Assembly (NCBI RefSeq): GCF_032854445.1
Contig: NC_088306.1
Span: 16,337,764 to 16,401,763, forward strand
Length of the DNA: 64,000 nucleotides
Reading direction: 5' to 3'
Source: Liolophura sinensis
Lineage: Eukaryota > Mollusca > Polyplacophora > Chitonida > Chitonidae
In this document: one piece after another, positions 1-64,000 of the stretch
How positions within the stretch are numbered: the first letter of the stretch is position 1
Layout of the letters: every line of letters begins with the position of its first letter
Position numbers and translations under genes: made by a program
The notes under the pieces: model-generated
Database searches by the model: none
What the model was told of the DNA's origin: nothing
The model's input: the letters and a program-made list of their open reading frames with translations, nothing else

Positions 1-1417
1 TTGATCTATTCTGACAGGGCAGGAGATGAAGAAGAGATGCTTTACAACTCTTCCTTATAAATAGTCCCTTTGTAAGTCTGCATGGCTTGAGAGAATGTAC
101 ACAGGTAGAAAAAAAAAATAGCTGTTAGTTTTTAACTTGTCAGTGCCCCCAGAAAGCTTCTGTTAACTTTCCCCAGGCCATTATTATGTTGTCAGCTTCT
201 GAACAATGTGTCGTAATTATCACTTACCCTGTCCACCCTCCCATCAGCAATTTGGACTCTTCCTAGAGAGCCTCTATAATTACACTTCACCTGATACAGG
301 GCTGAGTTTTTGCACAAAAATGACATCCGCATGAAAGGTGGACAGAAAGAAACCAGATGTTATCAATTTCAAGCAGATTTATAAATCTGAAGGACTGTCA
401 GTGCCCTTTCCAAACATTCTTCCACCTTGTGCATAGAAATGTCATCCACGCATTCAACAGGTGGAAAAGAAGGCCGTTCTTGTCAGTTACAGATTCAAAG
501 GTGAAAATGATTTACGTCTTGGCGAGTGATGAAAGATACCTCTCCATTCTTGACAGAAGGGGAAAAAAAAACTTTATCTCCCTGCTTTGTCTATTGTAAA
601 TTCATTATAATGAACATCATGGTTTATAAGTGTAGAGAGGCTCTTAAGACTAAAGTGGTAAGGTTGGTATATGACAGATGTATGTCATAGCTAAACTTTA
701 AGACTCGATACACACCTGGGGCGTAGGGTGGGGACTTCCTGGCGAGGATTCAGGTGTGTTGAACATCAGCAACAGTGTGGTGACTTTGTTCCTGGGGAAA
801 TTTACTGACTTCTGACAACATCTTTACACTTTGACTTTTACTATCAGCCAGTCCATGTAGATAGGTGAAATAGAAAAGAACCCTATCTCTCCACACCCTA
901 CTCAAATAAAAGGGCCTTAAAAAAGGGGGATATCGTATATCCACTTTCACATTTCTGGATAAAGTAATGCCAGTTTTCTCAGGTGACACTAAAGAAAGTT
1001 CCCAAAATCCCCCTTTTTCCCCCCTTGAGCTACCAGCTTTTTTTATGGTTGTCCTGTTTGTCAAGGCTTTCTGATCTTGTAAATATGTCTTTAACAGGAA
1101 CATTTGTTGGGAAAATCAACATTTCCCGCAATTTGTAGGATTTTTCACTTTTGTTTTTCGAACCTCCCCTGTCATTGATGAAAAAGATTCATCTACCTTT
1201 AAAACTAAAATGTTTATTATGTTTGTCTTTGTGAATTGCCACTCATATTTTCATATGAAATACCCCTTCCTCTACAGTTTCCAAAAACAAACTTTATTTT
1301 ATATCAATATCAAAATTTTATCAATTTGTGTGCATATACATACAAGTATGTATGGTTCAGGTGTTGAAACCATTAGTATCATTGGCCTCAGTATGAGTGC
1401 TGTTTTCTCGTTACCAG
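1..1417. other. Upstream/intronic sequence without a recognised exon
   Basis: AT-rich, with no exon that joins in frame to the WAP exon. The missing signal-peptide and Cys-box exons of anosmin-1 are probably upstream of the window. Confidence 0.5.
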
Positions 1418-1634
1418 GCAGGTGAGTCTGCTTGTGTGGAGACTTGTGGCTTCCTAAAACTGGCTCACACAACGAAGCCTGGCTCCTGTCACGCACCTGA
1501 AGCTGCTACTGGATTTGAAGCGGCCTGCATCCAAAGTTGTACCAAAGACGGAGATTGTGGTGATCACCTGAAATGTTGTAGTAATGGACCAGACTGTGGC
1601 TTCACCTGTCAGAAGCCAGACAAACTCAGCCAAG
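1418..1634 (+). CDS. ANOS1: ANOS1 WAP-domain exon
   Basis: The acceptor follows ttaccag and the donor is G/GTCAGT, leaving phase 1. The exon encodes residues 1-72 of the visible frame. Cys 24, 37, 41, 47, 53, 54, 60 and 64 give the eight-cysteine four-disulfide core, including the adjacent CC pair. Cys 6 and 10 belong to the preceding Cys-rich box. An alternative acceptor four bases downstream (1422) is possible but would shift the frame. Confidence 0.92.
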
Positions 1635-4600
1635 GTCAGTATGTCTATCTGCCCAACACCCAACTACTGGCTCATAGGGTGTGGGTTCAGTCCCAACCAT
1701 GGACAGTTTTGTAACTTTATTACTCATTTTCATTATTTGTGCGACCTTGTCAGTCCGTATTGCTCATTTGTTCAGATATTTTGTTCATTTAGACTGTTAT
1801 ATTTGTATCGTGTCCGTTGGAAAGTTTGCCATTAACTTAACAAAGGATGGGGTTTTACACCTCAAATACTCCAGTTTCCTCCACCTTTCAACCGAAGCAC
1901 TGTCGTAAAAAGTGAAAAGTTTTGTCTACGGCGCTAAAAAACAATGAAACAGATACAAACTGCCGTTCACGGAACATGTGTAAGCGGTACATTGTCCATA
2001 GATGGCTGGAAACGTTCCATTGGGTTTACATTTGGTAAAATGTTTAACGCCTAACTGCATATTTTGGGGGGGAAAGTGTACCAGAATGCTGTGATTTTTA
2101 CGTGTACTTGACTATTAACTGGTGTGTGACCTAGGTTACATACCTTAAGTGCATATTTATTTATTTATTCGATTGATGTTTTACGCCGTACTCAAGAATA
2201 TTTCATTTATACGATGGCGGCCAGCATTGTGGTGGGAGGAAACCGGGCAGAGCCTGGGAAAACTCACCACCATCCACAGGTTGCTGCCAGACCATCCCAT
2301 GAATGCATATTTAAGTTAAAATTCACAAGCCTTCACTTCTCTGAGTTTTCCTTAGTGTGAGTTGGTGGGGTGTCATGTGTGTTGTCTTAGGCATGATACT
2401 TTAGTTGTCACAGCACTCTGGCTGCGTGGACTTGCCCTGTCACGATAAAGCACATTATATGTACGCGCACCTAATCATTCGTCATCACCTGACTGAAAAA
2501 TTGTTATTAAAGTATGACATGAAAAACTAAGATCATACATATATTTGGGGGAATTTGATATGGCTGCATTTCTGTTTTCGAATAAAACATGGACTTTTTG
2601 TCATAAATACCATGCTTATGATTTCAGACATACCAAAGATGCCTCATTTTGTAAAAGTCACGGAGAGTCGTAAGGGGAGAGCAGCCATTGTCAATTGGCA
2701 TGGTGCCAAGGTGTCGAACGACAGCCTGGTGCCCCCTACAGTGATCTATGTGCTACAGTATCGTCATATCCTGTCCCCAAAACCAAACTGGGGCTTCAAC
2801 ACCCCCTGGCTGGTTGTCACCCAGGTAAGCGTATGTGTCTGTAACCATGTCTGCCTGCTGTCCATTCATTGGTATGTGTGTCTTTCCGTCTGTTCAAGAT
2901 TTCTTTACGTTCACACAGATGAACAATGAACACTGATGTACCAGTTTGAGCTTTAAAGGATGAAATTCTATTTAGTTTGCTGATCATAAGTAATTATTGA
3001 TTTAATGGTGGGTATTACTCAGGTTAGTTTATGGTTTAGAAACATTTATTGCGACTGGCCCCGATAGCACAGCTGGTAGAGCGTCCGCTTCGGGAGCGGT
3101 AGATCCAGGGTCAATCCTAGGTTGAGTCACACCTAAGACCTTAAAGGAGGAAGTTTTAACTTCCTCGCTTGGCGTTCAGCATGAAGGGAATAGTGCAACG
3201 ACTGGTTGACCTGTATCTGTATAATGACTCGTCTCGGTGAAGCAGCACTAGATAAAATCCGTCCTGCAACAAGGAGGCACATAGTTTATGCATAAAAAAA
3301 TACCTTAAATGTGGCAAAATATCAACTTAGCAAATCCCCGTCCTCGTGATGGAATAACGGGTTAGTATTTTATTTCTGTAATATTGTATGGTCATTCACC
3401 TGCATGTCTACTCTCTCGAAATCAAAAGTAGTAATTGATACAAGTCATGTAGTAATCATTTGACCATTGAAAATGATACTATTCACAGAGTGCACTTTGC
3501 TTTGAAGGTAAAGTAGGGTGTCTTGATCTTTTTCTTTTTGCTTTCAGACAACCAGAAGAAATTATTTGGTTCGGAATATTCAGCCTGGTCACTGGTATCA
3601 GTTCCGCGTGGCTGCTGTTGTAGCCAATGGGACAAATGGATTTACAGACCCGACAGCGGCATTTAAATCTTCACAAGGTCAGTGACACACAGTGTGTGGG
3701 TTTTTTTGATATGTGTACTTCCATGCAAACTAATTCATTTCAAAGCTGATTGCGGCTTTCTTCTCATTTTATTTCCACTTTGCCTCTGTTTTATGCCTCC
3801 AGTTATAAAAGTAAAATATCCCTGCGGAAAAACATTTGATGTTGAAAATGAGCAGCAGCTTTTAAATCTCTTCCAAACGTCATCGTAGTCCTTTGATTCG
3901 TCTTTGCCATCAAGTTTTTAAAGAGGGTTTCAAACTCCAATCAAATGGATAAATAAATGGTACAGAAGACAGCAAAACACAGTGGTTATGGTCCTCTGTT
4001 ACACATTTGTTCCTCTTATAGCTTTGTTCCTCAGTTACACCTTTGTTCCTCTCTTACACCTTTGTTTTTCTTACACCTTTGTTCCTCTCTTGCACCTTTG
4101 TTCCTCTGTTACACTTTTGTTCCTCTTGCACCTTTGTTCCTTTGTTACACGTTTGTATCTCTTACACCTTTGTTCCTCTGTACGCATGTGTTCCTCTGTT
4201 ACGCATGTGTTCCTCTGTTACTCCGTTATTCTTCAGTTATACCTTTGTTCCTCTGTTAAACGTTTGTACCTCTTACACCTTGGTTCCTCTCACACCTTTG
4301 TTCCCCTGTACGCCTTTGTTCCTCTGTTACGCATGTGCTCCTCTGTTACGCCATTGCTCCTCTGATATACCTTTGATCCTCTGTTATACCTTTGTTCCTC
4401 TGTTACACTTTTGTTCCTCTTACACCTGTGCTCCTCTTACACCTTTGTTCCTATGTTACACTTTTGTCTCTGTTACACCTGTGTTCCTCTCTCCTGTAAT
4501 CATTTCATGTACATCATTTAAGGACACTTGGTGCAAAAATTAGCATGAAGTCAGGATGTTTCCTGATCAGAATCAGAATGATAGGCTGGTGTCAGAAGGA

Positions 4601-7600
4601 TGAAGGGAATGTGAACAAAAACTCTCACATGGTTGGTCAGGCAGTGCCGGGGAATACAGTGTTTCCACATTCATGTACATATAGTGGGAAATTCCCTCAG
4701 CGATGGCTTTAAGGATACGTGACCCTTGAATTTGTGTGATATGAATGGTTGCAGAGATCCAGGCTCCGTCGCCGCCTCGGAACCTGACACAGGCTGGGTT
4801 TACCATTCATGATGGGAAAATTGACCTCAACATGTCGTGGTTGGCACCCAGCAGAACTGATTTGCCCATCATCAAATACAAGGTACCGGTAACGTACTGG
4901 TGATAAATCTAAAGCACGCACAGTAGTTGCTACATGAGTGACTTCTGTTCAAAAACACTGTCCATCTTGTCCCAGTAATTCAGAAAAGAATGTTTCTCTT
5001 ACGTCCATGACCACCTGGTTTCCAGACAAATGGGTTGATGGATATCAGAACTGTAGACTAGATTCTGATAGACGACAACCTGACATTGAAAAATGCAGTT
5101 GACCTTGACAATTGAAATTGACCTTGAAGAAGATTTTGAACTTGACAAATGAGATCAAGTGCTCAAATCCACCTCTTGCTTGTTCAGTTATTTCCTTTAT
5201 TGTGAGTCAGGAGATTTGCCGGGCACATGACAAGATGCAGCTGTTTACCACTCTTGCACAGTACATGTGCATGATCAATGCCATTATTGAATTTAAGTCT
5301 TCTATCAAATGAATAAATCAACTGGTTTCGCCCAAAATCGATGTAATAACAAAACATATTTTGACAAGACATTAGTTGTCTTGGAAACCAGTGCAGTCCC
5401 AAGTCTGCCTTCATGATACATTCTTGGTATCAAGAGACTCCCAAGTGTAGAGCGAAATGCAGTTTGTTTGTCTGTCAAAGCTATGTCCCAATGACCATAT
5501 TTTTCATGTCTTGTAAACCTCTGTTTCTGACTATTATCAGCTGTATTGGAGCCAACGACTACGTGCAATAACCGCCCAAATGGTGTCTCTTTACGTCCAC
5601 AAACAGAATGTTCCTGCTGTAAGTTCACAAAACTTCTTTCATTTTCTGATTTTCAAAGTAAGTATAATTTATGATTACTGTAACGTTTTACTACATTATG
5701 TTTGAATCCCCTTTACTTGTAATTTACTTGCAATCAGTGCTCCTAAAATTTTAATTTGTACTCCAGAAGGGATTGTCTGTGTTGGATAACTTTCAAGTAA
5801 GGGTTTCCAAAATGATTACCTTGCCACTGTAGACAATGTAATCTTCCTAAAATCTCAAAATATCTGGGTTTTAGAACTAAAATACTGTTGCAAAACCACG
5901 GTGATGTTATATTTGGCGTGCAGAGACTGCTTCTGTTCTAGAGTGTGTCTTATAATTTATTTTTGGACCTCCATGACTTAGTGATTAGCATGCTTGCACA
6001 GCAGAATTTCCCGGGAGCCTCTCACCAGTGCGTTCGCTGTGAGTTCAACTCTGGCTTGTGCTGGTTTCCTTTACAGGTGTACGTGGGAATTTCTGCCAGA
6101 AACCTGCATAAGGTTGTGGGTTTCCCCCAGGGTGTAACCAGTTTCCTCCCACCATAATGCTGACTGCCGTTAAATAAGTGAAATATTGGTGAGGATGGCG
6201 TAAAACACCAATCAAATAAATAAATAAATAAATATAATCATACCTAATAGGAGTAATATGTTTTTGTAACAGATACTCTTTTTCCAAAAGTGCAAGTACC
6301 GTCATTGCAAGGGTTTATAATTGTATTACCTGTGATATCCCTTCCTTCAACAGAATAGGACATGGACTGTTATAAAGGGCTTAAACTCCGACACAACATA
6401 TTTTATTCAGGTAAGGCCATTATTAGATAGCCCATACTGGGGTCTTAATCAGATTATACACCTAGTTGGTAGCTTCTACTCCAGATGCATGTTAGTTATG
6501 GGAACACATCTTGGCCTGATGCAAACTCTTTGTAATACTGCAGCCACATTTGCCTTGTTTAATTGACTCTGTAGGGATGTTTCTTAGAGTTACATGATAC
6601 AAGACACCTAGTTTAAAATAAAATGAAATAAGCTACTAAACATTTACTCATGTCTGTTTAAAAACACAGTACAGTACAGACAGATCCTAACCATAAGTGC
6701 TACACCCATTGTGCCGGAAGGATACGCTGATGGTCGGCTCATGGTCAGAGCAAGATACGCCGACCATTTACCTTCATATCCGTACCGTGATGCGAACCTC
6801 CGGCCATCATGTGCGAACCATCAGCCGACCATCAGAGGACTGTCCACCCATGGTCATCAAACGTTTAACGTTAAATACGGACCGATTTCCTGTACACGGC
6901 CATGCCTCTTTTGAACACAGTGATGGCTCACAGCATATTTACTTGCACACAAATTTCGCACAAAAATCGAGTTTTAATAGCTTACTGTTTGGGACCCCTA
7001 CTGTTTTAGTCTGCCACCTACATATACACCGTTCTCTTGAGGACAGGATACTAGTTTGTACCGGGCGCCTCGAGTATATGATATTTTGCATATAACATAA
7101 ATTACTTCACTAATTATTAATAATAAGCCTACATAGAGGCATTTCTGGCACAGTTATGTGCCAACAGATATATATATATACGCAACACAATGCTTTCTCT
7201 GAAGTCCATGCTGTGCATGACGGCTCTACACAACCGTTACAGTGTTTCAGAATTTGGAAATAGATTTGACTTCTTTATCATTTTCATGTTGGATTCAAAA
7301 TTGTGCAGGAATATTTGACTGTGGTGTGTGTGTGATGTGTATCAGGCTGCATTCATATATACAATAAAAGGCGCCTTAAGAAACCTATATTGAAAATGTA
7401 TACATAATGAGTCATATCTGTACGTAGGACACAAGGCCTGCAATTCAAACCACTGACACGTATATAAACGTCTGCATGTTAGTGTTTTTCCTTTTAATCT
7501 TGAGTCCGTAAAATGTATCCCCATTTTACAATTGTTAATCCTATCATTTATTAATCATCATATGCACAAATAAGTGTTTATTATAAGTTTGCGCATGACG

Positions 7601-10600
7601 AGCACAATCATATGTAGCCTTTATATGCATATTCATGTACAACTGCCCTAGGCCTATATATATATGTACCCTAAATCTTGCAAGCTATAAAATGTATTAC
7701 ATATCTGTAAATATTCCTACCAGTGAATGAATTATGAAAATACACCGAAGAAAGTGAAAATCAAAACCAAAGATTTTTGGTACTGGTAAAAAAATTAGTA
7801 GCGCAATTACAATCCAGTTTTTGTTGTTACTTTAGAGCAGCCCAGATAATTACCTTTTACGAAATATCAGCCTAGCCTGTGCAAGTGTTGCCCACAAAAT
7901 CGGTAATAAAGTTCCCAAAATTTATAGAGCAAGTCGCTTCATAACTTTAGAATTAATTAACAGTTTAAATATTACAGGTACAAGTGTGGCATTTACGGCT
8001 TGAAACTTGATCACATGAATAATACAAGGTCTACAGTGTATGTCCAGTTCTGTTACAGCTAAATCACAAGTAAATGACCGTCGTAAAATGATCTGCTGAC
8101 CTTGACACCGCCATGTCGGTGGACTGTGGGCTGCAGTGTACTTTCAACCTGTTGCTATGGTTCATAGTTTTTTTGTTGCTGCTTTATCACCTCTTTCTTG
8201 TGGTTGATCGTTTGTGATTCATGAATTCTTGATCATCTTTCTTTCAGGTGGAAGCCATTGCTCGCCAAGGAGATTATCGAATGAAAAGTCAGAGAACGTC
8301 AGAGTTGATTACAACTTACGAAATACCCTCTGTGGAAGACACAGGTAAATGAGCCATTATAAAGTCAGGCCCTTTATGGCAGTGTATAAAATAACTGACT
8401 TCAATTTCAGTCTATAGCTACTGTTGAATCATATATATGAATACATGATAAATAAATAAGCTGAAACAACTGTGGTACATGTATATCCAAATTCCCTGTA
8501 AAAAAAAATAAATCGCACAGTTTTATGAAGCTGGCATCTTTAATGACACAAACAAATCATTTTTAGTCTCATTTTCACAATAACTGTATGCCTAATTTCC
8601 ACTGAAAAAAGGACTTTTAGTTATTAGTTGAAAAGGTTGAAGATTTACGGTCCTCCAAATGATTTTGATGAAACACTGTGCAATAACCACATGAAATACA
8701 CATGACCATTAAGGCTCCGTTTGTTTTACAATTCGGTAATACCAGCTCTTTCCTCCTCGTTTCATGTCTGTGACCCAATCCTCACATGATTTCTTCTGTT
8801 TGTTTATTGTGTTAATGTCTTCTTCCCAGAACCTCCAACCACACTGGATTTCGGGACTTTCGATGAACTTAATTTAATAACTGTCTACAACGTCTCAACC
8901 GAGCCTCCATTTTATGAAAACTTGGAGATCAAATGTCTAGTTACGTGGGAAGTGGAAGATGGTAAGTTTTCTGTCTGTCTGTCCGACTGTCTGTCTATTT
9001 GTGTGTCTGCCTGATTGTTTCTGTTGGTTTGTATGTGTTTCTGATTTGCCATGTGGTGCCTAAATGGTCTTCTCTAAAGGATACTGTTTCACTAAACACA
9101 AATTGTTTGATTTGTCAAAATTGTGTTTGGTCAAATTGTAATTTTATATACAGATTTCCAGTTTTAACGTGCTTCACTTGAGAATTGTTCTTGAAGAGTA
9201 CACATCTATTTGGCTTTTCCGATTTGTGTACTAAACTGTTTCATTTACATACATGTATCAGAAACTGTATCATGTCATTAGTATCACTTTCCCCGTTTAC
9301 AGACAAAAAAAGTGATATTACAAAATATATGATCACCTGGAAGCCGGTGACGTGTGGTTTCCGTGGCGACGAGAAGACCCTGGCTGACATTGATCCAACA
9401 GGTGCCACGTCACATGTAAGTATTGGTTTGGTAGTGCACATGTAATAATTGATTTGGTTTGGTTATAGGTGGGTGGAGGAAACCAAGCAAAGTGTGTTAT
9501 TGACAAAGAATTAATAAGTCTGTTCGAACATAATATATGGCTCACCAAGATTGATTTACAGGTTCGTTAACACTTTATCTACCAGATATGTATGAGGTTT
9601 CATCAGATCACTGTCAGGAAACCATTTACATTAGATTTTGTCATCTAGATCATAAATTGCACCAAAACTCGATGCTGCACAAATTTTATTTATTTGATTG
9701 GTGTTTTCGCCACACTCAGAATATTTCACTTATACGATGGCGACCAGCATTATGGTGGGAGGAAACTCACGACCATCGGCAGGTTGCGGGCAGACCTGCC
9801 CACGTACGGCTGGAGAGGAAGTAAACATGAACTGGAATAAAACCCACAATGGCCCCATTGATGAGAGGATTGTGGGTCTTTGTGCTCCACAAGTGCGCTA
9901 ATTACTGCTGCCACAGAGGCCTCCAATCAGACAAAGGGTTAATTGAAGTCACATGTACCTGCTATGATATTGTGTTGTGTGTTATACCTCTCTTACTCTG
10001 TATGTGTCTCATGTTTTTGTTGTTTTTAGACTCGGTCATTTTTCGTGTACGGGTTACAGTTCGGGTGTCACTACGTTGTCAATATCCGTGTGGTGAACCT
10101 TCACGGCGTGCCAGGGCCTGTCACTGAGGGCACCTTTTTTGTCCCTCAGTGCTCAGATATTCTAGTGAAGGCTTCCTCACGGCCAGAGTGCCCTACTCTA
10201 GGTAATGTGAAATGTGTCTAATATTGTAAACAACAAAAGATAATTAAAATAATTAAATAATAATAATTAAAACATTCTCAGCATTTATCAACATCATCTA
10301 CCCTGGTTTATGTTTCCAGCTCAGCAGCCTGGTACAAAATTTTTGTGGGCAAAAGTATTAAAATCATAAGTTTTTCTCCTTTAAAGTTAGTATTACTTCT
10401 TGAATGTATTAAATGAGTCACATTTAAAGTAGTAAAAATTAAATTATACACAGTAGTTTAATGAAGTTACATTGTATACTTTTTATGAAGTTAAATTGTA
10501 GATAGCTTTTTACTATTTGGCTACTTTGTTTTAAGATGTTTGCCCCAATTTTTAACCCTTCGATTAAATTTGCAAATCTTGGAAGATGTTTCGTGTATTA

Positions 10601-12685
10601 TAGTCCTCTCATCCTGATTGTTTACAGCCGAACCTTTGCCGCCATTGAAACCAAGGCAGTTACAGAACAGTATTTATGTTGCGGGTAACAATATCTCCGT
10701 GGTGGTCAAGTGGAAAACCCCACATTCAGATGCTTCCATTGACCGCTTCAGGGTGACCTGGGGGATCATAGGCCAGAGGTCAGGGGTCAGCGACCGATCT
10801 CACAGCAGGAAGAAAGACTTGTCAGAGATGGACAAGAAAACAGTGAAAACCATGAACCTGCCCGGGGTAAGAGGATAGATTTTATTGTGTCAGGTTTAAT
10901 AGATGTATTCTGTTCTTCTTTTTAAACAGTTGAAAACAGTACTGTGTCCTGTATTTGAACCAGCAATTCACCTGGAAAAATTAAGTTTTAGCGATAAAAT
11001 AAAAGTGCAAAAACATTTACACTTTGGTTTAAATTTTGCTACTTTTATCACAGAAAATATAGTTAATGTTCAACTGTGGAACAAATCAAACTTAGTTTGT
11101 ACTTTCTCTAAAACACACTGTGTTTATCTGATTGGTGTTGAACACAGTACTCTAGAATTTTCCACTTATTCGATGACGATCAGCTCTGTGGGTGCAGGAA
11201 AACGGAGTTCCCAAGTTTACTGCTTACCTTTGGCAGTTTACTGACAAACTCTGCCACATGTGATATGAAGACATGGTGGAAGACATCAGTGGACTTGAGG
11301 CTACACAAATGGCTACATGAGTGTCATTGATCATGACATCATTGTCATGAAGGCCTCACAAGCAGTGAGAAAATTGGCATCCAAAACTACTGACCAAGGC
11401 TGGATTTGAACCTTCACCTTACATACCCAAGCTATTCAATGACAAGCATGTTTAGCCACTCGACTATGGTCACCACACTTTCTGTAGATTTCTATATTGT
11501 GTCCTCTACTTAATACTGACATCAAAAAATGAAATGTGTGTTTTTGTGACTGTTCATGTGGACGCAGGATGCACACCGTGCCGTGCTGGAAACGCTCGCT
11601 CCATACTCCGAGTATGCCGTGGAAGTGGCCGCTGTGTCTAAGGCTGGTCAAGGGTCATCAGCCAGACTGGAGTTCAGCACCCCAGCTCTGCCCACTCTCA
11701 CTACCAGGGGCTATGGTAAGTCTTGAGAACTGAGTGATGATATGAGGACATCAGAATGCTGTACTTCCCTGCCTGATGTGATTTGTGAACAAACTTTTGT
11801 TGAGGTTTTTAAATTGCAAAGGTTTTTGAACTGCAAGGGTTTCTAAATTACAAAGGTTTCTGAACTGCAGTGGTTTAAAAATTGGAAAGATTTTTGAATT
11901 GCAAAGGTTTTTGAACTACGAATGAATGTCAGGAATAAATTTTCATACAATTTGCATGATATAACATGAAAACACTCCTGATCTAACACCGGCTGGCCCA
12001 ACAGTTTTTTTGATGGAAGACAATTTTCCTACAAGATTATTTTGTCCTTGGGCACAACAGGGATAAGTCGTAAAATAGCAGAAATTGGTTAATCATAAGT
12101 ACACTAATTTGTCTCTCTCTTTTTAATATTGGAAAGTTGAAGTATTTGACTTGTATATGGATTGTTGAAATATTTGTTGACAAGAGTTATGTCCCTTCTT
12201 CTTATGCCGTTTTTCATGTTGAATGAATACCAGTGTAATACAGCACATTTGCAGATTGTAAGAGCGAGGGTTCGTAATTTGGGTCTGTTTGTCTGTTTGT
12301 CTGTCGTTGTTTTGCATTCAATAAACTTGTGTGTGCCGATGCATTTTGGGAACGCTTGAATCAAGTTTAAAAACAAGCCTGCATATTGATCATGGGAAGT
12401 AATTGGTCATTCTCAAAGTTTATTTTCTCGTCCTCAGGCGATCGTCACGGTAAGCCAGCTGACCAGCCTCAGGAGAGTGACATGCACAGGACAGTTGTAG
12501 AATCTCATCACTCAGACAATCAGGCCTTGGAGAAGTCCTCCACAGCGACAACGGCAGCTTTCTCATCTCCTTCCTCCTCCTCATCGTCTACCTCATCTCT
12601 CTTCTCCCGCCATTCTTTGACTGACTCAATCAATGCACTGATCTGCGTGACGGTTGCCCTGGTAATTGCTGCCAACCTGCACTAG
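1418..12685 (+). CDS. ANOS1: Anosmin-1 (Kallmann syndrome 1 protein) orthologue, 13 exons, 5' incomplete
   Basis: Exons: 1418-1634, 2628-2824, 3548-3677, 4755-4882, 5541-5618, 6354-6410, 8248-8344, 8830-8961, 9303-9415, 10030-10201, 10628-10866, 11568-11715, 12438-12685. All introns are GT/AG and the phases join into one 651-residue frame ending in TAG. In order: the last two Cys of a Cys-rich box (6, 10), an eight-Cys WAP domain (about 18-66), four FNIII repeats (about 75-181, 183-301, 303-425, 441-565) and a Ser-rich tail. Anosmin-1 is an extracellular-matrix, heparan-sulfate-binding protein acting in axon and neuron migration and FGF signalling; WAP plus four FNIII in this order is its diagnostic layout. 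The segments CxxxCxFLK and ATGFEAAC before and in the WAP, and WYQFRVAAV in FNIII-1, match the vertebrate protein as I recall it. Sequons (NGT, NLT, NRT, NVS, NIS) fit secretion. The signal peptide and N-terminal Cys box are not found. Unusual: a hydrophobic C-terminus and an RGD in FNIII-3. Confidence 0.93.
2156..2300 (-). repeat. SINE A, 5'-truncated
   Basis: Carries the family's tail and body (TTTATTTATTTATTCGATTG, then the ccgtactcaagaatatttca and ccagcattgtggtgggagga blocks) in reverse orientation. The tRNA-like head is missing. Confidence 0.85.
2628..2824 (+). CDS. ANOS1: ANOS1 exon, FNIII-1 first half
   Basis: Acceptor tttcag, donor CAG/GTAAGC. Phase 1 in, phase 0 out. Encodes the A-C strand half of FNIII-1, including the core Trp of the B strand (IVNWHGAK) and the VIYVLQYRH strand that matches the IYVVQRR strand of vertebrate anosmin-1. 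Confidence 0.92.
3055..3292 (+). repeat. SINE B, tRNA-derived
   Basis: The head (3058-3130) is tRNA-like: A-box-like tagcacagctgg, an anticodon-arm-like ccgc-ttcggga-gcgg with CGG in the loop (proline-type), and B-box-like gggtcaatccta. The body continues through gaggaagttttaacttcctc and tagtgcaacgactggttgacc. The acceptor stem does not pair, so it is not a tRNA gene. Related copies are at 19627-19985, 28880-29180 and 44022-44385. Confidence 0.8.
3548..3677 (+). CDS. ANOS1: ANOS1 exon, FNIII-1 second half
   Basis: Acceptor tttcag, donor G/GTCAGT. Encodes the second half of FNIII-1 with the typical WYQFRVAAV F strand and an NGT glycosylation sequon. Confidence 0.92.
4000..4490. repeat. Minisatellite, about 20 bp, in an ANOS1 intron
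   Basis: Imperfect repeats around gttcctctgttacacctttg fill this intron segment. Long open frames here arise only from the repeat. Confidence 0.9.
4755..4882 (+). CDS. ANOS1: ANOS1 exon, FNIII-2 start
   Basis: Acceptor ttgcag, donor AAG/GTACCG. Encodes PSPPRNLT and the B-strand MSW of FNIII-2. Phase 1 in, phase 0 out. Confidence 0.9.
5541..5618 (+). CDS. ANOS1: ANOS1 exon, FNIII-2 middle
   Basis: Acceptor attatcag, donor GCT/GTAAGT, 26 codons in phase 0. LYWSQRLR corresponds to the FWSW segment of vertebrate FNIII-2. The Lys/Arg-rich heparin-binding stretch of the vertebrate protein is shorter here. Confidence 0.88.
5965..6234 (+). repeat. SINE A, near full length
   Basis: tRNA-like head with B-box-like gtgagttcaactctgg, conserved body (cagaaacctgcataaggttg, cctcccaccataatgctg), and the aaaacaccaatcaaataaat tail with repeated AAAT. 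Lies in an ANOS1 intron. Confidence 0.88.
6354..6410 (+). CDS. ANOS1: ANOS1 exon, FNIII-2 short exon
   Basis: A 57-nt phase-0 exon (acceptor tcaacag, donor CAG/GTAAGG) encoding the E-F strands of FNIII-2, with an NRT sequon and the LNSDTTYFIQ F strand. Confidence 0.88.
6411..8247. other. ANOS1 intron, 1.8 kb
   Basis: AT-rich intron. The only clear structure is the inverted repeat at 6726-6836. No exon or RNA gene was seen. Confidence 0.6.
6726..6836. repeat. Imperfect inverted repeat (hairpin)
   Basis: gctgatggtcggctcatgg (6726-6744) is nearly complementary to ccatcagccgaccatcag (about 6819-6836). Between them are further gccgaccat-like words, giving an ~110-bp fold-back in an ANOS1 intron. 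Confidence 0.6.
8248..8344 (+). CDS. ANOS1: ANOS1 exon, end of FNIII-2
   Basis: Acceptor tttcag, donor G/GTAAAT. Begins VEAIARQG, continuing the F-G strands of FNIII-2 (vertebrate VELQAITYWG). Phase 0 in, phase 1 out. Confidence 0.9.
8830..8961 (+). CDS. ANOS1: ANOS1 exon, FNIII-3 start
   Basis: Acceptor ttcccag, donor G/GTAAGT, phase 1 at both ends. Encodes the FNIII-3 A-B strands with the CLVTWEV core and an NVS sequon. Confidence 0.9.
9303..9415 (+). CDS. ANOS1: ANOS1 exon, FNIII-3 middle, contains RGD
   Basis: Acceptor tttacag, donor CAT/GTAAGT. Encodes the C strand (KYMITWKPV) followed by CGFRGDEK; the RGD codons are at 9362-9370. Confidence 0.9.
9684..9924 (-). repeat. SINE A, near full length
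   Basis: Tail ttttatttatttgattggtg at the left, conserved body, and remnants of the tRNA-like head ending in cagaggcctcc at the right. Lies in an ANOS1 intron. Confidence 0.85.
10030..10201 (+). CDS. ANOS1: ANOS1 exon, FNIII-3 end and linker
   Basis: Acceptor tttttag, donor G/GTAATG. Encodes the FNIII-3 F-G strands (CHYVVNIRVVN) and a Cys-containing linker to FNIII-4. Confidence 0.9.
10628..10866 (+). CDS. ANOS1: ANOS1 exon, FNIII-4 first half
   Basis: Acceptor tttacag, donor GGG/GTAAGA. Encodes LPPLKPRQL, the VVVKWKTP B strand and the FRVTWG C strand, then a basic loop (SRKKD) that could bind heparan sulfate (inference). Confidence 0.92.
11120..11215 (-). repeat. SINE A, diverged fragment
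   Basis: Diverged match to the tail/body (ctgattggtgtt, then a degenerate actctagaattttccactta segment). Confidence 0.5.
11568..11715 (+). CDS. ANOS1: ANOS1 exon, FNIII-4 second half
   Basis: Acceptor gacgcag, donor G/GTAAGT. Encodes LAPYSEYAVEVAAVSKAG, a classic FNIII F-G region. Phase 0 in, phase 1 out. Confidence 0.92.
11810..11925. repeat. Short imperfect minisatellite (~19 bp)
   Basis: About six imperfect copies of a unit like gcaaaggtttttgaactg in the last ANOS1 intron. Confidence 0.75.
12438..12685 (+). CDS. ANOS1: ANOS1 terminal exon: His/Ser-rich tail and hydrophobic C-terminus
   Basis: Acceptor cctcag; stop TAG at 12683-12685. The 82-residue tail has scattered His, a run of Ser/Thr (about residues 611-624 of the visible protein) and ends in the hydrophobic segment INALICVTVALVIAANLH with no basic residue after it. 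This looks like a GPI-attachment signal. Confidence 0.9.
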
Positions 12686-13241
12686 GTGATGCAGTGGATA
12701 CGACTGCTCAGTCTAGGTGCTATTTTGCTGCTGTGCAGTTGTGATTTTCTTGGCAGAGTTTTTGTGTCATCAAATTGAAGACTTTTAAAATGAATTGGTA
12801 TCTGTGCTCTTTGGTGCTATGACTGATTGACAGATACTGAATTGAGGCAGATTTCTTGGAACTGTTTTCATTTTGTATTTCATGACAGTTACGTCAGTTG
12901 TGGTTAACAGTGCCCATATGGCTACCTGTTTCGAGGACGAGAGGTCCCAAGTCCTAATTTACAGATTGTCCGTGTATTTTGTTCTGTGTCCTGTGTGTAA
13001 ATATATTTATACACAGCTTCATACACCCCAACCCATCTTCCCCTTCTGGATGCAAATGAACTGTTCTGTAACCATGGCTATGTCCATATATGGAAATAGC
13101 TTTCCCACGTATACATGGTGAAACCAGAGATTTGTTTGTCCTCTTATGGAACATATTTAGGTGCCAGAGGACTAGTACAGTGGAAATAAAACCTTGCTAG
13201 CTATTGCAAAGTTTCATAAGCAGATTTCTTGTAATAAATCT

Positions 13242-13417
13242 TTGCTTAGCATACTAGCGCAGCACAATGACCCTGCAGCCCATGCTGGCTCCCTCTTTGG
13301 CCGTATGTGGGAAGATCTGCCAGCAACCTGCGAATGATTATGGGTTTCCTCCCACCATTAAACTGGTTGTGAAATATTCTTGAGTACAGAGTAAAACTCC
13401 AATCAAATAAATAAATA
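13242..13417 (+). repeat. SINE A
   Basis: Partial head (gcatactagcgcagcacaatg), body and aatcaaataaataaata tail. Sits just 3' of the ANOS1 stop codon. Confidence 0.82.
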
Positions 13418-16400
13418 GATGTTTGCTGTTGGTGTGACAAAGTTTTGAAAATACCGATAATCAATTATGAAGCTTTGCTAAATGGTATTTCACAAATGAA
13501 GCTTATTTTTGTGACTGTGACATATCTGCCATGTTGACTAATTTGTCAGAGTCATCCAATTATGATTGCGACACACAGGTGACTGCCTCATTTGTGATTT
13601 TGAGTCATTTATAATGTGAGAATAGAGTAACAAATACATATTTGTAAAGTAAGAATAGATTAAGAAATGTTTAGAAACTGATTATTGTCCAGGACATGTT
13701 TAAAGATAACACTTTTGTACCATATGTGAACTAATTTATCTATGAAATACATAGATTTATTATACAGCTTAACGCACAGCTCATATATCGGAGAAACGGA
13801 ATGAAGCGGGCCAGTTTTTTTCAACCAGTCACAACTATGAAATGGAAACGACGGCCCCATTCCAAAGAGCAGATTTGTCCTCGAGATGACCCCGACACCC
13901 CCTGTTTTGTACATGATGGATGGTCTGGACTCTGCTTTGAGGATTGGAGCCCAACGTAGGCAATGAGGCAGAAAACGTCAGGCCAGTGTTGTTCTTCAAA
14001 TTTCAGGCCAGCAGGAACCATATTTTTCATTTTTCCACTGTTACAAAAGGCATACAGAGTAGCCATGGATATGTATGGATTTAGAAAGCAGTATTTGATG
14101 TGAACAAAAAGAAGTTGTTGGGAAGAACCTAGGTAAATAGAACTAGATTTCCTCATTGTTGTTTTTGTCAAATTTCTGTTAAAAGAATCTTGAACGAAAA
14201 TGTGTTGTTTATGTTGATATATTTGCCATTGTGCATGTTTAATTACAATTGTAAAGAAGAGTTGTATGTTGTTGTTAATTGTTATTTAAGCTTGCCCATT
14301 TATGTTTAATTAATAAAATCAATTGATTAATTGAATAATTAATTGGTTAAATAATTATTTAGTTAATTGCTTAAACAATTCATAAACCTATTGGTTGATT
14401 AAGTGATTAAAATGTTGTTTACCTAAACGATTGAGTAATTAAATTAGTTAAACAATTGATTAATTAAATTACTTAACAATTAATCAGTTATTAGTTACAG
14501 CTGTATAGGACAGGAATATCCAACTCAGTCTATCCCTCAGTATTGCTGCTCATCATGAATACGTCCATATCATCGTTATCATCATTATCTTCATCATTGT
14601 CACCCTCATGATCATTGTTTTCATCCACAACACTCAATGTTGATGTGTTGTTATTTATCATTTCTATAAATGTCCCCTTGCTCCTCTCATCCCATCTTAT
14701 GTCATCCATCATTTGTTATTATTATGTTGAGAAAAGCTATAACAATGTTCTGATGTACTCCAAATACATGTAATTTTCTGTAACATTTTGTATGAAACGC
14801 TTTGACCTTTGTTCAAGTACACAGGTACACATAATTATCTGTCCTTAACCTGCACACTGTCATATGGGATGCTTTGAGAAGAGACAATTTTGTTATTATT
14901 TTTTTTTTTCTAACGGGATGAAATGTTTGTGTGGAAGATTTTGTTATTGGAGTGCTACTATGTAGCAAGAGTGTTGTTGTTAGATTTTGTGATACAACAT
15001 ACTGTTCAGGAGTTTTGTAATAGAAATTACGGTGCAGGACTTAGTTTTCTAATACACTGTGTGGTTCAGGAGATGGTTCGTAATGCCAATTATGGTTCAG
15101 GAGTCAGATTCCACCAAGCCATTTTCAAGAAGATCGAGTTGGAATTTGTAATATTTTTAAGTTATATGTTTGAGTTAAAATAAGGAACAATAAATATGTG
15201 TCAGACAAATGATGATCTGTTTTAATGTTTTAATCCAGGAAAAAAATCAGCATTAATTATTATAAACTTTCAAATTTTGGTCAAAATCAGAAATTGCTTT
15301 CTGGCCTGTTACAGGGAAATACATGTATGTGAATGTATACTATAAAATGTGTTACAAAAGCTCTGTTACATGGTTTGCTTTTTCTTGTAAATATACTGAT
15401 ATGGCACATCTCTGCCCTCTTCTTTGAGAAACTTAGGCCCTAGTGATTAAATCTCATTTTGTGTAAGTTTTTTTTATACATCATGTTCCATAAATTTGTT
15501 TTTACACCAGGAAAAGCATGTGTCAAAAAAGTTATGCAAAGAAAAGAAAATACAAATTCTTGATGTTTTGCATATGGTAGTGGTGGTCACACATGGGATT
15601 AATACAATAGTTACACTAGGCCAATTGGAAACATTTGTACATGCACACAAAATAATTGTTTATGTTAACAGTATTTTGATTGAAGGTTTCAATGTTTTGG
15701 TTGAAGGTACTGTGATTCTGATTGGACAGATAAGCGAGTTTGTTTTTGCATGTGCTACTGTTAGTTGGTTTCTTCAGTAATGTTCATGGGCATAGAGAAT
15801 TTGTTACAGGTCTTCTGATTGGATGGTGCTATAAACTTTGTATCCTAACAACTGATTGGCTAGCACAGCATGTACATGATTGGTTTAGGCCTACCATACT
15901 TTTGGATAGCATGGAAGTTATTCTATAATATACATGTGTATTTTAGCTTATTTTTAATCTGATTGTGAAAACTGGGAAGAACATATGATTGTAAGACGAG
16001 AATAGGGTAAAAGTGTATTCAAATACTATAGGTCTTCTGAAACTCTAAATTACGTACTGGTATTTACGTACATAGGCCTACATATGCATGCATACCAAAA
16101 TACAAGAGAGTCAAAATACACATTGATACCTGCTAATAAAACATTCACATGAAAAGATGTTCAACACAGAGAGAAGGTGGAAGCTCGTGTTGGCGTAACA
16201 TTGGGACTATATTATGGGAGAAAAATTGGGCCCTGTAGCAAGTGTGTTTTTGTTGTTGTTTTGTTTTAATATGATGTTAAGATGTCTCTGGTATAAACAG
16301 TGGATACCTGTAGATATTTTTAATATGTGATGTGGCCCGAACAGTGATTTGGTTAACAGAAGAAAGGAGAAAACATGTGCAAAGTTTGAACATATAGTTA

Positions 16401-16670
16401 GGCCATCTGCCTTTAGATATGACGTGTATAGCGTAGTTACCTTCCCAGCTTTGACCCTCATCCAGGGTGCCGTTGCTAGGCGGCCATCTTGGAATGGGAG
16501 ACAACTCTTGACTGATTTATCTTCATTATTTATTGGCTGGTACAGTTGTATTATGCATGCATGTAAAGTTGCAATGTGAGGATACATTGTAAGTGTATGC
16601 TCCTCACACCAGTGTGACAGTCACTTTGTTGAGTATATATTTTTGTTTTGTATGTACCCGTATTTTGTTT

Positions 16671-16676
16671 AATAAA
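16671..16676 (+). terminator. Candidate polyadenylation signal AATAAA
   Basis: AATAAA followed within about 30 bases by a TG-rich stretch (gatgtgtgtgaaac). It could end a long ANOS1 3' UTR, but it is 4 kb beyond the stop codon. The hexamers at 13185 and 13233 are closer. Confidence 0.35.
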
Positions 16677-16811
16677 GCCATTGTTCAAGAGTCAAAGATG
16701 TGTGTGAAACTCATCAATTGCTGTTCTTAGTTGCTTTTCTGAAATCTGACTGACAGCCATAGTTTAAACTGGAGGTACATGTACTTCAACCTGATGTGAG
16801 TCAGAATACCA

Positions 16812-18345
16812 AATGGCTAGAGCCAAACATTGGTCAGTGACTGGTACAGTCAACTGGCCAAAGCCAAACATTGGTCAGTGACTGGTACAGTCAACTGGCC
16901 AAAGCCAAACATTGGTCAGTGGATAGGTACAGTCGACTGGTTAGAGCCAAACATTGGTCAGTGGATGGTACAGTAAACAGGTCAGAGCCAAACATTGGTC
17001 AGTGACTGGTAGAGTCAACTGGCTAGAGCCAAACATTGGTCAGTGACTGGTACAATCAACTGGCCAAAGCCAAACATTGGTCAGTGGATAGGTACAGTCG
17101 ACTGGTTAGAGCCAAACATTGGTCAGTGGATGGTACAGTAAACAGGTCAGAGCCAAACATTGGTCAGTGACTGGTACAGTCAACTGGCCAAAGCCAAACA
17201 TTGGTCAGTGACTGGTACAGTCAACTGGCCAAAGCCAAACATTGGTCAGTGGATAGGTACAGTCAGCTGGTACAGCAAACACTGGTCAGTGGATGGTTAC
17301 AGTCAACTGGCCAGAGCCAAACATTGTTCACTGGATGGTACAGTCAACTGGTCAGAGCCAAACAATGGTCACTGGATGGTACAGTCAACTGGTCAAAGCC
17401 AAACATTGGTCACTGGATGGTACAGTCAACTGGCCAGAGCCAAACATTGGTCAGTGGCTAGTGTGGTGAACTGGCCAGAGCCAAACATTGGTCAGTGGAT
17501 GGTACAGTCAACTGGCCAGAGCCAAACATTGGTCAGTGGGTGGTACAGTAAACAGGTCAGAGCCAGACATTGGTCAGTGAATAAGTACTGTCAACTGGTC
17601 AGAGCCAAACATTGGTCAGTGTCTGGTACAGTCAACTGGCCAGAGCCAAACATCAATGAGTAGCTGGAATAGTGAACTCGTCAGAGCCAAACATTGGTCA
17701 GTGGATGGTACAGTCAACTGGCGTTAGCCAAACTTTGGTCAGTGGCTGATGTGGTCAAATGGCCAGAGTCAAACACTGCTTAGTGGATGTTACAGTCAAC
17801 TGATCAGAGTCAAACATTAGTCAGTGGATGGTACAGTCAACTGGCCAGAGCCAAACGTTAGTAAGTGGATGGTACAGTCAACTGGCCAGAGCCAAACATT
17901 GGTCAGTGGATGGTACAGTAAACAGGTCAGAGCCAGACATTGGTCAGTGAATAAGTACTGTCAACTGGTCAGAGCCAAACATTGGTCAGTGTCTGGTACA
18001 GTCAACTGGCCAGAGCCAAACATCAATGAGTAGCTGGAATAGTGAACTCGTCAGAGCCAAACATTGGTCAGTGGATGGTACAGTCAACTGGCGTTAGCCA
18101 AACTTTGGTCAGTGGCTGATGTGGTCAAATGGCCAGAGTCAAACACTGCTTAGTGGATGTTACAGTCAACTGATCAGAGTCAAACATTAGTCAGTGGATG
18201 GTACAGTCAACTGGCCAGAGCCAAACGTTAGTAAGTGGATGGTACAGTCAACTGGCCAGAGCCAAACACTGCTAAGTGGATGTTACAGTCAACTGGTCAG
18301 AGTCAAACATTCGTCAGTGGCTAGAGTGGTCAACTGGCCAGAGTT
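16812..18345. repeat. 41-bp minisatellite, ~37 copies, with higher-order repeat
   Basis: The unit resembles tggtcagtgactggtacagt followed by caactggccaaagccaaacat (41 bp). Variant units recur as a block: the catcaatgag-containing unit at 17651 reappears at 18021, a 370-bp step (about nine units), with the intervening variants copied in the same order. A shorter ~166-bp (four-unit) duplication occurs near 16926/17092. Confidence 0.95.
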
Positions 18346-18608
18346 ATTTCTTTATTTTGATTGGTGTTTTATGCCGTACTCAAGAATATTTCACTTATAC
18401 AACTGTTGCCAACATTATGGAGAGAGGAAACCAGGCAAAGCCCAGGGGAAACCCAAAACCATCCGCAGGTTGCTGGCAGACTTTCCCACGTACGGCAGGA
18501 GAAGTAACCAGCATGAGCTGGAGGAAACCACATCGACGGCAATGTTGAGAGGCTCTTAGGTCTTTTCGTCGCATTTGGGTTCTAACAACCTTGGCCACGG
18601 AGGTCTCC
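18344..18608 (-). repeat. SINE A, near full length
   Basis: Directly abuts the 41-bp minisatellite. Tail ttattttgattggtgtttta at left, conserved body, and degenerate tRNA-like head ending in ggccacggaggtctcc at right. Confidence 0.85.
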
Positions 18609-18734
18609 ATCTCTTATTGCTGGAAAATTTCTTCAGTGCAACATTAAGCATCAATCAAATAAATTAATACTAATTTATATGATTTGTACCCTACCTTGAA
18701 ACTGAAAGTTCCAACAGTTTGAACATTTTGGGTG

Positions 18735-18906
18735 CATCCCTCCATGACCGTACGTGGGAAGGTCTGACAGCAACCTGCGGATGGTGGTGGGTTCCCCTGG
18801 GCAAGGGGTTCCCCTTGCTTTCCACCCACCCATAATGCTGGTTGCCGTTCTATAAGTGAAACATTCTTGAGTTCGGCGCAAAACACCAATTAAATAAATA
18901 AATAAA
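18735..18906 (+). repeat. SINE A, head-truncated
   Basis: Body from ccgtacgtgggaaggtctga to the caccaattaaataaataaat tail. Confidence 0.85.
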
Positions 18907-19217
18907 TTTGGGTGCAACAAATTGCTATATGATAACAGAGCTTTACACATAGCTTATTGTGAGGCTGCACTTTATCAGTAAAAGGTTCAACAAAAGTCAA
19001 AAAACGCATTGATCACATAAAAACAAGGCTACAAAATCCATGAACTGTATTGTGCTTTGTTGAGTAGTCTTATACAATATAGTAGAGTACATGTACATAG
19101 AGTATTTCATATTGACAATTTATGTTTCACTAAAGAACTTGTATGGATGCCTAATATTATATATGTGTTACAAGAGAAGGATATTTAAGACAATAGTGCA
19201 CTATAGTGCAGTGTAAC

Positions 19218-19397
19218 CCGGGAGCCTCTCACCAATGCGGTTGCCGTGAGTTCAAGTCCAGCTACGTGGGAACGTCTGCCAGCAACCTGCCGATGGTCGT
19301 GGGCCTTGCCCGGTTTGCTCCCACCATAATGCTGGTCGCCATTATATAATTGAAATATTCTTGACTACAGCGTAAAACACCAATCAAATAAATATTT
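19218..19397 (+). repeat. SINE A
   Basis: Keeps the 3' half of the head (ctcaccaatgcggttgccgt with B-box gagttcaagtcc), the body and the tail. Confidence 0.85.
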
Positions 19398-19626
19398 CAG
19401 ACAATAAAGTGAGGAACACAAGAAAGCTAAAGTGAAGAAGTAATACATACATACTTTTGTTGACAATTGTTGGAAGGGAGGGTTGACTTCACCCAACTGG
19501 CCTTTGTTCTGTCTCTTACTCGCTTTCATTACTGCGTAAAGACACACTAAATTATAATAGCTTATTTTCAAAAACATGAAGGAATGCAGTCAAAATGGCT
19601 GAACGATCAAGAATTATTATGTACTG

Positions 19627-19985
19627 GAGTGAGTGAGTGAGTGAGTGCTTGGGGTTTAACGTCGTACTCAACAATTTTTCAGTCATATGACAACGAAGGA
19701 ATCCTTAGGGTGCATGTACGTGTAATGTGCCTCCTTGTAGCAGGACGGATTTCCACCACTCTTTTTATCTAGTGCTGCTTCACTTAGGCGACTTACCGAA
19801 GGCATGTAAGACGCCCCGCCCGAGCCATCATACTGATATGGGTCAACCAGTCGTTGCACTATCCCCTTCATGCTGAACTCCAAGCGAGGAAGTTACAACT
19901 TCCTCTTTTAAAGTCTTAGGTGTGACTCAATCAAGGATTGATCCTGGATCTAGCGGTCCCGAAGCGGACGCTCTACGTACTGGAG
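19627..19985 (-). repeat. SINE B, near full length
   Basis: Reverse orientation: tail gagtgagtgagtgcttgggg, then tttaacgtcgtactcaacaa at left; tRNA-like head ending in gaagcggacgctctac at right. Confidence 0.85.
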
Positions 19986-20242
19986 TGGCAGTCAAAAACG
20001 ATCACACAATATTACATTTTAACACTGCACATATGACAAACAACTCAACTACATAGAACTATTCCATACTGTTATCATTTCTATATTAAACAAATTCCCT
20101 GACAATGAAAAAAAAAAAAAAATGAATTGTAACTGTAATAGTTTACAAAACAACTCAACAATGTAAAATTATCGAACACTGCTATCATTTCTAATTAATG
20201 TATTCCCTGATAATGACCGCATACTTTAGAAGCAGTATAAAA

Positions 20243-20396
20243 ATTTATTTGATTGGTGTTGCATGCTGTACTGGTACTCAAGAATATTTCACTTATACCA
20301 CCCGTGGCCAGCATTATGGTGGGGGGAAAGCGACACCCACAACCATCTGTAGGTTGCTGTCAGACCTTCCCATGTACGATCGAAGAGGTCAGCATA
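20243..20396 (-). repeat. SINE A, truncated
   Basis: Tail and body (atttgattggtgttgcatgc, ccagcattatggtgggggga, ggttgctgtcagaccttccc). Confidence 0.82.
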
Positions 20397-20608
20397 AAAA
20401 TGAGCGACATTAATTACAGTTTAATCCTGCAGTATAAACAACGCAAGAAGATAGAATACTACCGTTATTTCTGTTATCTATGACAAATATGACAAAATAC
20501 TGCAGCTTTTGTAGCCGAGTAAATGAGGAACTGAATACATTTTTCACTAAATATTATAAACAATCTTATAACACATAACATAATAATCCCAATGAACACT
20601 GCATATGA

Positions 20609-20639
<31 letters not shown>

Positions 20640-20929
20640 TTTTAGTGCCACAGATATCTAAACTTACACATAGATATAACATGTACAGATAACCTTACAA
20701 CTTGTGCTGTAAATCAGTTTGTCTTTGTGGCTTTACCAAATCTCGGAAATGCATTGCATGGTTTATACCCGTTTCTGGTGTCTACTAGCTGGATAAACGC
20801 TCAGACTAACTTACTCATGTGTTCACCTTTCTGTATGATTTTCAACTGCACCATGAATGATTCATAGCAGAACAAAAAAAAAAAAATAACTGGCTCTATA
20901 GACTTCTTTAATTATACTGTATTCTGGCA

Positions 20930-21082
20930 TAAACCAGCGGGAAGATCTCCAGCAACCTGCGAATGGTCGTGCGTTTCCCCTGGCTCGGCCCAGTTTCCTC
21001 TCATCATAATGCTGGCTGCTGTCATATAAGTGGAATATTCTTGAGTACGGTGTAAAACACCAATCGATAAAATAAATAAATG
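20930..21082 (+). repeat. SINE A, head-truncated
   Basis: Body starts in gaagatctccagcaacctgc; ends in the caccaatcgataaaataaat tail. Confidence 0.82.
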
Positions 21083-22732
21083 AATATATTGTATCTGAAA
21101 TATGATACCTGCAAGAACACAGCATTATGAGTAACTATAGACCAGTGACATGTAATAAATTGCAATTACATCACTGCATTTTTTATACGTACACATAATT
21201 CTTCTTAAGCCATGGTGATAGGGGGTGTGTAAATTGCTACTATTTATGTATTAAATTTCCATGAACAGATGAGCTCTATGTGAAGAAAACTGACACAAGG
21301 CCGTATTTGACCAGTCAAGTCTGACCATTTGCCAGCCATTAAATGGTTGCTCTGGTTTTCAATATCTTCTTGCCAATTCTCTCTTCACAGCCAAAAGTTA
21401 TAGTGTACCTCATATACCAGCTCTTTCACAAATGTATATCTAAAACTGGAAATGACAGAAAAATATTTAATACCATAATGTGACATAAAACTCAGGTTTA
21501 AATGCTTTGAACAGTGATATTTTGGCTTTGATTGTAAATGTATTTATTTTATTGCATGAGGTTTAATGCTGTGCATTTGTATTTTTTCATTCAAAATAAT
21601 ATGACAATTATGTGGAATAAAACCAGCGGCCTTTGGTAGGTACATGTTCGTGACAAACCTCCTGACAAAGACAGTCAAACCAGCGAGCCTGGGATTCTAT
21701 ATAACCTCATAGCCCATGTGCCAACAATGACTGTGGTGGATGTACCATTTTAGTCAACTTAGCCCCTCCCCCACCCCAGCCCAATGAGATGAACCACCTT
21801 AAAGCACAAGATGTTGGCCATCACCATGCAAGAGGTAGATTCAATGTATGTTGAAAAGACAATTGGCCTTTTTGGAAATAAAGTTACATGTATGTATGAA
21901 CATATATATATGTATAATCTTTAACTAAACTAACTTACAACGTTGTCAGTCAAATATTTTACATGACAATTGGGTTTTCCAATTTAGATGTTGATCTTCT
22001 GGTTTGGTCTTCTTACTTTTCAACACGTCAAAACAAAACAAAAATAAAAAAAAATTAAAACAAAAAGTAAGAAAAAAAAATCACTATTAAAAGCTGTGAT
22101 TTACACGTGTGTGGGGTGGGGGGGGAGCTTAACAGCATTCATAATACCACTGACACACACAAAAAAAGAGTTAATCCTAATACATTTATGTATAAACATG
22201 CCATTTATAGCAACAACATGTACATATAATAATAATTATAATAATAAATACATGTACATAAAAATAATAATAATAATAATATAATAAACACATGTATTTC
22301 TTACCTGCAGATGACAAAACAGTAGTATAACAATAATGAGCAATAATATTCCCTAACTTCACACTTTGTATTTATGCAAATAAACATACCTGGTCCTTCT
22401 CTTGTAAATTTTACATTCATTCTAAATGAAATAAATGAACCACACAAAGAAATACATAGCAGACATTATACTAACTGAATATGTACATACATAAATATTT
22501 CCATATTTACAAACCAAGCCTTTAACAACTTAAAAAAAAATCAAACACCACTAACAAAAACAAGGTCCGGAAATTACAATTTTAACAACATATGTTATAT
22601 CATTTAATTTTATTTTATACATTATATGTATTTCAAATAGAACAAACATTACTTTTAGTTACTTGATTAATTAGCACCATTTCTTCATCTGCAAAACTTC
22701 TATGCCAGTTAAACTTTACACAGCTAGAGTAC

Positions 22733-22975
22733 CAAACTCAGCACCATTTTTATGCCAAATTCAACAGCATTTTTATGCCAAATTCAACAGCATTTTTTGT
22801 GCTAAACTCAGCACCATTTCTGTGCCAAATTCAACACCATTTTTGTGCCAAATTCAACACCATTTTTGTGCCAAACTCAACACCATTTTTGTGCCAAATT
22901 CAACACCATTTTTGTGCTAAATTCAACACCACTTTTATGCCAAACTCAGCACCATTTTTGTGCCAAACTCAGCAA
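22733..22975. repeat. 23-24 bp minisatellite
   Basis: About ten copies of a unit like ttgtgccaaattcaacacca. Confidence 0.92.
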
Positions 22976-23354
22976 TCAATTTTTCCCTTTCACACACAAG
23001 CTACCAAAACAAAATTTGACACCATAATCAGTACCATCACCCATTATTAACCTTGTGTTTTGCTATGGCCCCTATGACAAGGCCCAGAGTAGGCAACAAA
23101 ACTGGTAGAAATCAAGCCAGGTACATTTTTGTTCTTTTCTGTAATAGGTCACAGTTTTTGTATTGTTGTTCTTGTAAGGCAAATAAGTACTTCACCAACA
23201 CTGAAGAATAACAGGAGAGAGTCATTTGTTTCTCTACAGGTTGGGGTCCACTTGATTCGACGCAAAAATAAAGGTGCCATTCCAAAAAAGGCAAGCGTTA
23301 AGTTGATATATCATAACCTGTCAACATTATCGTTACAATCAACTCACATGTAGA

Positions 23355-23850
23355 CCATGGGCCCGCATGCACAAAGAATTCGTAGCTACAATCAACTGTA
23401 AGCTCTACTTTTGAGTTTGTGCAAGGGCCATATTGTGCGATACACTGCTGACACAAAAAACTTGTAAGGTGATTGTAAGTATTTGGATCTACGATCATGA
23501 TTTGTAGGCCAAATCTGACTTGTACATAATGTGTTCTGTGTACATGAACAAAGTACTAATCAACAGCTTTTTCTTGTCTTCATTTTCAAAAGAGTTCTAC
23601 ATCATAATGAATCTGCAGCTAACAACAACAACAGCAACAACATGTTTTTGAGACGATTAAATTGCACACCATTTCAAATCAAGAAGAAAATTACTTACTA
23701 ACAGTCTACCTAAGGCAAGTAGTTTAACTTTAAATTAATTTTATTGCGAATGAAAATATTTACCAACGGGTCTACCGAACGGTAATTTCTGATTGTAAGT
23801 TACGACTATCGTAGCTTAATTACAAACCCTTTCTGCAAGTGGGTGTGGAT
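23355..23850. mobile_element. Possible MITE-like element with degenerate inverted ends
   Basis: The left end gggcccgcatgcacaaagaa and the right end ccctttctgcaagtgggtg are roughly complementary, with cgtagct words inside both. Weakly supported. Confidence 0.3.
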
Positions 23851-24218
23851 TTTAAGCTAAACGGTACACGTAGTCAATGTAAATAATGAGGTAACAGACT
23901 AGCAGGATCTGATGGTACTGTATATAACCAGCCAAGCTCTACTTGACAGCATATATTTAAATAAATCTATTCATTATAAAAATATTTATTTACACGGTTT
24001 TGGGAGATATGCACATATATGCATAGAACAACACACAGTTGTTTATCTTACTGTCAATTAACAAGTGAAACAATCTGACAATTTTGTGAAATGAACTGAT
24101 TTTGACATTTAGTGCATATCACGGTTTTGAATGAAAACTTACTATGTACATATTGAGTAATAAATACTGTACATAAATACTTTGTTTTTTTTTTACGAAT
24201 GTATACATGAGAACAATC

Positions 24219-24341
24219 TTAGAAAAAATAGTTTGCTGGCCCTATCACACTGGTCTGGAAGAGTAGTAATATAATGAAACAAGTGATAACCACGACCGAG
24301 ATTAAATATGACGGGAGAATTGGAATGTGGAACAACTTGGC
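24219..24341 (-). CDS. GRL-like exon 10: TM7 and stop
   Basis: 40 codons plus TAA after a long polypyrimidine tract and cag. Encodes AKLFHIP and TM7 (ISVVVITCFIILLLFQ), with a short C-tail. A TTTATT on the + strand at 23985 could be the polyadenylation signal of this gene. Confidence 0.8.
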   Translation of the reverse strand, partial: AKLFHIPILPSYLISVVVITCFIILLLFQTSVIGPANYFF

Positions 24342-27300
24342 CTGAAAAAAAAAAAAAAAACAGCAAGAGTTAAAGACATTATTTGATTTCCTGCTTGAAT
24401 GATGCACAAAAACAAAGGAAATAAATAAAGACTTATAATTTGTAACTGCAAATGTCCATCAGAAAAAGCTGCTTCTCCTTTCCTTTTAAGACACTTTTAA
24501 CATCTGTATTTTCTTAAAAACTTGAATCCTTGAATTACCTAGAGCACCAAGAATACAAAGTCTTCAGTAAGACTAGACTAAGACTTTAACCCCTGACCTG
24601 CTGATTATGAGGCAAACATTCTACCACTCAGCCATCAGAAGTGACAAGTTACAAGTGATTGACTGGAATATTAAGTTCAGACTCATTTATCTTATAATAG
24701 AAGCGTAAAAAGTTACATACCCGCAGACTATTATTGGATACGAAGAGCACAAAAGAGTCAAGGTCAAGTTGTGAATTGTTTTTATAACCAAACACTCTCG
24801 CCTCCAGCGCTAACTTTTTAAAACGACGACATATAGAATTTGTTCTGGCTGCCTGTTTAGAACAGAAAATCAAATTTAAATCAAGTTTATATTTAAAAAA
24901 TGCAGATTTAAATACAGGCTATTGATCACATAATCAACTTATTTCAGCAAAAAAAAAAAACGCGAATTAGACTTTCACATTTGTCCTGCCAATAGCAGTC
25001 ATTTCAGCAATGGCAATTATTTTCAGCAATGGCAATCACTTCAGCGTAAGTTAAAAGCAATCATTTCAGCAAAGAAAATTTCCATAATGTAATGTAAATA
25101 ATACAATTACACAAATATAAGGACATTCTAAAAAAAGTCAGATAATGGCTTACCTGTATAAGTGGGAAGAAAAGAATGAGCATCCAGACCACGGGGAAGA
25201 TACCCCGAAACACCCACACCTTATACGAGTCATTCTCGTTAAGAATCAGAATACTGATACCTGGCCAAATTGACAAGAAAATATCCACTGCTTACAACAT
25301 GCAGTGAGGCCGCCACCTATAAATGTTCAGCCCTAGGTGGCCATATCTCACAGGTTAAGTAGCTATGATTCTCGATACAAGAGCATGTTTTTCAGGTATG
25401 TTATAAAGATACAATGATCACCTTGGTTTTATCACCTAATACACCTGACAAACAAATCCCTGGTTAAATGTGAAACAGATAACTGTTTGTTTAATATTAT
25501 ACCTATATGTACCTATGTATGCTCTATACTACATTTGTATAGCTACATGTGAGATTAGAGTATCGCAGCCTCTTTAACAGGGTATATGTTCGTACCAGTA
25601 ATTATAAATTAATTACTTTGTATATTAACACAAGTAGTCTATTACAAATTATTATTTGGCGAAATAAATAAAATCAAATGAGATGTTAAAGCTATACCTT
25701 CCAGAAGAGCATTACACTTTGATAAAGACAGAAGATAAACATGCCACTAATACAGTATCATGCAGAAATGCTGAGTAAGCGTAAATCTGACCGACTCACC
25801 TATGACTGTTAACTCTGCAAATATAACGGTCACTAACGAGGTCATCCTGGCAATCGGGCCATTTAGCTGGCTCAGGTTCTGACGCAGTCGGAAAATCTCC
25901 TACGAATATAAAATCCATTCTTACATCTAAAAAATTGTATGTATGTACTTATTTGATTGGTGTTTTACGCTGTACTCAAGACTATTTCACTTATACGCCG
26001 CCGGCCTATGTTATGGTGGGAGGAAAGTGGCCTCTGGGAAATGTTTAGGTACGTTCCAAATCATGTAAACCTACATGGAAATGTGAACCAGTAAGGTCTG
26101 CCTTTATCCCATATTTCACAGCCGTTCTTTCTAACAATTTTAATAATCAAATTAACTGTAGTTATTTATTTAGTTGGTGTTGAAAATTGCAATGATGCTG
26201 AACGAACAATGAAAACATTCCATTAATTTTTCATGGAATAAGACGTAAAGAACATTTTAATCATGAAATGTTTACATTATTCATCATTCTAGACATGTTT
26301 ATAGAAGAAAATTCTAAGCTTAAATAGTTTATTTTATCTTTTATCAGATTTACCTTCATGGCATTACGCAGATCTACTGACTTCTCCTAGGGCCGTGTGG
26401 TTATGCCCTTGATGTGGAAGGCAAACAGACTTACCTTCATGGCATTATGAAGGTTTACCCACTTCTCCTAGAGACGTGGGGTCATGCCCTTGACGTAAAA
26501 GACAAACAGACTTACCTTCATGGCATTACGCAGGTCTATTGACTTCTCCTGGAGCCTCGTGGTCATGCCCTTGACATAGAAGATGATCATTTCACACTGC
26601 GTCACATAGTTTATCACCACGGCCAAGTTCACAGAGTTCAGTACAAGTATTCCAAGCATCTCAATTCCGAAAAACACCCAGCGGTACTTCTCACTGAAAC
26701 CCAACAAACTGTAAGCCTTTATTATACTGGCTGGACTCATAATGTGGCCTCATAATGTGACCTCACTTATAATGTGGCCTCATGATGTGACCTCACTCAT
26801 GATGTGGCCTCATAATGTGGACTCATAATGTGGACTCATAATGTGGGCCTCATATTAATAAACTCCAAGCATACATACATTAGTAATGTGGCCTGAAAAT
26901 ATTTATTTATTTATTTATCCGACTGATGTTTTACGCCGTACTCAAGAATATTTGACTCATATGACTGCAACCAGCAATACGGTGGAAGGAAAACGAGCAG
27001 AGCCCAGGAGAAACCCACGACCATTCAAAGGTTGCTGACAGACCTTCCCACGTACGGCCGGGGAGGAAGCCAGCATGAGCTAGACTTGAACTCACAGTGA
27101 CCGCATTGGTGACAGGCTCCTTGCTATCTATGATGACATATGCTAATAATACCGGTAATGGACTTCTGATGATGACTTACCCTATCTTCTTGAAGAAAGT
27201 GAGCTGAGGAAAGTTGAATGCCCAGATGTAGAGACCCTGAAGCCCCAGGGTGAGGACGATCCAGAACAAGCCGCAGATGAGGAAAAACCTGGGTAGGGCA

Positions 27301-30300
27301 CATACCACAAAACATAATGATGATTGACACATGAAGCCCATCCTCCTTACACAATTGTATGTGTGTTTATTTCCTACTGTATTATATTTTGAGAAGAGCC
27401 AAAATGAAGAGAGTATTCTCAACACTGACTTTATACAGACCCTGTTCTTTTTTTATTTTACAAAAATTCTAAAAAAAACCCACACAAAAATGCAAAAATG
27501 AAATATATAACTGCAACATAAAAATATATCAATAACGAGAAAATTCAGTACTTGTGTGCATTGTTTGGTTACAAATACAGCTAATTTAGAATGTTCAATG
27601 TATATGAATCGTAAATACAATGTAGTAACACAAATACAATGTAGTAACACAAATACAAAGACACAGAAAGTAAATTTTAAATAACTATGAATTTTATTAT
27701 CTTCACATCTGTAATCAAACAGAGCTACATATCTGAGCAGAGTTACATGTACATACCTGAGCCAAGCTATATACATGTACCTGAGCAGAGCTATATACAT
27801 GTACCTGAGCAGAGCTACACAAATGTACCTGAGCAGAGCTACACACATGTACCTGAGCAGAGTTACATACATGTACCTGAGCACAGTTACACACATGTAC
27901 CTGAGCAGAGTTACATACATGTACCTGAGCAGAGCTACACACATGTACCTGAGCAGAGTTACATACATGTACCTGAGCAGAACTACACATATGTACCTGA
28001 GCAGAGCTACACACATGTACCTGAGCAGAGTTACATACATGTACCTGAGCAGAGCTACACACATGTACCTGAGCAGAGTTACATGCATGTACCTGAGCAT
28101 AGCTAGACACCTAGCAGAGTTATGTACCTGAGCTTTCTGATCACCTTTTTCTGGGAGGCCACTCGTCCTTGTAAAGGTGTGGCTTGTAAAAATACCTGAG
28201 AACAAAAAGGAAAATAACAACTACCGTCAATCAGAGGTAGATGCTTTTTAAATTGCACTCCACATCCACACAGGATGTGAATAATAAGCCGTCAGTGAGT
28301 TGAGAATTATTGTGATGTTTACAGATGAATGAAATGAGCAGAGCAGAGTAGTCTCCCTTTAATGCATATACATAACCTACAGGTTAACTTGATTGTTTGT
28401 TATGATTCCACATAAGAGCTGGTAAATGGCTCAGTGGTAAGCTACATAACTACGAACAGCTGGGTGTGGGGTCAATCCCAATTTTCGAGAGGCAAGTTCT
28501 AGACTGTCCCAAAGTCAATATTTTTGGGCCCTTGGTGACAAAATCAGTTCAAAGCACTGATTTGGCTCAATCTTACATTCACTGAAGACAATTTGTCTAA
28601 TACACAAAAATCACCCCGTTTGCAAAATTTGCTAGTGGTTAGCATGCCAATGACCCAGGAGACCCTCACCAATGTGGTTGCTGTGGGTTCGTCCAGTTCA
28701 TACTGGCCTCCTCTCCAGTCATACACGGAAGGTCTGCAGCAAACTGTTTCCCCTGAGCTCTGCACATTTTCCTCCTACCATAATGCTGGCCATCATCATA
28801 TAAGTGAAATATTCTCTAGTACGGCGTAGAACTCCAATCAATAAAATAAATAAAGAAACATTTTATGTACAGCAATTAGCAATATGAGTGAATGAGTGAG
28901 TGCTTAGGGTTTAACGTCGTACTTCACAATTTTTCAGTCATATGATGATGAAAGAGTTCTTAGAGTGCATGTAATGTGCCTCCTTGTGCCTCCTTGCAGG
29001 ACGGATTTTCACCGCTCTTTTATCTAGTACTGCTCCACTGAGATGACCAACAGATGCTGAACACCACACGAGGAAGTTAAAACGTCCTCTTTTAAAGTCT
29101 TTGGTGTGACCCGACCCAGGATTGACCCTGGATCTACTGTTCCCGAAGCAGACACTCTACCAACTGAGCTATCGGTGGCTGTCAAAAGTACCAACATGAA
29201 CTTTCACTGAAACAAAAGACAGTTTACCTTTTCCATAATGGCGTAAAGCTGTTCATTCTCCTGTATCCTGAAGTAATAGAAGCCGAGGATAAACGCCAGA
29301 AGGTGAAGAGCATTGGGTATGCCGTACGTGGTGATGATGTGTTCGCACGCTGCCTCACCATCTGTTGATGGTGTGACATTCTGAGGCACGGTGAATGCTG
29401 GGAAGAACGTAAACGGTGCGATCGGAGTTGTCACATTGGATGACGAGTTTGGCGCCAGAGTGGTGGAGGGAGTTGTTACAATTTCCGCAGGAATTACCTG
29501 TAAAAGAATTCTTTGTAACATTAGTGGGGTTAAAGGTAAGAACTCTTTCATTCATTTATTTATTTGATTGGTGTTTTACAGCGTACACAAGAATATTTTA
29601 CTTATACAATGGTGGCCAGCAGAGCCTGGGGAAACCTCAAGTGGCAGGAGGACCTTCCCACAAAAAGCCTGAGAGAAACCAGCATGAGCTGGACTTGAAC
29701 TCCCAATGACCGCATTGATGACAGGCTCCTGGGTTCTTGCACTGGGCTGGCATACTGACCTGAACATTTTAATGCATGATTGGTTGGAAATAAAATGTTA
29801 TCTATACATTATAAGATATTAATATAGGACTGGTTTCAATGTGTGATTTAAAAAAAAATGTAACACTTATCTACTTATCTCACAGTTGTTTAATGTCAAA
29901 TTTTTCACTTACAAGATGGTGGTCAATATGGGTGGAGGAAACTGGAAACCCTGAGAAAAACCACTGACCTTTGGCAAGTTAATGTCAAACTTTCCCGTAA
30001 GTAGGAAATTTAATAATTTAATTTTATAGGGCACAAAATGGCAACATAAGCATTGACCATTTATCCTAGCCTAGGTTCCATACGCAGTGACAGTGGGGGA
30101 ATATACAATGACATTTGAAAGTTCTGTTGCCTAGATACAAGGTTTAATTTAGAAGTTCAACCTGTGGATGGCCGTGTGTTCCCCCCAGGCCTTGCCCGGT
30201 TTCCTCCTACTATAATGGTGACTGCCGTTATATGAGCGAAGTATCCTTAGGTACGGCATAAAACATCAATCAAATAAAATAAATAATTTAGTTATAATGC

Positions 30301-33300
30301 TTTGGTGCAAGGTAAAAGACTTGGGTTTCCTAGACATGTTAAGTGTACATCAGCACTAGAACAATACACACTGGGTACACACAACACCTGTCAGCCACTT
30401 ACCTGGGTGTCCCTCTTGACGTCCAGAGTCCACTGACAGGCCACTACCTCATACATGTAAGTCTACATCATCACTAGTACAATACACACTGGGTACACAC
30501 AACGCCTGTCAGCCACTTACCTGGGTGTCCCTCTTGACATCCAGTTTCCAATGACAGGCCACTATCTCATACATGTAAGTCTACATCAGCACTAGTACAA
30601 TACACACTGGGTACACACAACACCTGTCAGCCACTTACCTGGGTGTCCCTCTTGATGTCCAGTTACCACTGAGAGGCCACTATCTCAAAGATGTAAGTCT
30701 ACAGCAGCACTAGTACAATACACACTGGGTACACACAACACCTATCAGCCACTTACCTGGGTGTCCCTCTTGACATCCAGTTTCCACTGACAGGTCACTA
30801 TCTCACATTTGTAAGTGTACATCAGCACTAGTACGATACACACTGGGTACACACAATGCCAGTCAGCCGCTTACCTGGGTGTCCCTCTTGATGTCCAGTT
30901 TCCACTGACAGGCCACTATCTCATAGATGTAAGTCTACATCAGCACTAGAACAATACACACTGTGTACACAAAACACCTGTCAGCCACTTACCTGGGTGT
31001 CCCTCTTGACATCCAGTTTCCACTGACAGGCCACTATCTCATAGATGTAAGTGTACATCAGCACTACAACAATACACACTGGGTACACAGTATTCAACAC
31101 CTGTCTGCCGCAGCTACCTGCATTAATCGACTCCTTCCCAAAACCTCGCCATCCAATCTGAAATCAGCACAGAAGAAGAAATACTGAACTATTTGGAGAG
31201 AAATATTCATCATTTAATCTGAACTACTGTAATTCCTCAACCTTTTCGCATCAGAAAGGGCAACTTTCAATTTGATTTATGCAAACTTTAAATTTAATTT
31301 TAGAGGCAAAACTGCACTGGTAGGGTTGACAGGGATATATAACTGTGTCAGTCTATACAGCATAATGCCCACAGAATATGCTTGAATAAACGTCTGGAAA
31401 ACAATTGATAAGGTTGAAGAAATATCTATAAATATTTTTTCTCGTTGATATCGCTTTGAAGTATGCGATATTCAGGTTCATCATATGTGCATGGGATTCT
31501 TATTACACCTACTAGCTAATATATGTATATAATATTTTTATTTTTTTAAATATTAACACCATACATAATACACATTATGAAAAAACTCATTTGGATTCCA
31601 TGTCTAGATAATTATAATAAATAAACATGTGATATACAGGGTGGAGCAAAAGTCTGGACCTATAGGCAATTGTGGTTTATGTTAACAAACCAAGAACATT
31701 ACAAGCACTAAAAGATAACATCACACAAGAAATTGAAACCATAAGGGGAAATAACAATATGCTTCGAAATGTGCAAAGATCATGTGTCTCCCGAGTAAGA
31801 AAGTGTTTGGAGGAAGGTGGATGTCAGTTCGAACACTTATTGTAAACTGTAAATTGTTATATAATAAATTGTCTATGGGTCCAGATTTTTGCTCCACCCT
31901 GTATATTGTATACTATATATCCTTTACACTCAATTTTTCTGGCTGTAGCAGTGAAGCAAGTTTTATGCATCCTGTACCTGTAACTCTGAGATATGTCTAC
32001 TGTAATTCTTCAACCTTTTCACATATTTGTAAGGTGTTTATTCAGGCATATGCTCAAGGCGTTATTCTGTGTTGACTAATAAAATCATACTTTTTGAGAA
32101 GCTCTGAGATTGGTCAAACCAATCAATGCTGTCCCCATCATTGTATGCGTGTATCAGTATGCGTACATGGGAAGGTCTTCCAGCAACCTGCGGATGATTC
32201 GTGAGTTTCCCCCAGGCTCTGTCCGGTTTCCTCCCACCATAATGTTGGCCATGGTCGTATAAGTGAATTATTCTTGAGTACGGGGTAAAACACCAATGAA
32301 ATAAACCAGTAAAAATGTATCAGTATGTACATGTAGGTATATATACTTGGGGTTTAGTACTGTACTTATTGTACTTAATTTTTGTAGCCATGTGACAAGA
32401 AGGAGTCATAATGTGTGTGTACATGTGTACTGTGTGCTCTTGTGGCAGGGGGTGTCCATGCCGCCAATGTGCAGATGCCCACCGAAGCATCACTCCAAAG
32501 ACACCAGTTACTTGACACCCCTTCTCAAACCGCCACCAACAATATGAAGGTATTACTCACAGATTCCCATGTTACTAAGTAGGCCTACAAAAATCTCAAG
32601 TCTTTTCATGACAAATCATGTTATAATATGTCTGCCTTTTAAACAAAATATGAAATTACCTGCAGCTACATCATTTGTGGTATGCTATCATCATACGTCT
32701 AATGTATTACTGCATAAAAGGACGTGTATATATAGATTAATCGCTCCTGTACCATTGAACCGATAAGCGTGTCACTTACAGATCATGACTGGTGGTTGTA
32801 CTGAGTGGAAGTTCCATTTTAATACAGCTGTTTAATCTTATTGTCTCTTCTAAAAAACCTTAGTAACCAAATACTTGACATTCCAGCAGTATTGAATGAT
32901 GCCTGTTTTTAACGATTCTCAGGTGATTAGACCTTATTCCCACAAACATATTTACTGATTGCTAAAAGCATCTTCTCTTGAAGAGCAAAGAAATCTGATC
33001 AGGGTACCTCTGGTATCCATGGCAACCATCAATCCTCGAGCCAGAACGGCTCAATGCATCAGGTAGGCCAAAAACGTGACAGCTCCCTCACGTTTCCAGA
33101 TAGCTAGGGATTTGATAACACCAAAAATTTAATTCTTAGCTGCAATCATAGGAGACTTGAAAAAAACATGTTGTTACCAGCTGTATTGATATCTTGTCCA
33201 AAAGGAAAAAAAATATAATGTAGGTGTGGCTGGAAGAAAACAGCCAAGTCCTTTGACATTTAACATTTAAATCTAATGTCAAAATGTCCTTCTTACGTAG

Positions 33301-36300
33301 TTTATAGATGAAGACAGGTGAACAGAAAGAGTGAAAATGTGCTAACCTTTGACCTTATGTGTTTTGTAACTTTTAACAAGAGTTGGGCTTTAAAGTTTTG
33401 AACAATTCTCAGAACTTAATAAACTGACTTAAAAAAAAAACGTGAATATATAAAATGTGTTAAGTGGGGAAAGTTGTTTGTCATTTGACGTTAGAGTTTT
33501 GACGTTAACACAAGCATCAAGCAGAACTTTAAATCCTCGTCATTGACTTTACAAAAATTCCGATCAATTTAAACTGAAAGAAAAAAAAAGTACATGAAAT
33601 GTGTTAAGTGGACAAATTTGTTTGTGTGATTTCAAGTAAATATGTTTTCAGCAGCTTAGATATTGGACAGATTTGACAGTCTTGCACAAAAGGCTTCCCT
33701 CCTTGGCCAAATCACATCACAGACAAAGTGTCCTGGAGTGTTTTTAATACACAGCCATTTTGTAAGGTTTCGCTATTAACAAATTCAGGAAATACATTCA
33801 GAATTGCTTCACCTGGATCTGATCTTGCGGGAGGAAGTTATAACCAGTTAGGATGCTTGATATACAGCACCATCAATTTTCCACAGCCCTGTCTGCTCAT
33901 TGATGAAATATTCAACTGTTTCCGTGAGCCGAATGTCAAAATCCACCACATGATTCCAGTGTCGCACTCAAAATTAGGACTTTCGATTATGTAATAGTAT
34001 TCTTATAAATACTAAGACAAGATTTACAGCAGATCTTATCTGACTTTTTACGCCATACTCAAGAATGTTGGTACTTCACTTACTTATAAAACGGCAGCCC
34101 GGTTTCCTACTACTATAATGCTACCTGCAACTGTTGTATAAGTCTTAATATCCAATAAATATTAATAAATAAATAAATAAATAAATAAATATAAATAAAA
34201 CACCAATCAAATAAATATAAATAAATAAACACAAGAGAGCGTTCATGCTGGTTTAGTCCCGCAAGCTCATTCAGATATGGATAAAACAGTGTCGGGGCTC
34301 TCGCAAACTAAGGTAGCTAAAAGACGAGATTTTACGGTACTTGCTAGACTGAATACACATCTCGAACAGCCAGACCTGTCAGCCCAATGGGCGCCATTAG
34401 TAGCTGTTGTAAAATCACTCCTTCAGTCGTGTTAGTTTGCCCATCTCAACCTGCGTAAATTCGCAAGATTCCCGAAAATGCTAATTCGATACATTACAAT
34501 AGCATTGTGAGTCACAGTCATGTGAGGTCATATACATGTCTGTGAGTCACAGTCATGCGAGGTCATATACATGTCTGTGAGTCACAGTCAGGTGAGGTCA
34601 TATACATGTCTGTGAGTCACAGCCATGTGAGGTCATATACATGTCTGTGAGTCACAGTCATGTGAGGTCATATACATGTCTGTGAGTCAGTCATGCGAGG
34701 TTATATACATGTCTGAGTCACAGTCATGTGAGGTCATATACATGTCTGTGAGTCACAGTCATGTGAGGTCATATACATGTCTGTGAGTCACAGTCATGTG
34801 AGGTCATATACATGTCTGTGAGTCACAGTCATGTGAGGTTATATACATGTCTGTGAGTCACAGTCATGTGAGGTCATATACATGTCTACCAGTACTAATA
34901 GTCATTGGCAGATATTTTAATTTGCAGATGATTACCCAATGAACATAAAACATTCTATTTACACTCATGGTATTATAGCTCATGGTGTTTGATAAGTAAA
35001 TGACTCATCCCGAAGTATTTATCTCCCAGGAGAAAGGCAAACAATGTAAACGCTTTAATAAAAATTGTCAGTGAGTCACTCCATTCCAATTTATCATCAA
35101 AACGTTGATTCTTAAGCAGCTCATCTCCCTTCGATAAAAGTTCAGATATTTTTTTCACCACAAGGCCGCACTGAGTATACACAAATTGGTTAGTAGTTTT
35201 ATAACCGCAAAAATGGAAAAGAAAAAAAAAAAAGGATGACTAAAAACTTGCAATTATCAGCACATTTTTCACAACCTGAGTAATCTAAGCCACATGCATC
35301 TACGTTTGTACATTGTAAGCCCATGTGATATTAAAAGAAAAAAAAAACTTCAGACATTTTTGTCAGTGACGTGATTCGTGAAGATTCCGAGCTCGTGGGT
35401 GAGACGCTATCAAAAGATCAATAGATAATAACAGGTATGTATGTATACTTTGGGCTTTACATCATGCTTAACAATTTTATAATAACAGTCACACGTCTTC
35501 TTGCGACGGGACGAGTTAACGCTGTCAAAGTACTGAAGTATCATGCCAAAGACGTCAGACATGACTCTCCACCCAGTCAAATAATACTGACACTGGGCCA
35601 ACCAGTCATGTTTCCTTCTTTTAATCTCCAAATGCTGAGTCCCACGCAAATAACATGCCCCATTTTTAAAGTCTTTGGTATGACCCAACTCTGGTTTGAT
35701 CCCGGGTCTCCCATCTTTGAGGGTGACGTTCTATCCTTTAGGCCATCGAAGCAGTAAATAATAGGTTAAATAAGTCACAGCTGCAACACCACATATTCCA
35801 TTCCATGATTCGTTTTCAACTTCTCAAATTTTCATTCCAATCAGCATTTCTTTCTTAAAAGTGAAGGCAAAGCTTTTTCCTTACCAAATTATTATCTTAT
35901 CTACTAGCCTCCTCTGTTATTGTATAATATAAGGCTGTAAAAGCTTCAAACTGTTCTGAAAATAATTCACTAATTTTTCTTTTCCATAAATCTTTGCATC
36001 TGTGTTATATATATATATATATAACTTGTACACTGCTCATTTCAGAATGTCATGATATCATAATGGTCTCCTTCAGTCACTTTTCTTCAAATGTTCTTGT
36101 GTGAATAGCCTCAAGGCATAGCACTTTATATTCCAACCACAACAAAATCAAGGGGAGACAAGCAGGTTGTCTAGATTTGTGAGGTTTACCTTCAGGAAAA
36201 GTTTCAAATAATCCATAATGGATAAGATAATCAAACAATCTCATTCCATCGCCACAAAGTGTCTTCTTAAACACTTTTTAAAAATTTGAGTATCAAATCG

Positions 36301-39300
36301 GAATCTTTGGAGTTTTCCTTAGTTATATCTCCCCACAACCTTTACAGTGATTTGTTATCAACCTTCCTGTCACACAAATGTAAGGCAAGACAATCATGCA
36401 GATCTTTAATCTAAACTGTTGTTTTAGTACTGCCACATGCTCAGTAATTAAGAGCATACATAACTGTCTTTAGACTAGAATTCAATGACTGTAATGAAGA
36501 AGTTGAGGCATCCCAGGTGAACACGACAACTGATTAGCTCCTGTATACCTAAACATTTCACTGTATACCATTCACATCAATTGAAATGGAGTGGTTAGAT
36601 CCCGGCAAAAAATGGATGACAAGATGTTCCTTATGGATATACAACTTCTTGGAGTTGGTTTATGAATATCCAAAAGGAACATTTTCTTAGTACTTTTTCC
36701 TCACCATTTTCTAAAAGCCACTGAGAGCCGTTCTGAAATGAAGCTTTTACATTTACCTGGTGATGACTTGACTTTTTCATCATTACATGTATGTATATAA
36801 CTGTACTTACAAAGGTGAGAAGTTTCCAGTATGGCCTTAGAATCTGTCTCTTACAGCGTCTCAGAGCGTTCGTAGTCAGATTGATGCTGTCTTCCCCTCC
36901 TATGTCTGCTATCTACAACACCAACGCATCACTCCACGATTACATCTCCAATGTAATTATTGTTGTTGTTGTTTAATGTCCTACTCAATACCTATCCACT
37001 TTTACAAAGAAACATAGCTTTTGTGGATGAAGGAAACAGTGTTTATTCATTGGATTGTTGTTGTGTATTGCTATACTCAATACTTGTCCACTTTTACAAA
37101 GGCACCTTATGTGACTAATATCGCTCTTCAAGCGTATAATTTTAGAAGGTTCTGTTCAAAGGTTTTGCCTAAAATCCAATATGGCCTCCAAACTATTAAA
37201 GTAACTTGGAAGAACAAACTTCAAAACCATAAAATATAACATCATCAAGAATTTTGCTGCCAATTTTCAAACAGCTGATATTTGCAGTTTTCTAGAAAAA
37301 TATTCAAACTGTCATGCCTGTTCGAAAAGAGTTTTTAATCACCCAAGTGGCAGACTATAATAAACATAAGCAAAAAAGAAATACAACAATTACAAACAGA
37401 AAATTTCAAACAAACAAAGCTTCTCTGAAATTCAATCATGCATATACTTACATGTATGTTCAGTATAGTTTCTCACCCATAAATGAAACAATATAATAAA
37501 CAAGCATTAACAGTTTAAATCTCCATCTTAATTGTATAATCAATAAATTCAAATCCCTTTCCTAAAAATTGAAAAAAAAATTGAGAGAACTTCACAAGAG
37601 CAAATGACTGTATACAGACAACCCTTGATGATCATTTACCATATCTAACCATTTATGATACATGTAGCTACCTGCGGTTTAAAACAGAAGTTGCCACATT
37701 TACTTTCCTTGTTACATCTGTGACATATGTGACTGTGATGACACTGATAACGCTGATGCTGCAGCCGAACATTCATCATCACTAAACTGCCATCATATGT
37801 CCCAATTTGCTCACCATTTACACGTCCATACAAAGGCATTGGCACTCAGGAGATAATTTGGCACCATTCACATCAAATGAAATGGAGTGGTTAGTCACTT
37901 GACAATTTAAAGATCCCGGCAAAAAATGGATGACAAGATGTTCCTTATGGATATACAACTTCTTGGAGCTGGTTTATGAATATCCAAAAGGAACATTTTC
38001 TTAGTGCTTTTTCCTCACCATATTCTAATGACACGCTGACAAAGAAGTCTAATAAGTAGCAGGTGACCTCTACTTTTCTATTTTATTTTATTCGTTCCCA
38101 TGATTATTTTTATTATTTTTCAAATTTTAACAAAAGTTCTGAGTGTTAGAAGTGCAGCGAAAATCTATACACATATCCGAGTTACATGTACATATAGTAT
38201 AGTTGTGTATAGCATATGAGTAACATGACAAAATATGAAGGAGCTGGAATTCAAATGTTCCTTGGACTAAAAAATTATTTCAGTGATCCCCATTTTTTTA
38301 TTCCACATGTTCTGTCCTCACAACAAATGGTATCAATACACAATTTAAAAAAAAAAAACATCTGAGTTAAAAGTTAAATGGAGTGAACTACCTTAACATG
38401 TTATTTTATGTAGTAATGGTGGCAGAATGAATAGATGATGATGCCAATGAATGAGGCCTCTGTGAGGTTGAAGTCTAAAGTGCACATATGGTGGTGGTGA
38501 CTTGCAGATTTTTGTTTTGACGGTCATTTGACCAATCATGAGGTTAAGGATTGTAAACAACTGATCTCTCTCTTGCAAAAAATTGTTATCATGTTTCTAG
38601 GTCAAGGCTGAAGAGGTCAAAGGTCACTCAGCTATATATATATATATATATAAGGGCACCAAGTAATTGTCCCAAAAATCCACAAATCTCTCAAAACAAT
38701 TCTGGGATTACCTTTAAAACAACATCATACTATTTTTTAGATCTTCCAGAGAAAAAAAAAAGATGTAAATTACTGTCTGTAAGAATGCTGATAGACTATG
38801 CTTTTCAAAACAAAACAGTAAAGAGCCAGTATATAGCACCATTCAACCCCTTTAATTTTAACAAGTTTCAAAAACAGATTTTCTTTAATTATTAAACGTT
38901 CAAATACGTTTTGATTTTCATGTCTGGTTGGTGGTAGGTAGCTAGCCAGGCACGCTGACACAAATCACAGAGGCATCCGACAACTGGGAGGAAAAAAGGG
39001 TTGAGTGTAAAACACTGCTCATAGTTGTTCTTCAAACGGCCTCTAGCTGTGTGTAACTCCGCAGACTGGACTCATTCCGGTGGCCAGTTACGGAAATTTT
39101 CCCCTGTATTCTAACACCAACATGGCTGAGAACAGTGGCTGAGGTGGTGCAGAGCCAGTGGTTTGTGTTCCTGAATCACAGGAGAATTGTTTGCCATCAC
39201 TGAGCACAAGCTATTCGCTCCCATCACCTGTGTGTAATAACAGCAATCTGCCGCTTTTCGTTGCCCATGTTGCCACCTCTTTATATCTCACACACAGGAT

Positions 39301-41526
39301 AAGTGCCTACTGGTCACAGACATATCGGTAAAGGTAAATAATTTACCATTAATTAAACCTAACTGGCTGACCAATTGTATATAAATTCATTTGCCTTTGT
39401 CCTCGGAAAATGTAATCTGTCAAATTTTGAAGAAAATTTCTGACAGCCCAAGACAGCACAAGTCAGCCCCCCTATTTTATTAGCAAAATGGAACCGTCCC
39501 AGCTTCCATGACGAGGACGGCAACTGTGTATAGATTGTCAATTTGAGCACACTTCGCTCACCATTGCTTAGTGTTAAAGTTTTTGGAGGTATGTTAGAAC
39601 TCAGAATTTTTATCAACTGATCGTCCACACAGATAATGTTGGATGCAGTAATGTATAACTGAGTTTTCTACTCTTAATTTCATTTTCGCATTTTGAAATT
39701 CTTTGAAGTTTACTCATTTTTTGGTCTTTTATGTGTGACGTGTAGTCGCTTATGTGTAAATTTTACAAGAAACATTTTACAGTATATATGGTAATATTAC
39801 ACGTATCTGGGTTCTTGGTTGACATCTACATCTACTTGTGGTTCTATGACCAGATTAAAACTCTTACTCTTTGATAAGCCTATCTCTCTAAAACCCTTAA
39901 TCTTTGAAAGACTGAAAACATATATAACACATATACTGGTACACTAACATTTATGTAAAGATAATAACACATCAAATGATACGTGATAAAAGTGAGAGTG
40001 TCACAAATAAACAGCTATAACAATGGTGCAGAACACTGTAACCAAAGACCACATTGTAAGGGTTCATGTGGTCAGGTAAGGGCTCAAGTAGTCAGGTAAA
40101 GGTTCATGTAGTCAGTAAAGGTTCATGTAGTCAGTAAAGGTTCATGCAGTCAGTAAGGGTTCATGTTGTCAAGTAAGGGTTCATGTTGTCAGGTGAAGGT
40201 CCATGTAGTCAGGTAAGGGTTCATGCAGATTTCATGTTTCCAACGAAGGTTTATGCAGTGTAGTAAAGAGTTCATACTGTCATACACAGAGTTCAAGTGA
40301 AGTAATGTTGTGACTCATAAGAAGGCAAGGATGGGAATGAGTTTTTGAAAAAAAATAGCTGAAATTTGGGGGTCTAGGGGATACTGGCTCCCCAAGGAAG
40401 GTCCAAGGCGGAGCAAGGTGGAGGAGGCTTCCCCCAAGGAAATTCCAGGCATTTAAGCTTTCAATAACTTAAGTTTAGCAATTCAGACAGGAAAACATAC
40501 ACAGATGGCAACACAAATTTATAATGTACATGTAAAATCAAGATTTAACAGGCAATCCAATTGCATTTATATTTATAGTAAGGTAACAGATTCCTTACTA
40601 TTTATGTACACAAGGCTTGATTTTTGTCCATTCCCAGTTATGGCCTATACACTGAAAATTATAATTTATGTCGCATCTTGAATGTCAGTCATGACAAACT
40701 TTCAGATTCAAAAGTCAATAACTTATGTTTTGTTAAGGCATTTTCGTTTTGCCACCAGTGCCTGGAGTTGGTCAGCTGCTTTACAGCAGATGTTGTTGTT
40801 GCTGATGCAAGTTGAAGTTTGAAGACTGAACCCAGTGAGTAATTTGACCTTTGTGTTGACATCATGTTTGCATGTTTCTGGCTCTTAGTGGCATGCTCTG
40901 TCTCCGCGAAACATCCCCTTGATGCGTAACTGATTTACATCATGGCAAGCCTTGTTTTGGCAAACTTTTCTACTACTTCAGTGATATTTTTCACTACTTT
41001 TCGCTAACAATCACAGATCTTTCCTGCTCCGTTTCCGCTCCTTTGCACACCCTTTCCCACCCAATATCTTTTTAATGAATGTACACAAATTACAAAATCG
41101 ACCATTGACAAAACAAAGTCCGCGGAAATGCGCAGAAAATTCCAATCCCCGATAATAAGGAGGTTTGATATCAAGTGAGAGTTACAGTCATTCTGAAAAA
41201 AAATTACAGCATTCACAAGAAAAAAAAAACCATCAAACTACAAATAATAAGCAGCTTGTTACCTCGACACGGACAGTGCTGCTCACAGATCGGGAGTAAC
41301 TCATATCGCTGGCATGCTGAAGTTCGTGTTCCAAGCTGTGGTTGTCATACCCATATATGGTCGATATCGGACTGGTCTGGACACTAGGCACCATGTCCTC
41401 ATTAGCTCCGAGCAGGTCGCCTTGGGGAGGGCTCCTTTTGACAAGGTCGACTGAGCCATCATAGGAATCTGTCATGTTTCCAGGGCTAGTGTCTGATGAA
41501 GTCTCTTCACCTGGTGACCTTGAGTC
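24219..41526 (-). CDS. Seven-pass membrane protein, gustatory-receptor-like (GRL) candidate, 10 exons
   Basis: Exons in transcript order: 41526-41263, 36912-36811, 31157-30993, 29497-29228, 28195-28128, 27288-27181, 26693-26516, 25899-25800, 25260-25154, 24341-24219. All junctions are GT/AG and every phase agrees, ending in TAA. From the ATG at 41475-41473 this gives 477 residues; an additional 5' exon cannot be excluded. Predicted: Ser-rich cytoplasmic N-tail (1-120); TM1 about 125-146; a long extracellular loop with NSS, NVT, NVT sequons; TM2 216-236; TM3 274-297; TM4 314-339; a basic intracellular segment (VKGMTTRLQEK to FRLRQNLSQLN); TM5 388-408; TM6 417-436; TM7 447-465. The N-tail, RPYW-KLLTF before TM1, the IC segment and TCFIILLLFQ in TM7 recall the insect GR/OR (7tm_6/7tm_7) and GRL superfamily, whose TM7 motif is TYhhhhhQF; here it is altered. 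The family call is inference from architecture. An unrelated seven-TM family is the alternative. Confidence 0.75.
25154..25260 (-). CDS. GRL-like exon 9: TM5 end and TM6
   Basis: 107 nt (acceptor ggccag, donor CAG/GTAAGC). Encodes the TM5 end, a short NENDSYK outer loop and TM6 (FRGIFPVVWMLILFFPLIQ). Confidence 0.86.
25800..25899 (-). CDS. GRL-like exon 8: intracellular loop 2 into TM5
   Basis: 100 nt (acceptor ttcgtag, donor G/GTGAGT). Encodes EIFRLRQNLSQLNGPIARMT and the start of TM5. Confidence 0.87.
25946..26040 (-). repeat. SINE A, truncated, in GRL-like intron
   Basis: Tail and first part of the body only (ttatttgattggtgttttac, tatgttatggtgggaggaaa). Confidence 0.8.
26351..26515 (-). 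repeat. Two tandem 81-bp copies of the exon-7 3' end and donor
   Basis: The motif taccttcatggcatta (reverse of TAATGCCATGAAG/GTA) occurs at 26351, 26432 and 26513, exactly 81 bp apart. The last is the real exon-7 boundary. Each extra copy contains exon-like sequence for VKGMT through NAMK and a donor. In both, the Gln codon of RLQEK reads TAG. Confidence 0.9.
26516..26693 (-). CDS. GRL-like exon 7: TM4 and intracellular loop 2
   Basis: 178 nt (acceptor tttcag, donor AAG/GTAAGT). TM4 is followed by the basic segment FYVKGMTTRLQEKSIDLR. The last part of the exon plus donor is repeated twice downstream at an 81-bp period. Confidence 0.87.
26901..27123 (-). repeat. SINE A, near full length
   Basis: Tail atttatttatttatttatcc, full body, and head remnant (gaactcacagtgaccgcatt, B-box complement) in the intron between exons 6 and 7. 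Confidence 0.87.
27181..27288 (-). CDS. GRL-like exon 6: TM3
   Basis: 108 nt (acceptor tacccag, donor GG/GTAAGT). Encodes FFLICGLFWIVLTLGLQGLY and the following extracellular turn. Confidence 0.85.
27725..28127 (-). repeat. 24-bp minisatellite built on the exon-5 splice donor
   Basis: About 16 units like acctgagcagagctacacac + atgt (24 bp). On the gene strand each contains gctcag/gtacat, matching the exon-5 donor CTCAG/GTACAT at 28128. Open frames across it (VPEQSYTH-type repeats) are artefacts of a period divisible by three. Confidence 0.92.
28128..28195 (-). CDS. GRL-like exon 5: intracellular loop 1
   Basis: 68 nt (acceptor ttctcag, donor CTCAG/GTACAT), phase 0 in and 2 out. Encodes a basic segment ending QKKVIRKLR. 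Its donor motif is amplified in the adjoining minisatellite. Confidence 0.75.
28440..28530 (+). repeat. tRNA-like degenerate fragment
   Basis: The segment tggctcagtggtaagctaca followed by gtggggtcaatccc has A- and B-box-like words but no cloverleaf; probably a SINE head relic. Confidence 0.35.
28636..28856 (+). repeat. SINE A
   Basis: Partial tRNA-like head (caatgacccaggagaccctc, caccaatgtgg), body, and tccaatcaataaaataaata tail. Confidence 0.83.
28880..29180 (-). repeat. SINE B
   Basis: Tail gtgagtgcttagggtttaac at left; tRNA-like head with aggattgaccctggatctac and accaactgagctatcggtgg at right. Confidence 0.85.
29228..29497 (-). CDS. GRL-like exon 4: extracellular loop 1 and TM2
   Basis: 90 codons in phase 0 (acceptor ttttacag, donor AAG/GTAAAC). 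A Thr/Ser/Pro-rich loop with three N-glycosylation sequons, then ALHLLAFILGFYYF. Confidence 0.85.
29551..29757 (-). repeat. SINE A, internally deleted
   Basis: Tail, a body shortened after ggtggccagcag, and the head B-box complement ggacttgaactc. Lies just upstream (gene sense) of exon 4. Confidence 0.83.
30160..30291 (+). repeat. SINE A, truncated
   Basis: 3' part of the body (cctgtggatggccgtgtgtt, tcctactataatggtgactg) and the catcaatcaaataaaataaa tail. Confidence 0.78.
30398..30992 (-). repeat. Five tandem 118-bp copies of the exon-3 3' end and donor
   Basis: The donor-containing word acctgggtgtccctcttga occurs at 30401, 30519, 30637, 30755, 30873 and 30991, exactly 118 bp apart. The last is the functional exon-3 boundary. 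Each unit has about 96 bp of exon 3 plus about 22 bp of intron. Four of the five extra copies carry TAG in place of the TAC of MYTY; the copy with its donor at 30755 stays open there. Confidence 0.95.
30993..31157 (-). CDS. GRL-like exon 3: TM1
   Basis: 55 codons in phase 0 (acceptor atttcag, donor CAG/GTAAGT). Encodes IGWRGFGKES and TM1 (NTVYPVCIVVVLMYTYIY). Its 3' part plus donor is tandemly repeated downstream (30398-30992). Confidence 0.82.
31226..31424. mobile_element. MITE (family 1), complete copy
   Basis: Imperfect inverted ends: left tactgtaattcctcaacctt, right aaggttgaagaaatat. A second copy spans 58546-58752; a truncated reversed copy lies at 31997-32088. Confidence 0.7.
31633..31912 (+). 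mobile_element. Mariner-like/IS630-type transposon relic, internally deleted
   Basis: The ~25-bp terminal inverted repeats tacagggtggagcaaaagtc and its complement ending caccctgta are bounded by TA. Inside, 31708-31845 reads in one frame to a stop and resembles the C-terminus of a Tc1/mariner-type transposase (MLRNVQRSCVSRVRKCLEEG then CQFEHLL). The catalytic DDE region is gone, so it is non-autonomous. Confidence 0.75.
31997..32088. mobile_element. MITE (family 1), truncated reversed copy
   Basis: Starts with the same end (ctactgtaattcttcaacct) and continues as the reverse complement of the 3' part of the 31226-31424 copy (tgtttattcaggcatatgct). Confidence 0.6.
32160..32306 (+). repeat. SINE A, head-truncated
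   Basis: Body from tacatgggaaggtcttccag to the acaccaatgaaataaa tail. Confidence 0.8.
32338..32530 (-). repeat. SINE C, partial
   Basis: Tail-like tatacttggggtttagtact and the catgtgacaagaaggagtca block shared with the copy at 51035-51390. Confidence 0.6.
34045..34212. repeat. Degraded SINE A fragments and (AAAT)n
   Basis: ttacgccatactcaagaatg and ggtttcctactactataatg fragments followed by an aaataaataaataa microsatellite. Confidence 0.6.
34255..34475. repeat. Dispersed repeat / possible MITE (family 2)
   Basis: Shares gctagactgaatacacatct, agctaaaag and cagcc...gtcagccc words with 54925-55140. gtcccgcaagctcat at the left and ctgcgtaaattcgc at the right hint at inverted ends. Confidence 0.5.
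34495..34886. repeat. 35-bp minisatellite
   Basis: About 11 copies of gtgagtcacagtcatgtgag + gtcatatacatgtct. Confidence 0.95.
35437..35757 (-). repeat. SINE C, near full length
   Basis: Tail tactttgggctttacatcat and acaattttataataacagtc at left; a different tRNA-like head at right (tttgatcccgggtctcccat, then ctttaggccatcgaagc, i.e. A-box-like tggcctaaagg). The middle (gtctttggtatgacccaact) is shared with SINE B. Confidence 0.72.
36562..36712. repeat. Direct repeat copy 1 with internal hairpin
   Basis: ~150 bp, more than 90% like 37861-38026 by eye. Contains tgttccttatggatata paired with aatatccaaaaggaaca as a hairpin. Confidence 0.8.
36811..36912 (-). CDS. GRL-like exon 2: juxtamembrane segment
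   Basis: 34 codons in phase 0 (acceptor gttgtag, donor TTT/GTAAGT). Ends in the basic, aromatic stretch RRCKRQILRPYWKLLTF just before TM1. Confidence 0.75.
37861..38026. repeat. Direct repeat copy 2 with internal hairpin
   Basis: Same orientation as 36562-36712, 1.3 kb away, with a ~14-bp insertion after gtggttag. Confidence 0.8.
40065..40232. repeat. ~20-bp minisatellite
   Basis: About eight imperfect copies of gtaagggttcatgtagtcag. Confidence 0.85.
41263..41526 (-). CDS. GRL-like exon 1: Ser-rich N-terminal cytoplasmic tail
   Basis: Acceptor-like aatgttacag precedes the exon; donor GAG/GTAACA. The likely start ATG is 41475-41473, giving 71 residues rich in Ser, Asp and Pro. Because an acceptor-like AG precedes it, a 5' UTR exon probably lies upstream. 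Confidence 0.72.
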
Positions 41527-41654
41527 CTGTAACATTAAAATGTGTCAAGGTCAGGTCAAGGTTGCAAATGACTATGAGTTTGGAATTTTACATGTTAAAG
41601 TAAGCCACCTACATGTAAATACAGTATCTTTCTTCCAATGTCCGGCTGTGCAGG

Positions 41655-41892
41655 CTGATGCTGAGAGAGCCTTACGTTCTACTCCAGTTTTAGGGGAATT
41701 AAACTATGAAACACAACGGACACCATGTTTCACCATGAATAACTTACATTCTACTCCAGTTTCAGGGGAATTAAACTATGAAACACAACGGACACCATGT
41801 TTCACCATGAATAACTTACATTCTACTCCAGTTTCTGGGGAATTAAACTATGAAACACAACGGATACCATGTTTCACCATGAATAACTTTAC
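41655..41892. repeat. 72-bp tandem repeat, three copies
   Basis: Three copies beginning ttctactccagtttcagggg. The period is a multiple of three, so a frame stays open through it, but there is no sign of a gene. Lies just 5' of GRL-like exon 1. Confidence 0.9.
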
Positions 41893-42039
41893 ATAAATAT
41901 AATACTTCTATATTAAACTGAAGTGTCCTCAAAAACAAAAATCTTTGGCAGTTTCCATAAAGTCTGCCTGATCTGCCATCACAACATTCCTTAAGTGTAC
42001 GGCATGATGTGGAGTAAGGCTATTAACGATTGTCTTAAG

Positions 42040-43490
42040 ACATACTGGGGATCCTCCACTGGGGTTAGGATCAAACATGTAGATTGTCTTCACGGGTATA
42101 CACAAAAGGAGTTAAGATCACATATGGCCTGCACAAGATCTCTACTGATCATTTATACATGTAGATTGTCTTCATGGAGATATACAAATCGAGTTAAGAT
42201 CACATATGATCTGCTTGGGATCTCAACTGATCCTTTATACATGTAGATTGTCTTCATGGGTATACACAAATGGAGTTAAAATCATATATGATCCCCACGG
42301 GATCTCAAATGAACTTTTATACATGTACATTGTCTTCATGGAAATACCCAAATGGGGTTAGGATCACATATGATCTCCACAGGATCTCTTCTGATCCTAT
42401 ACACATGTAGATTATCTTCATGGACATACACAAATGGAGTTAGGATCACATATAATCTCCACAGGATCTCTACTGATCATTTATACATGTAGACTGTCTT
42501 CATGGGTATACAAAAATGGAGTTAAGATCACATATGAGCCTGTTTCATGTAAATTTTCTTCATGGACATACACAATTGGAGTTAAGATCCCATATGATGC
42601 CCACAGGATCTCTACTCATACTATATACATGTAGACTGTTTTCATGGACATACATAAATGGAGTTAGGATCACATATGATCCAAAGGATCTCTTCTGATC
42701 TTTTATACATGTAGACTGTCTTCATGGAGGTACACATATGGAGTTAAGATCACATATGATCCCCACGGGGTCTCAACTCGATTATATACATGATTATACA
42801 TGTAGATTGTCTTCATGGACATACACAAATGGGGTTAGGATCACATATGATCTCCACAGGATCTCTTCTGATCCTTTATACATGTAGATTGTCTTTGTGG
42901 GTATACACAAATGGAGTTGAGATCACATATGATCCCCTTGGGATCTCTACTCATCCTATATACATGTAGATTGTCTTCAAGGACATACACAAATAGAATT
43001 AGGATCACATATGATCTCCACAGGATCTCTACTGATTCTATATACATGTAGATTGTCTGAAGACTTCCTGGAGATGCATGAATGGGGTCAGGGTCACATA
43101 TAATCTCCACAAGATTTTTCTACTGATCCTTAATACATGCGGATTGTATGAAAACTTCCTAGAAATCCACAAATGAGCTAATATCAAATATGATCTCCAC
43201 AGGATCTCTACTGTTTCTTTATTCATGTAGATTGTCTGACGACTTCCTGGAGATCCACAAATGGGTTTAAGATCAAATATGATCTCCACAGGATCTCTAC
43301 TGATCCTCTAAAGATTGTCTGAAAACTTCCTGGAGATCCACAAATGGGTTTAAGATCAAATATGATCTCCACAGGATCTCTACTGATCCTCTAAAGATTG
43401 TCTGAAAACTTCCTGAAGAGCCACGAACAGGTTTAAGATCAAATATGATCTCTACAGGATCTCTACTGATACTTTATTGTCTACAGATTA
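42040..43490. repeat. ~81-bp satellite-like array
   Basis: About 18 imperfect copies of a unit with acatgtagattgtcttcatg, acacaaatggagttaggatc and acatatgatctccacaggat. Spacings between the acatgtag words are mostly 79-83 bp, with one ~60-bp unit. Divergence rises towards 43.1-43.5 kb. Confidence 0.92.
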
Positions 43491-44021
43491 TTTGGGGATC
43501 CTTCACTAGATATATGGTACACATCCTCAATACACTGAGTATCCACAGAATTATATCAAAGTCCTAATTTCCAGATTGTTTGTTTGTTTGTTTCAATGAT
43601 ACATGAAATGTTACTTCTGCCAGAAATATAGGGAAATGCCATCATCCATGAACATACTGGGAATGCAGGACAAGTTTAGCACCCTCAACTCAGGCTCTTA
43701 ACCCGACCAAGTTGTTTTGACAGTTATCAACATTGACATTACCACAGCAAGCTACTCCATATCTGGATGAACCTCTGGAGACTTTTCAAAACAGTAGTTT
43801 AATGCTATTGTTAACGCTGGTTAATCGTAACATGGACGCCTTCTCAGACCTCCAAACATGATTTGTGCATGGGTCAATGAGACTATGTCAATGACCGTTT
43901 CCGTTCAAGCTGCTGTGAAGCACTGAACCAAACTACATGTACCTATGATCACTGAAAGTTGGGCACAGCTTAATTTATACCTCTGGGCAGACCAGTGGTT
44001 GGCCTGTCCCCTAATCACTTA

Positions 44022-44385
44022 ACGAGTGAGTGAGTGAGTGCTTGGGGTTTAACCTCGTACTTAACGATTTTTCAGTCATACGACGACGAAGGAATCCTTA
44101 GAGTGCATGTAATGTGCTTCCTTGTTGCAGGACGGATTTCCACCGCTCTTTTACCTAGTGCTGCTTCACTAAGACACTCTACTGGAGGCAAGTAAGCCGC
44201 CCCGCCCAAGCCATTATACTGATACGGGTTAACCAGTTGTTGCACTATCCCATTAATGCTGAATGCCGAGCAGGGAAGTTACAACTTTTAAACTTTTAAA
44301 GTCTTAGGTGTGACTCGACCCAGGATTGACCCTGGATCTACCGCTCCCAAAGCGGACGCTCTTACCAACTGTGCTATCAGGTGTG
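44022..44385 (-). repeat. SINE B, full length
   Basis: Tail gagtgagtgagtgagtgctt at left; tRNA-like head complement at right (caggattgaccctggatcta, accaactgtgctatcagg). Best-preserved copy of the family here. Confidence 0.88.
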
Positions 44386-44583
44386 GTAATCACTTAACGA
44401 ACTTGGCCAGACACCAGTTGAGGGTTGCAATAAAAAGAAATCTGTCAATACCACAACAGGTAATAGCTGGGTTTTATATTTCAACAAATAAATAAGAAAA
44501 GAAAGTGCATTAGGCACATTTTCTTAAAAGCTTTTCACACTTAATTTTACAGGTTTATGTTTTATGTTTAAATTCACTAATGA

Positions 44584-44800
44584 TTAACACTGAATTACCT
44601 ATTTAAACCAAAATGGTAACATACATGCACAAGTACCTTAACACTGAATTACCTATTTAAACCAAAATGGTAACATACATGCACAAATACCTTAACACTG
44701 AATTACCTATTTAAACCAAAATGGTAACATACATGCACAAGTACCTTAACACTGAATTACCTATTTAAACCAAAATGGTAACATACATGCACAAGTACCT
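44584..44800. repeat. 54-bp tandem repeat, four near-identical copies
   Basis: Units start ttaacactgaattacctatt and are almost identical, suggesting recent expansion. Confidence 0.95.
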
Positions 44801-46138
44801 ACATGACCGACTTTTAACATGCACAGGTAGCTATAAATGATTTATCAGGCAACAATCTCAATCATGTGATTTACCTTTTTCATTTTTATTAATTGAATTC
44901 TTTAAAACGAACATATCTTTCCATATCAGCATTCATACCTGTACACTTATTACTTTTCTGTGCAATTAAGCATGCATAAACAACAAAGAATCACCTGTAA
45001 ATTAACTCCCATTTAGCTGCCACCTTCCTCAACCACACACCTGGTCACAGGTAATCACATCTGTCCTCTTATTACCAGAGTTATGTGAAAATCAGGTAAA
45101 CAGTTACAACTCTTTAGTCTCGGTACGACACTTTAGTACCTGGCAGGGGAGGGATAGATCTACGACTGAATTCATGACGTACCACTGAAAGTTGATGGAG
45201 ACTTATCTCTAGCATATCCTGAACTCAATCATCCCATGAACTTTAACTCTGATTGATAAGAGAAAAGGGACTATTCCTTTTAAAGGCAGGTCATAAGTGT
45301 GTCTAGGTCAAAGCTCGCGAAGTGAAGCCGCCACTGGCTGGGCATCATGCACCAGAGTTGTGCGTCTCTTGTATTAGGTTCTACAGAGAAGGCTGACGTC
45401 TATCATAGCTAGGCCATTCTTGAACAATTCTGTGTTGAGCTTAACCCAACCCTATCAGAAAAAAAATTGTGCAGGTAGGTAAGGAGAGGGTTTTTACAGA
45501 ATTAACCTTCAGAGATAAAGTTTGAAAAAAATCCTGTGAAAGTTCGAATAAAATTTTTATAGTTAGTGTTCTTGAAGGGTCAGCCAAGTTACGTCCAACG
45601 AACACATTTTATTGATGGTCCCATGTACACTGAGCATGTATGCTAGGCAATGTATTATATGACAAATATATCGTAAAAGTTTTAATAATTTGACAATACA
45701 TTCTATTGTCATATTATAATTCACATCACCCCCCATAACTGGTCAAATACAAAATAGGACAGCTTATAGAATAGAAAAAATGAAGTAAGACAGTCACACA
45801 TAAAAGGTGTTTCAAAATAAATAACAAAAACCAAAGAAAAGTATTGACTGACAGGCTACAGTGTAATTTGTGACTATACCTGAATTAGAGACAGTACCAT
45901 CTATGCCTACATAGACATGGAGACAAGAGATATCAGTCACACAGAATAAAGTCACCTTTAACCCTGTTAAAACCACAGATTTATCAACAGGTTAATACTA
46001 TTAAAATAAGCTCACAAATATCAGACCAGTCCTGGAAGTCACATATGCATGTACACTGGAGTTCTACACTTCCCAGCTTGTACATTGCTTGATGCACATG
46101 CGCATAATACAGGATGAATTGAATACCAGATTATGTTA

Positions 46139-46215
46139 AATTTATTTGTTTGGTTGATGTTTAAAGCCATAGTTTTCACTCGTACACACCTATGGGGTGG
46201 AGGAAACTTGTGAGC
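46139..46215 (-). repeat. Very diverged SINE A fragment
   Basis: tttatttgtttggttgatgt and tggggtggaggaaactt resemble the tail/body. Confidence 0.4.
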
Positions 46216-46224
46216 ACTGAGTAA

Positions 46225-46420
46225 AGCTGATAATTTACCCGTAGCATGTTTACTGGTGAACTTTCCCACCTGTGATTTACTGGTGAACTTTCCCACCTGT
46301 GATTTACTGGTGAACTTACTCACCTGTGATTTACTGAACTTTCACACCTGTGATTTTCTGGTGAACTTTCCCATCTGTGATTTACTGGTGAACTTCCTCA
46401 CCTGTGATTGACTGTATTTC
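46225..46420. repeat. ~27-bp minisatellite
   Basis: About seven copies of ttactggtgaactttcccac + ctgtgat. Confidence 0.9.
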
Positions 46421-46479
46421 ACCTGAAGTTTGGTACATGTATGCAAAAATGCAAATATGTAAAAACATATAAATTTCAC

Positions 46480-46760
46480 TTCTAGTGAAATGAATTTCAA
46501 TTTTAATTGTGTTAATTTCAAGTTTAAATGAGTGAATTTCCAGTTTAACTTTCATTTTGAATTCAAGCATTTCAAATTTCACATTTATTTCAATAAATTT
46601 CATATTGATTGAAATAAATTTCATATATATTTCAAATTTATTTCAATAAATGTCACATTTATTGAAATATATTTCACTTTTATTGAAATATATTTCACTT
46701 TTATTAAAATATATTTCACCTTTATAGATATAAACTTCACATCTATTGGAAATAAATTTT
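46480..46760. repeat. AT-rich imperfect tandem repeat
   Basis: Degenerate units around ttgaaatatatttcactttt. Confidence 0.75.
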
Positions 46761-47564
46761 GACAAGATAAATTCCAATTTCTACCATAGACATAAAACTC
46801 CCTTACAAATTTCTGTTTGACAAAATTTGATTTTCCATTTGCTGTTTCCAATTCAAGCTACAGGCAATCAGCTATCAGCCTTGCACTGACTGCCTTATCA
46901 TATGTCACTATGTAACAGCCCCCTCCCCACCCTCTCCCCGCCCCCAGTCCCCTGCTGGATTAATAAAGCTGTACTGAGTCCTAACTATAAGTCCAGAGAA
47001 AACCAATGCACCAAACTTGCTGTGTGGTAAAATCAATTGTATTAAACAAACCTGGCTATATCTTATGCTGGATTTGAGCCCATTACCTCATTGGCCTACA
47101 TAACAGTACATGGGTAGATACACATGTACCATCACAATGACCCTATTAGGTTAACAGAGCAAAGATCTCTTACATCCACTGGCCACATCAGGTGTAAGAT
47201 GACCTTTATGTAGGTCAACTTAACAGTTTGATCAGTAGGTCAGCTGAACTTGCAGGGTAATGTGGGGTAGGGGAGTGTGTTCATGAGATTGTGCAGACAG
47301 ATGATAAAACCAATATCTTCACACTCACAAAAGTCTTTTTCCAAAGAAATAAAAAGAACCCCTAGGATTGAAACTCTTAAAGTGACTTACTCACATGTAG
47401 TCCACTGTACTATGAAGGATCTCATATTGACTTCTGCAGAAATATGCATTTTAAACTTTCCAAAATGACAAAATTGATCACATTATAAAGTTTATTTTTT
47501 ACACATGAAAACAAACTTTAAATAAAAATGAAACTTTGACAGCACAAAGCAAACATTTCTTTTA

Positions 47565-47768
47565 TGGTAATATAACTTTTATGGCCACATAACTTTTACG
47601 GCCACATAACTTTTATGGCCATATAACTTTTATGGCCACATAACTTTTATGGCCATATAACTTTTATGGCCACATAACTTTTATGGCCACATAACTTTTA
47701 TGGCCACATAACTTTTATGGCCACATAACTTTTATGGCCACATAACTTTTATGACCATATAACTTCTA
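47565..47768. repeat. 17-bp minisatellite
   Basis: About 12 copies of acataacttttatggcc with few differences. Confidence 0.95.
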
Positions 47769-48289
47769 CGGGTGCTTTAACTAAGTTTTACACTTCTGAT
47801 TCAGAAGTTTACAGAACTGTTTTGGGATTTTGAAATTTACACTTTCTTATCGTACAATTACCCATCTTAACGTACCAGGTCTTTTAAATTTGTTAAGCAT
47901 TTAGAGAAATGTCATATCAGGTCAGTGAAACCAAAGATTTTGTGTTGATTACAGAGTGAACTACAAGATATTTAGGAGTTTTCTGAAAGTTTAATACTGA
48001 TACTTAAAGGAAAAAACCTGTAATCATTAAAGTAGGCATCACTAAACAGGCCACTTAAAATTATGCACTTACTTTTTGTTTTTTATGTACTAAACATACT
48101 TTCATTTGTTTTGTTTTTTTTTACATTTTTGTGGAAAGAGTTAAAGGTGCTTAACCATTTGAATTCTACAGCGGGCTTTATGGATCACACTATCAGAGGT
48201 TAGGAACTCTGACGTCACATGAAGTTTGTCCAACTTTAATCACGAATTTGATCGTTGGAATAACTCTTTTTACACATGGGTAAGAGAAA

Positions 48290-48505
48290 ACAAATTCATT
48301 CATTCTGGTGAACAACGATGTGGCGTTAAGCCATAATCATTCATTCATTCATTCTGGTGAACAACGATGTGGCGTTAAGCCATAATCATTCATTCATTCA
48401 TTCTGGTGAACAACGATGTGGCGTTAAGCCATAATCATTCATTCATTCATTCTGGTGAACAACGATGTGGCGTTAAGCCATAATCATTCATTCATTCCTT
48501 CTGAT
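48290..48505. repeat. 49-bp tandem repeat, four copies
   Basis: Copies of ctggtgaacaacgatgtggc + gttaagccat separated by cattcattcatt. Confidence 0.95.
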
Positions 48506-49866
48506 GAACATCACGAAAACAAGGTGATATGACACCATTGTTCCTACATGCCATCAGTATGACTCATAAAGTTCAACATAATATTCACTTATTTGAATTC
48601 CCTTTGGCAATCTTCGAAAAAAATCTGAAAACATAAATGAAAGTATTTTTACGCAGAGTCTTCAGTTGTCTGTATGATGAGCCTTCCTTCATATTTTACC
48701 TTTCTTTCACTTTAAAAACAGTCAGCATTGAGTGAACATACAATAAGGTACAACATGTCAGATATCAAAATGTTTGATATTTCGAGCTCTACAGGGTGAT
48801 GATTCAAACAAAACTTGAGGTCATCCAATATTATTTAAAGCTGTGGAAGGTATGGAATTTGATTTGGAAATATTGTAACATAAAATGGATGTGGATAAAT
48901 GATAACAAACAGTCATTTATGTTTCTCAAATTATGAAGAAAGTACTACTTTCTTAATTAATTCAGCTTTAATGCTTGACGTTATGTTCACTTTAACAACA
49001 AATTACAGATCAAACTTCTTTGGAGGTTCAGCTTTGCACATCACAATTACAGTGTATCTAAATCTATAGATTTTTAAAATATATTCATAATCCAGGGTAT
49101 TTGGAACCCAAAATGAATTCATTAATTAAGTTTTCTTCCCCATTTGCTGAGGGCTAATAATAACACAATATTAGTACTGGCAGACAAAAGGCCAGTTAAC
49201 ACAAGGTATTTCCCAATAGAGTATCAAACATGATCAGCATTAGGCTACATTTCACAACTACATGAAGATCTTATTCTGACAGGGGCAAAAGTCGTTAGTG
49301 ACGCAGATGCTATAGCTGCACGGCATAGCCTCATGAATAGGTCAGGTGGCGACCGACATCTCTGTGTCACCTCAAACTATTGCCCAGTGTCATCTACAAC
49401 CTCCACACACACTGATGGGTGAATATAGTACATGTAGACTGAGTTTGTCCCTAATCTCTCCGAGCGTCCTGATGTGCATGGATCACAACTTTCACACACC
49501 TTCACAGGTAAAATAATACAACCAGGTAATACTACTTATCTACTTACACAAAGTTTCAACCAGCTTAGTTTTATACAGGCTCATCGGAAGGAATTTGAAA
49601 GCCATTGATCAAAAACACCACAAAAAAAAAAGCGAGGGACCAGCGGCTGCCTAGGCCCCGGAAGCATTGGGGTGCAAGACAGCTGGAGATGCCCTGAAAT
49701 CGTTTTACCGGGTTTTTATTCTCTACATAGATCCGTTGTAGTGTTACATGCTTAACGGTCTACATTGCACATGTATATGCATGGGCTTTCATTTTGTTGG
49801 TCGGCATTAAACAAGTTTAACTTTACTTTTGATTTATTTATTTCTGTCTTTGAGATACACCATTCT
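48506..49866. other. Intergenic, nothing recognised
   Basis: AT-rich single-copy-looking sequence with no exon, RNA gene or named repeat that I can support. Confidence 0.5.
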
Positions 49867-50094
49867 GGCGTAATGACCCAGGAGTCTCTCACCAATGCGG
49901 TCACTGTGAGTTCAAGTCCAGCTCATGTTGGCTTCCTCTGCGGCCGTACGTGGGAAGGTCTTGCAGCAACCTGCGGAAGGTCATGGGTTTCCCCCGGGCA
50001 CTGCCCGGTTTCCCCCCACCATAATGCTGGCCGCCGTCGTATAAATGAAATATTCTTGAGTACGACATAAAACACCAATCAAAAAAAAAAAAAA
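49867..50094 (+). repeat. SINE A, well preserved
   Basis: Head half (taatgacccaggagtctctc, gtgagttcaagtccagctca), full body, tail caccaatc followed by an A run. Confidence 0.9.
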
Positions 50095-51034
50095 ACACCA
50101 TTCTGACAAAAACAACACAGGACAGATACATATACATATTGGGAATATAGGAGAAAACTGGAAAGGAGAAAGCTGGATTTGAAAACAAAATCACTTCTTC
50201 TTTATTTTTTTTCCCCGTGTTTAATTCCTACTTTCAAACTCTTCAAAAAATTAAACCAGATTTACCTACAATTATTTACTTACTTGTCTATCTGATCAGT
50301 GTTTGTAACAGCATCCCTGTACTGAAGACTTTTACATTACCAAAGCCCTGCATGTACATCTAACCACAGCTAGGTCAGGTAAAGCCAGATTCTGTTCTGT
50401 TACCTCACTGATGGTTAGCAGACAATCCTTAGCAAGACAAAAAAAAACAATGCTTGAGCTGTAAATCAATTCGTATGATTGCAGAGTCCAGGGTTAAAAA
50501 TATGGAGCACATACCACATGCACCTAAATATGTGGCTTCACACGCAGAAACGTCAACTGCAAGGAAGGGGTGCATGAAGTTAATGTTCCAATAAAAACAA
50601 ATTTATCATAATAAATGATGAACGATATAAATTTTCCACTGTCTTATACATGATCACTATAGATTTATTAGGAAATTTGCACAGTGAAAGTTAGAGCACA
50701 GATCTACAAACGTTCCTGATTTTCTTTTCATATATACATTTGCCCGAAGTGTGAGCTGGTGCATGCTCATATCTTTCAGTGCATGTATAGATTATTATCA
50801 TCAGATGCCTGGTATGCATAAACAGAGTATAACTTTTTTTCTTCATTATTCAACCCTGCGGGCCTCCTACAATTCTGAAAATATCTTTCCCTGCATCTGC
50901 ATGCAGTTGTTGGAGATTGCTCTGACATTAGATTTGGCAACCTCAAACACTGTCAAAGCATCAGACTACTAGCTGTCATTGTGATAGTGAAAGCTCCGGC
51001 ATCTACTCAATGGAATAGAATGAAAGAATGAATG

Positions 51035-51390
51035 AATGCTTGTAGTTTATTGTCGTCATTAACAATTTTTCAGTCACATGATGACAAGGAGTCAATCGGT
51101 ATGTGTACATATACTGTGTCCATTGTGTCAGGGCGAGTCCATGCCGCCAAAGTTCTGCCACCACTCAAGTATCATGTCGAAGACACTAGAAATGGCACTC
51201 CACCAAGTCACACTATACAACCAGTCCTGTTTCCTTGCTCTAGCCTCTCAGTGCTGTCTCAGTGCTGAGCGCCAAGCAGGGCAGCAACAAGTATCATTTT
51301 TAAAGTCTTTGGAATGACCCGACCCAGGGTTGATCCCTAGTTTCCCTGACATCGAGGCAGACCCTTTAACCATTAGACCACCAAAGTGAT
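51035..51390 (-). repeat. SINE C
   Basis: Tail cttgtagtttattgtcgtca and atttttcagtcacatgatga at left; head complement at right (agggttgatccctagtttcc, accattagaccaccaaag). Confidence 0.75.
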
Positions 51391-52714
51391 TGATTGAAGG
51401 AGATTTTCTCCTGTAAAAATGCAATCATGTCTTATCAAGTACTTCATTAGGTTAATGAAACTGAGTATGGTAAGAAGGAAATCACAATTAAAGGATCAGT
51501 GTCCAGATTTAGCTACTTGTCCTAAGTACAAAGTTTATAACCTGTATGTTACAGTATGCTACCAGGAGGGCCTCCGAAAACCCTAATAATGACTTTAAAT
51601 CCACCAAAAACAATAAATTTACTACCCTAGCCAATCGCCAGCCAGCTGTCAGGTGAAGCTCAGAGGGTGACGTCATGGATGGTCAAGCAGAGAGTAACTG
51701 GATTATATAACCTGGGAATTCGTATCAAAACGATATCATTTTCTAGATGGATTCTTACTACAAAGAAACAAATATACTGCCATATCAATTTTAACCCATA
51801 GTGGATGACGCTGAAATCCTGATTAATGACACTGACATCTCTGGCCAGACTTCAGATTCAGACGCTGAATTTAATATTTGTCCAGGCATTTTCAACCACA
51901 CTATCAATACAGATTGGTAAACTATAGCTTTATCCTGTGTTACTTTGTAGGTTTACATTTCGTGTGTATGTCAGATTTAACATTTACTATTCTTTTCTTC
52001 TCTATGCTTCACAATAAATATCATTTTATTTCCCAGAGTGGGTTCACTTAAAAAAATGGACATGCAGGAATTAATTTTCGTGCATTTAATCAAGGCAATA
52101 TTGAAAAAAAATTTCTTTTTTCACTGTTTAATTTTCCTAGTTATATTATGGCCGCAATTACTTAAGCACACACTGCACAAACAGCTACTGTGAAGAGCGG
52201 CTTTAATCCCTCCTAATCCCTATAATCCGGATCAGAGGTTAAAACAATGGGGGATGGATTATCACTGTGAAAGAGTGCTTCCCAACTAACCTGAGCAGTA
52301 CTCAAAGAGATGTCACTTCCCATCTACCCTGAGCAGCATTCAAAGAGATGTCACTTGTTTCTGCACCTTTGACGAGTAATTTTAATCAACAATCAGTATT
52401 TCAACCCCAGTCATTAATTCTTGATTAACACAGTTAAGCAACACGATTAGTTTTGGATTGTTTTCTGTTTTAATCGTCCTCTGTAGCCCAGTCAGAAACC
52501 GCTAGCATTTGCCCAGCTGTCAAACGGCCATTCCCTTGCTGTATGCAGTTCACAATTTGTTAGAAGCTCCTTGGTACACAGGAGAGACACAGCAGCGACA
52601 TTCATTGGAAGCCATCACTTGGTTGTATTTACTTTTCTTTCACTTTACCAGCATACCTCAGATTGATCCAACTAATGACGAATGAACTTGCGCTTTGTTT
52701 TACACCCACCCAGT

Positions 52715-52995
52715 CTTATCACCAGAGGTTATATACATGTATTTAAAGCCTAATTTGTCCTTCATGCTGTTAAATTTTAGCTGCCCACCAGGATTCCTTA
52801 TCCCATCTCCTGCCAACCCGGCAAAGATTTGGCTGTGTTTGGAGGGTATAAAACCCTTCCATCTTGTGCCGTGAATCCACACTTTCCTGAGGGCCAAATC
52901 CTCTGAAAACTTGAGAAAACTAACTCCAGGGTTCTTTGACGACCTCTTTTTACAACCGTGAGCAGAACAGCAAACTATTTTGTGGAAAAAATTTG
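52715..52995 (-). pseudogene. Degenerate THAP zinc-finger (C2CH) exon or transposon relic
   Basis: The minus frame reads CCSAHGCKKRSSKNPGVSF, LKFSEDLALRKVWIH and FIPSKHSQIF. This matches the N-terminal half of a THAP domain (CxxxC pair, GVSFxKF, W, FxPSxHS). The second zinc pair (C-x2-H-F) is missing, reading IFAGLAG instead. It is most likely a decayed THAP-family or THAP-containing transposon fragment. An intact gene whose exon ends near HSQI is the alternative. Confidence 0.6.
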
Positions 52996-53770
52996 ATATG
53001 CTAATTGTCACTTGTGTGGCTTTTTAACACTACAGTAAATGGCAAAGCTCTGACGTACGGCTTGTAGAGGTTGGACTTGCATGACGTCATTAAGCTGCGA
53101 CTACTGAGTTTTAGCCGAAAAATGCATAAACCCAGCCATCACATACAGCTATTACCTAGTGATTTTAATGCCATATTACTCTGATTATTGTAGTTTTTTT
53201 CCAATATGTTTTTACACACAATTTAACAATATACACAGGGGTAGGTAATTATGAATAAATAACCAATACAGCCACTAATCCTTTAATGTTTTTTTTTTTT
53301 TTTTTTGGCTCAATCATTTCTTGAATGTATCTTTGGTTGCTTAAGCTGCTTTCTGTTTGTTTCTATGCTTATTAAAATACACCATAATACTGTATATGTA
53401 AACAAAAATGCTTATATAAGTTACACTTTTCCACCCACAGGCCCACTGTGTACATGTCCATAATAGAGCTCTGCCGGCATTTGAAGCCCTTGCTGCATGC
53501 AAGAAGGCCTAACACACGGCCTGGAGTGGTTGACCCTTGTTGTCTTACCAAGGCTTCGTAGTGAACTGTGCTCATGTTCTGATCCATTGTTCTCTGTAAT
53601 TCTTGGATTTCCAGCAAGTTGTCTAGCCATTGGGTAGATAGTTGTTTTGACAACCTCTAAAGAGCAGCATGATTATTATCTTCGAAACAACACGTTTCTG
53701 ACGACGATGATGTGTTACCTCCCCCTGGTTTAGAATGTTGCCGCTTGGCATCGATAGTAACGGTCTTCTG

Positions 53771-53799
53771 ATTGGTCGATAGAAGACGTCTTAGCCAAT
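53771..53799 (+). promoter_or_regulatory. Paired CCAAT boxes upstream of cyclin B3
   Basis: ATTGG at 53771-53775 (reverse CCAAT, in ctgattggtcg) and CCAAT at 53795-53799 (in tagccaatcgg), about 24 bp apart, with a CRE-like gacgtc between (53785-53790). A further tgacgtaa is at 53920. CCAAT/NF-Y pairs are typical of mitotic cyclin promoters; here they lie ~310-335 bp before the ATG. Confidence 0.5.
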
Positions 53800-54105
53800 C
53801 GGCAAGAACGTCGCTGTTCGTGGCACCGATTTTAAACCCGTGAGCGATGAAAACAAGTTGGACTGGAAACAAAAACCTTCAAGATTTCTGGTCAATTACG
53901 TTTTCTAGTCAATCAAGACTGACGTAACCCTTGTTGATACGTCAATTCGCTTGTCATCTGAGTTCTTGGTGTGTGGAGGCTTTCAAAAAGGAATATTTTG
54001 AGTCACAAGTGACCCGTGGCATTTTAGCACATTGTGAATTTCCGGTGAATTATTTATTATCGTGAACTTCAATTTAGTCTTTTGTGGCGAAAATATTTTA
54101 ACAAA

Positions 54106-54174
54106 ATGCAGAATACCAGGAAGTCAAGATTAGGCGGTTCAACTTTTAGCCGAAAAGGAAATGGCCAAGACCAA
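54106..54174 (+). CDS. ccnb3: ccnb3 exon 1 (coding part)
   Basis: 23 codons from MQNTRKSRLGG to the donor CAA/GTGAGT. Basic N-terminus. The 5' UTR begins upstream, downstream of the CCAAT pair. Confidence 0.88.
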
Positions 54175-57100
54175 GTGAGTATACAATAGCCACACGTCGG
54201 GAGTTTAAATATCATTTTCAGTGTTGAAAGAATGCTGTAGTTCAACAAATGTACGGCCCTTTATGGGAAGGTCTTGCACCAACCTGCGGATGGTCGTGGT
54301 TTTGCCCCGGGCTCAGCCCGATTTCATCCCACCATAATGCTGGCCGCCATCGTATAAGTGAAATATTTTTGAGTACGGCGTAAAACAGCAATCAAAAATA
54401 AATAAATACTAACAACAACAACAACATGGCTTTATTTATCGAAGCCTGACCCCCAAACCTTATCCACTACTCCAGTAACATAAACAGTGGGGTAACAGAA
54501 TATCTGAATTATACAGCAGTCCACTCCATTTTGCACTAATTTTGTTTGAAATATATACATGTATTATGAGCGTTTTGCAAATTATTCGTTTCTCTGCAAT
54601 TTCAATTAGATTGTAGTTTGAAAAAGTAGGTTTCAGACTGAAAAACAGCTGTCCAAATGACATTTATGGGAAAAGTCAATATTAGTAGGCCTATTACCAG
54701 TTCAGGTGACTGTCAGTTGGAAAGGATGTCTGTGTGTCCATTCATTCGAGTCCTGCCTCAATTGTACAACTATAATGTCCGTCTTATCTTTGCTGTACAG
54801 GTTCCTGACATATATTAGGATATATGTGTAAATTATGTAGAAAATCAGGAAACTGAGAATTGCCACATCTACATTTCCATTAAACAACAGAACTACAAAC
54901 TACATCTTCAAGCTAAAACATCGGCATTTCAGGAGTCCCGCGAGTTTACGCAGATATTGAGGAGGCATGCTTGGTTGCTCTTCCAAACTAACACAGCTAA
55001 AAGGCTGTTGCTAGACTGAATGTACATCTCATGTAGCCCAGTCTGTCGGCTGAACAGTACCAAATCATTCATTTTAGCCACGTTAGTTCGTGAGAGCCCC
55101 CACCCTGTCTCATCCAAGCCTGCATTAACTCTCACGGCAAAATTGGTACAGAACTCCAGGTGGCATTTTGTCTAAGTGACATTGTTATTCACTGTTCTTG
55201 TTGCTGTTGCTGTTGCTATTGCTCTTGAAAATCTAGATTTTAGGTGATTTGATAGGTTACCAGTTTAATTACAATTGTTGCACATTAATGCCTGTACAAA
55301 GTTATTTGTACTGTAGCTAAGTGTCCGCAGCATTTGCTTTTAGTAGGAGACCCAATGATGGAAGTTCATAATTGTACATATTGGTAATTTGAATACTTCT
55401 CTCAATAATGTTATTGCATGTTTAATTGTATTTTTGTTTGCAGATCCACAAAGACAAATCCGGCAATCAGAATGTCATGGTTACAAAACGAGCGGGAGAC
55501 AAGAAAGATGGAAAACAGAAACGACCTGCTTTTGGGGACCTGACAAATGTGAGAGTTTTGTCACTATGCTTTTCAGTTATACTATTGAAAGTTATTAGTC
55601 TACTCTCTTATCACACATGTGTTTCAAAACAGTCCTAGAGAACAGTCAGGACATGATGTTCATGCAGGATTCAAAAATGACATGTCCCAGTGGCCACAAC
55701 TTCTCTCTGGATCATACCATATTATTAGTAATATTGCTTATTAAGCCGGATGATAGTTATACAACAACATTTTTGCACGTTAAACTTGATCTCTTTGTCA
55801 TGTTTACATCTGGCTAAATCTTGTTGATTACATGGCGTGTTGTCTGCTTCACGAAAGAAGTCACAAGTATGATCTAAGGTTATTGTTAATTCGGCTCTTA
55901 TTTTAGAGATACTATTATTAAAGAGGCTATACAGCAGATTTTTGGTCAAGATATAAGGTACTGCAAATTCAGTCGAACCTTTACAATATTTCAAGATCAC
56001 ATGTCATGTTTCAACCTCTCACATAATATCAGCCTCAAATCTTTGTATGTGTTACCGTTAAAAATCAGTAATAAAAATTCGCTTCGAAAATTTACGAAGC
56101 GGATCACATTAAGATTTTATCAGACTTTAGAATCGCTTTAATGTTACAAATTAATTAAGTGCATCAGTCTTGTATTTACTGAAAGGCAATATTTTTCTTG
56201 GTAAATACAGAAAATGTGATTTGATTAGCGAACATGGATTCTTTGGGAAAAATCTCTTGTATACTGTAGTATAGTTGTCCTGAATGTTCCTTATTTTTGA
56301 TTATTCTGCCTGAAATATTATGTGTGGCCGAGGGTCATGATAAACAGATAATTTAGTAACAATGGCCTTAGAGCTATCTAGGCTCTTGCCATTAATTGTG
56401 GTAAATGATATTAATAATATTTGAATAAATGTTTTTATATACTTGAAGGCTACTTTCAGCATGGTAAATGAGACACAGAAAAAACCAGTCAAGAAGGCTG
56501 TTGAACCACAGAAAGGCCTCATAGCCCCCAAGACATATGTATCTAGCAACAAACCAAGCCTAAAGAGAACCAAAATCGCCACACAGAAGAAAGTGGCGAA
56601 CGTAGAGAATGATGAAGAAATGCCAGAAATATTGTCATCGCAAGACTCTTTGTCATCTCTGTCATCACAAGGTTCCAACAAATCTGACGATGTCCCAGTC
56701 ATGGGGTAAGTTGTCTGATGCATTAGGAGTATAGGAAATTTCTTCACAGGAGCTGTGTGAAGGAGCATGCTGTAAAATGTGGTTTTAGTATGTAAGGTGT
56801 ATCAGACAAATGTTATTATGTGCATAAATGATGAAAAAATATACATCTGGCCTCACTTGTTTTGTGTCACTTAACTGACCTGCTTCTGTTCCAGACAATG
56901 TTTTGGTCAAAATGTTACATCATTTACAAATCGCCTTGGCTTTGTTTATGTGGAAGATGTATTAAGTTAAGTATCCTGGCCAGTTCATGATTTGACTCAA
57001 ATATTTTTGGTGTGGTGCCAAAGCGCAGTCAAGTATGTAAGTATCCAATTCATAGTGTTTTCTGTTCCTAGAGCTGAAGAAGAATCCATGGAAACTGATT

Positions 57101-60100
57101 TAGATGAGTTGACAACTGTGCCTGTAAGTAGCTAAATCATTGTGCTTTGTGATGCGCAAATACCATGAGATAAGTTTAACTGTTAGAGTTTACTAGCTAG
57201 ACTGAAAATAGAATATAGAGGGATTAATCTGGTAATATTCTGTGTGATAAGATCGAGAAATAGTGATAAAAAGAAGCTGTAGGCTAAAGCTAAGCATACA
57301 TACAGTTAAACTTTAGCGGTACAGCCCTCTTTTTGCAGCATGAATGGACGTAGCTTTCCCCTATACTCTGCTTGCTTTCCTGACACCCTGATGCTGGCTA
57401 CCATCGTATACGGGCAATATTTTTGAGTACATCGTAAAATGCAAGTCAAATAAAATTGCAGTTAACTTTCATTTTGCTTTTAGAGGTATACCTTGTGTGC
57501 CTTTGTCTACAAGCAATTTCGTACCACCTGGCGACATGACAGTTTCCTAGTTCCTTCTCCCCATAAACATGAAATAATCATGAGTACAAAATGATCCTCC
57601 AGTGAAATGAATTGTGACCAAGTGCCAAGAATGAAGAACTTTTAAAACTCCTTCCTGCTTGTATCAAGACTGTCCAAAGCTGGAACTCATTTGTTGTTTC
57701 CTTTCTTACGGGGCATTTATCAGTGTATGTGCGCTCATAAAACCTGCGTGAAGTACACATGCACTGCAACATCACAGAAGGAAACAATGTGTTTAGTTGT
57801 CATTTTGGACTCACTGTGTAGCTCGTCTTCGAGTCTTCGATTCAAATTGTACTTGAGATTTTTACATGTATGTGCTTATGTTTTTCCGTCACAGCCATGG
57901 CTACTGTAACTGACACTCATATATGTTCTGTTTCCGCAGCCTGGTGTAGATGACGTAGACAAGGAAAACTTGTCTGACCCTGTTCAGGTGTCCATGTATG
58001 CCTTTGACATATTCCAGTACTACAAGGAAAGAGAGGTAGGTAATTTAGACTAATTTCAACAACTGTTGACAGAACTAACATTGCTAATGAAATCTTGCAT
58101 GGAGCGAAATTACTTTTAACCATTAAAACTTTTATTATAAATTTCTTTTATTCCCACAAATAGTTTTACATTTCACTATATGAAAAACCATTTTGTTCAT
58201 GCAGAAGAAGTTTGCCATCCGACCTTACCTGATCCGTCAGCCTCAGTTGTCATCCAACATGCGGGCGATCTTGGTGGACTGGCTAGTGGAGGTACAGGAG
58301 AACTTCGAGCTGAACCACGAGACGCTCTACCTGGCAGTTAAGCTTGTCGACATGTACCTGGCCAAAGTGGTCATCCCTAAGGAACAGCTTCAGCTTGTGG
58401 GAGCCTCAGCTCTCTTCATAGCAAGCAAGTTTGATGTGAGTACTCATTCTGTGCGTGTCGTTAACAATGTCATTTTACAGAAAACTTTTTATGCTGATCA
58501 TGGTTACAGTACACTGGTACAATATGTACTTAATGGCCCTACCCCAATTCCTCAACCTTTTCGCACATAAAAGAGCAGCTTTATGCACAATTTTAATTTG
58601 ATTTTGTAGACAAAACTACATTGGTTGGGTTGTCCAGTTTCAGGGCTTCACAAAAAGTATAATTATTTCAGTCTACACAGGATAATGCCTGCAGAAAATA
58701 CTTTAGAATGAACATCTTTGAAACATGCAAAAAGGTTGAAGAATTGCAGTATTCTGTACAGATGATTATTAATGCCAGACAGGCTGCTCCTGAAGTATTT
58801 TGTGTCCATTGTTTTAATACATTGGTACAGTTTGTACTTTCCCTCCCCATTGTGTACAAGTGGTTGATAGACGCCAGACAGCTTGTTACAACAGTGTTCA
58901 GACATTCGCCAATATGTAACCTTGGCTTGGAAGACAAAGTCTGCTGAAACTGCGCACCACAAACTGTTTCTGTCTCAAACGGAGTCTGAAAACTGACTTT
59001 TGACAATGCATAATAATAGGGTTAGCTACAAGGAGTGGGGGCTGGGAGTGATGGTGTTTCAATGTCGTTGGGACAAACTAAATATTACACTGAAGGGAAG
59101 TCATAAGTATGATTATGATTGGGCCTGACAAATCCCTGGCAGCAGGACCTTGACGCCATGTTATTGACGTCAAACATTTTTTTTTTCTGATCGTCGTGAT
59201 GTTGTAATACACTAAAGGAAGTACTTCCTTAAAGTAGAAACTGGTTAATTGTAGCATTGCACATGTTGTGCAACAATCATTTTAAACTTCAGAATTATTT
59301 ATAATCACTTTAAGCTTTCTTGTTTTAAAAAAATACATGAAACGCTTGGTTATTTCTTACTACAGAGTATATGGGGGTGACCTATCGTATAAAAGTATAA
59401 AAAAGCATTTCTGATTTCTTCCTGGGACCAGAACATTGGCTTTAAACTACAGCAATGGTTTCCACAAGGCCCCAAGTGGGCCCACAACAGTTAGTTTGGA
59501 AATTAAGTGGCATGCTTTACTGATGTCAGTGATCATAGCTTTGACCTCGAATTTAGGTGGTCCCGCGTTCACAGTATGTTCATCAATTTCCAAATATTTC
59601 TGACCATAGCCAGAAAGTATGCTTCTAGAATGAAGAAAAAAAATTTTTTTTTTTCATATTTTTCTGAAAACCATACTTTTTATTTTATACCTTTTCACGT
59701 ATTATTCAGCATACATGTAGAAATTTGTGCAGATATCAGTATCAAACTGAAGTACGTGTAAGTTGACAACAATGGCATTATTGCAAGCAGTCTTTCTGGA
59801 TGAGATTCAGAATAACAGTTGACTTTTTCAAACTTTTCCATTACACTTTAGGAATTTGTTACAATTAAATTATTTTATAACTGTGGATGTTTTTTTTTTT
59901 TTTTTTTTTTTTTTGTTGTTGTTTTGTTTTTTTTCGTCTCTTGCAATTTAGTTTTGACTCATCTTGTTGTCAAATAAACATGATAAACCAACATTTCTCC
60001 ATGACTCAGGATAAGAAAAGGTGCGCGAGAGGCTTTCGCTTATGTGCGTGTCCCTGACCCATGGCTCAGTTGTCCCAGCTTAGGCTGTCTATAAGTGACT

Positions 60101-61677
60101 AGACTATGCATGGCCTTGGTGATGTTGTCATCAGCCAGGTGCAAGCTTCTCTATCAATGCACTGTTTAGTTGACCAGTGATTAGCCATGCGTCACTGTTT
60201 CTGAAGGAGCTTATATCATGAATCAGTGCCACCGTTTTAGGAAAAGCTCGACAGTTCACATCTGGAATTGGTGTCAGAGTTTTCTAAAACTTTTCAGGAA
60301 CGCACCCTAGCTATATTGCAGGAATGAGAGGACAGCTGATATACTTTGCCCTTTGTCTTTACAAGAATCAATAATCAAGTCACTTGTGTTTGGGTAAACC
60401 GTAAACTACTGTAATTGTCCCTTTCCATAAGTATTTATGCCTTCTGCTAATGCTAAAATTTAAAAAAGAGGGGGAAAAAACCCCCATAAAAAACATGATT
60501 CTTTCAAATGTTACAGTTATCAAATCTTACCCATATACAACTTTTAGGTGATAAACTAAATGAAGGTTATGATTTAAATGGCTTAAGTGTTTTAAAAAGT
60601 ACAATTCTTTTGGCTGCCTATACATGTACAGTTTATGTGTATTTGGATGAGAAAAAAAAGAGAGAAACAATTTAAATCCAATTTGGCAAGATATGAGTAA
60701 TAAGGAAAGTTTCTCAGTCTGCACACACATGTATGTACATGTGTTAGCTTCTTGGGGGACATTATGCATGGTTAGCCTGCAGCGTTCTAGTTGAGAGACA
60801 AAAAAGGGTTGGTGGAAAGTTGTCATAGAGATGTAACAGCTTTTTAAAATAGCTGTGGCATCAATCTGAAAATATTGTATTAAAAATAAAAATGCATGGA
60901 TTCTGCGGCATAGTTGTGACGTGCTTGATATGCAGTTATAAAATGTTGCGTGTGTCTTGGAGAATGATTTGCTAATGCAGGCATTGGTATGAGTCACCTG
61001 TTTAACAGATGCAGTGTGTGGTTTTTGATATGAGAAATAAAAGATCAAAATGATTGCTGATTTCTTGGGGAGATTAATCCAAATTAATACGAATTTTGTG
61101 GGTGATCCAAATGAATACAAGTCGGAGTGGGGGGGCAAAATGAATTCAGAATGTGGCGAGGGGGGGGGGGGGTAAAATGAATTCAGATTGTGGCGGGGTG
61201 GGATACGGGGTATTGATTCAAATGAATACAGATTTTTGGGGGTGATCCAAATGAATACAGATATGAAGGGGTTATGCAGATGAATACAAATATAGGAGGG
61301 CAGCCCAGGTGAATACAGATTTGGGGGGTGGGGGTGATCCAAATGAATTCAGATTGTTTGGGGGGGGTGCAAATGAATGCAGATTTTTGAGGGGGGAGGT
61401 GACTTGAGAAGAAGGTATGAATGTCTGCAAGCTAGGATTTCATGAGGTGAATCGTGTATTTATGTATAGGTCAGAAAAAGTTGCTAGAGGATTGGTAATT
61501 GTTATTGTACTTTGCCCACAGGAACGCTGTCCCCCTCTGATTGAAGATTTTCTCTACATCTGTGATGATGCCTATAACAGGAAGCAGTTCATCGAGATGG
61601 AACAGCTGGTGTTAAGGGCTGTCGACTTTGATTTGGGCATTCCTTTGTCCTACCGCTTCCTCAGACGCTACGCCAAG
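54106..61677 (+). CDS. ccnb3: Cyclin B3, first seven coding exons, 3' incomplete
   Basis: Exons: 54106-54174, 55444-55548, 56449-56705, 57072-57123, 57940-58035, 58205-58435, 61522-61677. All GT/AG, with phases joining into one 322-residue frame from ATG 54106. Cyclin B3 activates CDK1 (and CDK2) for mitotic/meiotic progression, acts in the nucleus, and is destroyed by the APC/C. Visible: destruction box RPAFGDLTN (50-58), the RxxF form typical of cyclin B3; a basic and Ser-rich linker (59-143); KEN (169-171) within DVDKENLSDP; the family signature DIFQYYKERE; and the cyclin box from about 194 with MRAILVDWLVEV (212-223), QENFELNHETLYLAVKLVD and ERCPPLIEDFLYICDDAY. The last ~80-100 residues (end of cyclin fold and C-lobe) must lie beyond the window. 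I chose the first ATG because it opens the frame directly before a good donor and precedes the N-terminal basic region. Confidence 0.95.
54252..54410 (+). repeat. SINE A, in ccnb3 intron 1
   Basis: Body from atgggaaggtcttgcaccaa to tail aatcaaaaataaataaa, followed by an acaacaacaacaac stretch. Confidence 0.85.
54925..55140. repeat. Dispersed repeat / possible MITE (family 2)
   Basis: Second copy of the 34255-34475 family (gctagactgaatgtacatct, acacagctaaaag). gagtcccgcgagtttacgca at the left end. Confidence 0.5.
55444..55548 (+). CDS. ccnb3: ccnb3 exon 2: destruction box
   Basis: 35 codons, phase 0 (acceptor tttgcag, donor AAT/GTGAGA). Ends with RPAFGDLTN. Confidence 0.92.
56449..56705 (+). 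CDS. ccnb3: ccnb3 exon 3: disordered linker
   Basis: 257 nt (acceptor cttgaag, donor GG/GTAAGT). Lys-rich then Ser-rich (ILSSQDSLSSLSSQGSNKSD), likely disordered and phosphorylated. Confidence 0.92.
57072..57123 (+). CDS. ccnb3: ccnb3 exon 4: acidic linker
   Basis: 52 nt (acceptor ttcctag, donor CCT/GTAAGT) encoding AEEESMETDLDELTTVP. Confidence 0.88.
57338..57455 (+). repeat. SINE A, degraded 3' part
   Basis: tgatgctggctaccatcgta and gagtacatcgtaaaatgcaa with a short aagtcaaataaaa tail. Confidence 0.65.
57940..58035 (+). CDS. ccnb3: ccnb3 exon 5: KEN motif and start of cyclin region
   Basis: 32 codons, phase 0 (acceptor tccgcag, donor GAG/GTAGGT). Contains DVDKENLSDP and MYAFDIFQYYKERE, diagnostic of cyclin B3. 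Confidence 0.94.
58205..58435 (+). CDS. ccnb3: ccnb3 exon 6: cyclin box core
   Basis: 77 codons, phase 0 (acceptor catgcag, donor GAT/GTGAGT). MRAIL helix and CDK-binding cyclin fold, ending ALFIASKFD. Confidence 0.96.
58546..58752. mobile_element. MITE (family 1), complete copy
   Basis: Inverted ends aattcctcaaccttttcgca and tgcaaaaaggttgaagaatt. The interior matches 31226-31424 (tttgatttt, agtctacacaggataatgcc). Confidence 0.78.
61070..61402. repeat. G-rich ~30-bp tandem repeat
   Basis: About ten imperfect units of ggtgatccaaatgaatacag followed by a G-run (up to 11-12 G). The long proline-rich open frame on the opposite strand is an artefact of this repeat. Confidence 0.85.
61522..61677 (+). 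CDS. ccnb3: ccnb3 exon 7: cyclin box end
   Basis: 52 codons, phase 0 (acceptor cccacag, donor AAG/GTAAAC). ERCPPLIEDFLYICDDAY through YRFLRRYAK, continuing directly from exon 6. Confidence 0.95.
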
Positions 61678-61734
61678 GTAAACTAAATATGGGGATTCCC
61701 CTGCTCCCACTTAGTAAAGCCACCTATATGTATT

Positions 61735-61985
61735 TTTTTTTTTTTTTTTTTTTTGATTGGTGTTTTACGCCGTACTCAAGAATATTTCACCTATACGACG
61801 GCGGCCAGCATTATGGTGGGTGGAAACCCACGACCATCCGCAGGTTGCTGGCAGACCTTCCCACGTACGACCGAAGAGGAAGGCAGCATGAGCTGGACTT
61901 GAACTCACAGCGACCGCATTGGTGAGAGGCTTCTGGGTCATTACGCTGCGCTAGCGCGCTAACCGACTGAGCCACGGAGGCCCCC
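61735..61985 (-). repeat. SINE A, full length with intact tRNA-like head
   Basis: Reading the minus strand: head ggcctccgtggctcagtcgg (A box tggctcagtcgg) with the B-box-like gagttcaagtcc, full body, then poly-T-complement tail. Reference copy for the family in this window; lies in the ccnb3 intron after exon 7. Confidence 0.93.
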
Positions 61986-64000
61986 ACCTATATGTAAGGA
62001 TGTAACCTATTTTACACTACATGATTATGATTGGTTGCAGATGACTTCCCCAGCTATTCTAACTGACCAGTTTCCTCTTACAATACATGTAGTATAGCCT
62101 CTAAGGGTTTTCCAGCACATGGCTGCAGATATTTACCCTTGCTCACATGAATGGCTAGTTTCCTCTTACAGTGCACGTACATGTCTATGTAGTATAACCT
62201 CTAAGAGGTTTCTGCTACAGTAACATCTATACGGTAAATTACCTAAAGTTTCGCCCTGGGACTTGGAAAGCGTATCCCAGGATTCATTGCGTTGGTTGTG
62301 GTGGTTGCTTACTGGGCACCCCAGGAGAGCATCAGTGGTGGTCAGGGGATTATACTGACAGTTCAAGAATGTAATAAACAAGCTCACGCTTCACTGAGCA
62401 GTTTGTCTGTGCTCCTGTCACCAACAGTTCATGTTTTCCTCAGTTTTAATAATAATAATTTTAGAACATGCAACAGGCTGATTGTTTTATTTTCATTATT
62501 TTGTGATAAATGCGAATTTGGAAGAAAACTTTGAAGATTCAGCGTGACTACCCAGCATGCATCTGGAGTGTCATGTCAAATATCCGTTTTTAAAACTGCA
62601 GGGCTCTCTTGTATACAAAGCTCTAGTAGAATTTAGCACACCGCAAATCCATTACTGGCAAACTAGGCCTATCAGTAGACGAGATGAAAATGTCAAATTG
62701 CAATCAAAGCGACACCTACACATGTGGGTTTGCATCGCTGCAGCTACACATTTCTTGTTCATTCTGGTGTAATTTGAAAGATTGTCTACTTCTGCCTATA
62801 TTTCATAAACATGAATACTTAGTTTACTTAATATTTAATCAAGTTCCCTCAGATGAAATTTTAGTCATACAGATTGGTTTTATCTGTACATGTAGATACA
62901 AGACACTTACAATCACAGCACTTAAAATTTCCGTGTGTCTACTCATCAATCACATGATTTTTGCTGGCGAAAGGCAAAATAAAAATCACATGTGGGCAAA
63001 ACTGTACACAAGAAATCATAAAACTTCCTGATATGCTGGACTTGCAGATAGTGCTACCGAAAAGTCATTTGTGGTAGTTTTCGGAAATCTTGAACTGGGT
63101 ATGTTTTCTGTGTTTAATGGAGGTTCCCGATATAAAAACACACAGGGAAAAGGAACTCTCCTGCAATAGCAGGACAGTTTCAACTGTAAAGAAACAAAAT
63201 GTGCGTGTAGACCGACATACATGTACTAAATTGGAATTACATGGACACAGGAAGCTGATGACAGATATTTCTCAGTGAGACTCGTTTTCAGCTAATGTAC
63301 ATTTGTACATACATTCATTGCATAATGAGGGCTCTCTGCAAATGACCGTTCACCAGATAACGGTGAGAGGTGACTTTCACATAGGCCTAACCCGAATAAT
63401 CAGTTCGAATGAGCAATAGTTTGTGTATGTACATTCATTGTTTGGCATGGTCATGCTTTCGCACAATTTGGAATTTAAAGGTGTGTAATAGACATCGCCT
63501 GTCTTAGTTCTTTCTTTGATTTCATTCATGGAGATATTTAGAGATGTACATGCAGACGTATGAGTCAGGAGACCTGTACACCTCCCTGTCAGTGACTTAA
63601 CCCCATGTGGGTGAGGATAAACAACCAGAGCCACTAAGCGCCATGCAGAGTAATGAAACTGGCAGGGGGCTAATCGCTCTTTCCTGTCATCTTGCCGCCA
63701 ACTCGTATCGTGTGAAAGTAAATGACAGTAACTCAGGTGCGAAACTTTAGGTTATTTACCGTGTATTATGTACACGTAGCTATCACGATACTGAATCTGA
63801 AACATTTCTGGTTTTTGCAATCCACATATGAAAAAAAAAAAGATTTTGAGCTCATGTAGACATCAGACTGTTCCCTGGATCATGAAGCTGTCCTAGATTT
63901 AAGTCTTAACTTTAAAACAGTTTTCTGCACTAAAACTGTGGCTCACCTAAAGGGTTTTCATTTTAATGCCAAGAGTTGCTTTAGGCTTTCATGTAAAAGG
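61986..64000. other. ccnb3 intron 7 or flank, nothing recognised
   Basis: No exon continuing the cyclin fold was found. The remaining ccnb3 exons are expected downstream of the window. Confidence 0.5.

Follow-up and report, generated by a model that had tools for sequence, protein, structure and literature searches.

Minisatellite-like tandem duplications over exon-intron boundaries have been described in lancelets under the name of mirages, in Adh3, the globins BflGb6 and BflGb9, troponin C and PGBD5, with units of 10-160 bp, many AG/GT copies and a position at either exon end (PMC3087553, PMC3902484). In humans, intron 7 of F7 contains 37-bp repeats, and splicing there is stated to use, normally, no 5' splice site but the most upstream one (PMC6627357). 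Minisatellites at exon-intron boundaries were also reported to alter gene structure as variable internal tandem repeats of human segmental duplications (PMC2812944). Two further systems involve AGGT-bounded segments, i.e., intron gain through tandem duplication of an exonic AGGT segment (PMC3443670) and the dual-specific splice sites of UBC and VCX3A (PMC10809524).

The DNA studied here (hereafter the window) is a stretch of 64,000 nucleotides from the chiton Liolophura sinensis (contig NC_088306.1, positions 16,337,764 to 16,401,763). One minus-strand 7TM-like gene in it carries three donor-bearing tandem arrays, after exons 3, 5, and 7. As in the lancelet mirages, tandem units with repeated splice signals span the boundaries; unlike those described in lancelets, three occur in one gene of a 609-Mb genome. 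A preliminary description of this DNA had named no comparable system, but the lancelet reports show that such arrays already have a name. The human F7 intron is a single case, clinically studied, whereas first-donor use is read here from the reading frame only (PMC6627357). The variable internal tandem repeats sit in recently duplicated genes and some of them make new introns, whereas the present gene is single-copy (PMC2812944). At exon 3 an exonic AGGT segment likewise stands in tandem, CAGGTA being present both at 31117 and at the true donor; however, the duplication model yields a new intron, while intron 3 extends beyond the array (PMC3443670). Similarly, AGGT-bounded units are shared with UBC and VCX3A, where the intron measures a whole number of units, but here the intron leaves the array (PMC10809524).

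Gene structure and tandem arrays

Exons were placed by splice sites and open frame, together with unit alignment for exons 3, 5, and 7, hydropathy for exon 3, and a junction-copy test for the other exons; arrays were delimited by repeat and unit alignment. The features are as follows (positions in the window).

30993..31157, minus strand: exon 3, with the first hydrophobic segment and one complete repeat unit at 30993-31117
30334..30992, minus strand: 118-bp array in intron 3 with five extra donors, made of five full copies and a partial one
29228..29497, minus strand: exon 4, ends without junction copy
28128..28195, minus strand: exon 5, its end GCTCAG/GTACAT common to the 24-bp unit
27733..28127, minus strand: 24-bp array, 14 more CAG/GTACAT and one CAG/GTATGT after the true donor
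27181..27288, minus strand: exon 6, ends without junction copy
26516..26693, minus strand: exon 7, last 74 nt inside the 81-bp unit
26345..26515, minus strand: 81-bp array with two extra copies, in each of which CAG of the coding frame has become TAG
25800..25899, minus strand: exon 8, ends without junction copy
25154..25260, minus strand: exon 9, ends without junction copy
24721..24852, minus strand: exon 10, ends without junction copy
24219..24341, minus strand: exon 11, with the stop codon, acceptor without junction copy

The gene is called 7TM-like here, "GRL-like" being a name from the preliminary description only. Hydropathy gave seven hydrophobic segments in its protein. A Pfam profile search of the protein returned no match up to E 1, and the AlphaFold model, made from one sequence, had a pLDDT of 42.6, too low to justify a fold search. 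No paralogues could serve as a reference for the exon ends, all 15 matches falling within the gene itself.

The arrays were found where they had first been described, at exon 3 (118 bp, five extra copies), exon 5 (24 bp, about 16 donor motifs), and exon 7 (81 bp, two extra copies). The accompanying view that they were amplified separately, each including its own donor, also held, as units, exonic share, and divergence differ among them. The absence of arrays from other exons was correct within this gene, where no junction copy was found at the remaining five donors or the nine acceptors tested. Elsewhere in the genome, other exons do carry them. Three donors and no acceptor of the gene are thus struck.

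At exon 3, the donor is CAG/GTAAGT (first intron base 30992), and extra donors reading CAG/GTAAGT or GTAAGC follow at 30874, 30756, 30638, 30520, and 30402, with a period of exactly 118 bp and a partial last unit. Because of this partial end, a single simple duplication is not a full explanation of the array. The extra donors score 7.1-8.7 against 8.7 for the true donor, which four of the five equal, under weights that are approximate consensus frequencies and that also served to resolve the dynein junctions below. Within the exon, unit homology extends over the entire period (31117-30993, 125 nt, CAGGTA at either end); in the part outside the TRF call, 25 of 34 aligned bases are identical, which 0 of 200 shuffles reached. 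The copies share 105-110 of 118 aligned sites with the exon. Intron 3 occupies 30992-29498 (1,495 nt, no multiple of 118), and the array stops near 30334.

The exon 5 donor is CAG/GTACAT (first intron base 28127). Fifteen extra CAG/GTA donors extend from 28092 to 27756, the first at a spacing of 35 bp and the others of 24 bp, and only GCTCAG of the unit is exonic. The other donor near this exon, after 28145, would not join exon 6 in frame. At exon 7, the donor is AAG/GTAAGT, with extra donors at 26434 and 26353 (81-bp spacing); the unit consists of 74 exonic and 7 intronic nt (GTAAGTC), and 58 and 60 of the 74 sites in the two copies are identical to the exon.

In each array the 5'-most donor is the one that fits the frame, whereas use of any of the others would bring in a stop codon. 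Past the true donors of exons 3, 5, and 7, in-frame stops are encountered after 9, 22, and 45 nt, respectively, in each case ahead of the first extra donor. Of the roles suggested earlier, that of alternative donors is not supported for protein, since every extra donor reads into a stop. The traits of lancelet mirages are recognizable at all three exons: the repeat spans the boundary, at exon 5 with just six exonic nt, and many units retain AG/GT signals (5, 15, and 2 extra donors).

Tandem arrays account for 12.7% of the window, compared with 22.96% of the span of the gene. When the six arrays of the gene were placed uniformly, at least three of the eight donors were struck in 21.8% of 20,000 runs, under a lenient null in which arrays were permitted to fall on exons. 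The repeats as such are far beyond chance; their location on donors is not clearly so. With the three arrays pooled, donor sites in the intronic copies were less variable than the remaining sites of the unit (1/27 vs 45/196, P = 0.020); taken singly, P was 0.0095 for exon 5, 0.68 for exon 3, and 0.35 for exon 7. The sites in this test are not independent, because two types of unit alternate at exon 5.

Boundary-copying arrays elsewhere in the genome

The genome was sampled through 110 introns of 17 dynein loci, picked regardless of repeats, the two regions of each locus being neighbours and treated as one gene. Some profile rows with spread-out or isolated exons were left out (2/90 for PF12774 and 5/86 for PF08393), as were myosin head exons, which had been listed but have too long introns. 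The 135 neighbouring exon pairs gave 110 resolved introns, 15 without a frame-consistent junction (6 + 9), and 10 skipped for profile gaps or distance limits.

Among the 110 introns, junction-copying arrays were present at five donors, two of them diverged and accepted by eye (L037:1112 and L044:2542), and two acceptors. The donor cases belong to L037, L046, L056, and L044 and the acceptor cases to L030 and L034, so that donor and acceptor boundaries are both affected in the genome, as in mirages, while in the 7TM-like gene only donors are. At three places (L029:2100, L034:4395, and L054:4263) the 40-base test was passed, yet the junction itself is uncopied. Under this same test, 7/110 donors and 51/880 random intron positions (55/880 when four low-complexity positions, left out of this background, are included) were positive (P = 0.83), and acceptors gave 3/110 (P = 0.26). 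The enrichment of donor-overlapping arrays for which a genome scan had been proposed was thus not found in these introns, and the proposed slippage tied to exon-intron junctions is not supported at donors or at acceptors.

Nor are the arrays restricted to one gene, 4/17 dynein loci having one (one by eye), besides three homology-backed cases on contig C1. Six dynein cases are concentrated in 3/17 loci (P = 0.017; P = 0.057 once the by-eye L044 is counted). Array coverage per locus was linked with mirages (P = 0.024), a partly circular link, as mirage arrays are included in the coverage and the locus of L044 was scored as without one. At donor rates of 3.6-6.4%, at least three of eight donors would be struck with P 0.002-0.012, and local array richness is therefore needed.

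Close copies of the donor motif were also compared with its reversal. Within the first 100 listed places per motif, loci of CAGGTAAGT clustered within 300 bp in 8/51 and those of the reversed motif in 7/60 (P = 0.59); within 150 bp the donor motif was favoured (13/60 vs 7/68, P = 0.09, among the places listed). Genome-wide single occurrences numbered 9,837 vs 4,862, and raw pair matches 386 vs 228. The raw pair counts were rejected as enrichment, because one array may yield dozens of pairs (C1:93392582-93394859), and the comparison was made by loci, on contig C1 alone: among the matches listed, at least 14 had a close donor pair and at least 9 a close control pair. In 18 C1 loci, exon anchoring was homology-backed in three (L017, L019, and L026), judged by open frame in four (L010, L020, L022, and L024), uncertain in three (L012, L014, and L023), and not seen in eight. 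The L020 peptide may be DERA-like by its look; sequence searches on it gave no match backing this.

Origin and possible role of the arrays

Boundary-copying arrays are not rare in the 609-Mb genome of L. sinensis, which is new here. The arrays are very probably mirage minisatellites, i.e., small tandem duplications that by chance spanned exon ends and are neutral, being tolerated as long as the first donor remains functional. The duplication would arise by slippage or microhomology-mediated repair. Exons 3 and 7 are compatible with duplication at short repeats, CAGGTA and TGAT, respectively, bordering the duplicated segment on either side; no break-point evidence for it was found at exon 5. 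By analogy with human F7 intron 7, the spliceosome would take the most upstream donor (PMC6627357). The duplicate would then be excised with the intron and, unselected, gather changes, while the array may grow by slippage or unequal exchange, as other intronic minisatellites. Three arrays would be found in one gene because the stretch is rich in tandem arrays, like a minority of the sampled loci. Several observations speak against this reading: the lower variation of pooled donor sites, the lean of raw pairs and of 150-bp clustering towards the donor motif, the hits on three donors but no acceptor, the need for local array richness at the sampled donor rates, the weaker clustering of dynein cases once L044 is counted, and the partial unit at exon 3. 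Within the open-licence literature, arrays described for lancelets and human F7 are seen again in a further animal genome, about as often as arrays at random intron positions. They reveal no new system, but provide visible raw material for changes of introns and exons, and a natural set on which to test the rule that, among several equal donors, the first is used.

Alternatively, the repeated 5' splice sites could bind U1 as decoys or a reservoir, tune or slow splicing, or give stop-containing transcripts for decay. The equal scores of four exon 3 decoys, the pooled P of 0.020 for donor-site variation, and the stop after every extra donor, as unproductive splicing would require, all agree with such a role, as does the human F7 case in which mutation of the first intron 7 donor switches on a downstream cryptic intronic donor (PMC6627357). 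It is nevertheless improbable, for donors are not enriched, copies elsewhere decay, some in L046 having lost GT (AAAGAAAGT, AAAATAAGT) and two in L037 being altered in the bases before it (CAA, CCG), and lancelet mirages were reported as seemingly not interfering with splicing (PMC3087553). Neither a functional system nor one anchored at junctions is supported. Somewhat less credible still is the combined proposition that about 3% of exon boundaries (7/220 sampled) are self-copied in tandem and that some donor arrays, e.g., the 24-bp one with 15 identical CAG/GTACAT, are kept as splice-kinetic or decoy devices and do not decay.

Compared with neutral mirages, a step of intron gain or boundary shift through an exonic AGGT segment duplicated in tandem is very unlikely: the exon 3 unit is fully matched within the exon and flanked on either side by CAGGTA, which agrees with the published model (PMC3443670), but intron 3 does not stop inside the array and continues to exon 4 at 29497. 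An assembly artefact is hardly conceivable, as the copies are mutually different, and so not one sequence repeated by the assembler, and similar arrays occur at other, unlinked exons.

Mirages at three exon ends

The tandem arrays after exons 3, 5 and 7 of the minus-strand gene are mirages, the name given in lancelets to minisatellite-like tandem duplications spanning exon-intron boundaries. The lancelet globin paper states that the repeats were named after earlier Adh3 work, that AG/GT is present in many but not all mirage units, that repeat number is unequal between two haplotypes, and that the data suggest that regular splicing is not interfered with (PMC3087553). The preliminary description, whose author knew of no named system like this, is thus superseded on that point. 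Other papers report troponin C and PGBD5 as further mirage cases (PMC3902484); human F7 intron 7, whose donor belongs to the first unit of a series of 37-bp repeats and whose most upstream 5' splice site is the only one normally used (PMC6627357, a coagulation-factor review); variable tandem repeats at exon-intron boundaries in human segmental duplications, which may cause new introns (PMC2812944); intron gain through AGGT segments duplicated in tandem, a route supported in vivo (PMC3443670); and dual-specific AGGT sites within repeats in polyubiquitin (PMC10809524).

Structure of the gene and its arrays

The gene model covers exon 3 onward:

31157-30993, 29497-29228, 28195-28128, 27288-27181, 26693-26516, 25899-25800, 25260-25154, 24852-24721, 24341-24219, minus strand: exons of the gene, from the joined open frame

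The joined exons gave a single open frame of 416 residues plus stop, all eight introns are GT-AG, and the protein has seven hydrophobic segments. A Pfam search with this protein gave no match, and 15 of 15 protein matches in the 609-Mb genome fell within the gene itself; GRL, the label in the preliminary description, is a putative, unconfirmed name.

The three donor-bearing arrays had been described correctly (five, 15 and two extra donors or copies after exons 3, 5 and 7, respectively). Exon 3 ends in CCCAG/GTAAGT and is followed by five further such donors (one GTAAGC) spaced exactly 118 bp apart. The repeat finder's edge falls inside the exon, and alignment recovered the full exonic unit, which is complete at 125 nt, opens with a CAGGTA inside the exon (31117) and extends to the CAGGTA at the true donor; before that edge 25 of 34 aligned bases match, which 0 of 200 shuffles reached. 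Because the array finishes in a partial unit, its history involved more than one step. Exon 5 ends in GCTCAG/GTACAT, followed by 15 further CAG/GTA donors, the first donor being the frame-fitting one since splicing from the other candidate, after 28145, would not keep the frame of exon 6. Exon 7 ends in ATGAAG/GTAAGT, and a segment made of its final 74 nt and GTAAGTC recurs twice. TGAT is found both where this unit starts in the exon (TGATCATC) and in the intron beyond its final copy (TGATAAAA). Short words shared by break points are the trace that tandem duplication, whether microhomology-mediated or by slippage, leaves behind, and they suggest that the arrays after exons 3 and 7 may have originated in this way.

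Placement of arrays relative to junctions

The preliminary description also proposed a mechanism anchored at exon-intron junctions and a genome scan for donor enrichment. The scan was realized as motif counts and a sample of dynein heavy chain exons found with PF12774 and PF08393, families with an established link to dynein (17 + 17 regions fetched; 61 + 49 introns resolved by frame and profile continuity). In a single 40-base test, hits occurred at 7/110 donors versus 51/880 random intron positions (Fisher P = 0.83) and at 3/110 acceptors versus the same 51/880 (P = 0.26); the anchoring was therefore not borne out, and within the limits of this sample arrays are neither attracted to junctions nor clearly excluded from them. 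Junction copies followed 5/110 donors (L037:1905, L037:1112, L046:387, L056:1849 and L044:2542 in the fetched regions; three of them strict, the other two diverged and accepted on visual inspection) and preceded 2/110 acceptors (L030:3221, L034:5893). The L056 case resembles exon 7 of the window's gene on a smaller scale, with 40 exonic and 18 intronic nt and one extra copy.

Tandem arrays account for 12.7% of window sequence and, within the gene, for 23.0%. When the gene's six arrays were placed randomly, at least three of its eight donors were covered in 21.8% of runs, a lenient null because arrays may fall on exons in it. With donor rates of 3.6-6.4%, a gene with at least three of eight donors hit would seldom be expected (P 0.002-0.012); with this gene's own 23% array density it would not be unusual (P = 0.27). 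The dynein cases were clustered, either six in 3/17 loci (P = 0.017) or seven in four (P = 0.057), and array-rich loci tended to hold them (P = 0.024, in a partly circular test). Array density differs strongly between genes, arrays occupying 35% (L034/L056) and 32% (L042/L054) of fetched sequence at two dynein loci and none at five of 17.

Genome-wide, CAGGTAAGT occurred 9,837 times and a reversed control motif 4,862 times. Among the first 100 places listed for each, clustered loci numbered 13/60 versus 7/68 within 150 bp (P = 0.09), 8/51 versus 7/60 within 300 bp (P = 0.59) and 6/47 versus 7/57 within 600 bp (P = 1.0). Raw pair matches across the genome were 386 versus 228, many coming from single long arrays, and on contig C1 a close pair was present at 14 versus nine loci. 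Counted per occurrence, tandem arrays contain the donor motif roughly as often as they do a nonsense motif. A long 36-bp array at C1:93392582-93394859 (G000) holds dozens of perfect CAGGTAAGT motifs, with no exon seen by eye at its start, and a 27-bp array at window 46249-46422 carries CAGGTGAG-type donor motifs on the minus strand, with no adjoining coding exon seen by eye.

Extra donors and neutrality

Extended into the intron beyond the true donor, the reading frame is closed by a stop after 9 nt for exon 3, 22 nt for exon 5 and 45 nt for exon 7, each time before the first extra donor, so that any extra donor, if used, would truncate the frame. Scored with approximate consensus weights, extra donors reached 7.1-8.7 versus 8.7 for the true donor in exon 3, 2.1-5.9 versus 2.1 in exon 5, and 8.7 and 5.1 versus 8.7 in exon 7; the true donor is marked by position and frame, not by strength.

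The mirages here are most likely neutral tandem duplications. Small duplications may have arisen over exon ends and expanded in an array-rich neighbourhood, and would be tolerated because splicing can still rely on the first donor. Against pure neutrality counts the lower donor-site variation among pooled copies (1/27 donor versus 45/196 other sites, P = 0.020), which comes mainly from the 24-bp array (0/9 versus 8/15, P = 0.0095), where sites are not independent because units alternate between two types; taken singly, exons 3 and 7 gave P = 0.68 and P = 0.35. In the dynein arrays, GT is lost in some L046 copies and bases before GT are changed in two L037 copies.

Further cases on contig C1

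Mirages are not rare in this genome, which is the useful new point. Among 18 C1 loci with repeated CAGGTAAGT (14 from close pairs, four from clusters), exon anchoring was backed by homology at L017 (RNA polymerase III subunit RPC1, E 1.6e-8), L019 (glycosyl hydrolase 31, E 2.1e-13) and L026 (EGF-like, E 2.5e-5). By eye, four had a coding-like open frame finishing at the first donor-like site, three were uncertain and eight showed no exon anchoring. On the motif strand, units at L019 (1735-1835) and L026 (1650-1760) measure 39 and 48 bp; both lengths are divisible by three, and across copies the frame is open as far as 60 nt past the first CAGGTAAGT; later donors could therefore add peptide repeats there, an option that the window's gene lacks.

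Other features of the window

52703-53023, minus strand: THAP domain, match just under Pfam's cut-off (22.2 versus 23.9 bits)
58184-58567 and 61408-61683, plus strand: two cyclin N-terminal domain (PF00134) exons, profile match
1397-1711 and 10618-10875, plus strand: WAP domain and fibronectin III (below Pfam's cut-off), profile match

The WAP and fibronectin III matches on one strand presumably represent an anosmin-like arrangement.
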